Shown: positions 1 to 64,000 of the stretch, piece after piece
Layout: each line of letters starts with the position of its first letter
Numbering within the stretch: position 1 is the stretch's first letter
NCBI GenBank assembly: GCA_028819295.1
Contig: JAPPMA010000059.1
Location: 1 to 64,000 of the forward strand
Direction of reading: 5' to 3'
Length of the DNA: 64,000 nt
From: a bacterium
Lineage (GTDB): Bacteria > Actinomycetota > Acidimicrobiia > Acidimicrobiales > Bin134
Program-made: the position numbers and the translations under genes
The notes under the pieces: model-generated
Seen by the model: the letters and a program-made list of their open reading frames with translations, nothing else
The model's database searches: none
Told to the model about the DNA's origin: nothing

Positions 1-2
1 AT

Positions 3-3000
3 CTGGGCGAGAACCCGTCGGGCACCTGGAAGCTGAAGGTCCGAAGGTACGCGCCAGATGAGGTGGGCTGCAATGGCGACGACAACGGCACTGGTGTCGT
101 TCAAAGCTCGCGCTGCCAGAAAATCAATTCGTTCAGTGAGACGATTACGAGTTGGAAGATCTCCGTCGCCGGCCACACCACTTCGACGGCGCAACCAGTG
201 TCGCTGTCGGTGTCGCCGTCGACGGTGGCCGAGGGCAGCGAGGCGGATGTGAGCGTCACCGTCGGAGGAACGGCGCCGACGCAGGATCTGGTTGTCCCAC
301 TGAAGATCACCGACGGCACCACCACCCCGGCGGGCTCGCCCGGCGCCGACTATGCGGCGCTGGCGTCGATCACCGTTCCCGCCGGAGCGTCTTCGGCATC
401 GGCCAAGCTGGCCACCACTCAAGACGACGTGGACGAACCCGACGAGACATTCACCATCGGGTTCGGCTCGCTGCCCGCGGGCTACAGGGCCGCGGGCAGC
501 GCTGTCACGGTGACCATCGCCGACGACGACCCGCTGCCCACCGTCACGCTGAAATCGGCCAGCGCCGCCGTCTCCGAGGGCGACTCCTCGACGATCACCG
601 CCAGTCTCAGCAAACCGTCGTCGCAGGATGTGACCCTGGATGTGAGCGCCGCGGCTGTCGCCCCCGCAGTGTCGGGGGACGGCTCTCTCAGCGCGCGCAC
701 CAGGCTCACCATCGCAGCAGGCTCGACCACCAGCACGGGGCCGGTGGCGTTCACTGCATCGCAGAACACCGTCTACGAGCTCGCAAGCGCCAAGGCCAAG
801 ACGTTCAAGATCACCGCGGCGGCAACCGGCGGAAACGGCGTGGCCGATCCCGACGCGATCACGATCACGATCCAAGACGACGACCCGCCGCCGGTGGTGT
901 CCATAACCGGCGGCGGCGACGTAACTGAGGGCACCGCGGCCGAGTTCACCGTGGCCGCGAGCCCCGCTCCGACGGCCGCCCTCGGCGTGAGCGTGACGAT
1001 CGCCGCCACCGGCGACTACGGTGCCGCCACCGGCACCCAGACGGTGACGATTCCCACTTCGGGCAGCGCCACGCTCACGGTCGCCACCACCGACGACAAC
1101 ACCGACGAAACCGACGGCTCGGTCACCGCCACGATCCAGTCGGGCACCGACTACACACCGGCCTCGACCCCCTCAGCCAGCGTGGCTGTGGCTGATGACG
1201 ACGGTGTCGGCTCGTCGGAGCACACCGTCGACCCGCAGGTGGTGTCGAGGGTGCGGGCGCTGGCCGCGCAGACCCATCACGGCACCGCGCACGTCAACCG
1301 GTGGAACCGCGTGCTGGTCGCCTTCGGCGAGCACGACGGCACCGGCGTCACCGGCGGAGCGATGACCGCGGCACAGGCCCAGCAGATGGCCGACACCCAC
1401 TCCAGCCCCGTGTGGGACGAAGTCGCCGCCGAGCTAACCGCCCTCGAAGCCACACCGCCGGCAGTGAAACCAGAGGTGTCAATTGCCGCCTCAGGCGACG
1501 TAACCGAGGGAACCGCCGCCGCGTTCACGGTGACCGCATCGCCAGCGCCGACGGCCGATCTCGACGTGAGCGTCACGGTCACCGCCTCAGGCGACTACGG
1601 CGCCACAACCGGCACCCAGACCGTGACGATCCCCACATCGGGCAGCGCAACGTTGTCGGTGGCAACGACCGGCGATGATGTGGACGAGGCCGACGGCTCC
1701 GTAACAGCCACACTCAACACCGGCAGCGACTACACCGTGTCGTCGACCGCGGGCGCCGCGACCGTCGCCGTGGCCGACGACGACGATCCGCTGCCAGTGG
1801 TGTCCATAACCGGTGGCGGCGGGGTGACGGAGGGCTCCGCGGCGCTGTTCACCGTCACTGCGACGCCGCCGACCGCGGCCGACCTCGACGTGACCGTCGC
1901 GGTCACCGCCAGCGGCGACTACGGCGCCGTAACCGGGACGCGGACTGTCACCATTCCAGCCGGCAGCGGCAAACCGATCTCGCTCGCCTGCCTGATTGTT
2001 CGCGGCCCCCTATGTCCGGGCAGCACCAGCATGTCGGTGGCCACCACCGGCGATGATGTGGACGAGGCCGACGGGTCGGTCACCGCCACGCTGAGCACTC
2101 CGGCAGCCAACGCTGGCTACACCGTGTCGTCGACCGCGGGCACCGCAACCGTTGCCGTGGCCGACGACGACCCGCCGCTGGGGTACACCGTCGATCCGCA
2201 GGTGGTGTCGAGGGTGCAGGCGCTGGCCGCGCAAACCCATCACGGCACCGCGCACGTCAACCGGTGGAACCGCGTGCTGGTCGCCTTCGGCGAGCACGAC
2301 GGCACCGGCGTCACCGGCGGAGCGATGACCGCGACGCAGGCCCAGCAGATGGCCGACACCCACAGCAGCCCCGTGTGGGGCGAGGTCGTCGCCGAGCTGA
2401 CCGCCCTCGAAGCCGCAGCCTCGCCGCCGCCGCCGCCGCCGCCGCCACCGCCACCGCCTCCTCCGCCGCCGCCTCCTCCGCCGCCGCCTCCTCCGCCGCC
2501 GCCTCCTCCTCCACCACCGCCGCCACCGCCTCCTCCGCCGAAACCTGAGGTGTCCACCACCGCCGTAGGCGATGTCACCGAGGGAACTGCCGCAGAGTTC
2601 ACGGTGACAGCATCGCCAGCACCGGCGGCTGATCTCGACGTGAGCGTCACGGTCACCGCCAGCGGAGACTACGGCGCCACAACCGGCTCGCGGACGGTGA
2701 CGATCCCCACTTCGGGCCGCGCCACCCTCACCATCGCCACCACCGACGACAACACCGACGAAACCGACGGCTCGGTCACAGCCACACTCAACACCGGCAC
2801 CGGCTACACCGTGTCGAATACCGCGGGTGCCGCAACCGTTGCCGTGGCCGACGACGACGACCCGCCGCCGCCGGTGGTCAGCATCACCTCCAACGGTGAC
2901 GTCGCCGAGGGAACGTCCGCTGCGTTCACGGTGACTGCGAACCCCGCGCCGGCCGCGGCTTTGCCGGTCACAGTGGCGGTCACCGCCGCAGGCGACTTCG

Positions 3001-3686
3001 GCGTGTCAACCGGGTCGCGCACGGTGACGATCCCCACTTCGGGCCGCGCCACCCTCACCATCGCCACCACCGACGACAACACCGACGAAACCGACGGCTC
3101 GGTCACAGCCACACTCAACGCCGGCACCGGCTACACCGTGTCCACCACCGCCGATGCCGCCACCGCAGCCGTGTCCGACGACGACGACCCGCCGCCGCCG
3201 GTGGTCGGCGTCACCGCGGGTGCCGGCGTGACCGAGGGGGCCGGCGCGGTGTTCACCGTCACTGCCAGCCCGGCGCCGGCTGCGGCGTTGCCGGTCACGG
3301 TGGCGGTCACCGCCGCAGGCGATTTCGGCGTGTCAACCGGGTCGCGCACGGTGACGGTGCCGACGTCGGGCCGCATCACGTTCACAGTCGCCACTGTCGA
3401 CGACTCCGCCGACGAGGCCGACGGTTCGGTCACCGCCACAATAAGCGCCGGCAGCGGGTACACGGTGTCGTCCACGCAGGGTTCGGCCTCGGTGGCGGTG
3501 GCCGATGACGATGACGATTCCAGCAATTCGGGTTCGCCCGACGAGAACGGCGACATCACGATGCGCCAACTCATGAAAGCGTTCAGCGAGGGCTACTGGT
3601 TCGCCTACGAGAACGGGCCCGGCTGCACGTCTTTGGGCCCGGGCATAGCGACAGGCCGAACAGTCTACGAATGCCCCGACAACTAG
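3..3686 (+). CDS. Secreted P-domain/Calx-beta repeat protein, 5'-truncated (C-terminal part of a probable subtilase)
   Basis: The reading frame is open from base 3, so the gene enters from outside the window; 1227 residues are visible. The first ~58 match the end of the proprotein-convertase P-domain seen in the paralogue at 4462-10683 (LGENPSGTWKL against LGEDPNGVWKL), so the missing N-terminus is probably a subtilisin domain. About eight Calx-beta repeats follow (each starts near PVVSITGGGDVTEG and ends VAVADDD), which usually bind Ca2+ in extracellular proteins. Two ~77-residue modules containing WNRVLVAFGEHDG interrupt the repeats, and a 39-proline linker (2424-2540) precedes the last three. 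The C-terminus has an EF-hand/dockerin-like DENGDIT stretch and two cysteines, ending CPDN. Likely cell-surface or secreted. The repeat at ~1960-2035 carries an 18-residue insertion. Confidence 0.85.
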   Translation: MGENPSGTWKLKVRRYAPDEVGCNGDDNGTGVVQSSRCQKINSFSETITSWKISVAGHTTSTAQPVSLSVSPSTVAEGSEADVSVTVGGTAPTQDLVVPLKITDGTTTPAGSPGADYAALASITVPAGASSASAKLATTQDDVDEPDETFTIGFGSLPAGYRAAGSAVTVTIADDDPLPTVTLKSASAAVSEGDSSTITASLSKPSSQDVTLDVSAAAVAPAVSGDGSLSARTRLTIAAGSTTSTGPVAFTASQNTVYELASAKAKTFKITAAATGGNGVADPDAITITIQDDDPPPVVSITGGGDVTEGTAAEFTVAASPAPTAALGVSVTIAATGDYGAATGTQTVTIPTSGSATLTVATTDDNTDETDGSVTATIQSGTDYTPASTPSASVAVADDDGVGSSEHTVDPQVVSRVRALAAQTHHGTAHVNRWNRVLVAFGEHDGTGVTGGAMTAAQAQQMADTHSSPVWDEVAAELTALEATPPAVKPEVSIAASGDVTEGTAAAFTVTASPAPTADLDVSVTVTASGDYGATTGTQTVTIPTSGSATLSVATTGDDVDEADGSVTATLNTGSDYTVSSTAGAATVAVADDDDPLPVVSITGGGGVTEGSAALFTVTATPPTAADLDVTVAVTASGDYGAVTGTRTVTIPAGSGKPISLACLIVRGPLCPGSTSMSVATTGDDVDEADGSVTATLSTPAANAGYTVSSTAGTATVAVADDDPPLGYTVDPQVVSRVQALAAQTHHGTAHVNRWNRVLVAFGEHDGTGVTGGAMTATQAQQMADTHSSPVWGEVVAELTALEAAASPPPPPPPPPPPPPPPPPPPPPPPPPPPPPPPPPPPPPPPKPEVSTTAVGDVTEGTAAEFTVTASPAPAADLDVSVTVTASGDYGATTGSRTVTIPTSGRATLTIATTDDNTDETDGSVTATLNTGTGYTVSNTAGAATVAVADDDDPPPPVVSITSNGDVAEGTSAAFTVTANPAPAAALPVTVAVTAAGDFGVSTGSRTVTIPTSGRATLTIATTDDNTDETDGSVTATLNAGTGYTVSTTADAATAAVSDDDDPPPPVVGVTAGAGVTEGAGAVFTVTASPAPAAALPVTVAVTAAGDFGVSTGSRTVTVPTSGRITFTVATVDDSADEADGSVTATISAGSGYTVSSTQGSASVAVADDDDDSSNSGSPDENGDITMRQLMKAFSEGYWFAYENGPGCTSLGPGIATGRTVYECPDN
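1221..1452 (+). repeat. WNRVL module, copy 1
   Basis: About 77 codons running from TVDPQVVSRV through HVNRWNRVLVAFGEHDG to AELTALEA. It recurs almost unchanged at 2183-2415 in the same gene. A diverged relative (HILKWNRVLAAIGHNSG) lies at about 5700-5935 in the convergent paralogue. In all three proteins it sits between Calx-beta repeats, and in two of the three cases directly before the poly-proline tract. I do not recognise a named domain. Confidence 0.7.
2183..2415 (+). repeat. WNRVL module, copy 2
   Basis: Second copy of the module at 1221-1452, with only a handful of substitutions. It runs directly into the poly-proline linker. Confidence 0.7.
2424..2540 (+). repeat. Poly-proline tract (39 Pro) encoded by a CCN microsatellite
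   Basis: Thirty-nine consecutive proline codons, mostly CCG and CCT with some CCA, separate the second WNRVL module from the last three Calx-beta repeats. The tract probably acts as a rigid spacer. Such triplet runs can change length by slippage without breaking the frame. Confidence 0.9.
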
Positions 3687-3877
3687 TGGTGTGTCTTGGG
3701 TTTATTCGCGCGTGTCCTGCTAGGCATCGACGCCCCTCGCTGCGTTGCGCCTCCTTGCCGTACACTGGGAGTATGGCTGCGTCGGCGCGCCTTGCGAGGA
3801 ACGCCGCTGCCGTCGCAATCCACGGCGCTACTTCTGCGACACCCCACTAGCCCTCTTTGCTGTATGCAGGGCGAGCC

Positions 3878-4441
3878 ATGACGAGGGTTCTCAGCGGCCG
3901 ATCCGTTCTTGTCGGTGTTGGCATCGCGGTTGTGGGCTATGTGCTGGTCGCGGCCTTCGGCAATGTGGTTGATGTTCAGGCCGCATCAGACAGTGAATCG
4001 TTCGGCGACGCCGCCGCGGCCGCGGGCAACCGCGTTCGGCTGGCGTTGCTGTTCGACCTCGCCGTGTTCGTGCCGGGTTACCTGCTCACGGTAAGGCTGT
4101 GGAGCAAGTGGCGGATGCAGTCGCTGCAAAATGGCAGGGCCACGGTCTCGACGCGTCCTACTCGATCCGCCACGGTCGCATCACGGATCTACCGTCCTGC
4201 ACCGCTGTTGATCGCGGCTGCCGCGGCAGCCGACCTCGCGGAGAACTGCTTGGTGTACATCGGCCTCGGCGTCGTCGATCTCAGTGATGCGGCTGCGGCG
4301 ACGATGGTTGCTCCGGCGTCGGCCCTCATCGTGCTGCTGCGGATTGCCGCCGCAGCCAAGTGGCTTGCCGCAGCGCTGGCGCTGCTGGCGCTCATCGCCG
4401 CGGGCACAGGCGAGCTCCTCGCCCGGCGCCGACTCCGATAG
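3878..4441 (+). CDS. Small multi-pass membrane protein, unknown function
   Basis: 187 residues, with about four to five hydrophobic segments (roughly residues 8-30, 55-75, 105-128, 135-155 and 160-180) and short basic loops such as WSKWRMQ and a terminal RRRLR. The ATG at 3878 is preferred over an upstream in-frame start at 3857 because it follows AGGGCGAG and leads straight into the first membrane segment. It is rich in alanine. No family is recognised. It lies in the ~0.8 kb gap between the two convergent Calx-beta protease genes; its stop is only 20 bp from the opposing stop. A role linked to the neighbouring surface proteins is possible but unsupported. Confidence 0.6.
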   Translation: MTRVLSGRSVLVGVGIAVVGYVLVAAFGNVVDVQAASDSESFGDAAAAAGNRVRLALLFDLAVFVPGYLLTVRLWSKWRMQSLQNGRATVSTRPTRSATVASRIYRPAPLLIAAAAAADLAENCLVYIGLGVVDLSDAAAATMVAPASALIVLLRIAAAAKWLAAALALLALIAAGTGELLARRRLR

Positions 4442-4461
4442 CCAAGGCTAAAAATCAACCA

Positions 4462-7400
4462 CTAGTTGTCGGGGCATTTGTAGACTGCTCGGCCTGTCGC
4501 TATGCCCGGGCCCAAAGACGTGCAGCCCGGCCCGTTCTCATAGGCGAACCAATATCCCTCGCTGAACGCTTCCATGAGTTGGCGCAACGTGACATCGCCG
4601 TTCACGTCGGGCGAACCCGAATTGCTGGAATCGGAATCGTCATCGGCCACCGCCACGGTGGCCGTGGCCTGGGTGGGCGACACCGTGTAACCGCTGCCGG
4701 CGTTCACCGCAACAGTGACCGAGCCGTCGGCCTCGTCGGTGGAGTCGTCGACAGTGGCGACTGTGAACGTGATGCGGCCCGACGTCGGCACCGTCACCGT
4801 GCGCGACCCGGTTGACACGCCGAAATCGCCTGCGGCGGTGACCGCCACCGTGACCGGCAAAGCCGCAGCCGGCGCCGGGCTGGCGGTGACGGTGAACACC
4901 GCCCCGGCCCCCTCGGTCACGCCGCCGTTGGAGGTGATACTGACCACCGGCGGCGGGTCGTCGTCGTCGGCCACGGCAACTGCGGCCGAACCCGCGGTGG
5001 GCGACACCGTGTAACCGCTGCCGGCACCTATGGTGGCGGTTACGGAGCCGTCGGCCTCGTCGGTGGAGTCGTCGACAGTGGCCACCGTGAGGGTGGCGCG
5101 GCCTGTCGTGGGAATGGTCACCGTCTGCGCCCCGGTGATCGCCCCGAAATCGCCGGCGGCGGTGACCGCCACTGTGACGGGCAACGCCGCGGCCGGCGCC
5201 GGGCTGGCGGTGACGGTGAACACCGCCCCGGCCCCCTCGGTCACGCCGCCGTTGGAGGTGATACTGACCACCGGCGGCGGGTCGTCGTCGTCGGCCACGG
5301 CAACGGTTGCGGCACCCGCGGTATTCGACACGGTGTAGCCGCTGCCGGTGTTGAGTGTGGCGGTTACGGAGCCGTCGGCCTCGTCGACGTCGTCGCCGGT
5401 CGTTGCCACCGACAACGTTGCGCGGCCCGATGTGGGGATCGTCACCGTCCGCGAGCCGGTTGTGGCACCGTAGTCGCCGCTGGCGGTGACCGTGACGCTC
5501 ACGTCGAGATCAGCCGCCGGCGCTGGCGATGCGGCCACCGTGAACTCCGCGGCAGCTCCCTCGGTGACATCGCCTACAGCGGTGATGGACACCTCAGGTT
5601 TCGGAGGCGGGGGAGGCGGGGGAGGCGGGGGAGGCGGAGGAGGCGGAGGAGGCGGAGGCGGTGGAGGCGGTGGTGGCGGCGGCGGAGGGGGTGTTTGTTG
5701 TTTGCTGTTCAGGTAGTCGGAGGCCGCTTTGAAGGGGCTGTTGGGCCATTTGGCTGCGTTGTCGTGGATCTCCGATGCCGGCATCGCCGGCTCGCCGCTG
5801 TTGTGGCCGATGGCGGCCAGCACCCGGTTCCATTTGAGGATGTGGGCGGGATTGTTCCGCACCGCGGTGTTCTCGGGGTTGTCGCGCACCTCGATGAGGA
5901 AGTCCACCACTGTCTGGTAGTCAGTGTAGTCCGGCCCCGCGTCGTCGTCGGCCACCGCCACTGAGGCTGTGCCAGCGGTGGGAGACACCGTGTAATCCTG
6001 GCCCGCGCCAACCGTCGCGGTCACCGACCCGTCGGCCTCGTCGGCCGAGTCGTCTGTGGTGGCCACCGAGAACGACACCGACCCGCTTGCAGGCACCGTC
6101 ACCGTGCGCGGCCCGGAGGTCACACCGAAGTCGCCCACCGCCGACACGGTCACGCTCACGTCCAGACCGGCCGACGGCGCCGGCACCGCCGACACCGTGA
6201 ACACCGCAGCACCGCCCTCGGACACATCAGAGCCCCCGGAAATCGACACCACCGGCACCGCCCCCTGCGGCGGGTCGTCGTCATCGGCCACCCCCACCGA
6301 CGCCGAACCCGCCGACGGCGACACCGTGTAATCCTGGCCCGCGCCAACCGTCGCGGTCGCCGACCCGTCGGCCTCGTCGGCCGAGTCGTCTGTGGTGGCC
6401 ACCGAGAACGACACCGACCCGCTTGCAGGCACCGTCACCGTGCGCGGCCCGGAGGTCACACCGAAGTCGCCCACCGCCGACACGGTCACGCTCACGTCCA
6501 GACCGGCCGACGGCGCCGGCACCGCCGACACCGTGAACACCGCAGCACCGCCCTCGGACACATCAGAGCCCCCGGAAATCGACACCACCGGCACCGGCAC
6601 ACCGGTGTCGTCGTTGACAACATCCACGCTCACCGAACTGGCGCCCAAATAGGTCTGGCGTGCCGGGCCTGCGGCCCTGCCGCCGATTATCGGCGCCCGC
6701 GAACCAGTGCCGAGCGCGACCGTGATGGCCCGCTCCGCGGTGTCGGTGTTGGGCAGCGCGGTCAAAACCAGATTCGCCGTTTGAGCCCCGCCATAGAGCA
6801 GAACAAACGGCCTCGCGCCGTTGGCGCTCAGCGAAACACCCCCGCCGGGATTGCCGCCCGGGGCCAGCCCCAGCTTCCAGTGCGTCCCCTCGATTCCGCC
6901 GCTCACCGCAAGCGGCACCCTCACCCACTGGGACTCCTGTTGGCTGTTGACCAGCGGACGGCCCAACGACACCGCGACCGCCGCCTTGCCGTTAGCCTCC
7001 GCCACCGACCCCGGCGACGCCGACAAAGACACCGTCACACCCTCGCCGTCGATGACGTCCACCGACCCCGACCCCGGCGCCCCCACTGAATACCTCGACT
7101 CGGGCACCAGGCTCGCCGTCACCGACCCGTCAGCCTCGAACACATCATCGTCGACAGTGCCCACCGCGAACGACGCCGAACCGCTCGCCGGCACCGTCAC
7201 CGTCCGCGACCCCACGGCAGCCCCGAAATCGCCGGTCGCGGCGACGTTCACACTCACATCGAAATCGGCCGCAGGCGCCGGATCGGCCGACACCGTGAAC
7301 ACCGCGTCGCCGCCCTCGAACACATCATCGCCCGCCGAAATCGACACCACCGGCTTGTAATCGGCCACGGCCACCGACGCCAACCTCCGGTACCCCGTGT

Positions 7401-10400
7401 GATATCGGGAATCGGGCACCAGCGACACCGACACCGAACCGTCCGGCTCCGGCACGCCGTCGTAAACGGTGCCCACCGCAAACGATAACTCACCGCTCGT
7501 CGGCACCGTCACCGTCCGCTTCCCCGTCACTGCCCCGAAATCGCCGGACGCGGTGACAGTAACGCCCACATCGAAATCGGCCGGGGGCGCACGCCTGACC
7601 AACACCGTGAACACCCCGTCGCCGCCCTCGACCACATCATCGCCGGCCAAAACCGACACCACCGGCGTGTAGTCGGAGACGACCACCCACGCCGACCTCG
7701 GGATCCCCACCCCGTAAGCCGACCCGGGGGGAGGGAGGTCCAGCACTGCCCACACCGTGCCGTCGGGCTCTGACACACCATCGTCGACGGTGCTCACCGA
7801 GAACGATACCTCCGAGAACCATCCCCCACTGCTCGTCGGCACTGTCACCGTCCGCTTCCCCGTCACCACCCCGAAATCGCCGTCGACATCGATCGCCACG
7901 TCCACATCGAAAGCAGCCGTAGGCGCAGGGTACGACCGCACGGTGAACACCGCGTCGCCGCCCTCGTCGATATCGCTGCCGCCGATGATGATCAGCTTCG
8001 GCGAATCCTCGATGTTGATGGTGGGGGTGACGCCCACGGCGTCGTATCCGGCCGGCAGGGTCCCGAATCGCACGGCGAACTTCTCAGTGCCCTCGCCCAG
8101 CCCGTCTATTTTAACGGTGAAGGTCGCGGCCGCGCTGGTCGATCCTGCCGGGATGGTCACCGTTGGGGGCGCGATGAAGTCTTCGTCCGAGTCAGAATCG
8201 TTATTGGCGGACTGCTTGACGAACTCGATGGGCAGCACCAGATCGGAGGTCAGGGTGCCGTTGTGCAGGGTTGCCGTCACTTGCAGGCTGTGGCCCTCTT
8301 TCACGGTTGCCTCGACGGCGTTGGCAGCGCCGACGGCCAGCGACAGCCAAGGTGTCGGAGTAGCCTCCGCAGCGGTGTGGCCGTAGATCTTCAGCGCCCA
8401 CGACTTCACGGTCGCTTTGTCGTATGCCAGTGCGGGGATGGCCTCGAGGCGGCCGCGGTAGTCGAACCGGAGCTTCCAGACGCCGTTGGGGTCCTCGCCG
8501 AGGTGTCGGGCTGTAGCGAACCTGAACATCCCGTCGACGTCGCACCCACGACTGCATCGCGACGCGTGGGCCGATATGACCGATTCGCGGCCCGTCGGCG
8601 AGACCAGCGTGATGTCGAACTCCCGGAAGTTGCCCGACGACATGTCCAGGTCGAGGTTCACATGCTCGGTGAAGTCGATGCCGGTCGAGACGCTCAAGGT
8701 GAGCTCGGTGGTGCGCTTATCGTTCTTCAACACCACATCAGGCCCAGACGACGTGGCCGTGGACAGCTTCTCGTCCGGCAGCAGCGTCCACGACAACGCC
8801 TTTTGCACCGCAGCCTTCGCGTCCGCCAGCCCGAACCCGTATTTTCGGCTGTAGCTGTATGAGGCGGCAGAGTCGGAGTGCTTGGCCGCCCCTGTCTGCC
8901 ACGAGCTGTCGGAGGGATCGATCTTGCGGGCGGTGTCGGCCAAAATCAGCTTCACGTCGCGCCACGTCAGGTTCTGGTTCGCTGAGCGCACCAAAGCGAC
9001 CACCCCCGCCACCTCCGGCGCCGCCGCGCTCGTGCCCCCGAACCGGTCGGTGTACTGGTTGGCGCCCTGGGTGGTGATGATGCCAACGCCGCTCCTACTG
9101 CCATTCGAAGGGGCGCAAACCCACAGGTTCGGCCCCTCGTTGGAATAGGAGGCCTTCTCGCCGTCGGCGCCCACCGCGCACACCGGCATCACCCCCCGAT
9201 GATTGTTGTGCTCATTGTAAGCCGTGTTGCCGAGGTGCGGCAGGAAGCCGGCCTCGTTGCCTACGGCCTTGGTGAACAACGTGCCCTTCCCGCCCAAACC
9301 CCTCGCCAACACGGCGTCGGCCGCCGCCCACCACACGCCTGGCCTCCGGATCAAGCCCGCTCTATTGGTTCCGTAGCTGTGGTTGGACACACCCACAACG
9401 TCGCTGTGGCCTGTGTAGCTCTCAATCGACCTTGCCAGCGTCTGGTCGTCGAGAAAGTTGAAGTTCACCAGCGAAGCCCGCGGCGCCACGCCGCGGCTGC
9501 CCACCGTGTTGTCGCGCCCCCCTACCACCCCTGCCACCTGAGTCCCATGACTGGCCCAATAACCGATCCTGACGGGGCCGACGCCGATCAGGGAAACAAA
9601 AGGCTCGTTGGTCCACCCGCCCCAATCCGTGCTGCGGGCCGCGTCCACGTTGTCGCGCAGGTCCTCGTGGCCGCCATTCCAATGGTGGTCCACGATCGCC
9701 ACAGTCACGCCCTCGCCCTTGGTGGTGTCCCACACGTCGCCGATGTTGATGTCTATGGAGGGATCCACACCCGAACCCTGCGAGCCGCGAAAGCCCGTGT
9801 CGGCGTCGAGGTGCCACGCGCACAGGTGCAGTTCGTCGGCCCACTTCCAATCCCGCCTCGGCGCCAACCCTTTGCAATAGTTCCGTTGCCCGGTGCTTAT
9901 CGACGCAGCAACATCGCCCCCGTCTCCGCCGTCCACGCCGTCCTGTGGCGAACCCGAACCCGACCAATCCGCCTCAACCGGGGAAAGCCAGTTCGGCGAC
10001 GCCGCCACCACAACAGGCTCACCGGCGAGAGCCGCCGCCAGCTTCAGCGACTCCTGCGGCGACGCGTCCACCACGAACCCGCTCGCCAACCCGTCCAGCG
10101 GCCTCACATTGCTTATCGAAATCCCGTGGCGACCCCACACCGCCTCCACCGCAGCAGGCGATGTGCCCTCCCTGAAGATCACGATCACCCCGCCGAAGAG
10201 CTGCAACTCCTGACCCGTGTCGGTCACAAACCACTGGCCCTGCGTCGAGTTGGTCAGCCCCCCCGACTGGCGCGCGAACGCCGACGCGCCCTCCACCGCC
10301 CCCGGACCGCCCGCCAAAGGCCGCACCGAAACCGACCGGTCCCCGTCAACCCACTCATACACCCCATCGTCGCCCAACACGTCGACAACGCCCTCGCCGG

Positions 10401-10683
10401 CCGCAGGCCCCTGCTCAGGCCCGCCCTCCAACTCTTCGCCGCCCTCCAACTCTTCGCCGCCCTCCAGACCGCCGCCCAGCTCGGGCCCGCCCTCCACCTC
10501 GGGCCCGCCGCCCAGCCAAGAATCCCCAGCCCCAGCCCCGCCCGCAGGCAGATCCAGACCGCTCCCAATCGACGCCGAATCAGCAGGCCCCTCGCCCGCA
10601 GCAGGCGCGGCGACCGCCGCCAACACCCCGGACGCCAAACACACCGCCACCAACACCGCCGTCAGCCGCCGCCCTCGTGGCAT
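4462..10683 (-). CDS. Secreted subtilisin-like protease with P-domain and Calx-beta repeats
   Basis: 2073 residues from the ATG at 10683, chosen because MPRGRRLTAVLVAVCLA is a clean signal peptide; in-frame starts also exist at 10713 and 10788. An acidic Gly/Glu-rich spacer and a propeptide-like region come first. The S8 peptidase domain follows, with catalytic Asp332 (VAIVDHHW), His379 (SHGTQVAG), oxyanion Asn476 and Ser552 (GGTSAAAPEVAG). Next are a P-domain (about 645-770), ten Calx-beta repeats, one WNRVL-type module, a 30-proline linker before the last three repeats, and a C-terminus almost identical to that of the gene at 3-3686. Expected to be exported, Ca2+-stabilised and proteolytically active. 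The gene is convergent with its paralogue. Repeats six and seven are a recent tandem duplication. Confidence 0.92.
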   Translation of the reverse strand: MPRGRRLTAVLVAVCLASGVLAAVAAPAAGEGPADSASIGSGLDLPAGGAGAGDSWLGGGPEVEGGPELGGGLEGGEELEGGEELEGGPEQGPAAGEGVVDVLGDDGVYEWVDGDRSVSVRPLAGGPGAVEGASAFARQSGGLTNSTQGQWFVTDTGQELQLFGGVIVIFREGTSPAAVEAVWGRHGISISNVRPLDGLASGFVVDASPQESLKLAAALAGEPVVVAASPNWLSPVEADWSGSGSPQDGVDGGDGGDVAASISTGQRNYCKGLAPRRDWKWADELHLCAWHLDADTGFRGSQGSGVDPSIDINIGDVWDTTKGEGVTVAIVDHHWNGGHEDLRDNVDAARSTDWGGWTNEPFVSLIGVGPVRIGYWASHGTQVAGVVGGRDNTVGSRGVAPRASLVNFNFLDDQTLARSIESYTGHSDVVGVSNHSYGTNRAGLIRRPGVWWAAADAVLARGLGGKGTLFTKAVGNEAGFLPHLGNTAYNEHNNHRGVMPVCAVGADGEKASYSNEGPNLWVCAPSNGSRSGVGIITTQGANQYTDRFGGTSAAAPEVAGVVALVRSANQNLTWRDVKLILADTARKIDPSDSSWQTGAAKHSDSAASYSYSRKYGFGLADAKAAVQKALSWTLLPDEKLSTATSSGPDVVLKNDKRTTELTLSVSTGIDFTEHVNLDLDMSSGNFREFDITLVSPTGRESVISAHASRCSRGCDVDGMFRFATARHLGEDPNGVWKLRFDYRGRLEAIPALAYDKATVKSWALKIYGHTAAEATPTPWLSLAVGAANAVEATVKEGHSLQVTATLHNGTLTSDLVLPIEFVKQSANNDSDSDEDFIAPPTVTIPAGSTSAAATFTVKIDGLGEGTEKFAVRFGTLPAGYDAVGVTPTINIEDSPKLIIIGGSDIDEGGDAVFTVRSYPAPTAAFDVDVAIDVDGDFGVVTGKRTVTVPTSSGGWFSEVSFSVSTVDDGVSEPDGTVWAVLDLPPPGSAYGVGIPRSAWVVVSDYTPVVSVLAGDDVVEGGDGVFTVLVRRAPPADFDVGVTVTASGDFGAVTGKRTVTVPTSGELSFAVGTVYDGVPEPDGSVSVSLVPDSRYHTGYRRLASVAVADYKPVVSISAGDDVFEGGDAVFTVSADPAPAADFDVSVNVAATGDFGAAVGSRTVTVPASGSASFAVGTVDDDVFEADGSVTASLVPESRYSVGAPGSGSVDVIDGEGVTVSLSASPGSVAEANGKAAVAVSLGRPLVNSQQESQWVRVPLAVSGGIEGTHWKLGLAPGGNPGGGVSLSANGARPFVLLYGGAQTANLVLTALPNTDTAERAITVALGTGSRAPIIGGRAAGPARQTYLGASSVSVDVVNDDTGVPVPVVSISGGSDVSEGGAAVFTVSAVPAPSAGLDVSVTVSAVGDFGVTSGPRTVTVPASGSVSFSVATTDDSADEADGSATATVGAGQDYTVSPSAGSASVGVADDDDPPQGAVPVVSISGGSDVSEGGAAVFTVSAVPAPSAGLDVSVTVSAVGDFGVTSGPRTVTVPASGSVSFSVATTDDSADEADGSVTATVGAGQDYTVSPTAGTASVAVADDDAGPDYTDYQTVVDFLIEVRDNPENTAVRNNPAHILKWNRVLAAIGHNSGEPAMPASEIHDNAAKWPNSPFKAASDYLNSKQQTPPPPPPPPPPPPPPPPPPPPPPPPPPPPPPKPEVSITAVGDVTEGAAAEFTVAASPAPAADLDVSVTVTASGDYGATTGSRTVTIPTSGRATLSVATTGDDVDEADGSVTATLNTGSGYTVSNTAGAATVAVADDDDPPPVVSITSNGGVTEGAGAVFTVTASPAPAAALPVTVAVTAAGDFGAITGAQTVTIPTTGRATLTVATVDDSTDEADGSVTATIGAGSGYTVSPTAGSAAVAVADDDDPPPVVSITSNGGVTEGAGAVFTVTASPAPAAALPVTVAVTAAGDFGVSTGSRTVTVPTSGRITFTVATVDDSTDEADGSVTVAVNAGSGYTVSPTQATATVAVADDDSDSSNSGSPDVNGDVTLRQLMEAFSEGYWFAYENGPGCTSLGPGIATGRAVYKCPDN
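5602..5691 (-). repeat. Poly-proline tract (30 Pro) in the subtilase
   Basis: Thirty consecutive proline codons (read on the minus strand) between the WNRVL-type module and the last three Calx-beta repeats. Same position as the 39-proline tract of the paralogue but nine codons shorter. Confidence 0.9.
5984..6596 (-). repeat. 336-bp tandem duplication of a Calx-beta unit
   Basis: Bases 5984-6260 and 6320-6596 are the same over 277 bp at an offset of 336 bp. The one mismatch I see (6023 versus 6359) changes Val to Ala. Each unit encodes one complete Calx-beta repeat plus linker, which points to very recent unequal crossing-over or gene conversion. Confidence 0.9.
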
Positions 10684-10810
10684 CAGCAGGGGGGATGGGG
10701 GGGGCAACCACATCCGCACCTGCCCGATCACTCCGGCTGCCAACAGGCCACACCCATGAGCAACAACATACCCAGCCCGATACCCCACCCCGCAAGCCGC
10801 CCGTATCGGA
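10684..10810. other. Subtilase 5' region with G8/G6 homopolymers
   Basis: 127 bp between the subtilase start and the SDR stop. It holds a G8 run at 10697-10704 and a G6 run at 10689-10694 (C runs on the coding strand), lying between candidate start codons at 10713 and 10683. A TATGTT box at about 10758-10763 on the minus strand is a weak -10 candidate. No Shine-Dalgarno sequence is evident in front of 10683. Confidence 0.5.
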
Positions 10811-11548
10811 TCAGCTGGTGATGGCGCCGCCGGCGAGGGGGATGGTCTGCGCGGTCATCCATGATGCTTCCTCGGAGGCGAGGTAGGCGCACAGTGCGCC
10901 GGCGTCTTCTGGGGTGCCCAGCCGCCGAGTCGGTATGGCTCTTGCGAGATGGTCGGTCACGCCAGTGGCGCCGGTGTTGGACATCAGCCCCAGCGCGATG
11001 GAGTTCACCGTGACTCCCGTATGGGCCACTTCCAGGGCGACCGAGCGGAGCAATCCGGCCGCTCCCCCCTTGCCGGCGGAGTATGCGGCCACACCGATGT
11101 TCACGCCAACGGTGCCTGCTCCCGAGACAACCCCGATGATGCGCCCCCAGCCCCGCTCGATCATCCCGCTCAGCACTGCGTGGGTGCTGTTCATGACGCC
11201 ATCGAGATTAACGGCCAGTGGCCCAGCCCAATCGGCCGGCTCGGTCTGCGCGAAGGGCTTGACCGCCATACCCTGAGCCCCGCCGTTGCCGGCGTTGTTC
11301 ACCAGGATGTCGATGGGCCGGTCGGCGATCGCCTCCCGCACGGCGTCGCCGTCGGTGACGTCGAAGGGCAGCGCTTCAGCAGAGTGCCCGGCAGCCCCGA
11401 TGGCGTCGGCCACCTCACCAGCACGGGCGGCAACGATGTCGTTGACGAAAACGTGCGCCCCCTGGGACGCCAACGTGCTAGCGATACCCGCCCCGACATT
11501 TTGACCCGCACCGGTGACCAGCGCCGTCTTTCCGTCGAGCTCGAACAT
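10811..11548 (-). CDS. Short-chain dehydrogenase/reductase (FabG-like)
   Basis: 245 residues. The ATG at 11548 is set by AAAGGAG eight bases upstream, which excludes the in-frame start at 11569. The Rossmann glycine motif TGAGQNVGAG, the NNAG motif and a YSAGK active site (Tyr-x-x-x-Lys) with an upstream serine are all present. Classical NAD(P)-dependent SDR that probably interconverts a ketone or 3-oxoacyl group and an alcohol; the substrate is unknown. It follows the MaoC-like dehydratase on the same strand by ~130 bp, consistent with a beta-oxidation-type pair. Confidence 0.9.
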   Translation of the reverse strand: MFELDGKTALVTGAGQNVGAGIASTLASQGAHVFVNDIVAARAGEVADAIGAAGHSAEALPFDVTDGDAVREAIADRPIDILVNNAGNGGAQGMAVKPFAQTEPADWAGPLAVNLDGVMNSTHAVLSGMIERGWGRIIGVVSGAGTVGVNIGVAAYSAGKGGAAGLLRSVALEVAHTGVTVNSIALGLMSNTGATGVTDHLARAIPTRRLGTPEDAGALCAYLASEEASWMTAQTIPLAGGAITS

Positions 11549-11572
11549 GGTTATTGCTCCTTTCAGCAACCG

Positions 11573-11684
11573 TTACTTTGGAACGTCCTGCCACGCCATG
11601 TCGTGGTAGGGATCGGGTTCGCGGGACAGGCCGAATCTCTTCGTCGCTGATGGTTGCGTCTATCGGCAACCGCTCGGGGCTCAT
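11573..11684 (-). pseudogene. Possible small coupled ORF with a frameshift
   Basis: An ATG at 11684 overlaps the dehydratase stop (ATGA) and reads MSPERLPIDATISDEE. A second frame then continues plausibly as FGLSREPDPYHDMAWQDVPK and stops at 11575. Joined by one frameshift, they would give a ~37-residue protein filling the gap between the dehydratase and the SDR. Amino-acid composition changes from sensible to Arg-rich if either frame is followed alone. It may be a decayed small gene, a sequencing error or chance. Confidence 0.3.
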
Positions 11685-12958
11685 TCCACCGACATCTCCT
11701 CGAACCGCCCGACCAGCGCATCGAGCACCCCGGCGGCGGTCGTCGCCCCTCCCGGCGGCATGGGCAGCTTCACCGACCCATGCTCTCGGCTGGGGAGCAG
11801 GATCGTGGCGTGCCCCGGACAGGTGATCTCGCCCCGCTGGTTCTCCCCGCATATGTCGAGGTCCACCGCGGTCGCACCCTCGTCGGTGCGGTACTTGCGG
11901 GCAACCGTGCCCCGCATCCAGTGGGTGTCGCCCACGTAGTTGAACCGGCGGAACTGCACGTCGAGGGCGGCCAGCCAGGCGTCGTCGCCCATCCAGTCGG
12001 TACACAGGTGTACCAGCCAGGTCTCGCGCATCCGGCCGTAGTCGTAGATGGCCGGGTTGCCCGCCCGCCGGGCCCACTCGGGATCCCAGTGGACCCGCTG
12101 CTGGACGTCGGGAATGTTGAGGTCGTCGGGGCGGAAGAACCCCGGCGCCCGCTGGCGCTGCTGCACACCGAGGCGCAGCGCCTTGACCCCGTACAGGCCC
12201 ATACCCATGCCGGTGTGCCACACCACCATGTCGGTGACCCGCATGGGTCCCTTGACCAGCGGCGGCAGCTCGTCGCCCTCCTCGACGTCCTCCCACCAGC
12301 GGGGCTCGGCCCCCCGGCGGCGCTCCGACTCCGCGCTCACTGCCTCGGTGATCTCGACGATCTGCTCGTCGGTGTAGGGCTCGATCTCGATGTCGTCGTA
12401 CTTGCCCCCGCCCTCGGCGGCCTTGCGCTCCACCGCCCATCGGTCGGTGCGGATCATCAGCCGGTACTGGGCCGACAGCACCGCTGCCTCGGCGGCGAAC
12501 ACCTCGGCCGTCCACTCGTGCACGGTGCGGGCGGCAAACTCGCTGGTCTTGTCGTACACACCCACCAAGGCGTTGCGCCGGGTAACCCGCATCCCCGGTC
12601 GCAGCGGTGCCCACCACTCCCGATAGCTGCCCGAGTAGTAGGCGTGGGCGCCTTTGAGCGGATCGCCCTTGAGCAGCGCCCTGGTGTCGGGGTGCAGCTC
12701 CTGCACCTCGTTTTCGCCAATCAGGGTGTCGCCGCCGTTCATGTTGGGCGACGCAATCGGCCCTCCCCACACCGTGCCCGCCCCGTAGTCGGGATCGCAC
12801 CACAGAGGGTTGTCGTCCCCATAAGCCTCAGCCACCTGGCGAAACGCATCGGTGTTGGGCTCCCGGTACCACGGCGGCTGGGGATGGGGCTGAGCGATCC
12901 CGATCCGGGCCCGCAACCGGGCAATGGCCTCGTCGGTGATCGCCCCTGAGTCTGCCAC
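11681..12958 (-). CDS. MaoC-like/FAS1-type acyl dehydratase, double hot-dog
   Basis: 425 residues from the GTG at 12958. The N-terminal part (PNTDAFRQVAEAYGDDNPLWCDPDYG...GGPIASP) matches the two-domain dehydratase family, with a second hot-dog domain after about residue 215 (EDVEEGDELPPLVKGPM, then VVWHTGMGMGLYG). Such enzymes hydrate or dehydrate enoyl/3-hydroxyacyl thioesters. The GTG is chosen because a TACAGT box lies seven bases upstream, the leaderless pattern seen elsewhere here; a longer in-frame start exists at 13012 but would run into the divergent toxin-antitoxin promoter region. Probable partner of the SDR downstream. Confidence 0.8.
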   Translation of the reverse strand: MADSGAITDEAIARLRARIGIAQPHPQPPWYREPNTDAFRQVAEAYGDDNPLWCDPDYGAGTVWGGPIASPNMNGGDTLIGENEVQELHPDTRALLKGDPLKGAHAYYSGSYREWWAPLRPGMRVTRRNALVGVYDKTSEFAARTVHEWTAEVFAAEAAVLSAQYRLMIRTDRWAVERKAAEGGGKYDDIEIEPYTDEQIVEITEAVSAESERRRGAEPRWWEDVEEGDELPPLVKGPMRVTDMVVWHTGMGMGLYGVKALRLGVQQRQRAPGFFRPDDLNIPDVQQRVHWDPEWARRAGNPAIYDYGRMRETWLVHLCTDWMGDDAWLAALDVQFRRFNYVGDTHWMRGTVARKYRTDEGATAVDLDICGENQRGEITCPGHATILLPSREHGSVKLPMPPGGATTAAGVLDALVGRFEEMSVE

Positions 12959-12971
12959 AGGTGGGACTGTA
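12959..12971 (-). promoter_or_regulatory. Leaderless -10 box for the MaoC-like dehydratase
   Basis: TACAGT at 12966-12971 (minus strand), seven bases before the GTG at 12958. It fits the TANNNT rule seen at several other starts here. Confidence 0.45.
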
Positions 12972-13023
12972 CCTAACGACCTAGTCCTGCTCTCACCCAA
13001 CTGCGTCCGCACGAAATACGCTC

Positions 13024-13051
13024 TTGCCTAAGATTGTACATATTGTACAAT
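13024..13051 (+). promoter_or_regulatory. Promoter and palindromic operator of the Phd/PIN toxin-antitoxin pair
   Basis: TTGCCT (13024-13029) and TACAAT (13046-13051) are 16 bp apart. A perfect palindrome ATTGTACA-TAT-TGTACAAT fills 13033-13051 and covers the -10 box, as expected for autorepression by the antitoxin. The ATG at 13060 is only eight bases past the -10 box, so the transcript is probably leaderless. Confidence 0.75.
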
Positions 13052-13059
13052 CATCTCTC

Positions 13060-13401
13060 ATGGGAACCGACATCACTCACGAATCCGAATCCTCGAAGTT
13101 GCTCGTCGAGGTGGTCAGCGTCCCGGTAAGCAAATTCCGGGCCAACCTCTCCCAGATGCTCGACGAGCTCGGCGAGGTTTGCAAGGAGATCACCCTCACC
13201 AGAAACGGCAAAGTCATCGCCCACATCCTGCCCCCCAAGTACCTAGTGCCGTCGTTCGAGGGCCGCTACAAAGACATCATCCACATTCCCGATGGAGTCG
13301 ACATCGACAAGCTCAGCGCCTTTGACGACGACTGGGAAGAGCAGATGATCGCGAGCTGGGAGCGCTCCGCGAACTACCGCCAGCACATGGCCAAGAGCTA
13401 G
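13060..13401 (+). CDS. Phd/YefM-like antitoxin
   Basis: 113 residues from the ATG at 13060; the longer frame from 13024 would lie inside the promoter. The N-terminal half (VPVSKFRANLSQMLDELGE...ITLTRNGKVIAHILPP) is the Phd/YefM fold, which dimerises and binds operator DNA. The acidic C-terminal tail (IPDGVDIDKLSAFDDDWEEQ) is the likely toxin-wrapping segment. Four bases separate its stop from the PIN toxin. The upstream palindrome is the likely autoregulatory site. Confidence 0.85.
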   Translation: MGTDITHESESSKLLVEVVSVPVSKFRANLSQMLDELGEVCKEITLTRNGKVIAHILPPKYLVPSFEGRYKDIIHIPDGVDIDKLSAFDDDWEEQMIASWERSANYRQHMAKS

Positions 13402-13405
13402 TGGC

Positions 13406-13813
13406 ATGATTATCCTGGACACCAATGTAATCCTGAGGGTGGCCAACGAGTGGGGCACAGAAGAAGTCTCTGGGAGCGCTCGAGGCTTCGTGGTCGATTC
13501 CCAGCGACGAGGTGAAGCTGCCATCAGCGCAGCCACAATCTGGGAAGTCGGGGAACTAGCCGACAAGGGAAGGCTTCAAATCAATCTTGCCTTGTTCATG
13601 GAAGGTCTGGCGGAAGACCGGGTCATCACCATCCCCATTGACGGGAACATCGCGGCCCGCGCCGTGCAGCTTCGTCGGGAGTGGGCCGACAAAGACCCCG
13701 CCGACCGCTTCATCATGGCCACCGCTCTTTTGACCAACAGCCAACTGGTAACCACCGACGCCGACATGATCGCCTGGGATGGCCCCGTCCGAGTCGTCGA
13801 CGCCCGCAGCTAG
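13406..13813 (+). CDS. vapC: PIN-domain toxin (VapC family ribonuclease)
   Basis: 135 residues. Acidic catalytic residues are visible: Asp5 in ILDTNV, Glu in AATIWEVGEL, Asp in DPADRFIMATAL and the final TTDADMIAW. These give the Mg2+-binding quartet of PIN RNases, which usually cleave tRNA or rRNA. It follows its Phd-like antitoxin by 4 bp, so it is co-transcribed and probably translationally coupled. Pairing a PIN toxin with a Phd-type antitoxin is known among VapBC-like modules. Confidence 0.9.
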   Translation: MIILDTNVILRVANEWGTEEVSGSARGFVVDSQRRGEAAISAATIWEVGELADKGRLQINLALFMEGLAEDRVITIPIDGNIAARAVQLRREWADKDPADRFIMATALLTNSQLVTTDADMIAWDGPVRVVDARS

Positions 13814-13866
13814 TCCTCCGTCCTTGGCACCCATAGAGTGAGCGGCAGGTTGCGAAAGGTCAAACC

Positions 13867-15033
13867 ATGACGAACGACGCGAAAGCACGAGAGCGCTTGA
13901 TGGCCGGGGAAGCGTGGAACGACTTCTGCGACACGATGCGAGCCGCAGGACAGGTGGTGGTCGAACGCACCCCCGACGCCAACGAGCAGGATCGGGTGGA
14001 GGGGTTCCGCTACCTGACCCGCATGTCGCTGATGGCCTATATGCGCTGCATCGAGAACCTCCCCCCGATGGAGAAGAGGGCGATCTGGGTGATGCCGCCG
14101 CCCATGAAGGGCGGTCAGGGGGTCCAGTCGCCCGACCAGGATCACGTGGTGCAGCCCATCGACGCCGCCAAGCGCTACCGGGTCACCGGCCAGAGGGGCT
14201 CTGCCCCCTACGTTCACATGTCGGCGTGGACGCCGAAGGTTCCTGATTGGGTCGGGGTGGAATCGGTGGGCGACCGGGCCGTCGCCGTGCTGGAGGAGTT
14301 CAATCCGAGCTGGTCGCAGACGCCGTTCACGGCCCTGCTCGACGAGTTCACCGACGGTGCCGGAAACGTCGACTTCGTGCTCTCGGTGGACGACCCCGGC
14401 ATCGACAACTGGATGCCGGTGGCCCCGGAGACCCGGGAGCTGATGATGCGAATCGTCTACGACGACCGCGACTCCCAGTCGTCGCCTCGGCTGATGATCG
14501 AGCCGCTCGAGCCCACCCCGGTGATCCACACGCCGGACGGGGCCGAGATGTCGAAGCGGCTGGCCATCGCGGCCCAGATGGTGCTCTCGGTGCAGTCCGA
14601 CTACGCCGACTGGACCGACACGCTGCTGGAGGCCGAGAACCGGCTTCAGCTCACCAACGACCACTACTTGAGAGTGGGCGGGTCTCCCGATGACCGCCAT
14701 TTCGAGTTCGGCTACTGGCGGATCGGAGAGGGCGAGGCACTGGTGGTGGAGTTCAAGCCCCCGGTGTGCCGGCACTGGAACTTCCAGCTCTGCAACCACT
14801 GGATGGAGAACCTGGCCAACTACATCACCGGCCAGGGCTACGCATCCTCCCAGGATGTGGAGGCCAGCCCCGACGGGAAGGTGCGGCTGGTGGTGGCCGC
14901 CGAGCAGCCGCCGTCGGGGGTCTGGGTGGACACCGCGGGCCGCGACCACGGCGTGATGGGCCTGCGCTTCGTAGAGCACGAGTCCATCCCCGAGATCACC
15001 ACCAAGCTGACGCGCCTCTCGGAATTGGGCTGA
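13867..15033 (+). CDS. DUF1214-like protein
   Basis: 388 residues. The C-terminal third has the DUF1214-type signature of an aromatic-rich sheet (FEFGYWRIGEGEALVVEF, then RHWNFQLCNHWMENL). GAAAGG lies about eight bases before the ATG. No signal peptide or membrane segment is seen. Biochemical function is unknown for the family; in actinobacteria members often lie among lipid or xenobiotic catabolism genes, as here. It ends seven bases from the convergent gene at 15041. Confidence 0.6.
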   Translation: MTNDAKARERLMAGEAWNDFCDTMRAAGQVVVERTPDANEQDRVEGFRYLTRMSLMAYMRCIENLPPMEKRAIWVMPPPMKGGQGVQSPDQDHVVQPIDAAKRYRVTGQRGSAPYVHMSAWTPKVPDWVGVESVGDRAVAVLEEFNPSWSQTPFTALLDEFTDGAGNVDFVLSVDDPGIDNWMPVAPETRELMMRIVYDDRDSQSSPRLMIEPLEPTPVIHTPDGAEMSKRLAIAAQMVLSVQSDYADWTDTLLEAENRLQLTNDHYLRVGGSPDDRHFEFGYWRIGEGEALVVEFKPPVCRHWNFQLCNHWMENLANYITGQGYASSQDVEASPDGKVRLVVAAEQPPSGVWVDTAGRDHGVMGLRFVEHESIPEITTKLTRLSELG

Positions 15034-15040
15034 CTACAGT

Positions 15041-16000
15041 TCAGTAGTCGAACACCGAGGGGAGCGCGTCCACGGGGCGGGCCTCGGGGTAGTGCTCGGC
15101 GATCTTGGCCGCGTGGTCGGGGTCGTCGTCGATGCCGCTGGGATCGAAGCGAACGTCGATCCCCCGCTCGGCCAGATCGGCGTTGAAGCGAGCGGCAATG
15201 TCGTCGCGGCTCAAGGGATTGGCGGCCAAGCGGGCCTTGTGGTCGGCGTCGATGTACACGTCGGCCTTCCACAGCACGCTGATCCGCACATCGGCGAGCG
15301 GCGTGCGGTACACCTCCTCGCCGTGGTCGGTCACCACCCACGCACCATCGGGGCTGCCTACCGGGGCGAACTGAGCCATTGGAGTGACCCGCGGCGTTCC
15401 GATGTCGAAGGGACCGATGGCGTTGACCTGGTGGAACATGCCGTGGTTGTCGCCCATCAGCGCGGTGTTGGCCATGTTGCCCACATGCTCCTCGGGCGGT
15501 TGATCGGGCCCGCAGGGCCAGTAGCGGATGCCGCCGCCCTCCACATCGTTGAGCCACCAGATGGCGGTGGCCTGCGGGAACGACAGGTCGTCGAACAATC
15601 CCGACCACAGCATGGCCCGCAACAGCCACATGGGCGTGTTGGTGCGGTCGCGGCCCGCAAAGCGGGGATTGTCAGTGTGAGCCGGCCCCGCTTCAGGAAT
15701 GGCCATCATCTGGTTCACATAGACGCTGTGAGGCTCGACAATCCCGGCGCTGTAGTAGGCCTTGGCCGATTCGATGTAGGCCGGATTGTCCAGAAACACC
15801 TCTGACCCCGGCACGGCGATGGTCTCGTTTACCCAGTCGTCCCGGAACCACAGCGGACGGGTGCGGGCACGGGGATCGGCGCCGGGGTTGTACCAGCCCC
15901 CCAGCGGCGCGTACGGCGCCTCTTGCGCCAACAGCTTGACCACAGTCCCAAGATCGTCAATCACATCGGTGAGCAGGATGGGCGGATCGGACACATGCAT
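15041..16000 (-). CDS. Probable 2-oxoglutarate/Fe(II)-type oxygenase
   Basis: 319 residues from the ATG at 16000 (MHVSDPPILLTDV); 16042 is a less likely in-frame start. A His-x-Asp pair in AGPAHTDNPRF, a later His (GMFHQVNAIGPF) and an Arg in DVRISVLWKADVY are spaced as in the HxD...H...R facial triad of 2OG-Fe(II) dioxygenases, but overall similarity to a known family is not obvious to me. Role therefore inferred. A TACGGT box lies eight bases upstream of the ATG. Confidence 0.5.
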   Translation of the reverse strand: MHVSDPPILLTDVIDDLGTVVKLLAQEAPYAPLGGWYNPGADPRARTRPLWFRDDWVNETIAVPGSEVFLDNPAYIESAKAYYSAGIVEPHSVYVNQMMAIPEAGPAHTDNPRFAGRDRTNTPMWLLRAMLWSGLFDDLSFPQATAIWWLNDVEGGGIRYWPCGPDQPPEEHVGNMANTALMGDNHGMFHQVNAIGPFDIGTPRVTPMAQFAPVGSPDGAWVVTDHGEEVYRTPLADVRISVLWKADVYIDADHKARLAANPLSRDDIAARFNADLAERGIDVRFDPSGIDDDPDHAAKIAEHYPEARPVDALPSVFDY

Positions 16001-16109
16001 CGCTCCCGACCGTACCAGAGTGCCTGGGCGGGCCACGTTCACCGTTAAAGCAGGCGACTGAGCCGTCGAGCGCCCATACTGGAAGCGCCTCGCGAAAGGA
16101 GCTTCTGCG

Positions 16110-16217
16110 ATGCGGATTCCCTATATCGGCGCCGACCCCCACGAGGCCGACGACACATCCACCGGCTTGTCGGGGACCCCCGAGGACGTGCTTGAGAGCC
16201 TCGGAGTCGATGCTTGA
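16110..16217 (+). CDS. 35-residue ORF translationally coupled to the DapA-like gene
   Basis: The ATG at 16110 follows a strong AAAGGAG eight bases upstream and reads MRIPYIGADPHEADD..., ending LESLGVDA. Its TGA overlaps the ATG of the next gene (TGATG at 16215-16219). The good ribosome binding site belongs to this ORF; the downstream gene has none of its own, so its translation should depend on this one. It could be a leader peptide, a small functional protein, or the true N-terminus separated by a frameshift. Confidence 0.5.
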   Translation: MRIPYIGADPHEADDTSTGLSGTPEDVLESLGVDA

Positions 16218-17152
16218 TGCGGGTATTGCCCGGTCGGACCATCACAGGGATGTCGGCCATCCTCCTGCCCCATCTCAACTCGACCACCGTTGATTGGGCC
16301 TCGCTCGACGCCCACATCGCCCGCACCCGCGAGGCCGGACTTACCCCGGCGGTGAACATGGACACCGGGTATGTGCAGTTGCTGGATTGCGACACGCGAG
16401 TGCAGGTGCTTGAGCGGGCCGCGGCCATCACTGAGGGCGATTTTGTGGCCGGAGCGTTCGTGGCCGGCGAGCCGGGCGACTCGTTCGACCTCGACGCCTA
16501 CCTCCGCGCCGCCGATGAAGTCACTGCACGGGGCGGCCTACCAGTGATCTTCCCATCGCACGGTCTGAACGACCACGGCGATGCTGCCTGGCTCGACGCC
16601 CACGGCCGAATCGCCTCCTGTCTCGAACGATTCATCGGGTTCGAGCTCGGCCCCATGTTCGTGCCCTACGGCCGCATCGTGTCGCTGGACACCTATCGGG
16701 GGCTGCTGGAAATCCCCCAATGCATCGGGGCCAAGCACTCCTCGCTGAACCGGCAACTGGAGTGGGACCGGCTGGCGGTGCGCGACGAGGTGCGCCCGGA
16801 TTTCATGGTGCTCACCGGCAACGACCTGGCCATCGACATGGTGATGTACGGCTCCGACTACCTGCTGGGCCTGTCCACGTTCACCCCCGACAAGTTCGCC
16901 GAACGAGATCGCCTGTGGGCCAACGGCGATCTCGGCTTCTACCAGCTCAACGACGTTCTCCAGTACCTAGGGCACTTCGCGTTCCGCCCGCCGGTACCGG
17001 CCTACCGCCACAGCGCAGCCATGTTCCTGCACATGCGGGGCTGGGCTCGAAGCGATGCCGTCCCCCACGGTGCGCCCACCCGCCCCGCAAGCGACCTCGA
17101 CATTCTGCGCGACATCGGCGAGCGGCTTCAGGTGATGCAATGGCTCGAATGA
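16217..17152 (+). CDS. Dihydrodipicolinate synthase/N-acetylneuraminate lyase family protein
   Basis: 311 residues, a TIM-barrel of the class I aldolase DapA type. The Schiff-base lysine is likely Lys173 in QCIGAKHSS, and PVIFPSHG and FELGPMFVPYG match strands of the barrel. The family cleaves or condenses pyruvate-type keto acids; the substrate here is unknown, and a lysine-pathway role is unlikely given the neighbours. The start ATG overlaps the stop of the 35-residue ORF upstream. The 3' end overlaps the next gene by 13 bp. Confidence 0.75.
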   Translation: MRVLPGRTITGMSAILLPHLNSTTVDWASLDAHIARTREAGLTPAVNMDTGYVQLLDCDTRVQVLERAAAITEGDFVAGAFVAGEPGDSFDLDAYLRAADEVTARGGLPVIFPSHGLNDHGDAAWLDAHGRIASCLERFIGFELGPMFVPYGRIVSLDTYRGLLEIPQCIGAKHSSLNRQLEWDRLAVRDEVRPDFMVLTGNDLAIDMVMYGSDYLLGLSTFTPDKFAERDRLWANGDLGFYQLNDVLQYLGHFAFRPPVPAYRHSAAMFLHMRGWARSDAVPHGAPTRPASDLDILRDIGERLQVMQWLE

Positions 17153-18552
17153 AGCAGGTGAAGCACCTGGCCAGCGTGGATGCCCTGCGCGCCCATCTCG
17201 AAGACCTCGGAGTGGAAATCCCGATCGACGACGAGGTGGATCCCGCAGGAGCGCTGGCCCAGCCGCTAGTGATCACCGACGGGTCAGCCGGGACCATGAC
17301 CGCACCCAATCGCTGGGCCGTGCTGCCGATGGAGGGCTGGGACGGGGAAGCCGACGGCCGGCCGTCCGATCTGGTCCGCCGCCGCTGGGACCGGTTCGCG
17401 GCCAGCGGGGCCGGGCTGGTGTGGGGCGAGGCCACCGCCGTGCGACTCGATGGCCGGGCCAACCCCCGTCAGCTGGTGTTGGACGAGACCACCCTGGACG
17501 AATTCGCCGCCTTGCGCGCCCGACTCGACCCGTCGCAGTTGGCTGGACTCCAGCTCACCCACTCCGGCCGCTACGCCCGGCCAACCACTGCTGGGCCAGC
17601 GCCCAAGACGGTGTATGAGCATCCCCTGCTCGATGCCAGGGTGGGATCGGGGCCAGCCGAGGTGCTAGCCGACGGAGAGCTCGAAGAATTGGTCGAGCAG
17701 TTCATAGACCGAGCCGTGTTGGCCCACCGGGCCGGATTCGACTTCGTGGACATCAAGGCGTGCCACGGTTATCTGGGCCATGAGTTGTTGTCGGCTTTCG
17801 ACCGCCCCGGCCCCTACGGCGGCAACCTGGAAGGCCGCACCCGCTTCCTCAGATCGATCATCGCCGGGATTCGCAGGCAAGCCCCCGAGTTAGGGGCGGC
17901 CCTGCGCCTGTCGCTGTTCGACTTCGTCCCCCACACCGCGGGCTCCGGCGGCGTCGGCGCTCCAGAGATCCCCGGCCCCTACCAACTGGCCTTCGGGGGC
18001 GACGGTTCGGGGCTGGGCATCGACCTGGCCGAAGCACACCAATTGCTCGACATGCTGGATGGTCTCGGCGTCGGACTGGTGTGCGCCACCGCGGGCAGCC
18101 CGTACTACGTCCCCCACATTCAGCGGCCTGCCTACTTCCCACCCTCCGACGGCTACCAGCCTCCAGAAGACCCCCTGGTCGGCGTGGCCCGACTGATCGC
18201 GGCCACCAACCAGATAGCCCACCGGCATCCCAACATGACCGTGGTGGCCGCCGGCCTGTCCTACCTCCAGGAATGGCTGCCCAACGCCGGCCAAGCTCTT
18301 GTCGGCCGCGGCATGGCCGATGCCGTCGGTTTGGGCCGCATGATCCTGGCCTACCCCGGGATGCCCGCCGATGTGCTGGCCGGCCGAGAACTCAACCGTC
18401 GCCTAATCTGCCGCACCTTCTCCGACTGCACCACCGCTCCCCGCAGCGGCCTGGTCTCCGGCTGCTACCCGCTGGACGACTTCTACAACCAGCGAGAAGA
18501 GCGCATCCAACTCGCCGCGTTCAAGAAAGCGGCCAAGGCCCGGTTTCGCTGA
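17140..18552 (+). CDS. NADH:flavin oxidoreductase (old yellow enzyme family)
   Basis: 470 residues from the ATG at 17140; an alternative ATG at 17149 would give an ATGA overlap. FMN-barrel motifs are visible: an N-terminal TAPNRWAVLPMEGW, LQLTHSGRYARP with the substrate-binding His, DFVDIKACHGYLGHELLSAF, and C-terminal GRGMADAVGLGRMILAYP for FMN phosphate binding. RTFSDCTTAPRSGL is cysteine-containing as in dienoyl-CoA reductase-type members, but the C-terminal NAD(P) domain of those enzymes is absent. Probably reduces an activated alkene. Overlaps the aldolase gene and precedes an enoyl-CoA hydratase. Confidence 0.85.
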   Translation: MARMKQVKHLASVDALRAHLEDLGVEIPIDDEVDPAGALAQPLVITDGSAGTMTAPNRWAVLPMEGWDGEADGRPSDLVRRRWDRFAASGAGLVWGEATAVRLDGRANPRQLVLDETTLDEFAALRARLDPSQLAGLQLTHSGRYARPTTAGPAPKTVYEHPLLDARVGSGPAEVLADGELEELVEQFIDRAVLAHRAGFDFVDIKACHGYLGHELLSAFDRPGPYGGNLEGRTRFLRSIIAGIRRQAPELGAALRLSLFDFVPHTAGSGGVGAPEIPGPYQLAFGGDGSGLGIDLAEAHQLLDMLDGLGVGLVCATAGSPYYVPHIQRPAYFPPSDGYQPPEDPLVGVARLIAATNQIAHRHPNMTVVAAGLSYLQEWLPNAGQALVGRGMADAVGLGRMILAYPGMPADVLAGRELNRRLICRTFSDCTTAPRSGLVSGCYPLDDFYNQREERIQLAAFKKAAKARFR

Positions 18553-18609
18553 GCCTCCGGGCGGCCACGCTACTGTGAAGATTGCCTCTTGATCCACTAG
18601 GAGCACCTC

Positions 18610-19389
18610 GTGCCCGACCTCCGCGTTGAAATGCGCGACCACATCGCCATAGTCACCCTCGACCGGCCCCCGGTGAATGCGGTCGACAACAAGACGTTCG
18701 TGCAGATCCGCGATGTTTTCGCCGGTTTGGGCGATGATCGGGATGTGCGGGTGGCCGTCTTAACCGGCGCCGGAGACAAGGCGTTCTGCGCCGGCGCCGA
18801 CCTGAGCCCGTCCAGCAGTACACCGCGCTCGGAGCGCCGCCCCCGCGAGCTGACCGACGCCGGGCATCTGGCCCGAGAGGCTATGTGGGCCATCATCGAT
18901 TGCGCCGTCCCGGTGATCGGGGCCATCAACGGCCACGCGCTGGGCGCGGGCCTGGCCTATGCCGCCTGCTGCGACATGCTGGTGGCCTCGGAGAGCGCCC
19001 GCTTCGGCACTCCCGAGATAAATGTCGGCCTGCTGGGAGCCAGTGCCCACCTCTCGTTGATGATGGGCCGCCACAAGGCCAGAGAGATGTTCCTCACCGG
19101 CGAGCAGGTGTCCGCACAAGAGATGTACCGCATCGGCGCCGTCCGAGAGGTGACCGCGCCCGACAAGCTCATGGACACCGCGCTGGGGCTGGCCCGCGAG
19201 CTGGCTGCCAAGAGCCCGATCGCCATGCGGCTGGCCAAGGAGTCGATGAACCGGATCGAGCACCTGCCGCTGCGGGAGGGCTACCGCACCGAGCAGGACT
19301 ACACCACCCGCCTGTTGCGCTTCGACGACTCTCGAGAAGCCCGCCGCGCCTTTCGGGAAAAGCGCGACCCCGAGTACAAGTGGGAGTGA
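18610..19389 (+). CDS. Enoyl-CoA hydratase/isomerase (crotonase family)
   Basis: 259 residues. The GTG start is fixed by AGGAG six bases upstream. Crotonase features are present: an oxyanion-hole segment GDKAFCAGADLS and GAINGHALGAGLAYAACCDM, with the usual EINVGLLG region. The C-terminus FREKRDPEYKWE is typical of actinobacterial members. Likely hydrates an enoyl-CoA in a degradation route with the neighbouring FMN enzyme and acyl-CoA ligase. A near-copy of its last ten codons lies just downstream. Confidence 0.92.
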   Translation: MPDLRVEMRDHIAIVTLDRPPVNAVDNKTFVQIRDVFAGLGDDRDVRVAVLTGAGDKAFCAGADLSPSSSTPRSERRPRELTDAGHLAREAMWAIIDCAVPVIGAINGHALGAGLAYAACCDMLVASESARFGTPEINVGLLGASAHLSLMMGRHKAREMFLTGEQVSAQEMYRIGAVREVTAPDKLMDTALGLARELAAKSPIAMRLAKESMNRIEHLPLREGYRTEQDYTTRLLRFDDSREARRAFREKRDPEYKWE

Positions 19390-19393
19390 CCTG

Positions 19394-19426
19394 GAGAATC
19401 GCAACCCCGCCTACAAATGGGGATGA
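19394..19426 (+). pseudogene. Remnant of a second enoyl-CoA hydratase C-terminus
   Basis: Immediately after the hydratase stop the sequence reads ENRNPAYKWG followed by TGA, a diverged copy of the EKRDPEYKWE end of the gene before it. This is what a tandem paralogue would leave after deletion. It has no start and no coding role by itself. Confidence 0.45.
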
Positions 19427-19429
19427 CGG

Positions 19430-19894
19430 CTAGAAGAGCTTGCTGTTGTCCCAGTTGAGCATCTTGCCCACCGGGGTCAGCTCGATGGTGGCGTTGAGGT
19501 TCTTGTCGTAGTAGTCCCGGGTCTGCTCGGGCATCGCGTCGCGGGCCGTCCGGTACGGGGCGTACTTCTCATCGAGAGCCTGGCCGATCCGGCGGGACAG
19601 CTCCTCAGAGGGCTCGATCACCCGGCCAACGCATTCCACATGCACGGCCCGCAGCTCGGCCCAGCGATCCCCGGCCTCCACCAGAAATGAGCAGCGCTGG
19701 TCGTTGTTAACCCGCACCACCTTCTTGCCCCGCGTGACCATGTAGATCTTCTGGTCGAGCACCACGTACCACACCGGCAGGGCGATGGGCTGGCCGTTGG
19801 ACCGCAGCGTGGTGAAGACGCCGTTCACCGAGGCCTCCAGCATCTCCCAGCACTCCTCGGGCGTCATCCGCACCGTGGGCTTCTTCTCAGCCAC
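19430..19894 (-). CDS. Pyridoxamine 5'-phosphate oxidase-like FMN/F420-binding protein
   Basis: 154 residues, a split beta-barrel (GVFTTLRSNGQPIALPVWYVVLDQKIYMVT, then KKVVRVNNDQRCSFLV). Such proteins bind FMN, F420 or heme; the exact cofactor cannot be told. The GTG start at 19894 overlaps the end of the acyl-CoA ligase gene by 8 bp, so both lie in one operon and are probably translationally coupled. Confidence 0.8.
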   Translation of the reverse strand: MAEKKPTVRMTPEECWEMLEASVNGVFTTLRSNGQPIALPVWYVVLDQKIYMVTRGKKVVRVNNDQRCSFLVEAGDRWAELRAVHVECVGRVIEPSEELSRRIGQALDEKYAPYRTARDAMPEQTRDYYDKNLNATIELTPVGKMLNWDNSKLF

Positions 19895-21449
19895 CTATCA
19901 GATCTCTCAATTCGCGGCGGAGTATCTTGCCCGAGGCCGACTTGGGGATGGCATCGGCGAACCGGACCTCGTCCAAGTGCTTGTAAGTGGCCACATGGTC
20001 GGCCACGTAAGCCTTCACCGCCTGTTCATGAAGCCCGGAGTCGGGAGCAGGAACCACAAACGCCAGCGGCACTTCCCCGCTCTCGTCGTCGGGGCGGCCC
20101 ACCACCGCGGCATCGGTGATCTGAGGGTGCTCCACCAGCAGAGCCTCCAACTCGGCCGGGGCCACCTGGAAGCCCTTGACCTTGATGAGCTCCTTCAGCC
20201 GGTCGACGACGTAAACGTGGCCATCGCCGTCGATCCGGGCGATGTCACCGGTGTGGAGCCAACCGTCCTCATCCAGGGTCTCAGCAGTGGCCTCGGGGTT
20301 GTTGAGGTAGCCCTTCATCACCTGGGGGCCGCGAATCCACAACTCGCCCTCTGTGTCGGTGGGCAGGTCTTCGCCCGATTCAGGGGCCACGATCCGGGCC
20401 TCGGTGTTGGCCACCGTCAGCCCCACCGACCCCGGCTTGAAGTTCCCCGGAGGGGTGGCATGGGAGATCGGGCTGAGCTCGGTCATCCCGTAGCCCTGCA
20501 CCACCTCGCAGTCGATCCGGGCCGACGCCTCTTCGGCCACTTCAGCCCCCAGCGGCGCCGCCCCCGACAGCACCTGGCGCAGCGACGACAGATCGAAGTC
20601 AGCCACCGCGGGGTGCTTGGCCAACGCCAGCACGATGGGGGGCACGGCGAAGAACCGGGTCACCTGGTGGCGCTCGATGAGCGACAGCGCCTGGGCCAAG
20701 TCGAAGCGGGGCATGGTCACCAGCGTGGCCCCGTGGTGAAGCTGGTCGTTCATCAGCACCTGCATCCCGTAGATGTGGAAGAAGGGCAGCACGGCCAGCA
20801 CCACATCGCTGGCCTGGGAGGCGATCGAGGAGGCGCACTGCTCGATGTTGTTCACCAGGTTGGCATGGGTGAGCATCACCCCCTTGGGCAGACCGGTGGT
20901 GCCCGAGGAGTAGGGCAGCACCACCACGTCGTCGCGAGGGTCGACCTTCACCTGGGCGATCGGTTCCCCCATCAGCGACTGCATGGGGGTGCCCGCCGAC
21001 GGGCTGTCGGAGTCGATCACCACCACATCGCCGGCCACCCCGGCCTGGCCCATGGCCTGCTGGGCCTGAGCGGCGAACATGTCGGCGGCGAACACCATCG
21101 TCGCCTGCGAGTCGGTGAGCTGGTAGGCGATCTCGTCTGCTCCGTAGGTGGGGTTGACCGTGGTGACCGCGCCCCCCGCCACCGCCACCGCGTGGAACAC
21201 CACCGGATACCACGGGGAGTTCGGCGCGATGAGCGCGGCAACATCGCCCCGCTGAAACCCGCCGGCGGCCAGCCCGCCAGCCAGGGCATGTACCGCCTGC
21301 TCAAGCTGGCCGAACGTGAGCGACCACTCCCCCGGCCCGTCTATCACCGCCTCCTGGTCAGCCAGCTCCCCGGCCCGCTCCAGCACGAACCCAGTCACCG
21401 GCTGCGAGCTCAGCAGCTCATCGGGCAGGGGGCTGGGGTGAACTATCAC
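19887..21449 (-). CDS. Acyl-CoA ligase (4-coumarate-CoA ligase-like)
   Basis: 520 residues from the GTG at 21449. AMP-binding motifs: YSSGTTGLPKGVMLTH (P-loop), VQGYGMTELSP, WLHTGDIARIDGDGHVYVVDRLKE and the catalytic lysine in SASGKILRREL. The start is chosen because VIVHPSPLPDE matches the usual beginning of this family and because the GTG overlaps the stop of the decayed sulfatase ORF (GTGA). The longer frame to 21785 is upstream pseudogene sequence. Activates a carboxylic acid to its CoA ester; the substrate is unknown. Coupled to the FMN-binding protein downstream. Confidence 0.9.
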   Translation of the reverse strand: MIVHPSPLPDELLSSQPVTGFVLERAGELADQEAVIDGPGEWSLTFGQLEQAVHALAGGLAAGGFQRGDVAALIAPNSPWYPVVFHAVAVAGGAVTTVNPTYGADEIAYQLTDSQATMVFAADMFAAQAQQAMGQAGVAGDVVVIDSDSPSAGTPMQSLMGEPIAQVKVDPRDDVVVLPYSSGTTGLPKGVMLTHANLVNNIEQCASSIASQASDVVLAVLPFFHIYGMQVLMNDQLHHGATLVTMPRFDLAQALSLIERHQVTRFFAVPPIVLALAKHPAVADFDLSSLRQVLSGAAPLGAEVAEEASARIDCEVVQGYGMTELSPISHATPPGNFKPGSVGLTVANTEARIVAPESGEDLPTDTEGELWIRGPQVMKGYLNNPEATAETLDEDGWLHTGDIARIDGDGHVYVVDRLKELIKVKGFQVAPAELEALLVEHPQITDAAVVGRPDDESGEVPLAFVVPAPDSGLHEQAVKAYVADHVATYKHLDEVRFADAIPKSASGKILRRELRDLIGG

Positions 21450-21721
21450 TGGGCGCTGGGAAGCGGGCGTGATGCCGTGGAATGGGCTGCCAGCGTAGTC
21501 GGACAGGCTCCGGTCCACGCCGTCGAGGCCGGCAAGACGGAAAGGGCATCGGGCTCGACAAGGGGTCGTCCATCGGCCCACTCCCCGAAGGTGCGCCACG
21601 GGTCGCCCTCGTGGCCCCGCAGGCAATCCCAGCAGTGGAAATCGGTGCCCCCGTAGCTCCCCAGCATGTGCCGATTCAGCGAGTCCAGCAGGATGACGGC
21701 GACGTTTGAAGGTGAGCTCAT
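21446..21721 (-). pseudogene. Sulfatase remnant with a large internal deletion
   Basis: The ATG at 21721 begins MSSPSNVAVILLDSLNRHML and continues GSYGGTDF, the N-terminus of a type I sulfatase with its metal-binding Asp. The next residues, CWDCLRGHEGDPWRT, resemble a conserved block that normally lies more than 100 residues further on in this sulfatase subfamily. The segment with the catalytic Cys/Ser-x-Pro-x-Arg is missing, so it cannot be an active enzyme. After PLVEPDA similarity is lost, and the frame closes with a TGA overlapping the acyl-CoA ligase GTG. Confidence 0.65.
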
Positions 21722-21808
21722 GAAACCCCCTGCCCTGCTTTTGGCATCTCCTTGTTCTTCTGACGCTACTCTCATGGGCCAACACCGGACGAATATGACC
21801 GCCTGAGC

Positions 21809-24022
21809 TTGGGGGAGACGTTGGACAACGAACAGGCCCAGAGCGAGTCCATCGACGCGCTGGCCGCCACAGTACTGGAGGGGGAGGCGGCCCGGCGCGA
21901 TGCTCAGAAGGCCGAGGTTCTGTTCCCCGACGATTTGCTGCCCGGAGTGGGTGGCGAACAGACGACGCTCAAGGAGGGTCTGCGAAAAGGGGGCTTTCAG
22001 ACCTTTATCGTCTTGCTGGCGCTGAACAGCCTCGACGAGCTGGAGAACAGCGCGGTGGCCATCCTGGGGCCCGACATCGGCGAGAGCTTCGGGGTGAGCG
22101 ACGGAGCCATCACCGCCATAAGCACCGCATCGCTCATGTTCTTCGTGCTGGGGGCCGGGCCGATGGGATGGCTGGCCGACCGCTTCCGACGCGGCCCCAT
22201 CGTGGGCATCGCCAGCGGGGCCTTTGCCGCATTCAGCGCCTTGTCGGGGGCGGCGGTGAATGCCCTCATGTTCTTCTTCATGCGGTTCTTCGCCGGCATG
22301 TCCAAGGCCAACACCATCACCGTGCATCCCAGCATGCTGGCCGACACCTATCCGCTCCAGACCCGGGGCCGCATGTACGCCACCAACGCCGGAGTGGGGC
22401 GCGTATTCTCGGCCATCAGCCCGGTTTTGGCTGGGGGCATCGCAGTGTGGATCGGAGGCGACGACGGCTGGCGCTGGGCGTTCTACCTTCTCGGGCTGCC
22501 CACCGCGGCCTTGGCTTTCTTGGCCTTCTTCTTGAAGGAGCCACCCCGGGGCCAATGGGAACAGAAGCATGTGCTGGGCGCCGGCCTCAAACAGGACAAC
22601 AAGATGCCGATTTCGGTGGAAGCCGCCTTCACCCGCATCTGGAACATCGACACCATCCGCAATATGACCATCGCCTTCGCGGCCATGGGCTTCGCCCTGT
22701 TCCCAGCCGGCTCAATCCAATCGTTCTTCCTGGAGGAGGAGTTCGACCTCGACGCCTTGGAGCGCGGGTTGGCGGTGGCACCCGCAGGGGTCGGCCTGCT
22801 GGTGTTCCTGCCCTTCGTCGGGCGCCGGTTCGACGCCACCTTCCGCAAGGACCCCGATCGGGCGGTGCGGCTCATCGGGATCCTCCTGCTGCCCATCGGC
22901 GTGCTGGTGCCCATCCAGTACGCCATGCCCAACCTCGCCCTGTTCATGACTCTGTCCGCCATCAACTCCACCTTCTTGGGCGGGGCCTTTGCCATGGTCC
23001 AGCCCGCCATCCAAGCGGTGTTCCCCTACCGGCTGCGAGGCATGGGCACTGCCTTCTTGACCTTCTTCATGGTCATGGTGGGCGGTGTGGGGGGCAGCAT
23101 CATCGCCGGCTTCCTCCAGAACGAGCTCGGCGAGCAGACCGCCATCACCATCATCACCGCAACCGCCATGCCGGTCGGCGCCTACTTCGTGCTGCGGGGG
23201 GCCAGTCGGCTGCGGCGCGACCTCTCGCTGGTCGTCGGCGAGCTGCAAGAAGAACAAGACGAAGAACGCCGCCAGGCCGAGACCGACCCAAACGACATGC
23301 CCGCCATCCAGGTGGCCCATGTCGATTTCAGCTACGGGCAGGTACAGGTGCTGTTCGATCTCGGATTCGAGGTGCGCAAGCAGGAGACCCTGGCCCTGTT
23401 GGGCACCAACGGCGCGGGAAAGTCCACTGCGCTCAAAGTGATCACCGGGCTGGTTACCCCGGAGCGGGGCGTGGTGCGCCTGCACGGCCAAACCATCACC
23501 TTCGCCACTCCTGAGCAGCGGGCGGCCATGGGTCTGCACATGCTGCCGGGAGGGGCCGGGGTGTGGAGCGACCTCTCGATCCGCGACAACCTCCTCATGG
23601 GGGCTTACGCCTATCGCAGGGATCCCAGAGACCGTGACCGGCGCATAGAGATAGTGCTCGACATGTTCCCCGACCTCGGCAAACGACCCAATGAGCGGGC
23701 CGGCAACCTTTCGGGTGGCCAGCAGCAGATGCTGGCCTTGGCCCGAGTGATGTTGCACGAGCCCGAGGTTTTGATGATCGACGAGCTGTCGCTGGGATTG
23801 GCCCCGGTGGTGGTGCAGTCACTCTTGGAAACGGTCGAGGAGCTCAAGGACCAAGGCCAGGCCATGATCATCGTGGAGCAGTCGCTGAACGTGGCCCTGG
23901 CCATCGCCGACCGGGCCGTGTTCCTGGAGAAGGGGCAGGTGCGCTTCGAGGGCCCGGCCCAGGAACTGGCCGAACGGGACGACCTGGCCCGGGCGGTTTT
24001 CCTCGGCACCGAGGGCGGCTAA
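21809..24022 (+). CDS. MFS transporter fused to a LivF-type ABC ATPase
   Basis: 737 residues. Residues ~30-480 form a 12-helix major facilitator domain (GPMGWLADRFRRGPIVG is the loop 2-3 motif, with MYATNAGVGRVFSAISPVLAG further on). A charged linker rich in Glu (~490-505) joins an ABC ATPase with Walker A GTNGAGKST (~532), signature LSGGQQQ (~633) and LivF-like VLMIDELSLGLAP. The TTG at 21809 is kept; a TTG at 21821 is possible. Its stop overlaps the next start by one base (TAATG), so it is co-translated with the LivHMG fusion and probably supplies the second ATPase. Mixing an MFS carrier with an ABC subunit is mechanistically odd. Confidence 0.88.
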   Translation: MGETLDNEQAQSESIDALAATVLEGEAARRDAQKAEVLFPDDLLPGVGGEQTTLKEGLRKGGFQTFIVLLALNSLDELENSAVAILGPDIGESFGVSDGAITAISTASLMFFVLGAGPMGWLADRFRRGPIVGIASGAFAAFSALSGAAVNALMFFFMRFFAGMSKANTITVHPSMLADTYPLQTRGRMYATNAGVGRVFSAISPVLAGGIAVWIGGDDGWRWAFYLLGLPTAALAFLAFFLKEPPRGQWEQKHVLGAGLKQDNKMPISVEAAFTRIWNIDTIRNMTIAFAAMGFALFPAGSIQSFFLEEEFDLDALERGLAVAPAGVGLLVFLPFVGRRFDATFRKDPDRAVRLIGILLLPIGVLVPIQYAMPNLALFMTLSAINSTFLGGAFAMVQPAIQAVFPYRLRGMGTAFLTFFMVMVGGVGGSIIAGFLQNELGEQTAITIITATAMPVGAYFVLRGASRLRRDLSLVVGELQEEQDEERRQAETDPNDMPAIQVAHVDFSYGQVQVLFDLGFEVRKQETLALLGTNGAGKSTALKVITGLVTPERGVVRLHGQTITFATPEQRAAMGLHMLPGGAGVWSDLSIRDNLLMGAYAYRRDPRDRDRRIEIVLDMFPDLGKRPNERAGNLSGGQQQMLALARVMLHEPEVLMIDELSLGLAPVVVQSLLETVEELKDQGQAMIIVEQSLNVALAIADRAVFLEKGQVRFEGPAQELAERDDLARAVFLGTEGG

Positions 24023-26913
24023 TGGACATCGCCTCCGCTTCCGTGGTCGGCACTTGGATCACCCAGCAGTTGGCCTTCAACGGGGTGGTCAGCGGCCTGG
24101 TCACCGGGCTGGTGGCCCTGGGGATCGTGCTCATCTACCGGTCCACCCGGGTCATCAACTTCGCGGTGGGGAACATGGGGATCATCGCCGCCTCAATGAT
24201 GGCACTGCTGCACCTGAACTACGACTGGCCATTCTGGCTGGCGCTGGCGCTCTCGCTGGCGCTGGGCGTTCTGTTCGCCGCCGCGGTGGAGCTGACTGTG
24301 ATCCGCCGATTGTTCAGCTCTCCCCGAGTGATCGTGCTGGTGGCCACGGTCGGTATCGCGCAACTGGCCCAGTTGGTGATCTCCCAGCTTCCCGACATCG
24401 AAGCTGCCGGCCGGAAATATCCGGTGCCGGTTGGCCGAATCTGGGAAAACGTGTGGTTTACCGATATCCGCGTGCGCGGTCCACAGCTCGTCATTCTCAT
24501 CGCGGTGCCGGTTATGGCTCTGCTGTTGGGCTGGTTCATGAACCGGACCTCATTCGGCAAGTCCGTGTCGGCGTCGGCCAACAATCCCGATCTCTCCCGG
24601 CTATCGGGGATCAACCCAAAAACCGTGTCCACCTTCGTGTGGGTGATGGCCGGGCTGTTGGCCTCGCTGTCGATGATCATGCTGTCCGGTGAAACCGGAC
24701 AGATAGCCGGCCTGGCCAACCTCGGTCCCCAAACCCTGGGAAAGGCCATGGTGGCCGCGGTGCTGGCCGGGATGGTCTCCTTCCCCCGAGCCATGCTGGC
24801 CGGAGTGCTGATCGGCTTCCTCGAATTCTTGTTCCGGTTCAACTTCTTCGCCGAGACCGGCCTCATCGACTTTGTCATCTTCTTGGCTGTTCTGGTGGCC
24901 GTGTACTTCCAAAGCCGAAGCCAGGGCGAAGCCGGAGTTTTCTCCTTTGCCCCCAAGGTGCGCGCCATACCAGAACGGCTGCGCCAGGTGTGGTGGCTGC
25001 GAAACCTGTCCAAGATCGCGCTGGGCGCGTTGTTGGCGCTTGGCATCGTGCTAGTGCAGCTTCCTGGCATCGCCGACCTGCCGTCTCGCCAGTTGCTGTA
25101 CGCCACGGTGCTGTGCTTTGCGGTCTGCGGACTGTCGGTCACCATCATCACAGGCTGGGCCGGCCAGCTCTCCCTGGCCCAAATGACCTTCGCCGGCATG
25201 GGGGCGCTATTCGCCGCGAGCCTCAAACGGGGGCTGTCCATGGACTTCACCGTGGGAACCGGGTTCTTGCCCGGCGACGCGTTGTCGTACGACTTCTTCG
25301 ACGTCCAATTCGAGACCGGAGGCATCCCGTTCATGGTGGCCATTCCGGTGGCCGCGCTGTTCTCTGCGTTGGTGGCGGCCGTAATTGGGGTCGGATCACT
25401 TCGAGTTCGCGGCCTCTATTTGGCGGTTACCACCTTTGTGTTCGCGCTGGCCGCCCAGCAGTACCTCTATCGGAGGCCGTTTTTTACTGGGGGCAACGAC
25501 TCGTCGGTGTCGTTCCGCCGGGGCGAGCTGTTCGGCCTCGAGCTCAGATCGCAGAAGGCCTACTACTACGTTTGCCTGGCTTTTTTGCTGATCGCGGTGA
25601 TCATCGTCAGCCGGCTGCGTCGATCGGGGGTGGGGCGAAGCATCATCGCGGTGCGCGACAACGCCGACTCGGCCTCGGGCTACACGGTGGGGCCGGTGCG
25701 CTCCAAGCTCTCATCGTTCGCTTTGGCCGGGGGCATCGCCGGGTTGGGCGGAGCAATGCTGGCCGGCCTGGTGCAGAACGTCCCGATCAGCGAGCGGTTC
25801 TTCCAAGTGGAGGACTCATTGCAGCTTGTGGGCATGGTGGTCATCGGGGGCCTGGGCTCGTCGATTGGCGCAGTGCTGGGCGCGATTTGGGTCTATGGCC
25901 TTCCCAACCTGTTCAACAATGCGGACACCGTGGCCTTGTTCTCCTCCAGCATCGGGCTGCTGCTGGTGCTCATGTACTTCCCCGGCGGCTTGGTGCAAAT
26001 CGGCTACAGCGCCCGAAACGCCCTCATCGGCTTGGCCGAGCGGCGTCTGGGGCCCGACCCCGCCGGCAAGACCGTCCAGACCGCTCCGACCAGCCTGATC
26101 CGGCTTGACGATATTCGGCCGGCTACCGATCCCATGCTGGCCGGCCACGACATCAGCGTGCGGTTCGGCGGCGTGCAGGCGGTGTCGGAGGCCACCGTGC
26201 TGGTCCATCCCGACGAGATCGTGGGCCTCATCGGCACCAACGGCGCCGGAAAGTCCACGTTCATGAACGCGGTGGGTGGCTATGTGCCCTCCACCGGCAA
26301 AGTGGAGCTGCTCGGCACCGACATCACCCGGTTCCCCGCCCCCCGCAGGGCCCGGGCCGGGCTGGGACGCACCTTCCAGACCGCGGCGCTGTTCCCGGAG
26401 TTGACGGTGCGAGAGACGGTGCAGGTGGCGTTGGAGGCCAGGGGACGCACGCCGCTGCTGAGCACCGCCCTGCACCTCCCCCATACATTTTCCTTGGAAC
26501 GGCGGCGCCGGGCCGAGGCCGACGAGCTGATCGACTACCTGGGGCTGGGGCGCTACGCCGATTCCTATATCAGCGACCTGTCCACCGGCACCCGGCGCAT
26601 CGTCGAGATCACCGGTCTGTTGGCCCTGGGCACCCGGGTGCTGTGCCTCGACGAGCCCACCGCCGGGGTGGCCCAGCGGGAGACCGAGGCTTTTGGTCCG
26701 CTCATCGTCAACATCCGCCGGGAGCTGGAAGCGTCCATGCTGATCATCGAGCACGACATGCCCCTCATCATGAGCATCAGCGACCGGGTGTACTGCCTCG
26801 AGGCCGGCAAGGTGATCGCCGAGGGGCCCCCCTCCGAGGTGCGCAACGACCCCTTGGTGGTCGCCAGCTACCTCGGCACCGACGAGCGCGCCATCGCCAT
26901 CAGCGACGCTTAG
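24022..26913 (+). CDS. LivH-LivM-LivG fusion, branched-chain-type ABC importer
   Basis: 963 residues. Residues 1-~310 are a LivH-type permease (GIVLIYRSTRVINFAVGNMG), ~325-660 a LivM-type permease (GWAGQLSLAQMTFAGMGALFAA), and ~700-960 a LivG ATPase with Walker A GTNGAGKST (~738) and Walker B VLCLDEPTAG. The ABC signature reads LSTGTRR rather than LSGGQ. Such HAAT-family systems import amino acids, amides or other small organics. Together with the MFS-LivF fusion it supplies two permeases and two ATPases in two polypeptides. No periplasmic binding protein is encoded nearby, so the substrate is unknown. Confidence 0.92.
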   Translation: MDIASASVVGTWITQQLAFNGVVSGLVTGLVALGIVLIYRSTRVINFAVGNMGIIAASMMALLHLNYDWPFWLALALSLALGVLFAAAVELTVIRRLFSSPRVIVLVATVGIAQLAQLVISQLPDIEAAGRKYPVPVGRIWENVWFTDIRVRGPQLVILIAVPVMALLLGWFMNRTSFGKSVSASANNPDLSRLSGINPKTVSTFVWVMAGLLASLSMIMLSGETGQIAGLANLGPQTLGKAMVAAVLAGMVSFPRAMLAGVLIGFLEFLFRFNFFAETGLIDFVIFLAVLVAVYFQSRSQGEAGVFSFAPKVRAIPERLRQVWWLRNLSKIALGALLALGIVLVQLPGIADLPSRQLLYATVLCFAVCGLSVTIITGWAGQLSLAQMTFAGMGALFAASLKRGLSMDFTVGTGFLPGDALSYDFFDVQFETGGIPFMVAIPVAALFSALVAAVIGVGSLRVRGLYLAVTTFVFALAAQQYLYRRPFFTGGNDSSVSFRRGELFGLELRSQKAYYYVCLAFLLIAVIIVSRLRRSGVGRSIIAVRDNADSASGYTVGPVRSKLSSFALAGGIAGLGGAMLAGLVQNVPISERFFQVEDSLQLVGMVVIGGLGSSIGAVLGAIWVYGLPNLFNNADTVALFSSSIGLLLVLMYFPGGLVQIGYSARNALIGLAERRLGPDPAGKTVQTAPTSLIRLDDIRPATDPMLAGHDISVRFGGVQAVSEATVLVHPDEIVGLIGTNGAGKSTFMNAVGGYVPSTGKVELLGTDITRFPAPRRARAGLGRTFQTAALFPELTVRETVQVALEARGRTPLLSTALHLPHTFSLERRRRAEADELIDYLGLGRYADSYISDLSTGTRRIVEITGLLALGTRVLCLDEPTAGVAQRETEAFGPLIVNIRRELEASMLIIEHDMPLIMSISDRVYCLEAGKVIAEGPPSEVRNDPLVVASYLGTDERAIAISDA

Positions 26914-26982
26914 GTGCTCCGGCCGAACGAAATCCGAACATACGTCTACGACGTTGACGACGGCGGCCTTGCGCTGGTGGGG

Positions 26983-26994
26983 TAGCTTCGCTTT
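26983..26994 (+). promoter_or_regulatory. Leaderless -10 box
   Basis: TAGCTT at 26983-26988, six bases before the GTG at 26995, which has no Shine-Dalgarno sequence. Confidence 0.45.
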
Positions 26995-27738
26995 GTGGAT
27001 TTAGGAATCCGGGGACGACGGGCGCTGGTGGCGGCCTCGTCGGCCGGGCTGGGGTTGGCCACCGCCGCGGCGCTGGCCGAAGCGGGGTGCCGGGTGGCAA
27101 TTAATGGGCGCGACCCCGACCGCCTCAACGACGCGGCCAACAAGGTTTCCGGGGCCGTCCCCATAGTTGGTGACGTGTCCGACGCCGCCGGCGCCACCGC
27201 ACTGGTAGAGGCAGCCACCGAGGAACTGGGCGGCATCGACATTCTGGTTGCCAACGCCGGCGGGCCGCCGGGCGGCGACTGGGCGAGCACCGGCGTCGAC
27301 CGGTACCCGGCCGCGCTGGAACTGAGCCTGATCTCGGTGGTGGCCATGACCAAGGCGGCGGTGCCGGCCATGCAGGCCCAGGGCTGGGGCCGGGTGCTGG
27401 CCATCACCTCGGTGTCAGCACGCCAGCCGCTGGACATGCTCATCTTGTCCAACACCGCCCGAGCCGGGGTCACCGGCTACCTCAAGACCATGGCCAACCA
27501 GGTGGCGGCCCACGGGGTTACCGTCAACTCGCTTCAGCCCGGCTATCACGCCACCGACCGGCTCCAGCAGCTTTTCGGAGATCGAATGGCCGACCTGGAG
27601 TCAAGCGCCCCCTCCCGCTCGGTGGGCGACCCCGCCGACTTCGGCCGGATCGCCGCCTTCTTGTGCTCTGAGCACGCCCGGTTCATCACCGGCGCAGCCC
27701 TGCCCGTGGACGGCGGCTCAAGCGCCGGACTGCAATAG
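26995..27738 (+). CDS. SDR-family protein with atypical active site
   Basis: 247 residues. Rossmann motif VAASSAGLGLATA and VANAGG are clear, and the C-terminal PVDGG is conserved. The usual Tyr-x-x-x-Lys is replaced: after the serine in ITSVSARQP the sequence is LILSNTARAG, with Ser-Asn and Arg in place of Tyr and Lys. A recognised subgroup annotated as 3-oxoacyl reductases shares this LSN-x-x-R pattern, so it may use a different proton relay. GTG start at 26995, likely leaderless. The Dabb protein gene follows after 16 bp. Confidence 0.85.
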   Translation: MDLGIRGRRALVAASSAGLGLATAAALAEAGCRVAINGRDPDRLNDAANKVSGAVPIVGDVSDAAGATALVEAATEELGGIDILVANAGGPPGGDWASTGVDRYPAALELSLISVVAMTKAAVPAMQAQGWGRVLAITSVSARQPLDMLILSNTARAGVTGYLKTMANQVAAHGVTVNSLQPGYHATDRLQQLFGDRMADLESSAPSRSVGDPADFGRIAAFLCSEHARFITGAALPVDGGSSAGLQ

Positions 27739-27754
27739 GCAAAAGGAGAGGCAG

Positions 27755-28051
27755 ATGATCCGACACGTCGTGATGTTCCGCTTCCGAGACGACGCCGACC
27801 AAGCCCAGCGCCAAACCGTATACGACGCCATCGCCGCCATGCCCGAAGCCACCGGCGTGACCGAGGCCTACGCCATCGGACCCGACCTGGGTTTGGCCGA
27901 GGACAACTTCGATTTTGCCGTCGTCGGGGACTTCGCCGACCAAGAGGCCTACTTCGCCTACCGCGACCACCCAGAGCACCGGCGAATCATCCTCGACATC
28001 ATCCGCCCCGCCATCTCCGACCGGGCCTCCATCCAATACGAGGTTTCCTAG
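27755..28051 (+). CDS. Dabb (stress-responsive alpha/beta-barrel) domain protein
   Basis: 98 residues, starting IRHVVMFRFRDDADQAQRQ, typical of the Dabb ferredoxin-like fold. AAAAGGAG lies seven bases before the ATG. Members include small dimeric enzymes and stress proteins; the function here is unknown. It sits 16 bp after the SDR, suggesting one operon. The convergent metallopeptidase gene ends 3 bp away. Confidence 0.85.
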   Translation: MIRHVVMFRFRDDADQAQRQTVYDAIAAMPEATGVTEAYAIGPDLGLAEDNFDFAVVGDFADQEAYFAYRDHPEHRRIILDIIRPAISDRASIQYEVS

Positions 28052-28054
28052 CCT

Positions 28055-29581
28055 TTACTGCCATGCCCAGCCGCACGCTTCGGCAACCGGGCGAACATGG
28101 ATGGACGCATCCTCCAAGCTGAATACGAAAACGCCGAATTGCCCGCCATCCCCATTCTCTACGGAAACCATGAGCCAGCGGCTGTTGGTGTTGACGGTTG
28201 AGTTGATGAACGCCACCTCATCGCCTACTGGGAGGAAAATTGCGTTGTTGAGGGGGGATGCACCCCACAGATCCCGGACTCCGTTAAAAGCGACGAAGTC
28301 GCCCTGTACCGCCTCTCCCCACGAGAAGAAAGCACCGGGCAAGCGCACATGGGCGGCGGGGACGCGGCCGGCGTACGCGCTCTGACCCTCCACACTCCCG
28401 CGCTCGAAAGACAGGAATACCTCGAGGCCCCCTCCACCGCACCTCACGAACAGCCAGTCGTCGCTGTCTCCATCTGGGAATCCCCGGTTGTGAAGGTAGG
28501 CGGAGACTCCTGCGATGCGGCCACCGCCGACCAGTTCTGTGCTCACCCACTCGTGAGCACCGCTGGACAAGGTGGGCTGCTGCTCCGTCGTGCCGCAAAC
28601 TCCGGCGGAGGGTATCCCGGCGTAGCGGACGAACAAGAGATCGGCCGCGCAGCGGAAGACATCGTTGTGTACACAAGCGTCGTAAACGCGTGGATCTGAG
28701 TGAGACTGGCAGGTCTGGATCGAAGGGTGGAGGGCCACAAGGGCATGGGCGGTCTCGTGCAGGATGGTCTGCAAGGACGAGTCGAGCCTTCGCAGGTGAT
28801 GGCTGCTGTGCTGGTAGCAGGCAACGATCACCCCTCCCTCAACCGCGGTGGCGCAGGTGGCGCCTGTCGGCGCCAACTCGCTGGTTGGCGGAGTGGCTGG
28901 CTTCCCCTCCACATCGACTTCCGCCCAGATCTTCTCCACCAACGACTGTCCATCGGCCTCCGAAAGGGAGCGGTTGTAGCTCCTGTTGTCCCAGAAACCG
29001 TCCCAGGCGCACCTCTCCCACTCAAGCAATCCGGATGCGATTGTGTGGGCGCACCGCCCCGATGGCGGAGCGGCCGCCACGTTGATCTGCTCTTGCGCCG
29101 CGTTGGTCGGCTCTTGCGCCACGTTGACCGGCTCTTGCGCCGCGTTGACCGGCTCTTGCGCCGCGTTGGTCGGCTCTTGAATCGGGGCGGGAACCCCGCC
29201 TACGCACCCGCCGGGCACAACCTGGGCATCGATGTCGAAACGGCAGCGGTAAACGTTGAGGAGCGCTTCTTGGGCGGCCACCAATTCATCGCGTGCGGCC
29301 AAGTCGTCGGGCGTGGGCATGCCGGTGAACGGAGTCGGTTCAGTCGCGGGCAGAGCCGGCTGGCCACCTTGACACCCGCCGGGCACAACCTGGGTGTCGA
29401 TGTCGAAACGGCAGCGGTAAACGTTGAGGAGCGCTTCTTGATCTGCGACCAGTCGGTCGCGGATTTGGACGTCATCCAGAGTCGGTTGGCCTTGTGCCAC
29501 CGTGGTGCCGATCATGGCGGTGGGAAAGACGCCGATGAGCGACAGAGCCAGCCCCGCAGACATCACTCTGGCCGCAACCAT
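28055..29581 (-). CDS. Secreted repeat protein with HExxH metallopeptidase motif
   Basis: 508 residues. A signal peptide (residues 1-~30, MVAARVMSAGLALSLIGV) is followed by two copies of a ~33-residue module (40-73 and 96-129) containing QEALLNVYRCRFDID and VVPGGC. Then come five 7-residue repeats (QEPTNAA type, ~135-169), and a domain with HETAH at 275-279 and a later His305 in VHNDVFRCAADLLFVRY. This spacing looks like zinc peptidases with a third His ligand, so a metal-dependent protease is plausible. The C-terminal ~170 residues are beta-rich and unrecognised. GAGG nine bases before the ATG. Divergent from the secreted protein at 29632. Confidence 0.7.
   Translation of the reverse strand: MVAARVMSAGLALSLIGVFPTAMIGTTVAQGQPTLDDVQIRDRLVADQEALLNVYRCRFDIDTQVVPGGCQGGQPALPATEPTPFTGMPTPDDLAARDELVAAQEALLNVYRCRFDIDAQVVPGGCVGGVPAPIQEPTNAAQEPVNAAQEPVNVAQEPTNAAQEQINVAAAPPSGRCAHTIASGLLEWERCAWDGFWDNRSYNRSLSEADGQSLVEKIWAEVDVEGKPATPPTSELAPTGATCATAVEGGVIVACYQHSSHHLRRLDSSLQTILHETAHALVALHPSIQTCQSHSDPRVYDACVHNDVFRCAADLLFVRYAGIPSAGVCGTTEQQPTLSSGAHEWVSTELVGGGRIAGVSAYLHNRGFPDGDSDDWLFVRCGGGGLEVFLSFERGSVEGQSAYAGRVPAAHVRLPGAFFSWGEAVQGDFVAFNGVRDLWGASPLNNAIFLPVGDEVAFINSTVNTNSRWLMVSVENGDGGQFGVFVFSLEDASIHVRPVAEACGWAWQ
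29075..29180 (-). repeat. Five 21-bp tandem repeats
   Basis: Five units of 21 bp encode the heptads QEPTNAA, QEPVNAA, QEPVNVA, QEPTNAA and QEQINVA in the secreted metallopeptidase-like protein. They act as a spacer between the Cys modules and the catalytic domain. Confidence 0.85.
29205..29440 (-). repeat. 68-bp near-identical direct repeat (YRCRFDID module core)
   Basis: Bases 29205-29272 and 29373-29440 differ at two positions over 68 bp (offset 168). They encode the cores of the two modules in the gene at 28055. Identity is higher at DNA level than protein function requires, suggesting recent duplication. Confidence 0.85.
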
Positions 29582-29616
29582 GCTGTCAAACCTCGCTAGG
29601 GGACCATCTCACGCAG

Positions 29617-29631
29617 TATTATAACGGACTC
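29617..29631 (+). promoter_or_regulatory. -10 region of the secreted Pro-rich protein gene
   Basis: Overlapping TATTAT and TATAAC (29617-29625) stop six bases before the ATG at 29632. No Shine-Dalgarno sequence, so leaderless initiation is likely. The divergent gene starts only 50 bp away. Confidence 0.5.
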
Positions 29632-30987
29632 ATGAGCGCACTTAGGCTCCGCGGTAAAGTGGCCGTTTCTCGCCACACGGCCCTGCTTGCCGTGTTCGCG
29701 CTGGTATTGATGTCCGTCGTAATTGTCTTGGCGGCGGAGACAGCGAGGGCCGAAGTCCCTGATGGCCAACCTCCACCTGGGGTAATGGCTCGGCTTGTCG
29801 CTGCGGCAGCAATACAGAGAGCCGACACCCCCCAAGACCAACCCCAACCAAACACCCCCCAAACAGAACAACAGAACCCACCAACCACCCCAACAGAAAC
29901 ACAGCCTGCCGACACCCCCCAAGACCAACCCCAACCAAACACCCCCCAAACAGAACAACAGAACCCACCAACCACCCCAACAGAAACACAGCCTGCCGAC
30001 ACCCTCGTGGTCCAGGCGCAGACAAGTGACTCAACGCCAAACCAAGACGACGATCCAGACATCCAGGGAGCGCCCGCAGACGGCGAGGTTGCCGCCGAGA
30101 TCGTGAACCGTCCCGAGGGCGACAATGTGGTCTCTATCACGCCCAATGGCGACAGAATCACAATCAAGGACTCAAACAATGGGGAAACGCAGTCGGATGC
30201 CCCACTCTGGCAGGACAACCCCAACAAGGATGAACCAGGGGCTGATCCAGGTTCTCAGAACATAGGCGATACAACAGGCGACGAGGACGTCATGGTGGTG
30301 CTGAACCGTCCGACCACCACAACTGACGACGGCGAGGAGCACACCAAGCAGTGGGATGCCTGGTATGCCACATATTACGAATTGGTCGCGCTGGGCAACG
30401 ACTTCATCGAATGCGAGACAGGCGATCATGTGCCCGGGGGAGAGGAGTGCTGGGTTGTTGATGTATCGCTGGTAAGCGAAACACTGGAAGAAGAGGAAGA
30501 GGCCGACAGCGATGACGGCGGGCAGGGATCCACGCCTTCGGCATTGCCCTTGACACCAGAGCAACGCTGGCCAGGCCGCAACTATCAGTGGACAGATCCT
30601 GGACCAGTCGACGAACCAGGCACCGACCAAACCCCACCAGTCGACGAACCAGACACCGACCAAACCCCACCAGTCGACGAACCAGACACCGACCAAACCC
30701 CACCAGTCGACGAACCAGGCTCAGGCGAGGATGCCAACCCGCTGACCACAATAGGCCAGAATCCTGAAGACGGCAGCGAGATCACCATTGTGAACATTCC
30801 CAGTTCAACCAATGACCCGGAACAGCGTAAGAGAAACTTCGACCTCGAGAACGAGGCGCTGGACGCGCTCGATGAAGCCGGCGAGCCCTACGTGGTGTGC
30901 TTCGGTGATGAGACGTACACCGATATGCACACTGGCGACACGGTAACCATACCCGCGTTCTGCAATGTGATAGATCCGAGCGTTTGA
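29632..30987 (+). CDS. Secreted Pro/Thr/Gln-rich repeat protein, unknown function
   Basis: 451 residues with a signal peptide or N-terminal anchor (VSRHTALLAVFALVLMSVV). A perfect 29-residue tandem duplication (Pro/Gln/Thr-rich) covers about residues 64-121, and four copies of an 11-residue unit (PVDEPDTDQTP) lie near 325-365. Two related short domains, each with a cysteine pair, appear after these linkers: ALGNDFIECETGDHVPGGEECWVVD and EAGEPYVVCFGD...AFCNVID. No known domain recognised. Codon use in the linkers is A/C-biased and unlike flanking genes. Divergent from the HExxH secreted protein, so both may act together at the cell surface. Confidence 0.7.
   Translation: MSALRLRGKVAVSRHTALLAVFALVLMSVVIVLAAETARAEVPDGQPPPGVMARLVAAAAIQRADTPQDQPQPNTPQTEQQNPPTTPTETQPADTPQDQPQPNTPQTEQQNPPTTPTETQPADTLVVQAQTSDSTPNQDDDPDIQGAPADGEVAAEIVNRPEGDNVVSITPNGDRITIKDSNNGETQSDAPLWQDNPNKDEPGADPGSQNIGDTTGDEDVMVVLNRPTTTTDDGEEHTKQWDAWYATYYELVALGNDFIECETGDHVPGGEECWVVDVSLVSETLEEEEEADSDDGGQGSTPSALPLTPEQRWPGRNYQWTDPGPVDEPGTDQTPPVDEPDTDQTPPVDEPDTDQTPPVDEPGSGEDANPLTTIGQNPEDGSEITIVNIPSSTNDPEQRKRNFDLENEALDALDEAGEPYVVCFGDETYTDMHTGDTVTIPAFCNVIDPSV
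29821..29994 (+). repeat. 87-bp perfect tandem duplication
   Basis: 29821-29907 and 29908-29994 are identical over 87 bp. The strand is almost free of G (mostly A and C). It encodes two copies of a 29-residue Pro/Gln/Thr-rich linker. Confidence 0.95.
30603..30722 (+). repeat. 33-bp tandem repeats, about four copies
   Basis: Four units of 33 bp encode PVDEPxTDQTP; the last copy is partial (PVDEPGSGED). Acidic, proline-rich spacer between the two Cys-pair domains of the secreted protein. Confidence 0.9.
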
Positions 30988-31005
30988 GGCCTCCCCATTT
31001 CTCCC

Positions 31006-32499
31006 ATGAGCACGCAGCAAGCAGAGGCAACGAGCGACAGCGGAGCCCGAGATCTGCGGATCGCCATCATCGGGGCGGGACCGGGCGGGCTGTGCGCCGC
31101 CATCCGGCTGCGCCAATCGGGCTTCGAGAACTTCACCGTGCTGGAGAAGGGCCGCGGCGTGGGCGGCACCTGGTACCACAACCGCTACCCCGGCTGCGCC
31201 TGCGACATCCAGTCGGAGCTCTACTCGTTCTCCTTCGAGGTGAACACCGAGTGGACCCGCCCCTACGCCCGCCAGCCCGAGATCCTGCGCTACATGGAGC
31301 ACTGCGCTGAGAAGTACGGGGTGCTCCCCCACTGCCGGTTCAACGACGCTGTGACTTCGGCCCGCTGGGACGACAACGACGCAACCTGGACGCTGACCAC
31401 CGAGTCGGGTGCCGAGATCACCGCCGATGTGGTGATCAGCGCATTGGGCATGTTCAACGACGTGCCCCTGCCCGACATCGAAGGCTTGGGCTCGTTCGAG
31501 GGCAAGACCATCCACTCCGCCCGTTGGGACTGGAACCACGACCTCACCGGTGAGACCGTCGGAGTGGTCGGCTCCGCGGCCAGCGCCGTGCAGCTCGTGC
31601 CCGAGATCGCCTTGGAGGTGGGCTGGCTCTACGTGTTCCAGCGCACCGCCAACTGGGTGCTGCCCAAAGAGGATGACCCCTACACCCCCGAGGAGATGGC
31701 CGCCCGTCAGGCCGACCCCGGCATCGTGGCGGCCCGGCGCGATGAGCTGTTCGAGCAGGTGGACACCGGCATGGCCTTCAAAGACCCTGCGCGGCAAGCC
31801 GAGATGGAGGCCATCGGCCGACAAGCCCTAGGTGCGGTGACCGATCCCGAGCTGCGGGCCAAGCTCACCCCCACCCACATGTGGGGCTGCAAGCGGCCGC
31901 TGTTCCACAACGAGTACTTCACCACCTACAACCGCCCCAACGTGGAGCTGGTGACCGACGCCATCGAGCGGATCACCCCCAAAGGCGTACTAACTGCCGA
32001 CGGCGCCGAACGGGTGATGGACACCATGGTGCTGGCCACCGGGTTCTCCACCACCAAGTACCTGTCGGCCATCGAGGTGATCGGCCGGGGCGGGCTGCAC
32101 ATCGACGACGCCTGGGACGACGGCGCCACCGCCTACATGGGCATCACCACCGCCGGGTTCCCCAACCTGTTCATGCTGTACGGGCCCAACACCAACAACG
32201 GCTCGATCATCACCATGATCGAGTACCAGGTGGAATACGCCCTGGCCCACATCCAGCGCCTGGCCGACCAGCGCCTGGCCTGGGTGGACGTGAAGGCCGA
32301 GCCCATGGCCGACTACAACCAGTGGGTGCAGGAGGGCATCTCCGAGATCAGGCCCTGGAACGCAAGCTGCAACGGCTACTACCGCAGCCCCAGCGGTCGC
32401 ATCGTCACCCAGTGGCCCCACAACATGACCACCTTCAAAGACCAGACCGCCGCCATCGACGAGGACGCCTTCGAGGTGGCTTCTTTGCCCGCGGACTGA
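31006..32499 (+). CDS. Flavin-containing (Baeyer-Villiger-type) monooxygenase
   Basis: 497 residues. FAD motif IIGAGPGGLCAAIRLRQ, the GVGGTWYHNRYPGCACDIQS block, and the fingerprint FEGKTIHSARWDWN (FxGxxxHxxxW/D) identify class B flavoprotein monooxygenases. A second Rossmann motif VVGSAASAVQLVPEIA binds NADPH. It would insert oxygen into ketones, turning cyclic ones into lactones. Followed by an SDR and a P450 on the same strand, a plausible set of steps for oxidation of a terpenoid or sterol. Confidence 0.92.
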   Translation: MSTQQAEATSDSGARDLRIAIIGAGPGGLCAAIRLRQSGFENFTVLEKGRGVGGTWYHNRYPGCACDIQSELYSFSFEVNTEWTRPYARQPEILRYMEHCAEKYGVLPHCRFNDAVTSARWDDNDATWTLTTESGAEITADVVISALGMFNDVPLPDIEGLGSFEGKTIHSARWDWNHDLTGETVGVVGSAASAVQLVPEIALEVGWLYVFQRTANWVLPKEDDPYTPEEMAARQADPGIVAARRDELFEQVDTGMAFKDPARQAEMEAIGRQALGAVTDPELRAKLTPTHMWGCKRPLFHNEYFTTYNRPNVELVTDAIERITPKGVLTADGAERVMDTMVLATGFSTTKYLSAIEVIGRGGLHIDDAWDDGATAYMGITTAGFPNLFMLYGPNTNNGSIITMIEYQVEYALAHIQRLADQRLAWVDVKAEPMADYNQWVQEGISEIRPWNASCNGYYRSPSGRIVTQWPHNMTTFKDQTAAIDEDAFEVASLPAD

Positions 32500-32547
32500 A
32501 CTCGGCCCGAAAGCCAGAGACACCCGGATCGACAGGAGGCGATGGCA

Positions 32548-33321
32548 ATGGGCGGAAGACTGGAAGGCAAGGTGGCGCTCATCACCGGGAGCGCCCGGGG
32601 CCAGGGGGAGGCGGAGGCCCGCCGGTTCGCAGCCGAGGGGGCCAAAGTGGCCATCACCGACCTGCGCAGCGTGCTCGGCGAGCAACTAGCCGCCGAGCTG
32701 GGGCCCGACGCCTTCTACCAGCAGTTGGACGTGACCCGGGAGGACGACTGGGACGCCGCGGTGGCCGCCACCCTGGAGCGGTTCGGCAAGCTCGACATCC
32801 TGGTGAACAACGCCGGCATCGGCGCCTTCGGCACCTTGGAGGGGCTCGACCTCAAGACCCACCACGAGATGACCGACATCAACCTCCACGGCGTGTACCT
32901 GGGCATGCGGGCGGCCAAGGCCGCTCTGGTGGCCGCCGGCAACGGTGCCATCGTGAACATCTCCTCCATCGACGGCATCGTGGGCGTGCTGGGCATGACC
33001 AGCTACGCCGGCACCAAGTTCGCGGTCACGGGCATGACCCGCTCGGCGGCCATCGAGCTGGGGCCGCTGGGGGTGAGAGTCAACTCCATCCACCCCGGGG
33101 TGATCAACAGCCCGATGGTGCAGGAGGTACCGCCTGAGACCCGGGCCCGCCTCGACCGGCTCATGGACATGCAGCCCATCAAGCGCATGGGCGAGCCCGA
33201 AGAGATCGCCTCGCTGGCTCTGTTCCTAGCCAGCGACGAGGCCAGCTACATCACCGGCGCCCAGTTCGTGATCGACGGCGGGCACCTGGCCGGGCCGTGG
33301 CGGGAGCCGTTCGAGGAGTAG
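32548..33321 (+). CDS. Short-chain dehydrogenase (3-alpha/20-beta-HSD-like)
   Basis: 257 residues. The perfect AGGAGG at 32534-32539 lies eight bases before the ATG at 32548 but only two before the ATG at 32542, so the second ATG is preferred. TGSARGQGEAEARRF, NNAGIG, the serine in NISSIDG and YAGTKFA active-site motifs are intact. Resembles hydroxysteroid-type dehydrogenases; the substrate is inferred only loosely. Lies between the monooxygenase and P450 genes. Confidence 0.9.
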   Translation: MGGRLEGKVALITGSARGQGEAEARRFAAEGAKVAITDLRSVLGEQLAAELGPDAFYQQLDVTREDDWDAAVAATLERFGKLDILVNNAGIGAFGTLEGLDLKTHHEMTDINLHGVYLGMRAAKAALVAAGNGAIVNISSIDGIVGVLGMTSYAGTKFAVTGMTRSAAIELGPLGVRVNSIHPGVINSPMVQEVPPETRARLDRLMDMQPIKRMGEPEEIASLALFLASDEASYITGAQFVIDGGHLAGPWREPFEE

Positions 33322-33335
33322 GCAAAGACATCGCC

Positions 33336-34526
33336 ATGACCGACACCCTCCCTGCGTTCAACCCCCACAACCCTGAGTACTTCGAGACCGGCCTGCCCTT
33401 CGACCTGCTGGCCGAACTTCGTCAGCAGGGGCCGGTGGCCAAGACCCCGCTGGGCTACTACCTGACCCGTCGCCAAGAGGCCGACGAACTGCTGTACGCG
33501 GTGGACACCTACGGCTCCGACATGACGCCGGGCACCGGGCTCGGTGGCGTGGAGGAGGTGCCCCAAGAGCAGCTGTTCCTTCCCGAAATCGACGAGCCGG
33601 TCCACGGGCAGATCCGCCGGCTGTACAACTCGGCGCTGGGCCCCCACCGCACCATGAGAATCCAGCCGTTCGTGCGCCAGACCTGCGAACGGCTGCTTGA
33701 CGCCCTGTTTGGCGAAGACCCTGCCGACCTGCACGCCGACTACGCCGTGCCCATCCCCTGCGAGGTGATCGCCCACATCATCGGCCTGCCCGAGGACGGT
33801 GCCGACAAGCTGAAGGTGTGGTCGTCGGACGGCTCGGTGATGTTCCGGGCGGCGTGCCCCCAGTACGCCCCCGACGGCCCGCCCATCACCGGCTACCTGA
33901 AGGATCTGGTGGCCCAACAGCGCCTGGCCGACGAGCCCACCTCGCACACCTACAAGGTGTTCTTGGACGCCGAAATCGAGGGCGAGCCCCTCAGCGACAC
34001 GGTGATCGCCCACCAGCTCCAGACCATGGTGCTGGGCGGGGTTCACACCACCCGGGGGCTGCTGGCCCACTCCATGCACCGGCTCATCGCCGAGCCCGAT
34101 ACGTGGGTCGCCCTCGAAGCCGACCGGGAGCTGATCCCGGTGTTCGTCGAGGAGTCCCTGCGCCACGACTCGCCCGCCCCCCGGGTGGCCCGACGATGCC
34201 TTAAGGACACCCATTTGGGCGGGGTGGACATGAAGCAGGGCGACTGGGTGGAGGTGGGCTTGGCGTCGGCGAATCGGGACGAGGAGCAGTACGACGATCC
34301 CGAGGACTTCCGGCTCGACCGCCCCGACCCCCTCAACCACGTGGCCTTCGGCGCCGGCGCCCACGTCTGCCCCGGCGCCAGCCTGGCCCGCCTCGAAGGA
34401 GTCACCGCCATCGAGACCCTGCTCGACCGAGCTGCCGCCCTCACCCCCGTGGCCAGCTTCGAGTACCCGCCCCTCCCCGCCAACCTCGCCTACAGCGACC
34501 TCCCCGCCCACATCACCTGGCGCTAA
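33336..34526 (+). CDS. Cytochrome P450
   Basis: 396 residues from the ATG at 33336. Heme-binding loop FGAGAHVCPGASLAR with the cysteine thiolate, ESLR of the K-helix ExxR, and I-helix LGGVHTTRGLL are seen. The I-helix has Val-His where the usual acid-alcohol pair (E/D-T) is only partly kept, which may alter oxygen activation. Soluble class I bacterial type; no ferredoxin gene is adjacent. It starts 14 bp after the SDR stop. Confidence 0.92.
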   Translation: MTDTLPAFNPHNPEYFETGLPFDLLAELRQQGPVAKTPLGYYLTRRQEADELLYAVDTYGSDMTPGTGLGGVEEVPQEQLFLPEIDEPVHGQIRRLYNSALGPHRTMRIQPFVRQTCERLLDALFGEDPADLHADYAVPIPCEVIAHIIGLPEDGADKLKVWSSDGSVMFRAACPQYAPDGPPITGYLKDLVAQQRLADEPTSHTYKVFLDAEIEGEPLSDTVIAHQLQTMVLGGVHTTRGLLAHSMHRLIAEPDTWVALEADRELIPVFVEESLRHDSPAPRVARRCLKDTHLGGVDMKQGDWVEVGLASANRDEEQYDDPEDFRLDRPDPLNHVAFGAGAHVCPGASLARLEGVTAIETLLDRAAALTPVASFEYPPLPANLAYSDLPAHITWR

Positions 34527-34733
34527 GCCACAGCGCCCAATCCAATACAACATCGCCCTCTGGAGAAATGCACCGCCGCGGCCCTGCGGGCCGAATCACC
34601 CGATGTCGACGTGGCAACCCATGTCGGGCGCCCGGCCGATGAGCGCGACGCCGAGTTCTGGCGCCAAATCCAGACTGGCGACTGGAAGCGCGAGAAACAG
34701 CGCAGTTTGCTGCGGGAGGTCCCCGCATCTGGC
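34527..34733 (+). other. Intergenic stretch with a possible coding remnant
   Basis: 207 bp between the P450 stop and the end of the PAQR gene. From about 34563 to 34733 one plus-strand frame reads like protein (EKCTAAALRAESPDVDVATH, then RDAEFWRQIQTGDWKREKQ) but has no start codon, and it only stays open by crossing into the PAQR gene antisense. Possibly the tail of a deleted gene. Confidence 0.25.
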
Positions 34734-35423
34734 TCAGGCCAGGGGAAAGGCGAAAAAGGCGATAGCCACGTAGTGGACGGCAACCGCGGCCACCACCAGC
34801 AGATGGAACAGCTCGTGGTACCCAAACCAGTGTGGCCACGGATCGGGACGCCGGACGGCATAGATGAGCGCGCCCAGCGTGTAGAGGCCGCCGCCGATGA
34901 ACAGGAGCGTCGAGCCGGCAACCCCTAGGCCCCGCCAGACATCTCCGATGACCAGCAACGCGGCCCATCCAACCACCGGATAGGGCGCGATCAGCAACCA
35001 CCGAGGCGCGTTGAGCCAAGCCACTCGTCCGACCACGCCGAGCGCGGCACCGGACCAGACGACACTCAGTACCAGTCGGGCGGCACCAGGTTCCAGAGCA
35101 AAGAAACCAATCGGCGTATAGGTGGCGGCGATGAACACGAAGATCATGGAATGGTCGAGGCGTCGAATAGCCGCCTCGCCCCGAGGCGTCCAGTTGACTC
35201 GGTGGTAGGCCGCGCTCACCCCGAAAACGCCCACGACTGCGATGGTGTACACCGACACAACAGCCCGGTCGGCACCGCCGGGCCCCAAGGCGATGACAAC
35301 GGGCGCGAGGGCAATGGCAGCAAGAGTCGCCACAACGTGGGACCAGCCCCGGAGTACCGGCTTGGGAAGAAGAAGGGGGCCAGCGACCGTCAGGCGGCCC
35401 ACCCTACACGGGTGGGGCCGCAA
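34734..35423 (-). CDS. PAQR/hemolysin III family membrane protein
   Basis: 229 residues with seven hydrophobic segments. Family residues are visible: SAAYHR after the second segment, RLDHSMIFVFIAATYTP, and HELFHLLVVAA in the last segment, which together supply the zinc-binding His, Asp and Ser/His set. Bacterial members are linked to membrane lipid homeostasis or hydrolase activity (ceramidase-like fold). The sulfatase gene lies upstream on the same strand, 11 bp away. Confidence 0.88.
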   Translation of the reverse strand: MRPHPCRVGRLTVAGPLLLPKPVLRGWSHVVATLAAIALAPVVIALGPGGADRAVVSVYTIAVVGVFGVSAAYHRVNWTPRGEAAIRRLDHSMIFVFIAATYTPIGFFALEPGAARLVLSVVWSGAALGVVGRVAWLNAPRWLLIAPYPVVGWAALLVIGDVWRGLGVAGSTLLFIGGGLYTLGALIYAVRRPDPWPHWFGYHELFHLLVVAAVAVHYVAIAFFAFPLA

Positions 35424-35434
35424 GCAAACAGTGC

Positions 35435-36928
35435 CTAGCCGCTGAACTCGGCGGCTTCGTATTCCAGGAGGCGGCCGAACAGGTCCCGCAGCTCCGAGCG
35501 CCTAGAGCGGTCGTTGGCCAGGTTGACCAGCTCGTGGGGATCGTCGGCCAGGGAGTACCACTCGTGGTCGTGGTCGTCGAAGTCGGCGTCGGTGTCGAAC
35601 AGCTTCGGCTCGGGAGCGAGGTTGCCGGTGCGGTCGATTCCGCCGCCCACCCCGTAGTAGCGGGCGTACTTGGTCTCGCCGTCGAAGAAGCCCCTCACCG
35701 CGTAGCGGCTGTGGCGGAGCAATTCCGACTGGGCGCTGTCCTGGCTGAACAGCACGTAGTCCCGCACCGACGTCGACGGATCGGCCAGCGACGGGGTGAG
35801 GTCCTTCCCCGACAAGGTGGGCGAGCTGTCCAAGTCCACCCCGCCGAGCGCAGCGACGGTGGCGGCCAGATCAACGTGGGTGGCCAGCGCATCGGTGACC
35901 GCCCCCTGCGGGGTGAGCCCGGGGGCCTTGACGATGAGCGGCACCCCCATGACCTCCTCGTACACGCAGGGCAGCTTGGCCCGCAGCCCGTGCGAGCCGC
36001 AGGCGTCGCCGTGGTCGGAGGTGTAGATGACCACGGTGTCGTCGTAGGCCCCGATGTCGTCAAGGGCCCCCAGAATCGCGGCGATGCTGTGGTCCAGCAA
36101 TTCGTGGAGCCAGGCGTAGTAGTCGAGTTGGCGCAGCCAGGAGTCGACGTCGTCGATAGCCATGTAGCCCACCATGTGCTCCCGGTTGCGGACATGGCGC
36201 CAAGCCCGCTGCACCTCGGGCTTGGTGTGGAGGTCGTCGTCGAAGTTGTCGGGCAGTCGGGTGAAGCGGCGGGGGTAGATCTCCTCCAACGGCTCGAGGT
36301 CGACCTTGCCGCCCAGCATGTGCTCGTGCATGAAGTTGAACACGCCCATCAGGTCGGGGTTGGCCTCCTGGTATGACGGCTGATCCAGGGGGTACCACAT
36401 CACGTCGTGGGGATTCACCAGCGCCACGGTCAAGAACCAGGGGCCGACAGAAGGATCGGTGCCGTGGGTTCGCAGCCAGTCCACCGCCTGCTCGGCGATC
36501 ACCGGGTCGAAGTGCCGGCCGGTCCACGGCCCGCCGACGTAGTGGCGGTCGTCGCCCTGCCAGCCGCTGTAGCCGAAGGCTTCCATGTCGGGCTGAGGCT
36601 CGTGGGTGAGGTGGTACTTCCCCAGGTAGGCCGACTCGTAGCCCACGTCGCGCATCAGCCGCCCCACGGTGGGGATGGCCGGGTCGAGCGCGGTGTGGGC
36701 CGGGAAGCTCACGTTGTCCACCACGCCGTGCTCGGCCAGATAGCTGCCGGTATAAAGGCTGGCCCGCGACGGCGAGCACGGCGAGGAGTGGGTGTAGTAG
36801 CGGTTGAAATCCAGGCCGTCGCGCCGCAGCCGGTCGTGGGCGGGCATCTCCACCACCCCGTCCAGCCATGGGTTGCGCCGCTCCTCGTCGGAGACGATCA
36901 GCAAGATGTTGGGCTGCTCTGATGCCAT
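35435..36928 (-). CDS. Type I sulfatase (Cys-type, formylglycine)
   Basis: 497 residues. CSPSR in SSPCSPSRASLYTG is the Cys-type formylglycine site, with metal ligands in LLIVSDEE and IYTSDHGD. Cytoplasmic by sequence (no signal peptide). The ATG at 36928 is fixed by GGAGG nine bases upstream; a GTG at 36937 abuts that site and is unsuitable. The GGAGG lies within the last codons of the acyl-CoA ligase, so the two genes are translationally coupled. It could release sulfate from an organosulfate whose acid product is then activated, but the substrate is not known. A maturation enzyme is not in the window. Confidence 0.92.
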   Translation of the reverse strand: MASEQPNILLIVSDEERRNPWLDGVVEMPAHDRLRRDGLDFNRYYTHSSPCSPSRASLYTGSYLAEHGVVDNVSFPAHTALDPAIPTVGRLMRDVGYESAYLGKYHLTHEPQPDMEAFGYSGWQGDDRHYVGGPWTGRHFDPVIAEQAVDWLRTHGTDPSVGPWFLTVALVNPHDVMWYPLDQPSYQEANPDLMGVFNFMHEHMLGGKVDLEPLEEIYPRRFTRLPDNFDDDLHTKPEVQRAWRHVRNREHMVGYMAIDDVDSWLRQLDYYAWLHELLDHSIAAILGALDDIGAYDDTVVIYTSDHGDACGSHGLRAKLPCVYEEVMGVPLIVKAPGLTPQGAVTDALATHVDLAATVAALGGVDLDSSPTLSGKDLTPSLADPSTSVRDYVLFSQDSAQSELLRHSRYAVRGFFDGETKYARYYGVGGGIDRTGNLAPEPKLFDTDADFDDHDHEWYSLADDPHELVNLANDRSRRSELRDLFGRLLEYEAAEFSG

Positions 36929-36933
36929 CGCAG

Positions 36934-38481
36934 TCACCCTCCGTAGGATTCTCGAAGCTGTTGCTTGAGCACTTTGCCCGCCGGGTTGCGGGGCAGTTCG
37001 CCGACGATCTCAAGTTGCTCGGGGATCTTCTGGTTCATGAGCCCGGCCTCCTTGCAGTACACGACCATCTCTCCGAAACCGAACCCTTCGCCGGCCTTGG
37101 GGGCCACCACCGCGCAGCACCGCTCTCCCGACACCGCATCGGGCAGGCCGATAACCGCAACATCGCCCACCTTGGGGTGGGAGAACAGCACGTCCTCCAC
37201 TTCTTTGGCCGAGATGTTCTCCCCCTTGCGGATGATCACGTCCTTCTTGCGCCCGACGATGGTCACGAACCCCTCGTCGTCCACCTCGACCAGATCGCCG
37301 GTGAAGAAGAACCCCTCATCGTCGAAGGCGTTCTCGTTCAGCGACTCGTCCAGATAGCCCCGGCACAGGGTCGGCCCCTTCAGCAACAGCTCCCCGTTGA
37401 TCACCTTGTAGGCGGTGTCGTCGAGGATCCGCCCCTCGGTGGTGGCCAGCTTGTCGTCGGGGTCGTCGAGGAAGCAGTAGGTGACGATGGGGCACTCGGT
37501 GAGGCCATAGCTGGAAATTATGCCCACCCCGCCCATCTCGCTTTTGACCTGCATGTGGAGCCCAGCCGGCTTGGGGGCACCACCGCCGATGGCGGCCCGC
37601 ATCTTGGGAAAGATGGGATCATCGGGGGTCTTGCGCTGCTCGGCCAAAAAAGCGATGTAGAACGCGGTGCCCGACCCGGCCAGGGTCAAGCCTTGCTCCC
37701 GGAAGAAGCGGGTATCGGCTTCAGGGTCGAAGCTCTCCACCATCAGCATCCGGGGGCCGCACACCAGGGTGGCAATGAGCAGGCTGATGCCGCCGATGTG
37801 GGTGTAGGGAAAGGCCAGGGGCCATACATCGTCGGCCCGCAGCTCCAGGTTCTCCCATACGTGGCGGGCGGCCGCGATCACCGAGTCGTCGCCGTGCTTG
37901 GCCCCCTTGGGGTCGGCGGTGGTGCCCGATGTGTAGTAGATCCACCGCACCGGCAGCCGGCCCTCGTCGTCCAGAGGAGCGTCGAAAGGGGCCAGCGTGG
38001 CGGGGTCGCCCTCGGGGAGGTCGCCGTCGCACACCAGCACGTCGCAGTTGTCGGTGGTGGCCGCCACACTCTCGGCCATCGCCTGATAGTCGAATCCCTT
38101 CCACACCGAAGGCACCACCAGGAGCCGGGCCCCGGTTTGGCGGACCACGAATCCCACCTCCCGCTCCCGGTATATGGGGATGATCGGGTTCTGGACTGCC
38201 CCCAACCGGGCCAACGCGGCCGACAGGATGAGGGCGGCCCGCCCGTTGGGTAGTTGCCAGGACACCCGGGTCTCAGCCGCGATGCCCATGTCGGCGAGCC
38301 CGGCCGCAACCCGCTCGGCGGCGCCGCGGAACCCGGCGAATGTCATCACCGTGCCGTCGGGTTCGATGGTGAGGGGGTTGTCGGGGGTGGCGGAGGCTCG
38401 AGCTTGGATTGCCTCCCAATAAGTTCTCGGTTCTCCAATCACCCGGTCAGTCTCCCATGTCGGCCGCTGCCTGCCCGACAT
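36934..38481 (-). CDS. AMP-binding acyl-CoA synthetase
   Basis: 515 residues from the ATG at 38481, with GAAGG six bases upstream. Motifs: YYTSGTTADPKGAKH, SSYGLTECPIV, FFTGDLVEVDDEGFVTIVGRKKD and the catalytic lysine in NPAGKVLKQQL. Ligates CoA to an unidentified carboxylate. Its last codons hold the ribosome binding site of the sulfatase gene. Confidence 0.92.
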   Translation of the reverse strand: MSGRQRPTWETDRVIGEPRTYWEAIQARASATPDNPLTIEPDGTVMTFAGFRGAAERVAAGLADMGIAAETRVSWQLPNGRAALILSAALARLGAVQNPIIPIYREREVGFVVRQTGARLLVVPSVWKGFDYQAMAESVAATTDNCDVLVCDGDLPEGDPATLAPFDAPLDDEGRLPVRWIYYTSGTTADPKGAKHGDDSVIAAARHVWENLELRADDVWPLAFPYTHIGGISLLIATLVCGPRMLMVESFDPEADTRFFREQGLTLAGSGTAFYIAFLAEQRKTPDDPIFPKMRAAIGGGAPKPAGLHMQVKSEMGGVGIISSYGLTECPIVTYCFLDDPDDKLATTEGRILDDTAYKVINGELLLKGPTLCRGYLDESLNENAFDDEGFFFTGDLVEVDDEGFVTIVGRKKDVIIRKGENISAKEVEDVLFSHPKVGDVAVIGLPDAVSGERCCAVVAPKAGEGFGFGEMVVYCKEAGLMNQKIPEQLEIVGELPRNPAGKVLKQQLRESYGG

Positions 38482-38544
38482 GGCTGACCTTCTCACTCAT
38501 CGAGGCTCACCCCCCTTGCTGCCCCACCCATCGGCCATGCAGCG

Positions 38545-38622
38545 TAGGCTGCCGCCATGTCGGCTGCCGAGGAGAACGGTTGCCGTGTCTTGACAAACGA
38601 GCCCTACTGCCAACACCGCTGA
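38545..38622 (+). pseudogene. Leaderless start and short remnant ORF upstream of VapBC
   Basis: TAGGCT (38545-38550) is six bases before an ATG at 38557 that opens MSAAEENGCRVLTNEPYCQHR and ends at 38622, where the VapB operator begins. The promoter spacing and sensible codons suggest the beginning of a gene whose remainder was lost, perhaps when the VapBC cassette arrived. Confidence 0.35.
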
Positions 38623-38655
38623 TAATGTGTATAATTTATTTGTCTATACACATTA
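38607..38655 (+). promoter_or_regulatory. VapBC promoter with inverted-repeat operator
   Basis: TATAAT at 38630-38635 and CTGCCA at 38607-38612 are 17 bp apart. An 11-bp perfect inverted repeat, TAATGTGTATA (38623-38633) and TATACACATTA (38645-38655), with an 11-bp spacer overlaps the -10 box. Half-sites are 22 bp apart centre to centre, two helical turns, as expected for a ribbon-helix-helix VapB repressor. Confidence 0.8.
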
Positions 38656-38665
38656 GGAAACAGCC

Positions 38666-38860
38666 ATGCGTACCAACATCGAGATCGACGACAAGCTGAT
38701 GGATGAGGCCCGTCGAGCCAGTGGCCTGCGCACGAAGCGAGCGACAGTAGAAGAAGCGCTGAAGCTGCTTGTGCAGACGAAAAAGCAGGCGGACATCCGC
38801 AGGCTGCGAGGAAAGCTGCAATGGGAGGGCTCGCTCGACGAGATGCGGCTTGACGGGTGA
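38666..38860 (+). CDS. vapB: VapB-family antitoxin
   Basis: 64 residues. The N-terminus MRTNIEIDDKLMDEARRASG and the helical KRATVEEALKLLVQ stretch match the ribbon-helix-helix antitoxin family. The C-terminal RLRGKLQWEGSLDEM is the toxin-binding tail. AGGAA lies six bases upstream. Its TGA overlaps the toxin GTG (GTGA). Confidence 0.92.
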   Translation: MRTNIEIDDKLMDEARRASGLRTKRATVEEALKLLVQTKKQADIRRLRGKLQWEGSLDEMRLDG

Positions 38861-39246
38861 TCGTGGTCGATTCTTCGGTGTGGATTGACTATTTCAACGG
38901 TGTCAGCACCCGTGAGACCGATCTGCTCGTCACCCTCCTCGGAGCCAACCCAATCATGACCGGCGACCTAATTCTCACTGAGGTGTTGCAGGGATTCCGG
39001 GATGATGCCGACCTCAGGCAAGCGCAGCAGGCCATGAGCCTGCTGATGTTTGAGCCGATGGTTGGCCGAAACATCGCAATGGCCAGCGTCCACAACTACC
39101 GGCAACTGCAATCAAGGGGCATCACTGTGCGCAAGACCATCGACATGCTCATCGCGACGTTCTGCATGGAGAACGGCCATAAGCTGCTCCATTCCGACCG
39201 TGACTTCGACGCAATTTCTGAGCACCTCGGACTTGAGGTGCTCTAG
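38857..39246 (+). CDS. vapC: VapC PIN-domain ribonuclease toxin
   Basis: 129 residues. Catalytic acids appear in VVDSSVWIDYF (Asp4), LTEVLQGF (Glu), KTIDMLIATFC (Asp) and LLHSDRDFDAI (Asp). The GTG start overlaps the antitoxin stop by 4 bp, giving coupled synthesis. Base composition (more A/T in the upstream region) differs from flanking genes, consistent with horizontal gain. Confidence 0.93.
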   Translation: MIVVDSSVWIDYFNGVSTRETDLLVTLLGANPIMTGDLILTEVLQGFRDDADLRQAQQAMSLLMFEPMVGRNIAMASVHNYRQLQSRGITVRKTIDMLIATFCMENGHKLLHSDRDFDAISEHLGLEVL

Positions 39247-40110
39247 CTAGTCGCGGTCGAGGCCGTAGGCGGCGGCGGAGACCCGCTCGTATTGGTACGG
39301 ACCCCACTGGGTGGTGTCGAAAGCTGGTTCGGGGTGGTCGCCCAGGATGGTGACCCGGCTGATGGCCCGAGCACCGTCGAAGTCGTTCACCGCAAAGTGC
39401 TGGGTGGCCCGGTTATCCCAGATGCCGATGGTGCCCTCGCTCCAGCTGTAGCGGCAGGTGAAGTCAGTCTTGCAGGCGTGAGCGGTGAGCAGGTCTAGCA
39501 GCGACTCGGACTCGTCGCGGCTGAGCTGGGGGATGCGCCGGGTGAACTGCTTGTTCACGTACAGCGACGGTCGGCCGGTGCGGGGGTGGCGGCGCACCAC
39601 CGGGTGCTCGGCCTTGTGGTCGGGTTGGCCGTAGTTGGCCGCAGTGTGGATGGCGGTGAGCCCGTTGATCATCTGCTTCATGGGCTCGGCCAGGGTCTCA
39701 TAGGCCTTGTACATGTTCGACCACATGGTGTCGCCGCCCGCGGGGGGCATGACCATAGCGTTGAGCACCGAGCAGATGGGCGGAGAGTCCTCGAACGTGC
39801 AGTCGGTGTGCCACACGTCGGCCACATAGCCCGACTCGCCCTTGAGCACAACGATCTCGGGATGGTCTTCGTCCAGCTTGGGGATGTAGGGATGGATTTC
39901 CGGCTCGCCGAAGCGGACGGCGAACGCCCGATGCTCGTCTGGTGTCAGGTGCTGGTCGGGGAAGAACAGCACCAAGTGCTCGTCCAGCAGCTCTTGGATG
40001 AGAGCGAACTCTCCATCGGACACCGAGGCCAGCGACAGCCCCCGAACTTCAGCACCCAGCGCGCCCGCTACTCGACGAACATCCAGATCAACAGCATCGA
40101 TCACAGCCAT
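39247..40110 (-). CDS. TauD/TfdA-family 2-oxoglutarate dioxygenase
   Basis: 287 residues. Iron ligands His-x-Asp in WHTDCTF and the distal His in ATQHFAVND are present, with the 2OG-binding Arg in RAISRVTILGD. Family members hydroxylate taurine, aryloxyalkanoates, alkyl sulfates and similar substrates to release sulfite, phenol or sulfate. A leaderless ATG at 40110 follows TAGGCT at six bases. The promoter overlaps that of the divergent SnoaL gene. Confidence 0.92.
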   Translation of the reverse strand: MAVIDAVDLDVRRVAGALGAEVRGLSLASVSDGEFALIQELLDEHLVLFFPDQHLTPDEHRAFAVRFGEPEIHPYIPKLDEDHPEIVVLKGESGYVADVWHTDCTFEDSPPICSVLNAMVMPPAGGDTMWSNMYKAYETLAEPMKQMINGLTAIHTAANYGQPDHKAEHPVVRRHPRTGRPSLYVNKQFTRRIPQLSRDESESLLDLLTAHACKTDFTCRYSWSEGTIGIWDNRATQHFAVNDFDGARAISRVTILGDHPEPAFDTTQWGPYQYERVSAAAYGLDRD

Positions 40111-40132
40111 GGCCGCAGCCTACTCTAGAGAA
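40111..40132. promoter_or_regulatory. Overlapping divergent leaderless promoters
   Basis: Only 22 bp separate the two start codons. On the minus strand TAGGCT (40117-40122) is six bases from the TauD-like ATG. On the plus strand TACTCT (40121-40126) is six bases from the ATG at 40133. The two -10 boxes share two bases, so RNA polymerase cannot occupy both at once. Confidence 0.55.
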
Positions 40133-40570
40133 ATGTCTGATCGAGATGCCCTGGCCGACCTCACCGCCGAATACGCCCGCTGTGTGGACCGGGGCGATCC
40201 CGAGGGCGTGGCGGCCTGCTTCGCCCCCGACGGGGTGCTCCGCATCGTGAATCTGGCCGAGGGCGGCAAAGTGGTGGCCGAGCGGACGGGTCGAGACGAG
40301 ATCGTCCGAGCCATCTCCCGGATGAGCTACGACGCCACCTTCCATTTCGTGGGCCAGCAACAGGTGGACATCGACGGCGACACAGCTACGGGTGAGACCT
40401 ACTGCATCGCCCACCACCTGACGATCCCCGACGACGGCACCCCGGCCACCGACTACATCATGTTCATCCGCTACCAGAACCAATTCGTGCGCCTAGACGA
40501 AGGCTGGCGCTTCGCGGTGCGGGAACTGAACATCGACTGGACCGAGACCCGCCTGGCCGAGGCGGTTTAG
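40133..40570 (+). CDS. SnoaL/NTF2-like protein
   Basis: 145 residues. The N-terminal DALADLTAEYARCVDRGDPEGVAACFAPDG is typical of the SnoaL-like cone-shaped fold, used by polyketide cyclases, steroid isomerases and dehydratases. Start at the leaderless ATG 40133; a longer frame from 39998 is antisense to the dioxygenase. The second SnoaL-like gene follows after 6 bp, so the two may form a heteromer. Confidence 0.85.
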   Translation: MSDRDALADLTAEYARCVDRGDPEGVAACFAPDGVLRIVNLAEGGKVVAERTGRDEIVRAISRMSYDATFHFVGQQQVDIDGDTATGETYCIAHHLTIPDDGTPATDYIMFIRYQNQFVRLDEGWRFAVRELNIDWTETRLAEAV

Positions 40571-40576
40571 GCGGCA

Positions 40577-41080
40577 ATGGACGACGTCGCTCGACTGCTC
40601 GCCTATGAGGAAATCCGGCAGTTGGCTGCCCGATATGCGGTGGCAGTGGACCGGCGAGACCTCGACGCCCTCGTGGAGCTATTCATCGACGACGTGCGGG
40701 TGGGACGGGACAGCTATGGCCGAGACGCTCTGCGGGCCGACTTCGAGGAGTCGCTGGGGGCTATCGGCCCGTCGATCCTGAACATCGGCACCCACCAGAT
40801 CGACTTGATCGACGACGACCACGCCACCGGCCACGTGTACTGCAAGGCAGAGATCGTCGACGGCGACCGGTGGATTCACCAGGCCATCCGCTACGACGAC
40901 GCATACGAACGACGCGACGGCCATTGGTACTTCGTGCGCCGTCTCCACAAGCTGTTCTACGGCGCCGAGGTGGGGGTGAACCCGCTGGGCCTGCCCCCGG
41001 CCAACTGGCCCGAAAACCACGACGGCCTCGGCACCCTCCCCTACGAAGAACCCACCTGGCAGGCCTTCAACGACGGCTAG
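40577..41080 (+). CDS. SnoaL/NTF2-like protein
   Basis: 167 residues. YEEIRQLAARYAVAVDRRDLDALVELFIDDV shares the fold and many residues with the preceding gene, suggesting an old duplication. Typical of small isomerases or ring-hydroxylating beta-like subunits; the exact activity is unknown. Its TAG stop overlaps the opposing stop of the DUF35 gene. Confidence 0.85.
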   Translation: MDDVARLLAYEEIRQLAARYAVAVDRRDLDALVELFIDDVRVGRDSYGRDALRADFEESLGAIGPSILNIGTHQIDLIDDDHATGHVYCKAEIVDGDRWIHQAIRYDDAYERRDGHWYFVRRLHKLFYGAEVGVNPLGLPPANWPENHDGLGTLPYEEPTWQAFNDG

Positions 41081-41490
41081 CCCACAGGCCGGAAGCCCAG
41101 CAGGGTGCTGTCGTCGACGTCTTCGTAGGCGGCCTCCACGGCCATGCCCACGGTTACGTCTCCCACATCGCAGTCCACCATGTTGCCCACCAGTCGGGGG
41201 CCCTCATCCAGGTCCACCAGGGCGATGGCGAAGGGGATGCGACTGGCCAGGGCCGGGTCGTGGCCGGCGCGGTCCACGGTGAAGGAGTACACCGTGCCCT
41301 GGCCGCTCAACTCCCCCCACTCCCAGTCGTCGCCCAGGCACTCAGGGCACCGGCCGCGGGGGTAGAAGAAGTATCCGTGGCGGGGACAGCACTGGAGCAC
41401 TAGCCGCCGCTCCCGCAGGCCGTCGAAATACGGCGCGGTGATCGGGGTGGGGGTGGGCAGGGGCCGGCCGTCGGTTGAGAAGTGGACCAT
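41077..41490 (-). CDS. DUF35/OB-fold acyl-CoA-associated protein with rubredoxin-like zinc ribbon
   Basis: 137 residues. CPRHGYFFYPRGRCPECLG is the zinc-ribbon part (one Cys is replaced by His in CPRH), followed by an OB-fold (GTVYSFTVDRAGH... PFAIALVDLDEGPRLVGNM). Such proteins pair with thiolase-like partners in lipid and sterol side-chain degradation, forming heteromers. The ATG overlaps the thiolase stop (TGATG), so synthesis is coupled. Overlaps the SnoaL stop at the other end. Confidence 0.9.
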   Translation of the reverse strand: MVHFSTDGRPLPTPTPITAPYFDGLRERRLVLQCCPRHGYFFYPRGRCPECLGDDWEWGELSGQGTVYSFTVDRAGHDPALASRIPFAIALVDLDEGPRLVGNMVDCDVGDVTVGMAVEAAYEDVDDSTLLGFRPVG

Positions 41491-42689
41491 CAGGCCCCCT
41501 CCAAGATGAGGGCCACCTGCTCGGCCAGCATTCCCCCGGTGCCGTTGGCATAGGCGATGTTGCAGTCGGGCACCTGGCGCTCGCCGGCCCGGCCCTGCAC
41601 TTGGCGCACGGCCTCGGTGATGTGGCTCATGCCGCCGCCCAAGCCGGCCTGACCCATGCCCAGCTGACCGCCGTGGGTGTTGAGGGGCCAGTCGCCGTCA
41701 TAGCGCAGGCTGTGCTCGTCGATGAACCGACCGCCCTGGCCCTTGGGGCAGAACCCGGCGTCCTCGATGGTCAACAGCACAGTGATGGTGTAGCAGTCGT
41801 ACATGGAGGCCATGTCCACCGCGTCGCGCGACACCCCGGCCATGGCGAACGCCCGGTCGGCGGCCAGCCGGATGGGGGTGTCGATGACGTCGGGGGCGTA
41901 GGTGATGCTCTTGTGGGTGAGGTGCTCGCCGTAGCCGCTCACATACGCCGGGCGGTGCGGACACCGGGCGGCCCGCTCAGCGCTGGTTACCAGCACCGCC
42001 GAGCCGCCGTAGCACGGCATGACGATCTCCAGCAGCTTCAGCGGGTCGGCCACATAGCGGGAGGTCATCACGTCGTCGATGGTGATGGGCTTGCCGTAGA
42101 ACACCGCCAAGGGGTTGGCCTGGGCGTTGTAGCGGGAGTCCACCGCCACCTTGGCCAATGTCTCCTCGCTCACCCCGTAGGCGGCCATGTAGCGCTGGGC
42201 GGCCATGGCGAAGCTGGGGGTGGCGGCCACCAGCCCGGCGGGAATCTCAAACTGCCCCTGGGGGGAGCCCCAAACCTCGCCGCCCATGTAGGCCCCCATC
42301 TTCATCTTCATCGGACCGCCGTTGGAACCCGGCTGAGGCGGTGCCGGAACCGACGGGACGAACACCAGCACCGTTTCGCAAATCCCCACCTCGATGGCGG
42401 CGGCCGCCCGCCACACCATGCCCGCCGGAGAGGCACCGCCGAGGTCGACCACCTCGTTGAAGTTGCTGCGAATGCCCAGGAACTCGGCTAGCGCCGACGG
42501 GGCGAACAGCGGAGACTCCCGCAGGCCGTTGACCACCAGCCCATCCACCTCGCCCTTGTCCACCTCGGCGTCGGCCAGCACCTCGGCCGCCAGCCGGGCA
42601 CACGCCTCCATGGTGAACATGGGCTCATCCCACACCCGCTTCGGCGCCCACTCGGTGAGCCCTGCAATCGCCGCCGCTCTTTTTCCCAT
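41490..42689 (-). CDS. Thiolase-fold protein (SCP-x/lipid-transfer type)
   Basis: 399 residues from the ATG at 42689. The C-terminal half has the thiolase features MYDCYTITVLLTIEDAGFC and NTHGGQLGMGQAGLGGGMSHI with the catalytic-type His, and the N-terminal Cys loop position reads VVDLGGASPAGM, without a clear nucleophilic Cys. With its DUF35 partner it resembles the Ltp-type aldolase or thiolase complexes that split steroid or acyl side chains. Leaderless start is likely; a CTCAC-TAGT-GTGAG inverted repeat lies at the -10 site. Confidence 0.88.
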   Translation of the reverse strand: MGKRAAAIAGLTEWAPKRVWDEPMFTMEACARLAAEVLADAEVDKGEVDGLVVNGLRESPLFAPSALAEFLGIRSNFNEVVDLGGASPAGMVWRAAAAIEVGICETVLVFVPSVPAPPQPGSNGGPMKMKMGAYMGGEVWGSPQGQFEIPAGLVAATPSFAMAAQRYMAAYGVSEETLAKVAVDSRYNAQANPLAVFYGKPITIDDVMTSRYVADPLKLLEIVMPCYGGSAVLVTSAERAARCPHRPAYVSGYGEHLTHKSITYAPDVIDTPIRLAADRAFAMAGVSRDAVDMASMYDCYTITVLLTIEDAGFCPKGQGGRFIDEHSLRYDGDWPLNTHGGQLGMGQAGLGGGMSHITEAVRQVQGRAGERQVPDCNIAYANGTGGMLAEQVALILEGA

Positions 42690-42707
42690 GCGCCTCACAC
42701 TAGTGAG
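42690..42707 (-). promoter_or_regulatory. Leaderless promoter with small palindrome before the thiolase-DUF35 operon
   Basis: On the minus strand TAGTGT lies seven bases before the ATG at 42689, inside the palindrome CTCAC-TAGT-GTGAG (42694-42707). This may be an operator covering the -10 box. Confidence 0.4.
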
Positions 42708-42740
42708 ACGCTGGCCAGCAGCTTTGGTCGACTGTTTGCG

Positions 42741-43667
42741 TCAAGTGCAGAGGGGTTCGAAGCGGTAGCCCCGGCTGGCCAATACGCTAAGTGCGGCATC
42801 GAGGCCGAGGACGGTTTGGGAGCGATCGCCGCCTCCGTCGTGCAGCAGCATGATCACGCCGTCTCGGGCATAGTCCACGATGTGTTGGGCAACGTCTTGC
42901 GCCGAGACATCCAGCCAGTCTTTGGGGCTGGTGTCCCATGTGACCACGGTCAGTTCGTGGCCGGCAGCCCAAGGGCGAGTGAAGGCGTCCATCGATGCAT
43001 ACGGCGGCCGCAAACAGTCGCTGCCCCGGTCGCCGAGCAGGGCCTGGGTTCGACCCACCGTCTCATCGAATTGCTCGCGGGACAACCCCCCAAGAGCCTC
43101 GTGGTTCCAAGTGTGATTGCCGAGGGTGTGACCCTCGTCGAAGATGCGCTGGATGATGCCGGGATAGGACTCGGCCAGCGATCCGACCACGAAGAACATG
43201 GCCTGGGCCTCGTGGCGGGCCAGCACATCGAGGATCTGATGCGTGTAGACAGGGTGAGGACCGTCGTCGAACGTGAGGTACATGACCGGACCAGACTCGT
43301 CTGGAGTCGGAATGGGAGCAGGTGGCGGCGTCGGACTAGGAACCGGGGTCGGAGTCGGAGCATGGGTGGGGGTCGAAGACGCTATCTCATCCGACGACGG
43401 GGCCGGGGCCGATGAGGGGGTCAGGCCCGGAGTAGGAGGCGAAGGCGTTGTCGGCACTAGGGCCGGGGCCTGAGTTTGTTCCGAGGTGGGGGCCGGAGTC
43501 TCCACCGAGATGGGGGTTGGGGCGGGGGCCGGAGTCGCCAAGGCAGGTTCTGAAGTGGCAGGCGGGGAGGAGGCAGGCGACGAAACAAGAAGCGAGGAAG
43601 GACTGCTTTGGCCGCACCCTGCGAGAAAGAAGCCCAAAGCGAGCGCGGCAGCCGCACTCCGAAACAT
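42741..43667 (-). CDS. Polysaccharide deacetylase lipoprotein (NodB domain)
   Basis: 308 residues. Lipobox LAGC at residues 15-18, a ~100-residue Pro/Thr/Ser linker, then a NodB domain with TFDDGPHPVYT (Asp-Asp), NHTWNHEALGG (metal His pair), RPPYAS and MLLHDGGG. It removes acetyl groups from peptidoglycan, chitin or other cell-wall glycans at the outer surface. It starts 12 bp after the SDR stop on the same strand. Confidence 0.93.
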   Translation of the reverse strand: MFRSAAAALALGFFLAGCGQSSPSSLLVSSPASSPPATSEPALATPAPAPTPISVETPAPTSEQTQAPALVPTTPSPPTPGLTPSSAPAPSSDEIASSTPTHAPTPTPVPSPTPPPAPIPTPDESGPVMYLTFDDGPHPVYTHQILDVLARHEAQAMFFVVGSLAESYPGIIQRIFDEGHTLGNHTWNHEALGGLSREQFDETVGRTQALLGDRGSDCLRPPYASMDAFTRPWAAGHELTVVTWDTSPKDWLDVSAQDVAQHIVDYARDGVIMLLHDGGGDRSQTVLGLDAALSVLASRGYRFEPLCT

Positions 43668-43679
43668 GCATCCAGTTAA

Positions 43680-44507
43680 CTAGTCGACCTCGGCCAAAGG
43701 GGGGATTTTCCGCTCCAACAATGCGTCGTAGCGAACCTGGAGTTGGTTGGCATAGCTGGGCTTGGTGGGGATGAGGAAGTCGCCCGCCCTGATGCCGGCC
43801 ATGACCGGCCCAACCACCTCGGCCGGCGAGATGCCGCCTGCGGTCATCGTCGCCAGCGACTCCACCACGAAGGCGTTGTCCTCGCTCTCGTCGGCGCCGT
43901 AGCGCTCACCGCGCACCCGGGCGGTGTGGGCGATGGCGGTGTCGATGGCACTGGGGGTGAGCACCGATGCGCCGAGCTTGGACCCCACCCCGGCCAGGTC
44001 GAGGGCCAGGCACTCGGTGAGCGAGAAGGCGGCGCACTTCGACACCACATACGGGCTGGAGAACCCTCCGGCCACGAAGGCGGCCACCGACGCGGTGTTC
44101 ACGATGTGGCCCTCGGTGTCCTGGGCGATCATCCGGGGCACGAATGCGGCCACCCCGTTGATGATGCCGTACACGTTCACCCCCAACACCCAGTCCCAGT
44201 CGGCCGGGGTGCGCTCCCACATGAGCCCGGCCTGAAACACACCGGCGTTGTTGAACAGCAGGTCTACCTGCCCGAAGGCATCCCACGCGGCATCGGCCAG
44301 CGCCTCGACCGAAGACCGGTCGGCCACGTCTACTTCGATCGCCACCGCACTGTCTCCGATGGCACCGGCAGTAGCGGTTGCCCCCGCGAGGTCGATGTCG
44401 GCAGCCACCACCTTGGCCCCCTCAGCGCTGAAACCCATTGCCAACGCCGCTCCGATTCCGCTGGCCGCCCCGGTTATCACCGCCACTTTGCTGTCGAAAT
44501 CCTGCAT
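43680..44507 (-). CDS. Short-chain dehydrogenase/reductase
   Basis: 275 residues. TGAASGIGAALAMGF, NNAGVF, the serine in NTASVAAF and YVVSKCAAFSL are the classical SDR motifs. The tail carries an extra ~50 residues (DESEDNAFVVESLATMTAGGISPAEVV) typical of a subgroup in actinobacteria. Substrate unknown. Followed by the deacetylase gene. Confidence 0.9.
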   Translation of the reverse strand: MQDFDSKVAVITGAASGIGAALAMGFSAEGAKVVAADIDLAGATATAGAIGDSAVAIEVDVADRSSVEALADAAWDAFGQVDLLFNNAGVFQAGLMWERTPADWDWVLGVNVYGIINGVAAFVPRMIAQDTEGHIVNTASVAAFVAGGFSSPYVVSKCAAFSLTECLALDLAGVGSKLGASVLTPSAIDTAIAHTARVRGERYGADESEDNAFVVESLATMTAGGISPAEVVGPVMAGIRAGDFLIPTKPSYANQLQVRYDALLERKIPPLAEVD

Positions 44508-44645
44508 GGCCCCATGCTGGCACGACTCAACCGCCGGCGTCGGGCGCTGGAGCGATTAGTCGTCGTTGGAGGCGCCGACCACAGGCGCCCGCGAAAGCCG
44601 AGAGGTCGGGCTCTTATACGCCAAAACGCGATTATGCAGTGCCGT

Positions 44646-46334
44646 TCAAAGGCCGAGTGTTTGGCGGCAAGCAGCGTGGCGGTCGGCTGGAAGCTGAACG
44701 CAGAACTGCTCGTGCTCGGCAGCCGTTTGGAAGACGTCGCGTGCTCTGGTGATGATGGTCTGGTAGCAGACTTCCCGACTTACCTCGTGGCTTTGGGGGT
44801 CGTTGTCCAATAGCGCACAGTGCTGTATAGCACGCGGTGCTCCGGGCTTTTCCCAAAAACCGTTCTGCACGGCTCCGCGCGTGCAGGCCGCGTTCAGCTC
44901 GGCGGTCGGGGCGTACCCGCAGTACACGATCGAGGCAGCGGGGTCGTTCTGGGCGAAGGAGGCGGCATCTCGACCGTAGGATCCGAAGCAGTGGGAGGCC
45001 GAGCCCGCCGGGGCCTCGGCGCAGAGCTGGGCGACCGCGGCCATGTCGTAACCGAGCACTCGGACCATGTGAGAGGTCTGGTAGAAGTAGCAGTCGGCCC
45101 GATACCGGTCGGCCACCACGTCGCACGGATAGACGGGGTCGTCGGGGCGCAAGTATTCGGTGGTGTGGCCCATAAGGCCGCTGAGCCCTCCGACCACATT
45201 CTCCATGAACACCCCCGAGTAGCAGGACTGCTTGTCCAGCGATTCTGGAATCGCGTCGCATAACTCCAGCGACTGGTGCAGTTCGTAGTTCGCCCATGCC
45301 ATGATCCCGTGCCCGATTCCGTGCAAACACTGGTGGCGGATGAACGGGTTAGGGGCATCTGAGCACAAAGCAGCCACATCTTCGGCAAGGTTCGCGGTGC
45401 CGCGGCTTGCGAACAGCGCCTCGGTCGTACCGTGGAAACCGCCGGACTGGCACTCATGGGAGGCCAGCGCGAACGCGGCAGGCCCGAACAGCTCATAGGC
45501 AATACGACCGACCTCGTGAGCGCGGTTGTGGCAGTCTCCGCTGGTCTCGGTCTCGATCGCTTTGAGAACCCTCAGTGCGTTCGACGGCCCGAACTCCCCG
45601 ATGAAGCGCTCGAGCTCCCCGTCATCGGTATAGATCCCCGAATAGCGGGCAGCCGCGTCCCCGGGGAGCCCAGCGAACTCAATATCGGGCATCTCGATCA
45701 CCAACGGCTCCAACTCGTCTCGCAGGCCAAGATCGCCGGTACCGGTCTCGCCTTCCACAACCTCTCCAACCCCATCTTCAGCGCCCGGTTCGGCGGCAAC
45801 GGCCTCAAGGGCGATGATCACTCCGCCCTCGGACGGGTTCAAGTGGTCGTGGTACTGCCACTGGCCTGCTTCGTCGAAGACGAACTCCCATGCCTGCCCC
45901 GACGGAACCGGCCCCAGCGAATCGAACTCGTGCAGAATCTCATGAGTCGGATGAATATTCGACGCAGGCCAAAAATCCCCGCCCGACGCATTCACAAACG
46001 CCACCGTCTCCCCAACCTCAATCTCCAAGCGCTCAGGAGCAAAGCCATGCTCGGCCAGATAGGTGACGTAACGAATCGATCCCGGCGACACAGAAGCGGC
46101 ATTCCCCGCTTCCTCAGGCACGCCCACTTCACCGTCGACCGCGGCTGCACCAACCGGAATGGGGGGAATAGCAGGAGCGACTCCCAACGGAGAAGCCGAA
46201 CCGTCTTCCCCCTCCGAATCGTCAACTGCCAGCACGATCAACAAGACCGCCTGAACAACAACCACCAAAACCAAAATGACAATCGCGCCGACCAGCAACC
46301 GAAGACCACGACCAGAAACAGTTAGCTCATCCAC
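44646..46334 (-). CDS. Membrane-anchored cupredoxin fused to a Cys/His-rich domain
   Basis: 562 residues. One membrane helix (13-36) is followed by a cupredoxin-like domain (~85-178) with His128/His131 and YHDHLNP (His162, His164); the usual Cys ligand is not seen at YHDH, so the site is type-2-like or the ligand set differs. From ~250 on, a second domain of ~300 residues has more than 12 Cys and many His: DCHNRAHEVG, CQSGGFHG, RHQCLHGIGHG, CYSGVFMEN and SHCFGSYG. I do not recognise it. It could bind several metals or be disulfide-rich. GTG start at 46334, no clear ribosome binding site. Outer-surface location inferred. Confidence 0.7.
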   Translation of the reverse strand: MDELTVSGRGLRLLVGAIVILVLVVVVQAVLLIVLAVDDSEGEDGSASPLGVAPAIPPIPVGAAAVDGEVGVPEEAGNAASVSPGSIRYVTYLAEHGFAPERLEIEVGETVAFVNASGGDFWPASNIHPTHEILHEFDSLGPVPSGQAWEFVFDEAGQWQYHDHLNPSEGGVIIALEAVAAEPGAEDGVGEVVEGETGTGDLGLRDELEPLVIEMPDIEFAGLPGDAAARYSGIYTDDGELERFIGEFGPSNALRVLKAIETETSGDCHNRAHEVGRIAYELFGPAAFALASHECQSGGFHGTTEALFASRGTANLAEDVAALCSDAPNPFIRHQCLHGIGHGIMAWANYELHQSLELCDAIPESLDKQSCYSGVFMENVVGGLSGLMGHTTEYLRPDDPVYPCDVVADRYRADCYFYQTSHMVRVLGYDMAAVAQLCAEAPAGSASHCFGSYGRDAASFAQNDPAASIVYCGYAPTAELNAACTRGAVQNGFWEKPGAPRAIQHCALLDNDPQSHEVSREVCYQTIITRARDVFQTAAEHEQFCVQLPADRHAACRQTLGL

Positions 46335-46603
46335 AACAAATCAAAGAAGGAGAAGAAGATGGGCCGAGGACTCGATCGGCAGTCTCGGTTGAACGAAGAG
46401 CCAACCGCCAACAGAGATTGCGGACCCTTAATCGCACCCTGACCTCATAAACCCAAGATTGTGGACCTTCTACCCCTGCAACCGCCAAATCGGAACAACC
46501 GCGGGCCCTCAGATCACGCCCGATACACAAATTCCCGAGTGTCATCGTTGGTGTGGCCGGGGCCCTCGGCCTGACAGACCCGTGTGGCCGGGCAGACGGG
46601 CGC
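46335..46603. other. Intergenic region with imperfect direct repeat
   Basis: 269 bp, less GC-rich than its surroundings, between the start of the cupredoxin gene and the stop of the serine-hydrolase gene. AGATTGCGGACCCTT (46415-46429) and AGATTGTGGACCTT (46456-46469) form a direct repeat 41 bp apart, candidate regulator sites. No convincing ORF or RNA gene seen. Confidence 0.35.
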
Positions 46604-47782
46604 CTAAGCTGCCGGTTCAGGCCAAATCTCCGGGTCGTGGACGCCGTCGCCCTCTCGCTCGCAGACGATGTCGAGGTCTTCGGCCACGAAGGCGTAGATG
46701 CGGCAGGCCGCCAAGGAGACCCATTGGTTCGCGAGGTCGTAGAACTCTCCCCGTGTACTCAAGATGGCCAGCGCGAACCAACTCCCTTCGGGAAGCACGA
46801 CGACACCGGCATCGATCATCTGCCGGTATTCCGCCGGGCAGCAGTTCGGCCGAAGCCAGCCCGCTTTGTGCAGCGACGACTCAGCCACCTGCGGGGGCAG
46901 GCGATCGAGCAGAACCCCGTCGAGATCCCTCGGGGAAGCCAGCGAATGTGAAGTGTCCAGCAACCACTGTTGAAGAGCCGCGGTTTCATCGGCGCCCAGA
47001 AGCTCACCTTTGTACAGGCGGACGTAGAAGAGGGCCAGGTCGGCCATGGTGGTGCGATTGCCCAGAGGATTCTCGGGCCGGAAATCTCCGGCCACCCGAT
47101 TGGGGTCTTGAAAGCGCCATGCCTCCAGCCGAGTGCCGGACAGCTCGGCCACATTCCCGGTCCAGGCGTTCACCGCGTCCACTCCCCCGGCCAGATCGAT
47201 CAACCTTCCACCGGCCAAGTTGTCAGACAGAATCAGTGCGGAATGGGCCAGCGGCCTCACCGCCTCCGCTCCGGCTGCTTCGAGGGCGGCGGCGGCCCAC
47301 AGCGGCTTGACCGCGCTGGCCGAGATCCGAGACTCAGTGGCCTGGTACCCGTGGAGCGTCTCGTCGGGAAGCACCAATGCTATTGAGATCTCCGATTCGG
47401 GGTTCCATTCGTCGGAGATCTCGGCCAAGTACTCGAACTCCTCAGCGAGCACAAAGTGAAACTCTCCGGCCAAGGAGTCCAAGAACTCTTGAGCAGAGCG
47501 ATCAGGCGTGGGAGTGGGCTCTGGAACAGCCGAAGCCACTGCCGTAGACCCAAGGGTTGCAGTGGGCAAGGGCGCGGGAGTCGAGCTCACCGGTGGCGTC
47601 GGGGATGGCGGCGTGGCGATTGCGACTGTCGGCGCCGGCACCGGGGTGGCCTCGACCTCCTCAGGGCTTACTTCTAGCGTCACCTCGGCGTTTCCAGTGC
47701 AGCCGGCAACCCCGCAGAGCAGCCCCAACACCAGCAAGGCCGCGCCGAGCAGCATGAGGCCGCTACGCAATCTCACCCGCAT
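46604..47782 (-). CDS. Beta-lactamase-fold serine hydrolase lipoprotein
   Basis: 392 residues from the ATG at 47782. Lipobox VAGC near residue 26, a Pro/Thr/Ser-rich linker, then a penicillin-interacting fold with SAVK (SxxK motif), LILSDN (SDN motif) and a HKAG element where KTG would be. These are the three active-site elements of class A beta-lactamases and D,D-peptidases, though LHKAG deviates from KTG. Function in cell-wall metabolism or antibiotic hydrolysis unresolved. The start overlaps the TAP-like peptidase stop by 10 bp, so the genes are co-translated. Confidence 0.75.
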   Translation of the reverse strand: MRVRLRSGLMLLGAALLVLGLLCGVAGCTGNAEVTLEVSPEEVEATPVPAPTVAIATPPSPTPPVSSTPAPLPTATLGSTAVASAVPEPTPTPDRSAQEFLDSLAGEFHFVLAEEFEYLAEISDEWNPESEISIALVLPDETLHGYQATESRISASAVKPLWAAAALEAAGAEAVRPLAHSALILSDNLAGGRLIDLAGGVDAVNAWTGNVAELSGTRLEAWRFQDPNRVAGDFRPENPLGNRTTMADLALFYVRLYKGELLGADETAALQQWLLDTSHSLASPRDLDGVLLDRLPPQVAESSLHKAGWLRPNCCPAEYRQMIDAGVVVLPEGSWFALAILSTRGEFYDLANQWVSLAACRIYAFVAEDLDIVCEREGDGVHDPEIWPEPAA

Positions 47783-49431
47783 TCGATGTCTTCGGACGAC
47801 AGCACCAGGTAGATGAGGTAGTTGTCCACCGCATCGTCCACGCACGGGTGGCGACCATAGCTGGTGTGACCTGTGCCGTTGTACGTCAGCAGCACCCCGG
47901 TCTCCAGCGCCTCGGCCACTGCCACCGCCCACTCATAGGGGGTAGCATTGTCGCCCCGGTTCCCGATTACCAGCACCGAGGCCGCGTCCGGGGCCCGGAC
48001 TGGTTCATGCGGCCGAGCCTCAGCGTCGTCCCAATACACGCACATGCGAGCCTCGGCTGCCGCGGCTCGTCCGAATTCGCCGGCCGCTTCGATCATCCGC
48101 CCGACGAGCCGATCCAAGTCGCTCTCGCTCATCCGGCCGCCGTCGGTGCAGCTTATGCTGAAGAACGAGCCGAGGTCAGCAGTCTCCAGATAGAACTGGG
48201 CCAGGTCGTGCATCATCTGGCCGTCACCCTCCAAGGCTTGGGCGAAGGCCTGATAGAGCAACGGCCATTGCTCTGCGGAGCTATAGGAAACGGACACCAA
48301 GGCCAGCTGCGCCTCCCCCGGGCCCGCCAGCACATTGCCCTCGTCATCGAGCAGCGGGTCGGCCTCCAGGCGGTTCATCAGCTTGAGGTAGGCCGACTTG
48401 GGATTGCCGACCATCGGGCATGCTCTGTCTGTTGGGCAGGTGTCGAACACCTCGTCGATCACTCGGGCGAAGCCCCTTATCTGCTCCACCAGAACGTTTT
48501 CGTGGGTCAACGACGTGTCCAGCACGCCGTCGAGCACCACCGCCCGGGCATTGGCGCCGAATCGATCAGCGTAAAACTGGCCCAGCACCGTGCCGTAGCT
48601 GTAGCCGAAGAAGCTGATTTGATCCTCGCCCAAAGCCCGGCGGATCAAATCCATGTCGTACACGGTCTGCACTGTGCCGATGAGCCCGGCTCGACCGTCC
48701 AGGCCGGCCAAACAGGCTTCGGCGGCTTGCCGGGCCGCTTCGGCAATCGCGGCCTCGTTCTCCGGGGTGTTCGAAAGCGCACCCACCAGCTGGAGGTTCT
48801 CGGCCTCGTCACTGCAATTGGGGTTCAGGCTGGCGGTCACTCCCCGGGGGTTCCAGCCCACCACGTCGAACCGGGCCAGCAACTGGTCGGACAGCCCGGC
48901 GCCGTACTCCAAAAAGCTGTTCATATCGCCGCCGGGGCCGCCGGGATTCACCAGCAGCACACCGATGCGGAGGTCCGGGTCGCCGGCCGGGAGCATTCCG
49001 AGCTCGAGGGTGATGGTTCCATCGTCGGGGTCGTTGTGATCAGCAGGAACTTCCAGCTCAGCGCAGAGATATGCCTGCCCGCAGTCCTGGAAGGCAACGC
49101 CGTCAAGTTCCGGTTGAACATCGATGGGCACAGGATCTCCAGCAGGCGCACGCTCAGCACCCGCAGGCGCAGACTCTCCAGCAGGCGCACGCTCAGCACC
49201 CGCAGGCGCAGACTCTTCGGCAGGCTCAGGCGCGGTGGCCTCTGGCGCAGCCTCTTCGGCAGGCTCAGGCGCGGTGGCCTCTGGCGGCACCTCTGTCGCA
49301 GCCGCGGGAACCGCCGTGAACTCGGCTCTCGATGCCGAAAGCCCATCGGTGCCGCCGGAGCAGGCTGCTGCGATCAGAGCCGCAATCAACAGCACACCCG
49401 CTCCAACAATCGCCCTCGGCTGCCTTCTCAT
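47773..49431 (-). CDS. TAP-like alpha/beta-hydrolase lipoprotein
   Basis: 552 residues from the ATG at 49431 (GGGAGGG just upstream). Lipobox AAAC, then a linker of 39-bp tandem repeats, then an alpha/beta hydrolase with the nucleophile elbow GYSYGT, oxyanion-type NPGGPGGD, and the TAP C-terminal region with Asp (GNRGDNATPYEW) and His (GTGHTSYGRHPC). Resembles secreted tripeptidyl aminopeptidases of actinobacteria. It lies between the PlsC-like acyltransferase and the beta-lactamase-fold lipoprotein, in one operon. Confidence 0.9.
   Translation of the reverse strand: MRRQPRAIVGAGVLLIAALIAAACSGGTDGLSASRAEFTAVPAAATEVPPEATAPEPAEEAAPEATAPEPAEESAPAGAERAPAGESAPAGAERAPAGDPVPIDVQPELDGVAFQDCGQAYLCAELEVPADHNDPDDGTITLELGMLPAGDPDLRIGVLLVNPGGPGGDMNSFLEYGAGLSDQLLARFDVVGWNPRGVTASLNPNCSDEAENLQLVGALSNTPENEAAIAEAARQAAEACLAGLDGRAGLIGTVQTVYDMDLIRRALGEDQISFFGYSYGTVLGQFYADRFGANARAVVLDGVLDTSLTHENVLVEQIRGFARVIDEVFDTCPTDRACPMVGNPKSAYLKLMNRLEADPLLDDEGNVLAGPGEAQLALVSVSYSSAEQWPLLYQAFAQALEGDGQMMHDLAQFYLETADLGSFFSISCTDGGRMSESDLDRLVGRMIEAAGEFGRAAAAEARMCVYWDDAEARPHEPVRAPDAASVLVIGNRGDNATPYEWAVAVAEALETGVLLTYNGTGHTSYGRHPCVDDAVDNYLIYLVLSSEDIECG
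49136..49291 (-). repeat. Two families of 39-bp tandem repeats
   Basis: A 39-bp unit occurs twice at 49136-49213 (Ala/Pro/Gly/Glu type). A second 39-bp unit starts at about 49213 and repeats at 49252. They encode Ala/Pro/Glu spacers after the lipobox of the TAP-like hydrolase. Confidence 0.75.
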
Positions 49432-49465
49432 CAACCCTCCCTGGTAGCGGCTTAGCCGCCTCAAG

Positions 49466-50209
49466 CTACCCGGGCCCGACGACAGTTCCACCGCGCCGGC
49501 GCCAACGCCGTCGGGCACGGCGGACCGACGCCAGCTCAACGGCTTCGTCCATGGCCGCTTGCATGGCCTCTCTCAGCCGGTTGGTGAACTCGTGCCGCTG
49601 GTTTGACGACAGCCGTCCATTGTCGGTGTCGGGAGGCAGCAGCGGTTCGCCAATCACAATGGACACCGGCACCCTCCGAAGGAACTTTGCCTTGGGGGGC
49701 ATGGCCTCCTCAGTGCCGGCGATGCCCACCGGGAGAATCGGCACCCCGGTTCGGGCGGCCAGAAAGGCGGCGCCTCCGAAGATCTCCCCCACATGGCCAC
49801 CCGAATGGCGGGTGCCCTCAGGGAACACCAGCAAGGGCTCGCCCCGTTGCAGCAGGCCAATGGCCGCTTGCAGCGTCCGGCGGTCTCCGGCACCCCGATG
49901 CACGGGGAACGACCCGATCATGGCGCTGATCCAAGTGCCCACCCTCCCTTTGAACATCTCGATCTTGGCCAGCGACCGCACCTTTCGCGGGCATCGCGAG
50001 TTCACCAATGGGCCGTCTAGGTTGGATCGGTGTACCGGTGCGATGATGAACGCCCCTTCGATCCCGAGCCGCTCGGCGCCGATCATTCTGGTCCGCAGGT
50101 AGAATCGCCCCACCAACCGGACCAATGCCCGCAGCACCCGGTAGAGCCATCGGGCCCGACGGGTCTGCCAGATGGCCAGCACCCGCTCTTCCAAGTGCTG
50201 TTCAGACAT
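49466..50209 (-). CDS. plsC: 1-acyl-sn-glycerol-3-phosphate acyltransferase-like protein (PlsC family)
   Basis: 247 residues. HRSNLD (HxxxxD catalytic motif), PVHRGAGDRRTL and VFPEGTRH identify the family. It acylates lysophosphatidate or a related lipid at the membrane. The basic C-terminus (RRARRRWRRRGG) is unusual. No strong ribosome binding site. The truncated VOC ORF precedes it by 18 bp, and the lipoprotein genes follow. Confidence 0.9.
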   Translation of the reverse strand: MSEQHLEERVLAIWQTRRARWLYRVLRALVRLVGRFYLRTRMIGAERLGIEGAFIIAPVHRSNLDGPLVNSRCPRKVRSLAKIEMFKGRVGTWISAMIGSFPVHRGAGDRRTLQAAIGLLQRGEPLLVFPEGTRHSGGHVGEIFGGAAFLAARTGVPILPVGIAGTEEAMPPKAKFLRRVPVSIVIGEPLLPPDTDNGRLSSNQRHEFTNRLREAMQAAMDEAVELASVRRARRRWRRRGGTVVGPG

Positions 50210-50227
50210 TGCTCTGCGATGATGGCA

Positions 50228-50380
50228 TCAGACCGGGACGGCTACCGCCTTGATCCGCGGGGCGGCGGGCAGCTTTTCCAGGCCCAATTTCCCGATGTAG
50301 AAGGCGTCGGCCGCCTCCACATCGGTCACACAGATGTTCACATGCGAGTAGGCGACCAGCCCTTTGACAGCAGTGCTCAT
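50228..50380 (-). pseudogene. Truncated glyoxalase/VOC-family protein
   Basis: 50 residues: MSTAVKGLVAYSHVNICVTD then VEAADAFYIGKLGLEKLP, the first beta-alpha-beta unit with the metal-ligand His of vicinal-oxygen-chelate proteins, then a stop. Complete members are about 120 residues or more, so this is a remnant or a start truncated by a rearrangement. It lies at the head of the PlsC operon. Confidence 0.6.
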
Positions 50381-50452
50381 GCCCGTGACTCTATTGGCCC
50401 GTGTGGGCCTGCATCCCGGCAAACGGATGGCAGCAGCAGCAGGGGCGATAGC

Positions 50453-50464
50453 TAGCCTTCTGGC
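50453..50464 (+). promoter_or_regulatory. Leaderless -10 box of cysS
   Basis: TAGCCT at 50453-50458, six bases before the GTG at 50465; no Shine-Dalgarno sequence. Confidence 0.45.
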
Positions 50465-51847
50465 GTGGTCTCCTTCTACGACACTCGGCGCCGCGCGGTG
50501 GTCCCGTTCGAGCCGCTGGTCGAGGGCCGGGTGTCGATGTACGTGTGCGGCCCCACCGTCTACGACGACCCCCATGTGGGCCACGCCCGCACCGCGCTCA
50601 CGTTCGACATGATGCGCCGCTACCTCCAGTGGCGGGGCTTCGAGGTCACTTTTGTGTCCAACATCACCGACATCGACGACAACATCATCAACCGAGCCTC
50701 TGAGACCGGGACCACTGAGCCCGAGCTCGCCGCCCGCTACGAGCAGGTTTATATCGACCAGATGGACCGATTCGGCATTGCCCGGCCCGACCACCGGCCT
50801 CACGCCACTGAATACGTGGCGGAGATGCTCGATTTCATCGGTGGCCTGGTGGATCGGGGCGCGGCCTACTCCATCAAGGGCAAGGGTGTGTACTTCTCGG
50901 TTGCCGCCCACCACCGCTACGGCGACCTCATCGGGCGCACTCCCGAGGAGTTGCGGGAGGGGGCCGGCGCCCGAGTGGAAGTAGACGTCGAAAAGGCCGA
51001 CCCGCTGGACTTCGCCCTGTGGAAGGCGGCCAAACCGGGCGAGCCGATGTGGGACTCGCCGTGGGGGCCGGGTCGCCCCGGCTGGCACATCGAGTGCGTG
51101 GCCATGGCCACCGATCTGTTGGGCGAAACCTTCGACATCCACGGCGGGGGCGACGATCTGGCCTTCCCCCACCATCAAAACGAGGTGGCCGAGGCTGAAG
51201 GGGCCGAGCTGGGTTTCGCCCGCCACTGGATCCACGGTGCCATGCTCAACGTGAACGGCGAGAAGATGGCCAAGTCGCTGGGCAACTTCACCACCCTGTC
51301 CGATCTACTCGACGCCTATGAGCCCCAGGTGCTGCGATTACTGATGCTGCAAACCCACTACCGCACGGTCATGGAGCTGAGCGACGACGCCTTGGCCGGA
51401 GCATCCGGGGCGCTGGACCGGCTCCGGGCCTGGCATCGTCGGGCTGTTGCTGCCGGCCTGGACCCCTCGGCAAAGCATGACGCTGCTGCGGTGGCCCGGT
51501 TCACCGCGGCTATGGACGACGACTTCGGCACTCCTGCCGGGTTGGCGGTGGTGTTCGACTTGGTCCGAGAGGCCAACGCCGCCCTGGATGCCGGAGACAC
51601 CGACCGGGCGGCAACGGCCCACTCCACGGTGAGCGATTTGACCGGCGCGCTGGGCCTGGCCTTGGCCAGCGACGACCAAGCGGGCGATGACGCATTGGCC
51701 GCAGAGGTGGAGAGGCTGCTGGCCGAACGGGGCGAGGCCCGCAAAAACAAGGACTTCGCCTCCGCCGACCGCATTCGCGACGATCTCGCTGCCCGGGGAA
51801 TCGTGTTGGAGGACACTCCCGCCGGCACGATCTGGAGAAAATCCTGA
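50465..51847 (+). CDS. cysS: Cysteinyl-tRNA synthetase
   Basis: 460 residues, the usual length. Class I motifs: CGPTVYDDPHVGHAR with the HIGH-type signature, zinc ligands (Cys28, GWHIECVAM and the following His), HGGGDDLAFPHHQNE, and KMAKS in GEKMAKSLGNF. Loads cysteine on tRNA-Cys. The GTG start lies six bases after the -10 box, so it is probably leaderless. It is the first gene of a co-directional string ending near 59808. Confidence 0.97.
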   Translation: MVSFYDTRRRAVVPFEPLVEGRVSMYVCGPTVYDDPHVGHARTALTFDMMRRYLQWRGFEVTFVSNITDIDDNIINRASETGTTEPELAARYEQVYIDQMDRFGIARPDHRPHATEYVAEMLDFIGGLVDRGAAYSIKGKGVYFSVAAHHRYGDLIGRTPEELREGAGARVEVDVEKADPLDFALWKAAKPGEPMWDSPWGPGRPGWHIECVAMATDLLGETFDIHGGGDDLAFPHHQNEVAEAEGAELGFARHWIHGAMLNVNGEKMAKSLGNFTTLSDLLDAYEPQVLRLLMLQTHYRTVMELSDDALAGASGALDRLRAWHRRAVAAGLDPSAKHDAAAVARFTAAMDDDFGTPAGLAVVFDLVREANAALDAGDTDRAATAHSTVSDLTGALGLALASDDQAGDDALAAEVERLLAERGEARKNKDFASADRIRDDLAARGIVLEDTPAGTIWRKS

Positions 51848-51879
51848 GGAAGTACCAGAGCAAGCTGTTCGGCCAACCG

Positions 51880-52827
51880 GTGGCGGAGGTCGAGATGCTG
51901 GACGATCACTCTGGCACCACACGGCGAACCCGGGCTCGGCTGCGTTTGGACGATGGCCGAGAGCTGGCTGTGTTCATCAAGCGGCCATCCCGCTCCCCGG
52001 TCGCCCGGGCGTTTGTCGCGGTGCCTCGGCTGAGCCGGGCCGAGGTCAAGTTCTACACCGAACTGAGCGACCAGGTTCCCATCGCCACCCCCCATTGCCA
52101 CGGCGCTGGCCGCTACTGGCGCGGCTTCATCGTGGTGCTGGAGGACTTGACCGATTCCGGCGCCACTCTGCGGAGGTCCACCGACAAGCTAAGCGCTGAC
52201 GAGGCCGCCTCGTTGCTGGCCTCGCTGGCCGCCATGCACCGGCAATGGTGGGGACGCACTGAGTCGTACCCGTGGCTGTCGCTGAACCCCCGGCGAGAAC
52301 TGAGGCTGGGGGCTTTGCTCAGCCCCTCGCTTTGCCGCCTGGGTCTGCGGCGAGTTGGCTCGGCGGTTCCCAAGCCGCTGCACCAAGCCATCTCCCGCTA
52401 TGCCCGCAACCGTCGGGCGGCCCAGGCAGCCATGTCGGCCGGGCCGACAACGCTGATTCACAACGACTGCCACCCGGGAAACCAATTTGTCGCCGCTAAC
52501 GGCCGACCCGGTCTCATCGACTGGCAGCTGTGCCGGTCAGGGCCGTGGGCGCGAGACGTGGCATACCTGCTGTCCACCTCGCTGGACCTCGAAACGCGCC
52601 GCAGCACAGAGAGGGATCTGCTGGCCGACTATCTGGACCAACTCGGCCCGGTCGCTCCGAATTTCGACGAGGCTTGGCTGGCCTATCGCCGCAATGCCGT
52701 CTACACGGTGGAGGCCATGCTGGTGACCGCCGCGGTGGGAGTGATGATGCCCAAGTCCACCTCCCTCGTCCTGGTCAACCGCGCCGCAGCGGCGGCTGCC
52801 GACCTAGATTCATTCGGAGCGCTATGA
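51880..52827 (+). CDS. Phosphotransferase (APH/ecdysteroid-kinase-like)
   Basis: 315 residues. HNDCHPGNQF is the catalytic loop (Brenner motif) and LIDWQLC the metal-binding DFG-like motif of aminoglycoside-phosphotransferase-type kinases. Family members include steroid and xenobiotic kinases. The first standard start is the GTG at 51880, but similarity seems to extend upstream (KYQSKLFGQPVAEVE), overlapping the end of cysS, so a non-standard start near 51832-51844 is possible. Its stop overlaps the S9 peptidase ATG (ATGA). Confidence 0.8.
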   Translation: MAEVEMLDDHSGTTRRTRARLRLDDGRELAVFIKRPSRSPVARAFVAVPRLSRAEVKFYTELSDQVPIATPHCHGAGRYWRGFIVVLEDLTDSGATLRRSTDKLSADEAASLLASLAAMHRQWWGRTESYPWLSLNPRRELRLGALLSPSLCRLGLRRVGSAVPKPLHQAISRYARNRRAAQAAMSAGPTTLIHNDCHPGNQFVAANGRPGLIDWQLCRSGPWARDVAYLLSTSLDLETRRSTERDLLADYLDQLGPVAPNFDEAWLAYRRNAVYTVEAMLVTAAVGVMMPKSTSLVLVNRAAAAAADLDSFGAL

Positions 52828-54920
52828 CCGAATCGTTCCCCCGCCAGCACGCCCGCACCCGGGGCTTCACCCTGGGAGCGCCCCGCAGCTTCACCGTTTC
52901 CGACGACGGACACCGGGTGGCCTTTCTGCGCAGCACGGCCGGCGGCGATTCGGTGAACCGGCTCTGGCTGCTCGACACCTCAACCGGCGGGGAGCACATG
53001 GCAGCCGATCCGGTCGAACTGTTGCCCGACCCCGGCGAGGAGAATCTGCCGCCGGCTGAGCGGGCTCGCCGAGAGCGGGCCCGGGAGAGCGGCGGTGGCA
53101 TCGTGGCCTACGCCGGCGACCCTGGGCTGACCCAAATCGCCTTCACTTTGGACGGGCGGGTGTTCCTGGCTGATGGGGCCGAGGGCTCTGTCGATCTGCT
53201 GCCCGCCGAGCCGGGCGCGTTCGACCCCCGTCCATCACCCGATGGGCAGCGGGTGGCCTACGTCTCCGGCACCGCCCTGCGAGTGGTGGACGCCGCGGCC
53301 GACGGGTTCGACCGGCTGGTCGTCGACGAGCCGGGCGGCACCGTGATCTGGGGGTCGGCCGAGTTCATCGCCGCCGAGGAGATGGGCCGGAGCCGGGGAT
53401 TCTGGTGGTCACCCGACAGCCGGCGCCTGCTGGTGGCCCGGGTGGACACCGCCGAGGTGCCCGTCTGGCACATCGCCTCCCCGGCTGATCCGGCGGCAGC
53501 TCCGGTGCCCACGGCCTACCCCGCCGCCGGCACGGTCAACGCCGATGTCTCTTTGGCTGTTTTCAGGCTAGACGGCAGCCGGGTCAACGTGGCGTGGGAC
53601 CGAGACGCCTTCGAGTACCTGGCCCGGGCTGCATGGGCGCCCCGGTCGAACCCCGTAATCACCGTGCAGAGCCGCGACCAGCGCACGGTGGTGATCTTGG
53701 AGATCGACCCCGACACCGGGGCGACCGCCGAAATCGCCCGCCATACCGACGCACACTGGGTGGAGTTGGTCCCCGGCACGCCGACGTGGATGGGCGAGCG
53801 TCTGGTGACCGTCGAAAACCGGGAGTCGGCCCGACGCCTGGTGATCGCCGGCAACACAGCCACCCCGGACACCCTGCAAGTCCGCAGCGTGGTGGCCGCC
53901 GATGAGCACCGGGTGGTGTTCACCGCGTCGGACGACCCCACCGAAATCCACATTTGGCAGCTCGACGGCGAAGGCAAGCTGGACCGGATCAGCGGCCAGC
54001 CAGGCGTCCACAGCGCGGCCGCGGGAGGCGGAACTGTGGTGGCGGTTCGGGCCGCGGGAACCCATGCAGGGGCGGCGGTGGAGGTTATGACCCCCACCGA
54101 GCGCATCTCCATTGCGTCGATGGCCGCCACGCCGTCGTTGTCCCCGTCGCCCCAGTTCTTTGTGGTCGGCAGCCGGGACTTGCGCACCGCGGTGTTGTAT
54201 CCAACAGACGGCGACGGCGCCGATGGCGATTCGCTGCCGGTGCTGCTCGACCCCTACGGCGGCCCCCACGCCCAGCGGGTGCTCAAGGCCCGCTCGCCGT
54301 TCCTGGTGTCGCAGTGGTTCGCCGACCAGGGGTTCGCGGTGGTGATCGCCGACGGCCGGGGCACCCCCGCCCGCGGCCCGGCCTGGGAGCGGGCGGTGGC
54401 CGGCGATCTGGCCCGACCGGTGCTCGAAGACCAGATCGACGCCCTCGACGCGCTAGCCCAGCAGCATCCCCGGCTCGACCTGGACCGGGTGGCCGTGCGG
54501 GGCTGGTCGTTCGGCGGCTACCTGGCCGCGCTCGCCGTTCTGGCCCGGCCCGACCGGTTCCACGCCGCCATCTCCGGGGCCCCGGTCACCGACTGGCGGC
54601 TCTACGACACCCACTACACCGAGCGCTATCTGGGCCATCCCGACCACAACCCCGAGGCCTACACCCGCACCAGCCTGCTCGAGTTGGCCGGCGGGCTCTC
54701 CCGCCCTCTGCTGTTGATCTGCGGCTTGGCCGACGACAACGTGTTCGCGGCCCACACCCTCCAGCTTTCCCAAGCCCTGTTCGAAACAGGCCGCCCCCAC
54801 CAGGTGCTCCCCTTGCCCGGCGTCACCCACATGACCCCCCAGGAGCAGGTGGCCGAGAACCTCCTGCTGCTGCAACGGGCCTTCCTCTTCGACAGTCTCG
54901 GCCTCCACCCGCAACAATGA
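52824..54920 (+). CDS. S9-family prolyl oligopeptidase (DPP-IV-like)
   Basis: 698 residues. An N-terminal beta-propeller (repeated WSPDSRRLL and FTASDDPTEIHIWQL patterns) is followed by an alpha/beta hydrolase with GWSFGGY (catalytic Ser), LADDNVF (Asp) and PGVTHMT (His). No signal peptide, so probably cytoplasmic. Cleaves X-Pro dipeptides or small peptides. The start is fixed by the ATGA overlap with the phosphotransferase gene; the longer frame to 52530 is antisense noise. Confidence 0.92.
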   Translation: MTESFPRQHARTRGFTLGAPRSFTVSDDGHRVAFLRSTAGGDSVNRLWLLDTSTGGEHMAADPVELLPDPGEENLPPAERARRERARESGGGIVAYAGDPGLTQIAFTLDGRVFLADGAEGSVDLLPAEPGAFDPRPSPDGQRVAYVSGTALRVVDAAADGFDRLVVDEPGGTVIWGSAEFIAAEEMGRSRGFWWSPDSRRLLVARVDTAEVPVWHIASPADPAAAPVPTAYPAAGTVNADVSLAVFRLDGSRVNVAWDRDAFEYLARAAWAPRSNPVITVQSRDQRTVVILEIDPDTGATAEIARHTDAHWVELVPGTPTWMGERLVTVENRESARRLVIAGNTATPDTLQVRSVVAADEHRVVFTASDDPTEIHIWQLDGEGKLDRISGQPGVHSAAAGGGTVVAVRAAGTHAGAAVEVMTPTERISIASMAATPSLSPSPQFFVVGSRDLRTAVLYPTDGDGADGDSLPVLLDPYGGPHAQRVLKARSPFLVSQWFADQGFAVVIADGRGTPARGPAWERAVAGDLARPVLEDQIDALDALAQQHPRLDLDRVAVRGWSFGGYLAALAVLARPDRFHAAISGAPVTDWRLYDTHYTERYLGHPDHNPEAYTRTSLLELAGGLSRPLLLICGLADDNVFAAHTLQLSQALFETGRPHQVLPLPGVTHMTPQEQVAENLLLLQRAFLFDSLGLHPQQ

Positions 54921-54924
54921 CCCC

Positions 54925-55890
54925 ATGGCTCGCATAACTGCCGACGGTGAGATCGCCTGCGGGATCCAGCTGCCGATCCAAACCCTCAACGAGCGAATCC
55001 GACAGCCGTGGGAGGCCGACGCCACAGTGGGCGATCTGGTGGCCATAACCCAAGCCGCGGAGGCCGCCGGACTGGGGTTTGTGGGCGTGTGCGACCACAT
55101 CGCCATCCCCGACAACGACTACGCCGCCCACATGTCCACCACCTGGTACGACCCCATCGCCACGCTCAGCTTTTTGGGAGCAGCCACCAGCACCATCCGG
55201 CTGCTGTCGGAGGTGTACGTCCTTCCCTATCGCCATCCTCTGACCACCGCGAACTCGTTCTGCACCCTCGACCACCTCACCGGGGGAAGGGCTTTGATGG
55301 GGGTGGGGGCCGGCCACGTCGAAGCCGAGTTCGAAGCCCTGGGAGTGAACTTCGCCGACCGGGGCCGAATGACCGACGAGGCCATCGACGCCGTGAGGGC
55401 CGCCGTGGAGGCCGCCGGTGGGTTCTGCGAGTTCAGCGGGGAGTTCTACCACTTCAAGGATGTGGGAGTAGGCCCCGCCGCGGCGCAGGAGGCAATTCCC
55501 ATTTGGATCGGAGGCAGCACCCGCCCGGCCCTGCGCCGGGTGGTGGAGCGGGGAGACGGCTGGATTCCCCAGGGCACGCCCCGAGAGGCCATGGCCGGGC
55601 AGATGGACTACATGCGGGCCCATGCCGATGTCGTGGGCCGCGACCTCGATGAAGTGGACTTCGGCTGGTTGGCCGGGTCCGTTTACATCGGCGACCCTCC
55701 GGAGGGGCTTTTCCCACCGGGATGGCCGTACATCGGCGGCTCACCCGACCAGGTTGCGGGGTCGCTTCGCTACGCCCATGAACTGGGCGCCTCGGTGCTG
55801 TTCCTGTTCTTCCGATCTCGCGACACGTCCGAGTACATCGACCAGATCGCCCGCTTCGGCGCCGAGGTCCTGCCCCTGCTGAAAGCCTGA
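54925..55890 (+). CDS. LLM-class F420-dependent oxidoreductase
   Basis: 321 residues, bacterial luciferase-like TIM barrel: VCDHIAIP, LDHLTGGRALMGVGAGH and PIWIGGST match the F420-binding family. It would use F420 to reduce or oxidise an unknown substrate. Begins 4 bp after the S9 gene and ends 2 bp before the CaiB/BaiF gene. Confidence 0.88.
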   Translation: MARITADGEIACGIQLPIQTLNERIRQPWEADATVGDLVAITQAAEAAGLGFVGVCDHIAIPDNDYAAHMSTTWYDPIATLSFLGAATSTIRLLSEVYVLPYRHPLTTANSFCTLDHLTGGRALMGVGAGHVEAEFEALGVNFADRGRMTDEAIDAVRAAVEAAGGFCEFSGEFYHFKDVGVGPAAAQEAIPIWIGGSTRPALRRVVERGDGWIPQGTPREAMAGQMDYMRAHADVVGRDLDEVDFGWLAGSVYIGDPPEGLFPPGWPYIGGSPDQVAGSLRYAHELGASVLFLFFRSRDTSEYIDQIARFGAEVLPLLKA

Positions 55891-55892
55891 GC

Positions 55893-57095
55893 ATGAGCGG
55901 TGTGCTGGCCGGGATGCGGGTGGTGGAGGGATCGGCGTTCGTGGCCTGCCCATCGGGAGGCATGACCCTGGCCCAGCACGGCGCCGACGTGATCCGCTTC
56001 GACGCCATCGGCGGTGGCATCGACTACCGCCGCTGGCCGCTCACCCCCGACGGCCAGTCGCTGTACTGGCAGGGTCTCAACAAGGGAAAGCGGTCGATCC
56101 AGGTCGATCTCCGCTCCCCCGAGGGCCGGGAGATCATCACCGCCCTGGCCACCGCTCCCGGCCCCGACGCCGGCATCTTCACCACCAACTTCCCCGCCGT
56201 CGGATGGCTGTCGCACGACAGCCTCCGCCAGCACCGCGACGACCTCATCATGGTGGCCATAACCGGCAACCACGACGGCTCCACCGCGGTGGACTACACG
56301 GTGAACTGCGCCATGGGCTACCCCTGGCTCACCGGCGCCGACGGCACCGTCAACCATGTGCTGCCCGCCTGGGACATCATCTGCGGCCAGACCGCCGCGC
56401 TGGGGGTGCTGGCCGCCGAACGCCAGCGATCCCGCACCGGCCAGGGCAGCCTGGTGAACCTGGCCCTGTCGGATGTGGCCCTGGCTGCGGTGTCGATGCT
56501 GGGCCATGTGGCCGAGGCCCAGCTTCTGGGCACCCAGCGGCCCCGCATCGGCAACGACATCTACGGCGCCTTCGGGAGGGATTTCGAGCTGGCCGACGGC
56601 GAGCGCATCCAGATCGTGGCGGTGAGCGCCCGCCAGTGGCAGAGCATCGTGGCCGCCTGCGAAATCGGCGAAGAGGCGGCCGCTCTAGAGGCCGAGACCG
56701 GCTTGGATTTCACCCGGGTAGACGGCGATCGCTATTCGGCCCTCGACCGCCTCAACCCGCTGGTGGCCCAGTGGTGCGCCAAGCACAGCCTGGCCGAGGC
56801 GTCGGCGGCGCTCGACGCCGAAGGGGTGTGCTGGGGCCGCTACCAGTCGATGCTGGAGATGGTGGCCACCGACCCCCGCTGCTCCACCGAGAATCCGCTG
56901 TTCAACGAGGTAGACCATCCCGAAACCGGACGATATCTCACCCCCGGCCCTCCCCTCCGCTTCTCAGACGACAACATGGCCGATCCCGGACCCACCCCGA
57001 GGCTCGGCCAGCACACCGACGAGGTGCTGGCCGATGTGCTCGGCCTGTCGGCAGCGGAGATCGCCAACCTTCACGACCGCCAGGTCGTCGCCTGA
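55893..57095 (+). CDS. CaiB/BaiF-family CoA-transferase
   Basis: 400 residues. MRVVEGSAFVACPSGGMTLAQHGADVIR and LNKGKRSIQVDLRSPEGRE are the opening motifs of class III CoA-transferases, which move CoA between acids. The DGSTAVDYTVNCAMGYPWLTG segment matches the region around the catalytic Asp in the family. Its partner acid is not known. In the middle of the cysS-headed string. Confidence 0.92.
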   Translation: MSGVLAGMRVVEGSAFVACPSGGMTLAQHGADVIRFDAIGGGIDYRRWPLTPDGQSLYWQGLNKGKRSIQVDLRSPEGREIITALATAPGPDAGIFTTNFPAVGWLSHDSLRQHRDDLIMVAITGNHDGSTAVDYTVNCAMGYPWLTGADGTVNHVLPAWDIICGQTAALGVLAAERQRSRTGQGSLVNLALSDVALAAVSMLGHVAEAQLLGTQRPRIGNDIYGAFGRDFELADGERIQIVAVSARQWQSIVAACEIGEEAAALEAETGLDFTRVDGDRYSALDRLNPLVAQWCAKHSLAEASAALDAEGVCWGRYQSMLEMVATDPRCSTENPLFNEVDHPETGRYLTPGPPLRFSDDNMADPGPTPRLGQHTDEVLADVLGLSAAEIANLHDRQVVA

Positions 57096-57121
57096 CCATC
57101 TCACCGCCACCGGCGGGCCGC

Positions 57122-57133
57122 TACCTTGGCACC
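57122..57133 (+). promoter_or_regulatory. Leaderless -10 box inside the string
   Basis: TACCTT at 57122-57127, six bases before the ATG at 57134, in the 38-bp gap after the CaiB/BaiF gene. Suggests an internal promoter. Confidence 0.45.
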
Positions 57134-58024
57134 ATGACCATGGACATCAGCCCCGTCGGCGTCTGGACCCGTACCGACGGTTTCTCCACCGGCGAGGCCA
57201 TCGAGTTCGCCCAGCGGATCGAGGAGTTGGGCTACGGCGCCTTGTGGATCCCCGACGCCTTCGGCCGCGACCCGTTCGCCCACGCCTCTTTGCTGCTCAA
57301 CCACACCTCCACGCTGGTATTGGCCACTGGGGTGGTCAATATCCACCTGCGGGAGGCCCAGGCCACTTCCTGCGCCCAGCGGGAGCTGCACGACCAGTCG
57401 GGCGGACGATTTCTGCTCGGCCTCGGGGTGTCGCACCAAGCCCCCATGGAGCGGATGCAGGGCAAGCCCTACCCCAAACCCATCCCGTCGATGCGGGAGT
57501 ACCTCGACAAGATGGATAACGCCATGTGGTGGGGCCCGGACCTCGACGGCGAGCCGCCCATGGTGCTGGCCGCCCTCGGCCCGCTGATGCTGAGGCTGGC
57601 CGCCGAGCGCACCCTCGGCGCCCATCCCTACTTCGCGCCGCCGGAGAACTCCCGGCGGTCCCGGGAGATCATGGGCCCTGACGCCTGGATCTGCCCGGAG
57701 CAGAAGGTGATTCTGGAGACAGATCCGGAGCGGGCCCGCGACCGGGCCAGGGCCGCTATGGTCGGGCCGCTGCAAATGCCCAACTACCGGAACAACCTCA
57801 TGCGCTGCGGCTTCGAGGAGAGCGCCCTCAATGACGGCGGCAACGACGAGGTGGTCGACGCCGTGGTGGCCTGGGGCGACGAGGACACCCTTGTAGAACG
57901 GGTGCGCCAGCACCACGAAGCCGGGGCTACCCACGTGTGCATCCAGCCGCTCGACCCAGTGGACAAGACCCGTCCCAGCCTCAAGACGCTTGAGACGCTG
58001 GCCCCCCTCTTGAACGGAGCGTGA
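57134..58024 (+). CDS. LLM-class F420-dependent oxidoreductase
   Basis: 296 residues. RIEELGYGALWIPDAFGRDPF and SGGRFLLGLGVSH match the luciferase-like family. The ATG at 57134 is favoured by the TACCTT box; the longer frame from 56204 runs over the CaiB gene. Second F420-type enzyme in the string, likely paralogous to the one at 54925. SDR and PhyH genes follow. Confidence 0.85.
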   Translation: MTMDISPVGVWTRTDGFSTGEAIEFAQRIEELGYGALWIPDAFGRDPFAHASLLLNHTSTLVLATGVVNIHLREAQATSCAQRELHDQSGGRFLLGLGVSHQAPMERMQGKPYPKPIPSMREYLDKMDNAMWWGPDLDGEPPMVLAALGPLMLRLAAERTLGAHPYFAPPENSRRSREIMGPDAWICPEQKVILETDPERARDRARAAMVGPLQMPNYRNNLMRCGFEESALNDGGNDEVVDAVVAWGDEDTLVERVRQHHEAGATHVCIQPLDPVDKTRPSLKTLETLAPLLNGA

Positions 58025-58030
58025 TCAATC

Positions 58031-58954
58031 GTGTCGGATGAGTTCCAAGACAGGGTCGCCCTGGTAACCGGAGCGGGCGACAAGATCGGCCTCGGCTTCG
58101 CCCACGCCAGCTACCTGGCCGAGCGCGGGGCCAGGGCCGTGCTCAACGACTTCGGCAACGGCACGCTGGGCCTGCCCGAGCAGGGCATCAACCCCGACAT
58201 CGCCGAACAGGCCGCTCAGCGCATCCGCGACGCCGGCGGCGAGGCCATCGCCAACAACGGCGACGTCGCCGACCCGTCCACCGCCGAGGCGATGGTGTCC
58301 GCTGCCCTAGAAGCGTGGGGCCGGATAGACATCCTCATCAACAACGCCGGGTTCGCCAGCGCGTCGTTCTTCCCCGACATCGACGCCGACGACATGCACC
58401 GCCATGTGGGGGTGACCCTGCTGGGATGCCTCAACACCGCCAAGGCGGTGTGGCCCCACATGGTGGAGCGGGGGTACGGGCGCATCATCAACACCGGCTC
58501 GCCAGCCTGCTTCGGCAACCCCACTGCCTCCTACGCAGCCACCAAGTCGGGGCTGTTCGGCTTCACCCGCACCGAGGCCATCTTCGGCCGAGCGCACAAC
58601 ATCACCGCCAACCTGTTGTTGCCGGTGGCCATCTCCCGCCTGACCGAGGGCCTGCCCGAGTCGCCGTTCAAGTCGCACCTGCGCACCCATTTCGGCGCCG
58701 AGAAGGTGGCACCGGTGGCGGCCCATCTGGTGAGCGACAAAAGCACGGTGACCGGTGAGGCATTCACCGTTGGCGGGGGCCAGTTCGCCCGCATCGTGTA
58801 CGCCGCCTCCCCTGCCCAGGAGATCGACTCGACCATGGAGTCGGTGGCCCAGGGGATGGCCAACGCCATGGACACTTCCGACTGGACCCCCCAGGGCTCC
58901 ACCGCCGAGAGCCTGGTCCATTTGGGCATGCCGCCTGAACTGGAGCAGATGTAG
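58031..58954 (+). CDS. Short-chain dehydrogenase (MFE-2-like hydroxyacyl type)
   Basis: 307 residues. TGAGDKIGLGFAHA, NNAGFA and YAATKSGLFG active-site motifs; the insertion NDFGNGTLGLPEQGINPDIAEQ is typical of multifunctional enzyme 2-type 3-hydroxyacyl-CoA dehydrogenases. GTG start, 6 bp after the LLM gene stop. The TAG stop overlaps the PhyH GTG by one base. Confidence 0.88.
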   Translation: MSDEFQDRVALVTGAGDKIGLGFAHASYLAERGARAVLNDFGNGTLGLPEQGINPDIAEQAAQRIRDAGGEAIANNGDVADPSTAEAMVSAALEAWGRIDILINNAGFASASFFPDIDADDMHRHVGVTLLGCLNTAKAVWPHMVERGYGRIINTGSPACFGNPTASYAATKSGLFGFTRTEAIFGRAHNITANLLLPVAISRLTEGLPESPFKSHLRTHFGAEKVAPVAAHLVSDKSTVTGEAFTVGGGQFARIVYAASPAQEIDSTMESVAQGMANAMDTSDWTPQGSTAESLVHLGMPPELEQM

Positions 58955-59808
58955 TGGGCCTGGTTACCGGCCAAGAGATCGAGGCGTTCTGGCGCGACGG
59001 CGTGGTGGTGATCCGAGGGGTGCTGTCGCCGGACACCCTGGCCGCCATGGACCAGCCGCTCAGGCGGGTGCTGGGACACCAGAACATGAGCAACATGACC
59101 GAGCTGGGCGCCGCGGTGGTGCCCCCCAGTGGCGGCACCGTTCTCAACGACCCTGCCGCAGCCAAAGCGGGCGCACCCCGCGGCCAGTTCATCAGCGGCA
59201 CCGACCACTGGTGGGACGATCCCGACTTCGAGGCATTCGCCACCCGGTCGCCCCTGCCCCAGTTGGCCGCCGAATTGATGAAGAGCCAGGAGCTGTGGTT
59301 CTACGAGGACAGCGTGCTGGTGAAGGAGCCCCACACCGAGGAGCCCACCGCCATCCATCAGGACATGGCCTACTTCCAGATGGAGGGCGACAAGGTATGC
59401 ACCACCTGGTGCCCGTTCGACCCCATCACCAAGGAGACCGGAGCCACCGTCTATGTGAAGGGCTCGCACCGCTGGGAGCGGAACTTCCGGCCCAACTGGT
59501 TCGTGAGCCAGCTTCCCATGCCCAACACCGACGGCGAGGAGGTGCCCCGCTACGACCGGGACGACTCCGAGCACCTGCTCAGCTTCGACATGGCGCCCGG
59601 AGATGTCGCCGTCCACCACGCCATGACCCTTCACGGTGCCCACGCCAACATCTCCGATCAGCAGCGCCGGGCCATCTCGGTGCGCTACTGCGGCGACGGC
59701 ACCGTCTACCGCTTCAAACGGGGCACCCCCCTGAAGCCCCACCACTCCGAAGTCGCCGAAGGCGACCCCGTCAACCACCCCCGCTGCCCCCAAGTCTGGC
59801 CCCGCTAA
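58954..59808 (+). CDS. Phytanoyl-CoA dioxygenase family protein (PhyH)
   Basis: 284 residues. HQDMAYFQ supplies the His-x-Asp iron ligands and VAVHHAMTLHGAHAN the distal His, with a following Arg. Family members hydroxylate branched acyl-CoA or other substrates using 2-oxoglutarate. Its GTG start overlaps the SDR stop (TAGTG), so it is translationally coupled. Fits a branched-chain or terpenoid lipid route with the upstream CoA genes. Confidence 0.9.
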   Translation: MGLVTGQEIEAFWRDGVVVIRGVLSPDTLAAMDQPLRRVLGHQNMSNMTELGAAVVPPSGGTVLNDPAAAKAGAPRGQFISGTDHWWDDPDFEAFATRSPLPQLAAELMKSQELWFYEDSVLVKEPHTEEPTAIHQDMAYFQMEGDKVCTTWCPFDPITKETGATVYVKGSHRWERNFRPNWFVSQLPMPNTDGEEVPRYDRDDSEHLLSFDMAPGDVAVHHAMTLHGAHANISDQQRRAISVRYCGDGTVYRFKRGTPLKPHHSEVAEGDPVNHPRCPQVWPR

Positions 59809-59934
59809 GGCCCTTCGCAGCGCTTTCACATGCCTTGGCTATCCCTAGTGCGATGGCGGATACAACGGCGATGCCGCCGAGGCGGCAGGCGAACGCCGAC
59901 AGCAGCGGGGTGGAGACGGCTCGGCGCCAACTGA
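59809..59934. other. Gap before the RES toxin
   Basis: 126 bp between the PhyH stop and the convergent RES toxin stop. The minus strand reads as a hydrophobic stretch (LLSAFACRLGGIAVVSAIAL) in one frame without its own start, perhaps a remnant. Nothing else is convincing. Confidence 0.25.
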
Positions 59935-60603
59935 CTAACGCGTCAAGACGACACGGTAGGAGGTGAGAATCTCCTCGATGTAGAGCCGGGCTGGCCCATC
60001 GTCGAGATCCCAGGTTTGGTGCGGAAGGGGGAGATCGCGATCTTCTTCTTCGAAACACCCGTTTGGGCAGCGATCGCCAAAGAAGACGTAGGCGAAGCCT
60101 TCGGGTTCTCGGTGCGAGCGCCATGTCAGACCGGCAGCCCAGGGCGACCAAGTTCTGATGGCGGTGGCCCACTGCCTGGTTGCCGCGTATTTCGAAGCGG
60201 GCGCAGCGGTCAGCCATGTGTCCTGACCTATCGCCGCCAGGTCTTTCCCGGTGCGCAGTGCGACCAGTTCTAGGTGGTATGTAGTTCGAAGCCTGCTCAT
60301 GCGCAGACCACGAAGTCGGGTATCAGGGAGGATGCGGGATCCATAGTCGTCTGCGGGGAGGTCGCGAAGCAGTGTCTCGCAGACAGCGGTGGCGTCATCC
60401 TCGGAGGCATAGAGGCACCCGTATTCGTCGCCTGGGGTGGAGTCGAACCGCCCGCCGCCGAATGGGCTGCTGGCCACTGTCGGGTTGAATTCGCCAGCAC
60501 CGAACAATGAGCCGTGAATTCGCGTGAGGGTTGTGCCCTCCCGCAGCAGGTAGCGGTGCGGGGTTCCCTGATACCTCGGGGGCGGGTGCTGTTCGGGCGA
60601 CAA
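59935..60603 (-). CDS. RES-domain toxin
   Basis: 222 residues. GGRFDSTPGDEYGCLYASEDDATAVCETL is the core of the RES domain, with the conserved Arg, Tyr and Glu used in NAD+ binding. RES toxins degrade NAD+. TTG start at 60603, 7 bp after the antitoxin stop, so it is co-expressed with the Xre-type antitoxin at 60611. Confidence 0.85.
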   Translation of the reverse strand: MSPEQHPPPRYQGTPHRYLLREGTTLTRIHGSLFGAGEFNPTVASSPFGGGRFDSTPGDEYGCLYASEDDATAVCETLLRDLPADDYGSRILPDTRLRGLRMSRLRTTYHLELVALRTGKDLAAIGQDTWLTAAPASKYAATRQWATAIRTWSPWAAGLTWRSHREPEGFAYVFFGDRCPNGCFEEEDRDLPLPHQTWDLDDGPARLYIEEILTSYRVVLTR

Positions 60604-60610
60604 GTATTGG

Positions 60611-61342
60611 CTATCCGACCGGCTCTACAGCGGCCGCAGCGACGGCCAGCAGGTCTTCAGATCGGTCGGTGCCGACGAGTTCCAAAGGGGCGGAGTCGAT
60701 GCGAGCGTTCACCGAGACCCACCAAGAGGCCACTCCCCATGGGTCGTCGGCGGCTCCCAGCAGTTCGTTCACTGTTTTCACCTCGGGGAAGACACTGCGC
60801 CGCAGGGGATCGAACTGGAAGGCCGGGTACAGGTAGCGGCGGTCTCTGGGAAGGCCCAGAAGCCATGAGCGTTCGCGATGCATTCTCACCTTCTCCCTGT
60901 TCGACGCTTTCGCCCCCAAAGCAACGGCGGCGTCTTTCGGCTCGAACATCGGCTCTTGCCAAATGGCATCTATCGCCTCACCGAGGAGTTTGGCCTGGGT
61001 CATCGCCTGCTGTTCGGCCGCGTCGATCACAACACGCGGCTCGCCTGCGATCTGCCAAGCGAAGTCGTGTCTGTGGGCGAGCAGCGCCAAATGACTGCGA
61101 AGGTGAGGCTCGTGGCCTTCAAGGGCGGGGTGTCGGGCCGCGAAAAAAGCCGCGGCGTCCAACCACGCCGACTCCTTCTGCTCCGGCATGCAAGCGCCCA
61201 TCAAACGGGCCATCTCCTGAGCCGCTTCGCCTGGGTGAACCGACGAAGCAAAGAACTCGCGCAGACGTCCTTCAAGCTCCTCAAGCGCCGACTCTCGGGA
61301 CACCACAACAGCGCTCAGATCTTCCGCTTTCTCATCTGCCAC
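60611..61342 (-). CDS. Xre/MbcA/ParS-type antitoxin for the RES toxin
   Basis: 243 residues, longer than usual (~130-160). The C-terminal segment (LYPAFQFDPLRRSVFPEVKT, then SWWVSVNARIDSAPLELVGTDRS) is the toxin-binding domain of this family. The preceding DAAVALGAKASNREKVRMHR likely holds the DNA-binding helices. The N-terminal ~110 residues (with an AEQQAM stretch) are an extension of unknown role. GTG start with AGGAG seven bases upstream. Confidence 0.75.
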   Translation of the reverse strand: MADEKAEDLSAVVVSRESALEELEGRLREFFASSVHPGEAAQEMARLMGACMPEQKESAWLDAAAFFAARHPALEGHEPHLRSHLALLAHRHDFAWQIAGEPRVVIDAAEQQAMTQAKLLGEAIDAIWQEPMFEPKDAAVALGAKASNREKVRMHRERSWLLGLPRDRRYLYPAFQFDPLRRSVFPEVKTVNELLGAADDPWGVASWWVSVNARIDSAPLELVGTDRSEDLLAVAAAAVEPVG

Positions 61343-61394
61343 TGCCGATCTCCTGACGTTTATGCGTTAATTATATCTGCGTCAGTATCGTCAG
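61343..61394 (-). promoter_or_regulatory. RES-Xre promoter and CTGACG/CGTCAG operator
   Basis: On the minus strand TATAAT occupies 61370-61375. CTGACG at 61353-61358 and CGTCAG at 61380-61385 and 61389-61394 form inverted and direct half-sites around the -10 box. Candidate binding sites of the Xre-like antitoxin. Confidence 0.55.
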
Positions 61395-61473
61395 ACACAA
61401 GAGCATCTGCCGACGTCTCGTAACCCATATCCCACTCAAACCGGTCGCTCACGTGTTGCAGGTCGGCAACCAT
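61360..61473 (-). CDS. Possible 37-residue ORF upstream of the RES-Xre pair
   Basis: ATG at 61473 reads MVADLQHVSDRFEWDMGYE and ends DTDADIINA at 61360, inside the promoter of the antitoxin. The frame is open further upstream without a good start (LTDQRAFRH precedes it). Acidic and Asp-rich; composition is protein-like. It might be the C-terminus of a lost gene. No ribosome binding site at a proper distance. Confidence 0.3.
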   Translation of the reverse strand: MVADLQHVSDRFEWDMGYETSADALVSDDTDADIINA

Positions 61474-61518
61474 ATGGCGAAAGGCCCTTTGGTCGGTCAG
61501 GCTGTTTGATCTGGAGTC

Positions 61519-61607
61519 CTGCAAAGTGGAGTCCAGAATCGCTGCAAAGTGGAGTCCAAAATCGCTGCAAAATGGAGTTTGGGTGTATAATCTCTATGGG
61601 AGGAGAC
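61519..61607 (+). promoter_or_regulatory. Three 23-bp iterons and -10 box upstream of the DUF4143 ATPase
   Basis: A 23-bp unit beginning CTGCAAAGTGGAGTCC occurs at 61519-61541 and 61542-61564, with a third, partly diverged copy from 61565. TATAAT follows at 61586-61591, and GGGAGG lies just before the ATG at 61608. Head-to-tail spacing of 23 bp puts successive sites on nearly the same face of the helix. Likely a binding site for a regulator, perhaps the ATPase itself or an associated protein. Confidence 0.7.
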
Positions 61608-62882
61608 ATGTCCGACACCCGCAACCCAAACTATTTGGACCGCGTGGTAGACCGCGAGGTGGCAGAGGCCCTGGCCTCATCGCCTGCCGTGCTCATCGAA
61701 GGGCCGCGGGGATGTGGGAAGACGTGGACCGGTCAGAGTTTCGCCAATAGCGAGGTGTTCCTAGACGGTTCCGAAGCTCTGCGCATCGCCGCGGAAGTGG
61801 ATCCGGACTCGATCCTTGAAGGTGAGGAGCCCCGCCTACTCGATGAATGGCAGCTCATTCGAGGCATATGGAATCCGATGCGACACGCCTGTGACCGGCG
61901 AGGTGGGTTCGGGCACTTCATTCTCACCGGGTCGCAGAATCCGCCCGACGACATCACCGAGCACTCTGGTGCGGGACGTGTCGCCCGGGTGCGGATGCGG
62001 CCGATGTCGCTGTGGGAGTCGGGGGATTCCAGCGGGGAAGTATCCCTGGCCTCGCTGTTGGCCGGCGAACGATGTTTGGCGAGAGATGTCGAACAGACCT
62101 ACAGCAGCGTTGCCTCCCTGATCTGTCGAGGAGGGTGGCCGCGCATGATCAAGATGGCGCCGAACACTGCCCAAGCCCGCCTGCGCGACTACTTGGACAA
62201 CATCACCCGTACGGACATCTCCCGGGTGTCCGGCATCAATCGCGACCCTCAACTAGTAGGGACCTTGCTGGCTTCCCTGGCCCGCAACGAAGCCACAGCC
62301 GCTTCCTGCGCAACTCTGATCGAGGACATGGCCGGGGAGGACGGAAGCCCGCCGGCACGCTCCACGATCCGGGCATATCTGGACGAACTAACCCGCCTGT
62401 TCGTGTTGGAGCCGCTTCCGGCCTGGACCACCCATCTGAGATCATCGGCCCGCTTGAGAAAGTCACCGAAGCGGTTCTTTGCCGACCCTGCACTGGCAGT
62501 CGCCGCCCTGGCCGCGTCGGCGGGATCTGTCGCCCAAGACAAAGAGGCGCTAGGGCTGCTGTTCGAATCGATGGCCATCCGCGACCTCCGGGTATATGCC
62601 CAATCTCTGGGTGCCCACGTCTACTACTACGGCGATTCGAATGATCTAGAGGCCGATGCTGTGATCGAGGGATTGGACGGCCAGTGGGCCGCCGTGGAGA
62701 TCAAACTCGGCAGCGGGGAAGCTATCGACAAAGCCATGGAATCACTTCGCGCCGTCCGATCCCAGATCGATACCACCCGGCGCGGAGAACCAGCCCGCCT
62801 CATCGTGCTCACCGCATTCGGTCACGGCTACCAAACCGACGACGGAATCGCCGTCGTGCCCCTGACCGCCCTCAAGCCTTGA
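61608..62882 (+). CDS. AAA-type ATPase with DUF4143 domain
   Basis: 424 residues from the ATG at 61608. Walker A GPRGCGKT (residues ~30-37), Walker B LLDEWQLI and a sensor-type LTGSQN, followed by the DUF4143 C-terminal domain (PKRFFADPALAVAALAAS, then EADAVIEGLDGQWAAVEIKLG with a PD-(D/E)xK-like ADAVI...EIK pattern). Such proteins are common in defence and mobile regions; the physiological role is unknown. A longer frame to 61506 would translate the iterons and is unlikely. An intrinsic terminator candidate follows. Confidence 0.88.
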   Translation: MSDTRNPNYLDRVVDREVAEALASSPAVLIEGPRGCGKTWTGQSFANSEVFLDGSEALRIAAEVDPDSILEGEEPRLLDEWQLIRGIWNPMRHACDRRGGFGHFILTGSQNPPDDITEHSGAGRVARVRMRPMSLWESGDSSGEVSLASLLAGERCLARDVEQTYSSVASLICRGGWPRMIKMAPNTAQARLRDYLDNITRTDISRVSGINRDPQLVGTLLASLARNEATAASCATLIEDMAGEDGSPPARSTIRAYLDELTRLFVLEPLPAWTTHLRSSARLRKSPKRFFADPALAVAALAASAGSVAQDKEALGLLFESMAIRDLRVYAQSLGAHVYYYGDSNDLEADAVIEGLDGQWAAVEIKLGSGEAIDKAMESLRAVRSQIDTTRRGEPARLIVLTAFGHGYQTDDGIAVVPLTALKP

Positions 62883-62892
62883 CGCAGCCCCT

Positions 62893-62926
62893 GCCCCGCT
62901 CAGCAGGGTATGGCGGGGCTATTTTT
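62893..62926 (+). terminator. Intrinsic terminator candidate after the DUF4143 gene
   Basis: GCCCCGC (62893-62899) pairs with GCGGGGC (62913-62919) around a 13-nt loop, followed by TATTTTT. The T-run also looks like a -10 box (TATTTT) seven bases before the next ATG, so its role is ambiguous. Confidence 0.5.
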
Positions 62927-62932
62927 GGAGCC

Positions 62933-63106
62933 ATGCCCCCAACCAACCCTGACAAAGCCGTGCAGTCTGTGACGCTCGCGGAACTAGACGCCAGCGTCGA
63001 GTGCGGCCCCGAAGTGACTAAGGACGAGATCGCCGTGCGCTACGACAGCGATGAAGCGCTTCTAACGGCAATTCGGCAGCGCCGCAACGTCCGCGCCGCT
63101 GACTAG
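62933..63106 (+). CDS. 57-residue protein, unknown function
   Basis: Starts MPPTNPDKAVQSVTLAELDA and ends QRRNVRAAD. Acidic middle with DEIAVRYDSDEALL; no membrane segment. GGAG just before the ATG, or leaderless from TATTTT. The following FMN-binding gene starts ~20 bp on. Looks like a small regulator or antitoxin-like protein, but no family is recognised. Confidence 0.45.
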   Translation: MPPTNPDKAVQSVTLAELDASVECGPEVTKDEIAVRYDSDEALLTAIRQRRNVRAAD

Positions 63107-63125
63107 CTTCTCTCTATCTAGGGTT

Positions 63126-63620
63126 GTGCCGGTGAGTGATTCGACCGCGGTGCCCTGGGGACAATTCGAGGAGCAGGTTCCTGATTTCGCCGAGCGGATC
63201 AGGTTGAGGTTCGAAAGCCATATCCACGCAGTGCTGGCCACGCTGCGCCAGGATGGATCGCCCCGGCTGTCGGGGATGGAGGCGCCAATCCGCGATGGGC
63301 ATCTGTGGCTGGGGATGATGCCGGGCTCGCTCAAGGCGGCGGACCTGCACCGAGACCCGAGGTTCTCGCTGCACAGCTCACTGGATACTGAGGAGCTGCC
63401 GTTCGGAGATGCCCGCATCGACGGCCAGGCCGTGGCCGCCAGCCCTGAGGAGGTTGACCTGTTCGTGGCTGGCCACCGAGTGCCCATCGAAGACCCCAGC
63501 GTCATGGTCCTGTTCACCGCTCGCATCTCCCGCACCACGCTGACCCGTGTCGAAGGCCAAGAACTGTTGATCGAGACCTGGGCCCTGGCCGAAGGCCTCC
63601 GAGAGATCCGCCGAAGCTGA
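63126..63620 (+). CDS. Pyridoxamine 5'-phosphate oxidase-like FMN-binding protein
   Basis: 164 residues from the GTG at 63126 (GTG at 63132 also possible). Split-barrel pattern: HAVLATLRQDGSPRLSGMEAP, GHLWLGMMPGS and RDPRFSLHSS. A few of these proteins bind F420 or heme; the cofactor is not resolved. Not related closely to the one at 19430. Lies before the restriction methyltransferase gene. Confidence 0.75.
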   Translation: MPVSDSTAVPWGQFEEQVPDFAERIRLRFESHIHAVLATLRQDGSPRLSGMEAPIRDGHLWLGMMPGSLKAADLHRDPRFSLHSSLDTEELPFGDARIDGQAVAASPEEVDLFVAGHRVPIEDPSVMVLFTARISRTTLTRVEGQELLIETWALAEGLREIRRS

Positions 63621-63693
63621 GATGGCCTACACTCCACTCGCTGTCAATACCGGTTGAGCTTCCCGGCTCTTTAGAGGGTCCAACTGGAGTCAG

Positions 63694-64000
63694 ATGCAGA
63701 GCGAGACAATCAACAACCACGCGGCGTTCATCTGGTCGGTGGCCGACCTGCTGCGGGGCGTGTACAAGCAGTCGGAGTACGGCCGGGTCATCCTTCCGCT
63801 GACGGTGCTGCGCCGGTTGGACTGCGTGCTGGAGCCCACCAAAGAGGAGGTGCTGGCGGCTGTGGGGCGATTGCCCGACACGCTCCAGAACCGCGATCCG
63901 CTGTTGGCCAAGTTCGCGGGCCAGTCGTTCTTCAACACCTCCCGGCACACCTTCGCGACGCTGCTCGGCGATCCCGACAACGTGGCTGCCAACCTGCGCA
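63694..64000 (+). CDS. hsdM: Type I restriction methyltransferase subunit HsdM, N-terminal part (3'-truncated)
   Basis: 102 residues before the window ends. MQSETINNHAAFIWSVADLL and YKQSEYGRVILPLTVLRRLD match the HsdM N-terminal helical domain exactly as in many type I systems. The N6-adenine methyltransferase domain, HsdS and HsdR should follow outside the window. TGGAG lies four bases before the ATG. Part of the probable defence island at the right edge. Confidence 0.93.
   Translation, partial: MQSETINNHAAFIWSVADLLRGVYKQSEYGRVILPLTVLRRLDCVLEPTKEEVLAAVGRLPDTLQNRDPLLAKFAGQSFFNTSRHTFATLLGDPDNVAANLR

Follow-up and report, generated by a model that had tools for sequence, protein, structure and literature searches.

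Related transport systems

Primary pumps of the ABC type and secondary carriers of the MFS type are treated as separate classes. On the primary side, the locus analysed here most resembles the HAAT importers (LivJ/K-LivHMGF and UrtABCDE; TC 3.A.1.4), with which it shares the LivH, LivM, LivG and LivF domains and, in most of its relatives, an adjoining type I binding protein. On the secondary side, it resembles the Spinster proteins (HnSPNS 6e8j/6e9c, SPNS1 and SPNS2), together with DgoT and the aromatic acid symporters (ACS, PcaK). In the ArsAB arsenite pump, a secondary carrier is paired with an ATPase and ArsA powers ArsB; ArsA is not an ABC ATPase of the LivF kind.

We analysed a stretch of 64 000 nucleotides (hereafter, the window) on contig C85 of a host genome of 3.56 Mb in 108 contigs (G000). 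The close relatives that carry names are metagenome-assembled Acidimicrobiia, including Candidatus Poriferisocius.

Organization and domains of the two-gene locus

The first-pass annotation had described a complete HAAT core encoded by two polypeptides, one of them carrying a whole 12-helix MFS carrier, and this description was borne out by the Pfam and NCBIfam domain assignments and by an AlphaFold2 model. The features of the two genes are listed below.

21809-24022, + strand: MFS-LivF ORF, open, with MFS_1 (PF07690, 117 bits) followed by ABC_tran (PF00005, 92 bits)
21811-21823, + strand: probable ribosome-binding G-run (GGGGGAG, 21811-21817) and TTG start (21821) of MFS-LivF, from conservation in orthologues
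21986-23203, + strand: MFS carrier domain, 12 TM helices, Spinster-like (Pfam MFS_1 1e-33; AlphaFold2 model; PDB profile match)
23210-23281, + strand: helical linker in the cytosol, between TM12 and the ATPase (helix 467-490 of the AlphaFold2 model; Asp471 in 56/56 rows)
23306-24013, + strand: LivF-type ATPase domain with LSGGQ (Pfam ABC_tran; best NCBIfam match UrtE/LivF)
24022-26913, + strand: LivH-LivM-LivG ORF (BPD_transp_2 twice, ABC_tran and a BCA_ABC_TP_C tail)
24022-24921, + strand: LivH-type permease domain (Pfam BPD_transp_2; NCBIfam UrtB/LivH)
24994-26016, + strand: LivM-type permease domain (Pfam BPD_transp_2; NCBIfam UrtC/LivM)
26128-26886, + strand: LivG-type ATPase domain with the LSTG signature and BCA_ABC_TP_C tail (Pfam; NCBIfam LivG 1e-58)

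The two permease domains were recovered as two stretches of PF02653 (188 bits), and PF00005 was detected in both ATPases, with the P-loop GTNGAGKST, the signatures LSGGQ and LSTGT and the Walker B motifs IDEL and LDEP. The nearest NCBIfam relatives of the LivG ATPase were LivG and UrtD. The LSTG that the first-pass annotation had singled out in LivG is present, but it is no oddity, since nearly all LivGs of the family carry LSTG, and a degenerate signature was thereby ruled out. The third position of the signature varies in other LivGs of the host genome (LSHG, LPTG, LHYG and LPYG).

The AlphaFold2 model of MFS-LivF (pLDDT 88.8, pTM 0.83), for which the row from a plasmid record was left out of the input, showed 12 TM-length helices, the helical linker at 467-490 and the nucleotide-binding domain. 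The MFS half thus combines the 12-TM fold with motif A (GWLADRFRR), in which R128 is invariant.

Translation of MFS-LivF more likely starts at the TTG at 21821 than at 21809, because the G-run followed by TTG is conserved at this position (kept in 10 orthologues), and the predicted protein would be about 733 aa in length. The two genes were confirmed to overlap, though merely by 1 bp, as TAATG in the window and TGATG in relatives, and this overlap was kept in 13/13 orthologues checked. A scan for promoters and terminators yielded nothing useful. Further downstream, a Pro/Gln/Asp-rich ORF (29632-30987) contains a perfect 87-bp tandem repeat (2.1 copies, 29821-30004) and a 33-bp repeat (3.5 copies, 30603-30718), and the ORF at 28055-29581 contains a 21-bp repeat (29075-29179).

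Distribution of the MFS-LivF fusion

The contig comes from a metagenome-assembled genome, and an assembly join or chance juxtaposition of the MFS and LivF parts was therefore considered; we regard its probability as negligible, because the same fusion turns up in numerous independently assembled genomes, among them the single-contig chromosomes OX638344.1 and OX638350.1 and a large linear plasmid of Embleya (NZ_CP108785.1), and the join was rejected on this ground. Within the genus, 19/22 genomes matched the MFS part alone as query, and nearly all full hits lay in open frames of about 740-850 aa, that is, in the fused form; no split orthologue of MFS-LivF was seen among the same-genus genomes. 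At class level, the whole MFS-LivF matched in 88/296 genomes, mostly as full-length fusions, with some partial or LivF-only matches, and 19/396 genomes of a phylum sample, other classes included, matched at a stricter cut-off. None of the 299 genomes of Pseudomonadota, the sole group sampled outside the phylum and one that offered no positive control, carried the fusion. Neither of the two findings that the first-pass annotation had named as fatal to its proposal, an assembly join or separate orthologous genes in close relatives, was encountered. In actinobacteria, the junction between MFS and LivF is old and has been strongly conserved.

Family history and domain rearrangements

In the fused proteins, MFS always lay directly N-terminal to LivF, with LivH/M and LivG alongside wherever the contig permitted, while the order of the remaining domains differed between branches: MFS-LivF and LivHMG (the window type); LivHM and MFS-LivF-LivG; or MFS-LivF, LivHM and LivG. 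In the LivF tree, every MFS-fused LivF fell into one clade (100/98), and the fused MFS domains likewise formed a single clade, with 20 solo MFS proteins for comparison (98/93; limited outgroup). Since both halves are each confined to a single clade, the fusion probably arose once. We propose to treat these systems as an MFS-HAAT composite family, defined by MFS N-terminal to LivF, LivH/M/G at the same locus and a single clade, all of which were observed here.

Nested within the fused LivF clade was a subclade without MFS, in which LivH-M-F-G are encoded in one or two chains (e.g. L242). The HAAT part can dispense with MFS, since a portion of the clade lacks it. The simplest reading of this history would be that the fusion happened once, that some lines lost MFS afterwards and that the HAAT parts were re-fused repeatedly.

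Several arrangements were observed alongside these. At L235-L239 and L243, an MFS-less LivH-LivM-LivF-LivG occupies one open frame of about 1250-1515 codons and lies beside a divergent binding protein of the same type. At L251 (4371-9557), one open frame of 1729 codons spans LivH-LivM-MFS-LivF-LivG, with no ATG between LivM and MFS. This may be a five-domain single-chain transporter; a sequencing slip is also possible, because the corresponding region of the sister genome L250 is split into two frames.

Binding protein of the family and its loss in the window

The first-pass annotation had stated that no binding protein is present. This holds for the window, whose cluster contained no type I periplasmic binding protein, but not for the system as a whole: a binding protein was found within 4 kb at 56/67 MFS-bearing loci with enough flank, a tally counted by hand over loci that are not independent. 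In most relatives, the adjoining protein was of a divergent Peripla_BP_6 type, often with a recognizable lipobox, and four Cys residues were invariant in the family. Its predicted fold (pLDDT 91) was that of a type I binding protein, nearest to binders of 4-hydroxybenzoate, 3-hydroxybenzoate, p-coumarate and leucine. The other branch has an even more divergent binding protein, the link coming from a profile comparison (hhalign, E 7e-19). Proteins of about 600 aa beside LivHM and MFS-LivF-LivG (L143:4213-6090, L145:3787-5547 and others) had no convincing Pfam match, and profile comparison pointed to very divergent binding proteins.

The gene order in the genus orthologues was ligase, redoxin, binding protein, sulfatase and MFS-LivF. 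In the window, about 150 bases remain of the 4 kb that separates the ligase from the fusion in the orthologues, and they match fragments of redoxin and sulfatase in unchanged order, as follows.

19887-21446, − strand: acyl-CoA ligase (AMP-binding; Pfam 3.7e-99), syntenic neighbour in the genus and a hint only as to substrate
21488-21647, − strand: deletion scars, with redoxin remnants at 21488-21536 and 21538-21583 and a sulfatase remnant at 21589-21647, continuing at 21638 (blastn against L061, L064, L069 and L073)

At two scar junctions there is a short overlap, of about 7 bases in one and about 10 in the other. The interval is best read as the product of stepwise deletions, by which the binding-protein gene was wholly lost and the sulfatase and redoxin genes were removed. 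The binding protein was likewise absent from L065, L067 and L070; because the flanks of these loci differ, several independent losses are probable.

These deletions raise the separate question of whether this particular copy is a decaying remnant without function. The host carries one intact copy, compared with up to eight per genome in relatives, and its second paralogous system has been reduced to scars at G000:C108. Against this, both ORFs are open across 5.1 kb, the start and the 1-bp overlap are intact, the MFS domain of the window is 92-96 % identical to most orthologues, and dN/dS is low also in comparisons with L065, L067 and L070, the other lineages without a binding protein. Decay of the window copy is thus quite unlikely. 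The scars of the second MFS-LivF/LivHMG/binding-protein system (G000:C108; L255:7804-8564) are three in number, consisting of LivG, LivF and binding-protein pieces with syntenic flanks.

One intact binding protein of this family, a paralogue, stands alone in the host genome at C51:16633-17976. Its orthologues in six genomes were 71-86 % identical, and two of these genomes, G001 and G012, also have no local gene. The C51 protein may be the partner of the window importer and is our candidate for this role.

Conservation and relationships of the MFS half

In orthologue comparisons, dN/dS was 0.03-0.09 for MFS, 0.04-0.08 for LivF and 0.09-0.15 for LivH. By this measure the MFS domain is under purifying selection, although pairwise values cannot exclude recent decay after loss of the binding protein. 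The distance matrix of MFS correlated with those of LivH/M/G at 0.79-0.85 (52 operons), a level equal to that of the canonical subunits among themselves; in the permutation test, run on the MFS-LivH pair, the maximum was 0.14. The suggestion of the first-pass annotation that secondary carrier and primary ATPase form a combined device was strengthened by the probable single origin, the purifying selection and this co-inheritance.

Since the top Foldseek matches of the whole fusion were ABC proteins only, a profile search was used to place the MFS half. Against the PDB, the best match was the bacterial Spinster HnSPNS (6e8j/6e9c, 1.5e-37), followed by SPNS1 (4e-31), DgoT and SPNS2. Glu129 acts as the proton master switch of HnSPNS and is partnered by Asp41 and Arg122 (PMC9440201). 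The RxxxG motif on TM4 is present in the window as R159/G163, R159 being the retained Arg122 of HnSPNS. The switch and its Asp partner are replaced by Lys166 and Glu79, respectively; the Glu129 position holds Lys or Arg in many family members, and Asp41-Arg42 corresponds to Glu79-Asn80 in the window. The MFS half thus retains the fold and gating motifs but lacks the proton switch. Because Lys166 takes the place of the proton-switch Glu, it is not certain that this half transports.

One alternative is that the MFS half no longer transports and serves the HAAT complex as a membrane anchor, assembly scaffold or substrate sensor. The Lys at the switch position would fit this role, as would the absence of R159 from some members, the faster evolution of MFS than of LivF across the family (median identity 0.26 versus 0.52) and the apparent loss of MFS in one subclade. 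However, all twelve helices are intact and dN/dS is very low, Arg128 of motif A is invariant (56/56 aligned rows, as is Asp471 at the start of the linker), and charged residues are conserved in TM1 and TM4, with R159, H173, D76 and E77 mostly kept in the alignment. We consider this alternative rather unlikely.

By analogy with ArsA and ArsB, the fused LivF might power the MFS half directly. The permanent fusion, the invariant Asp471 and the missing proton switch are compatible with such an arrangement, but LivF retains the usual LivF features and is found together with LivH, LivM and LivG, and the same kind of LivF occurs in the MFS-less relatives, so that direct powering appears very improbable.

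Proposed mechanism and substrate

Our preferred reading, to which we give a little better than an even chance, is a binding-protein-dependent HAAT importer with a tethered MFS carrier for organic anions, the role of the tether being inferred. The LivH/LivM pore and LivF/LivG motor would normally be fed by the Cys-rich binding lipoprotein, and a short helix links the Spinster-like MFS to the LivF N-terminus; because MFS is fused to LivF, every assembled importer would bring an MFS carrier along. The HAAT part would most likely import an organic acid at the expense of ATP, and ATP-driven import is likewise predicted for the HAAT system of the window. The MFS part would cycle by an alternating access of its own, with the same organic anion or a related one as cargo, and would offer either a second and cheaper route or a path for exchange. 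In the lineage of the window, in which the binding-protein gene was deleted, the importer may use the lone paralogue elsewhere in the genome. We thus envisage a working HAAT importer and a working MFS carrier that would share an organic-acid substrate.

The proposal of an organic acid stems from the neighbouring CoA ligase, the fold of the binding protein and the charges of the MFS cavity, which, being positive, would suit an organic anion; each of these is weak alone. The neighbours of the paralogues vary (short-chain dehydrogenases, amidohydrolases, enoyl-CoA hydratases, sulfatases, PhyH and P450), and the attempt to read the substrate from conserved neighbours was abandoned, because no partner is fixed across paralogues and the differing neighbour genes give a weak hint only.

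The catabolic genes nearby also bear on a second alternative, in which the HAAT part imports a precursor and the MFS part exports a product, by-product or drug. The nearest solved MFS relatives include the exporters SPNS2, NorA and EmrB in addition to symporters, which would agree with such an import-export pair. The paralogues, however, share no fixed catabolic partner, and direction is unreadable from sequence; we judge this alternative unlikely. A closer coupling than that of our preferred reading, in which carrier and importer form one machine, in which the ATPase cycle of LivF energizes or gates MFS, or MFS hands substrate to LivH/M, and in which MFS can partly replace the binding protein in lineages that have lost it, seems improbable.

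The wider meaning lies in the fusion itself. Its stability and age, and its retention through several ABC rearrangements under strong selection, suggest that a primary pump and a secondary carrier can work as a unit. The natural variants, in which MFS is lost, the binding protein is lost or, possibly, five domains stand in one chain, make this question directly testable.

Comparison with known transport systems

The component families of the locus are known, and for the composite we found no published description: the open-access papers searched gave no relevant account of MFS-ABC fusions, and domain-architecture databases or TCDB may list the architecture without comment.

Compared with the HAAT importers, the subunits here are fused and LivF carries an MFS domain, while the binding protein is very divergent, has the four invariant Cys and is deleted in the window. 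HAAT subunits also appear to be joined in one chain elsewhere in the same genome (LivHMG, LivH-M-F and similar), in open frames of 917 and 996 aa on contigs C51 and C82; no MFS domain was seen in these. The 996-aa frame on C82 apparently joins LivH, LivM and LivF, which suggests that HAAT fusions are not rare in the host.

With the Spinster proteins, the MFS half shares the best profile match to a solved structure, motif A, RxxxG on TM4 and D179 at the end of TM4; it differs in the changes from Glu129 to Lys166 and from Asp41-Arg42 to Glu79-Asn80 and in its fusion to an ABC ATPase. The MFS half also matched the models for D-galactonate (TIGR00893, 5e-20) and aromatic acid (TIGR00895, 2e-13) transporters, but with scores far under the curated cut-offs, and it is not a member of the DgoT or ACS/PcaK groups. 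Finally, a carrier and an ATPase are common to ArsAB and the present locus, which additionally contains a full ABC importer.
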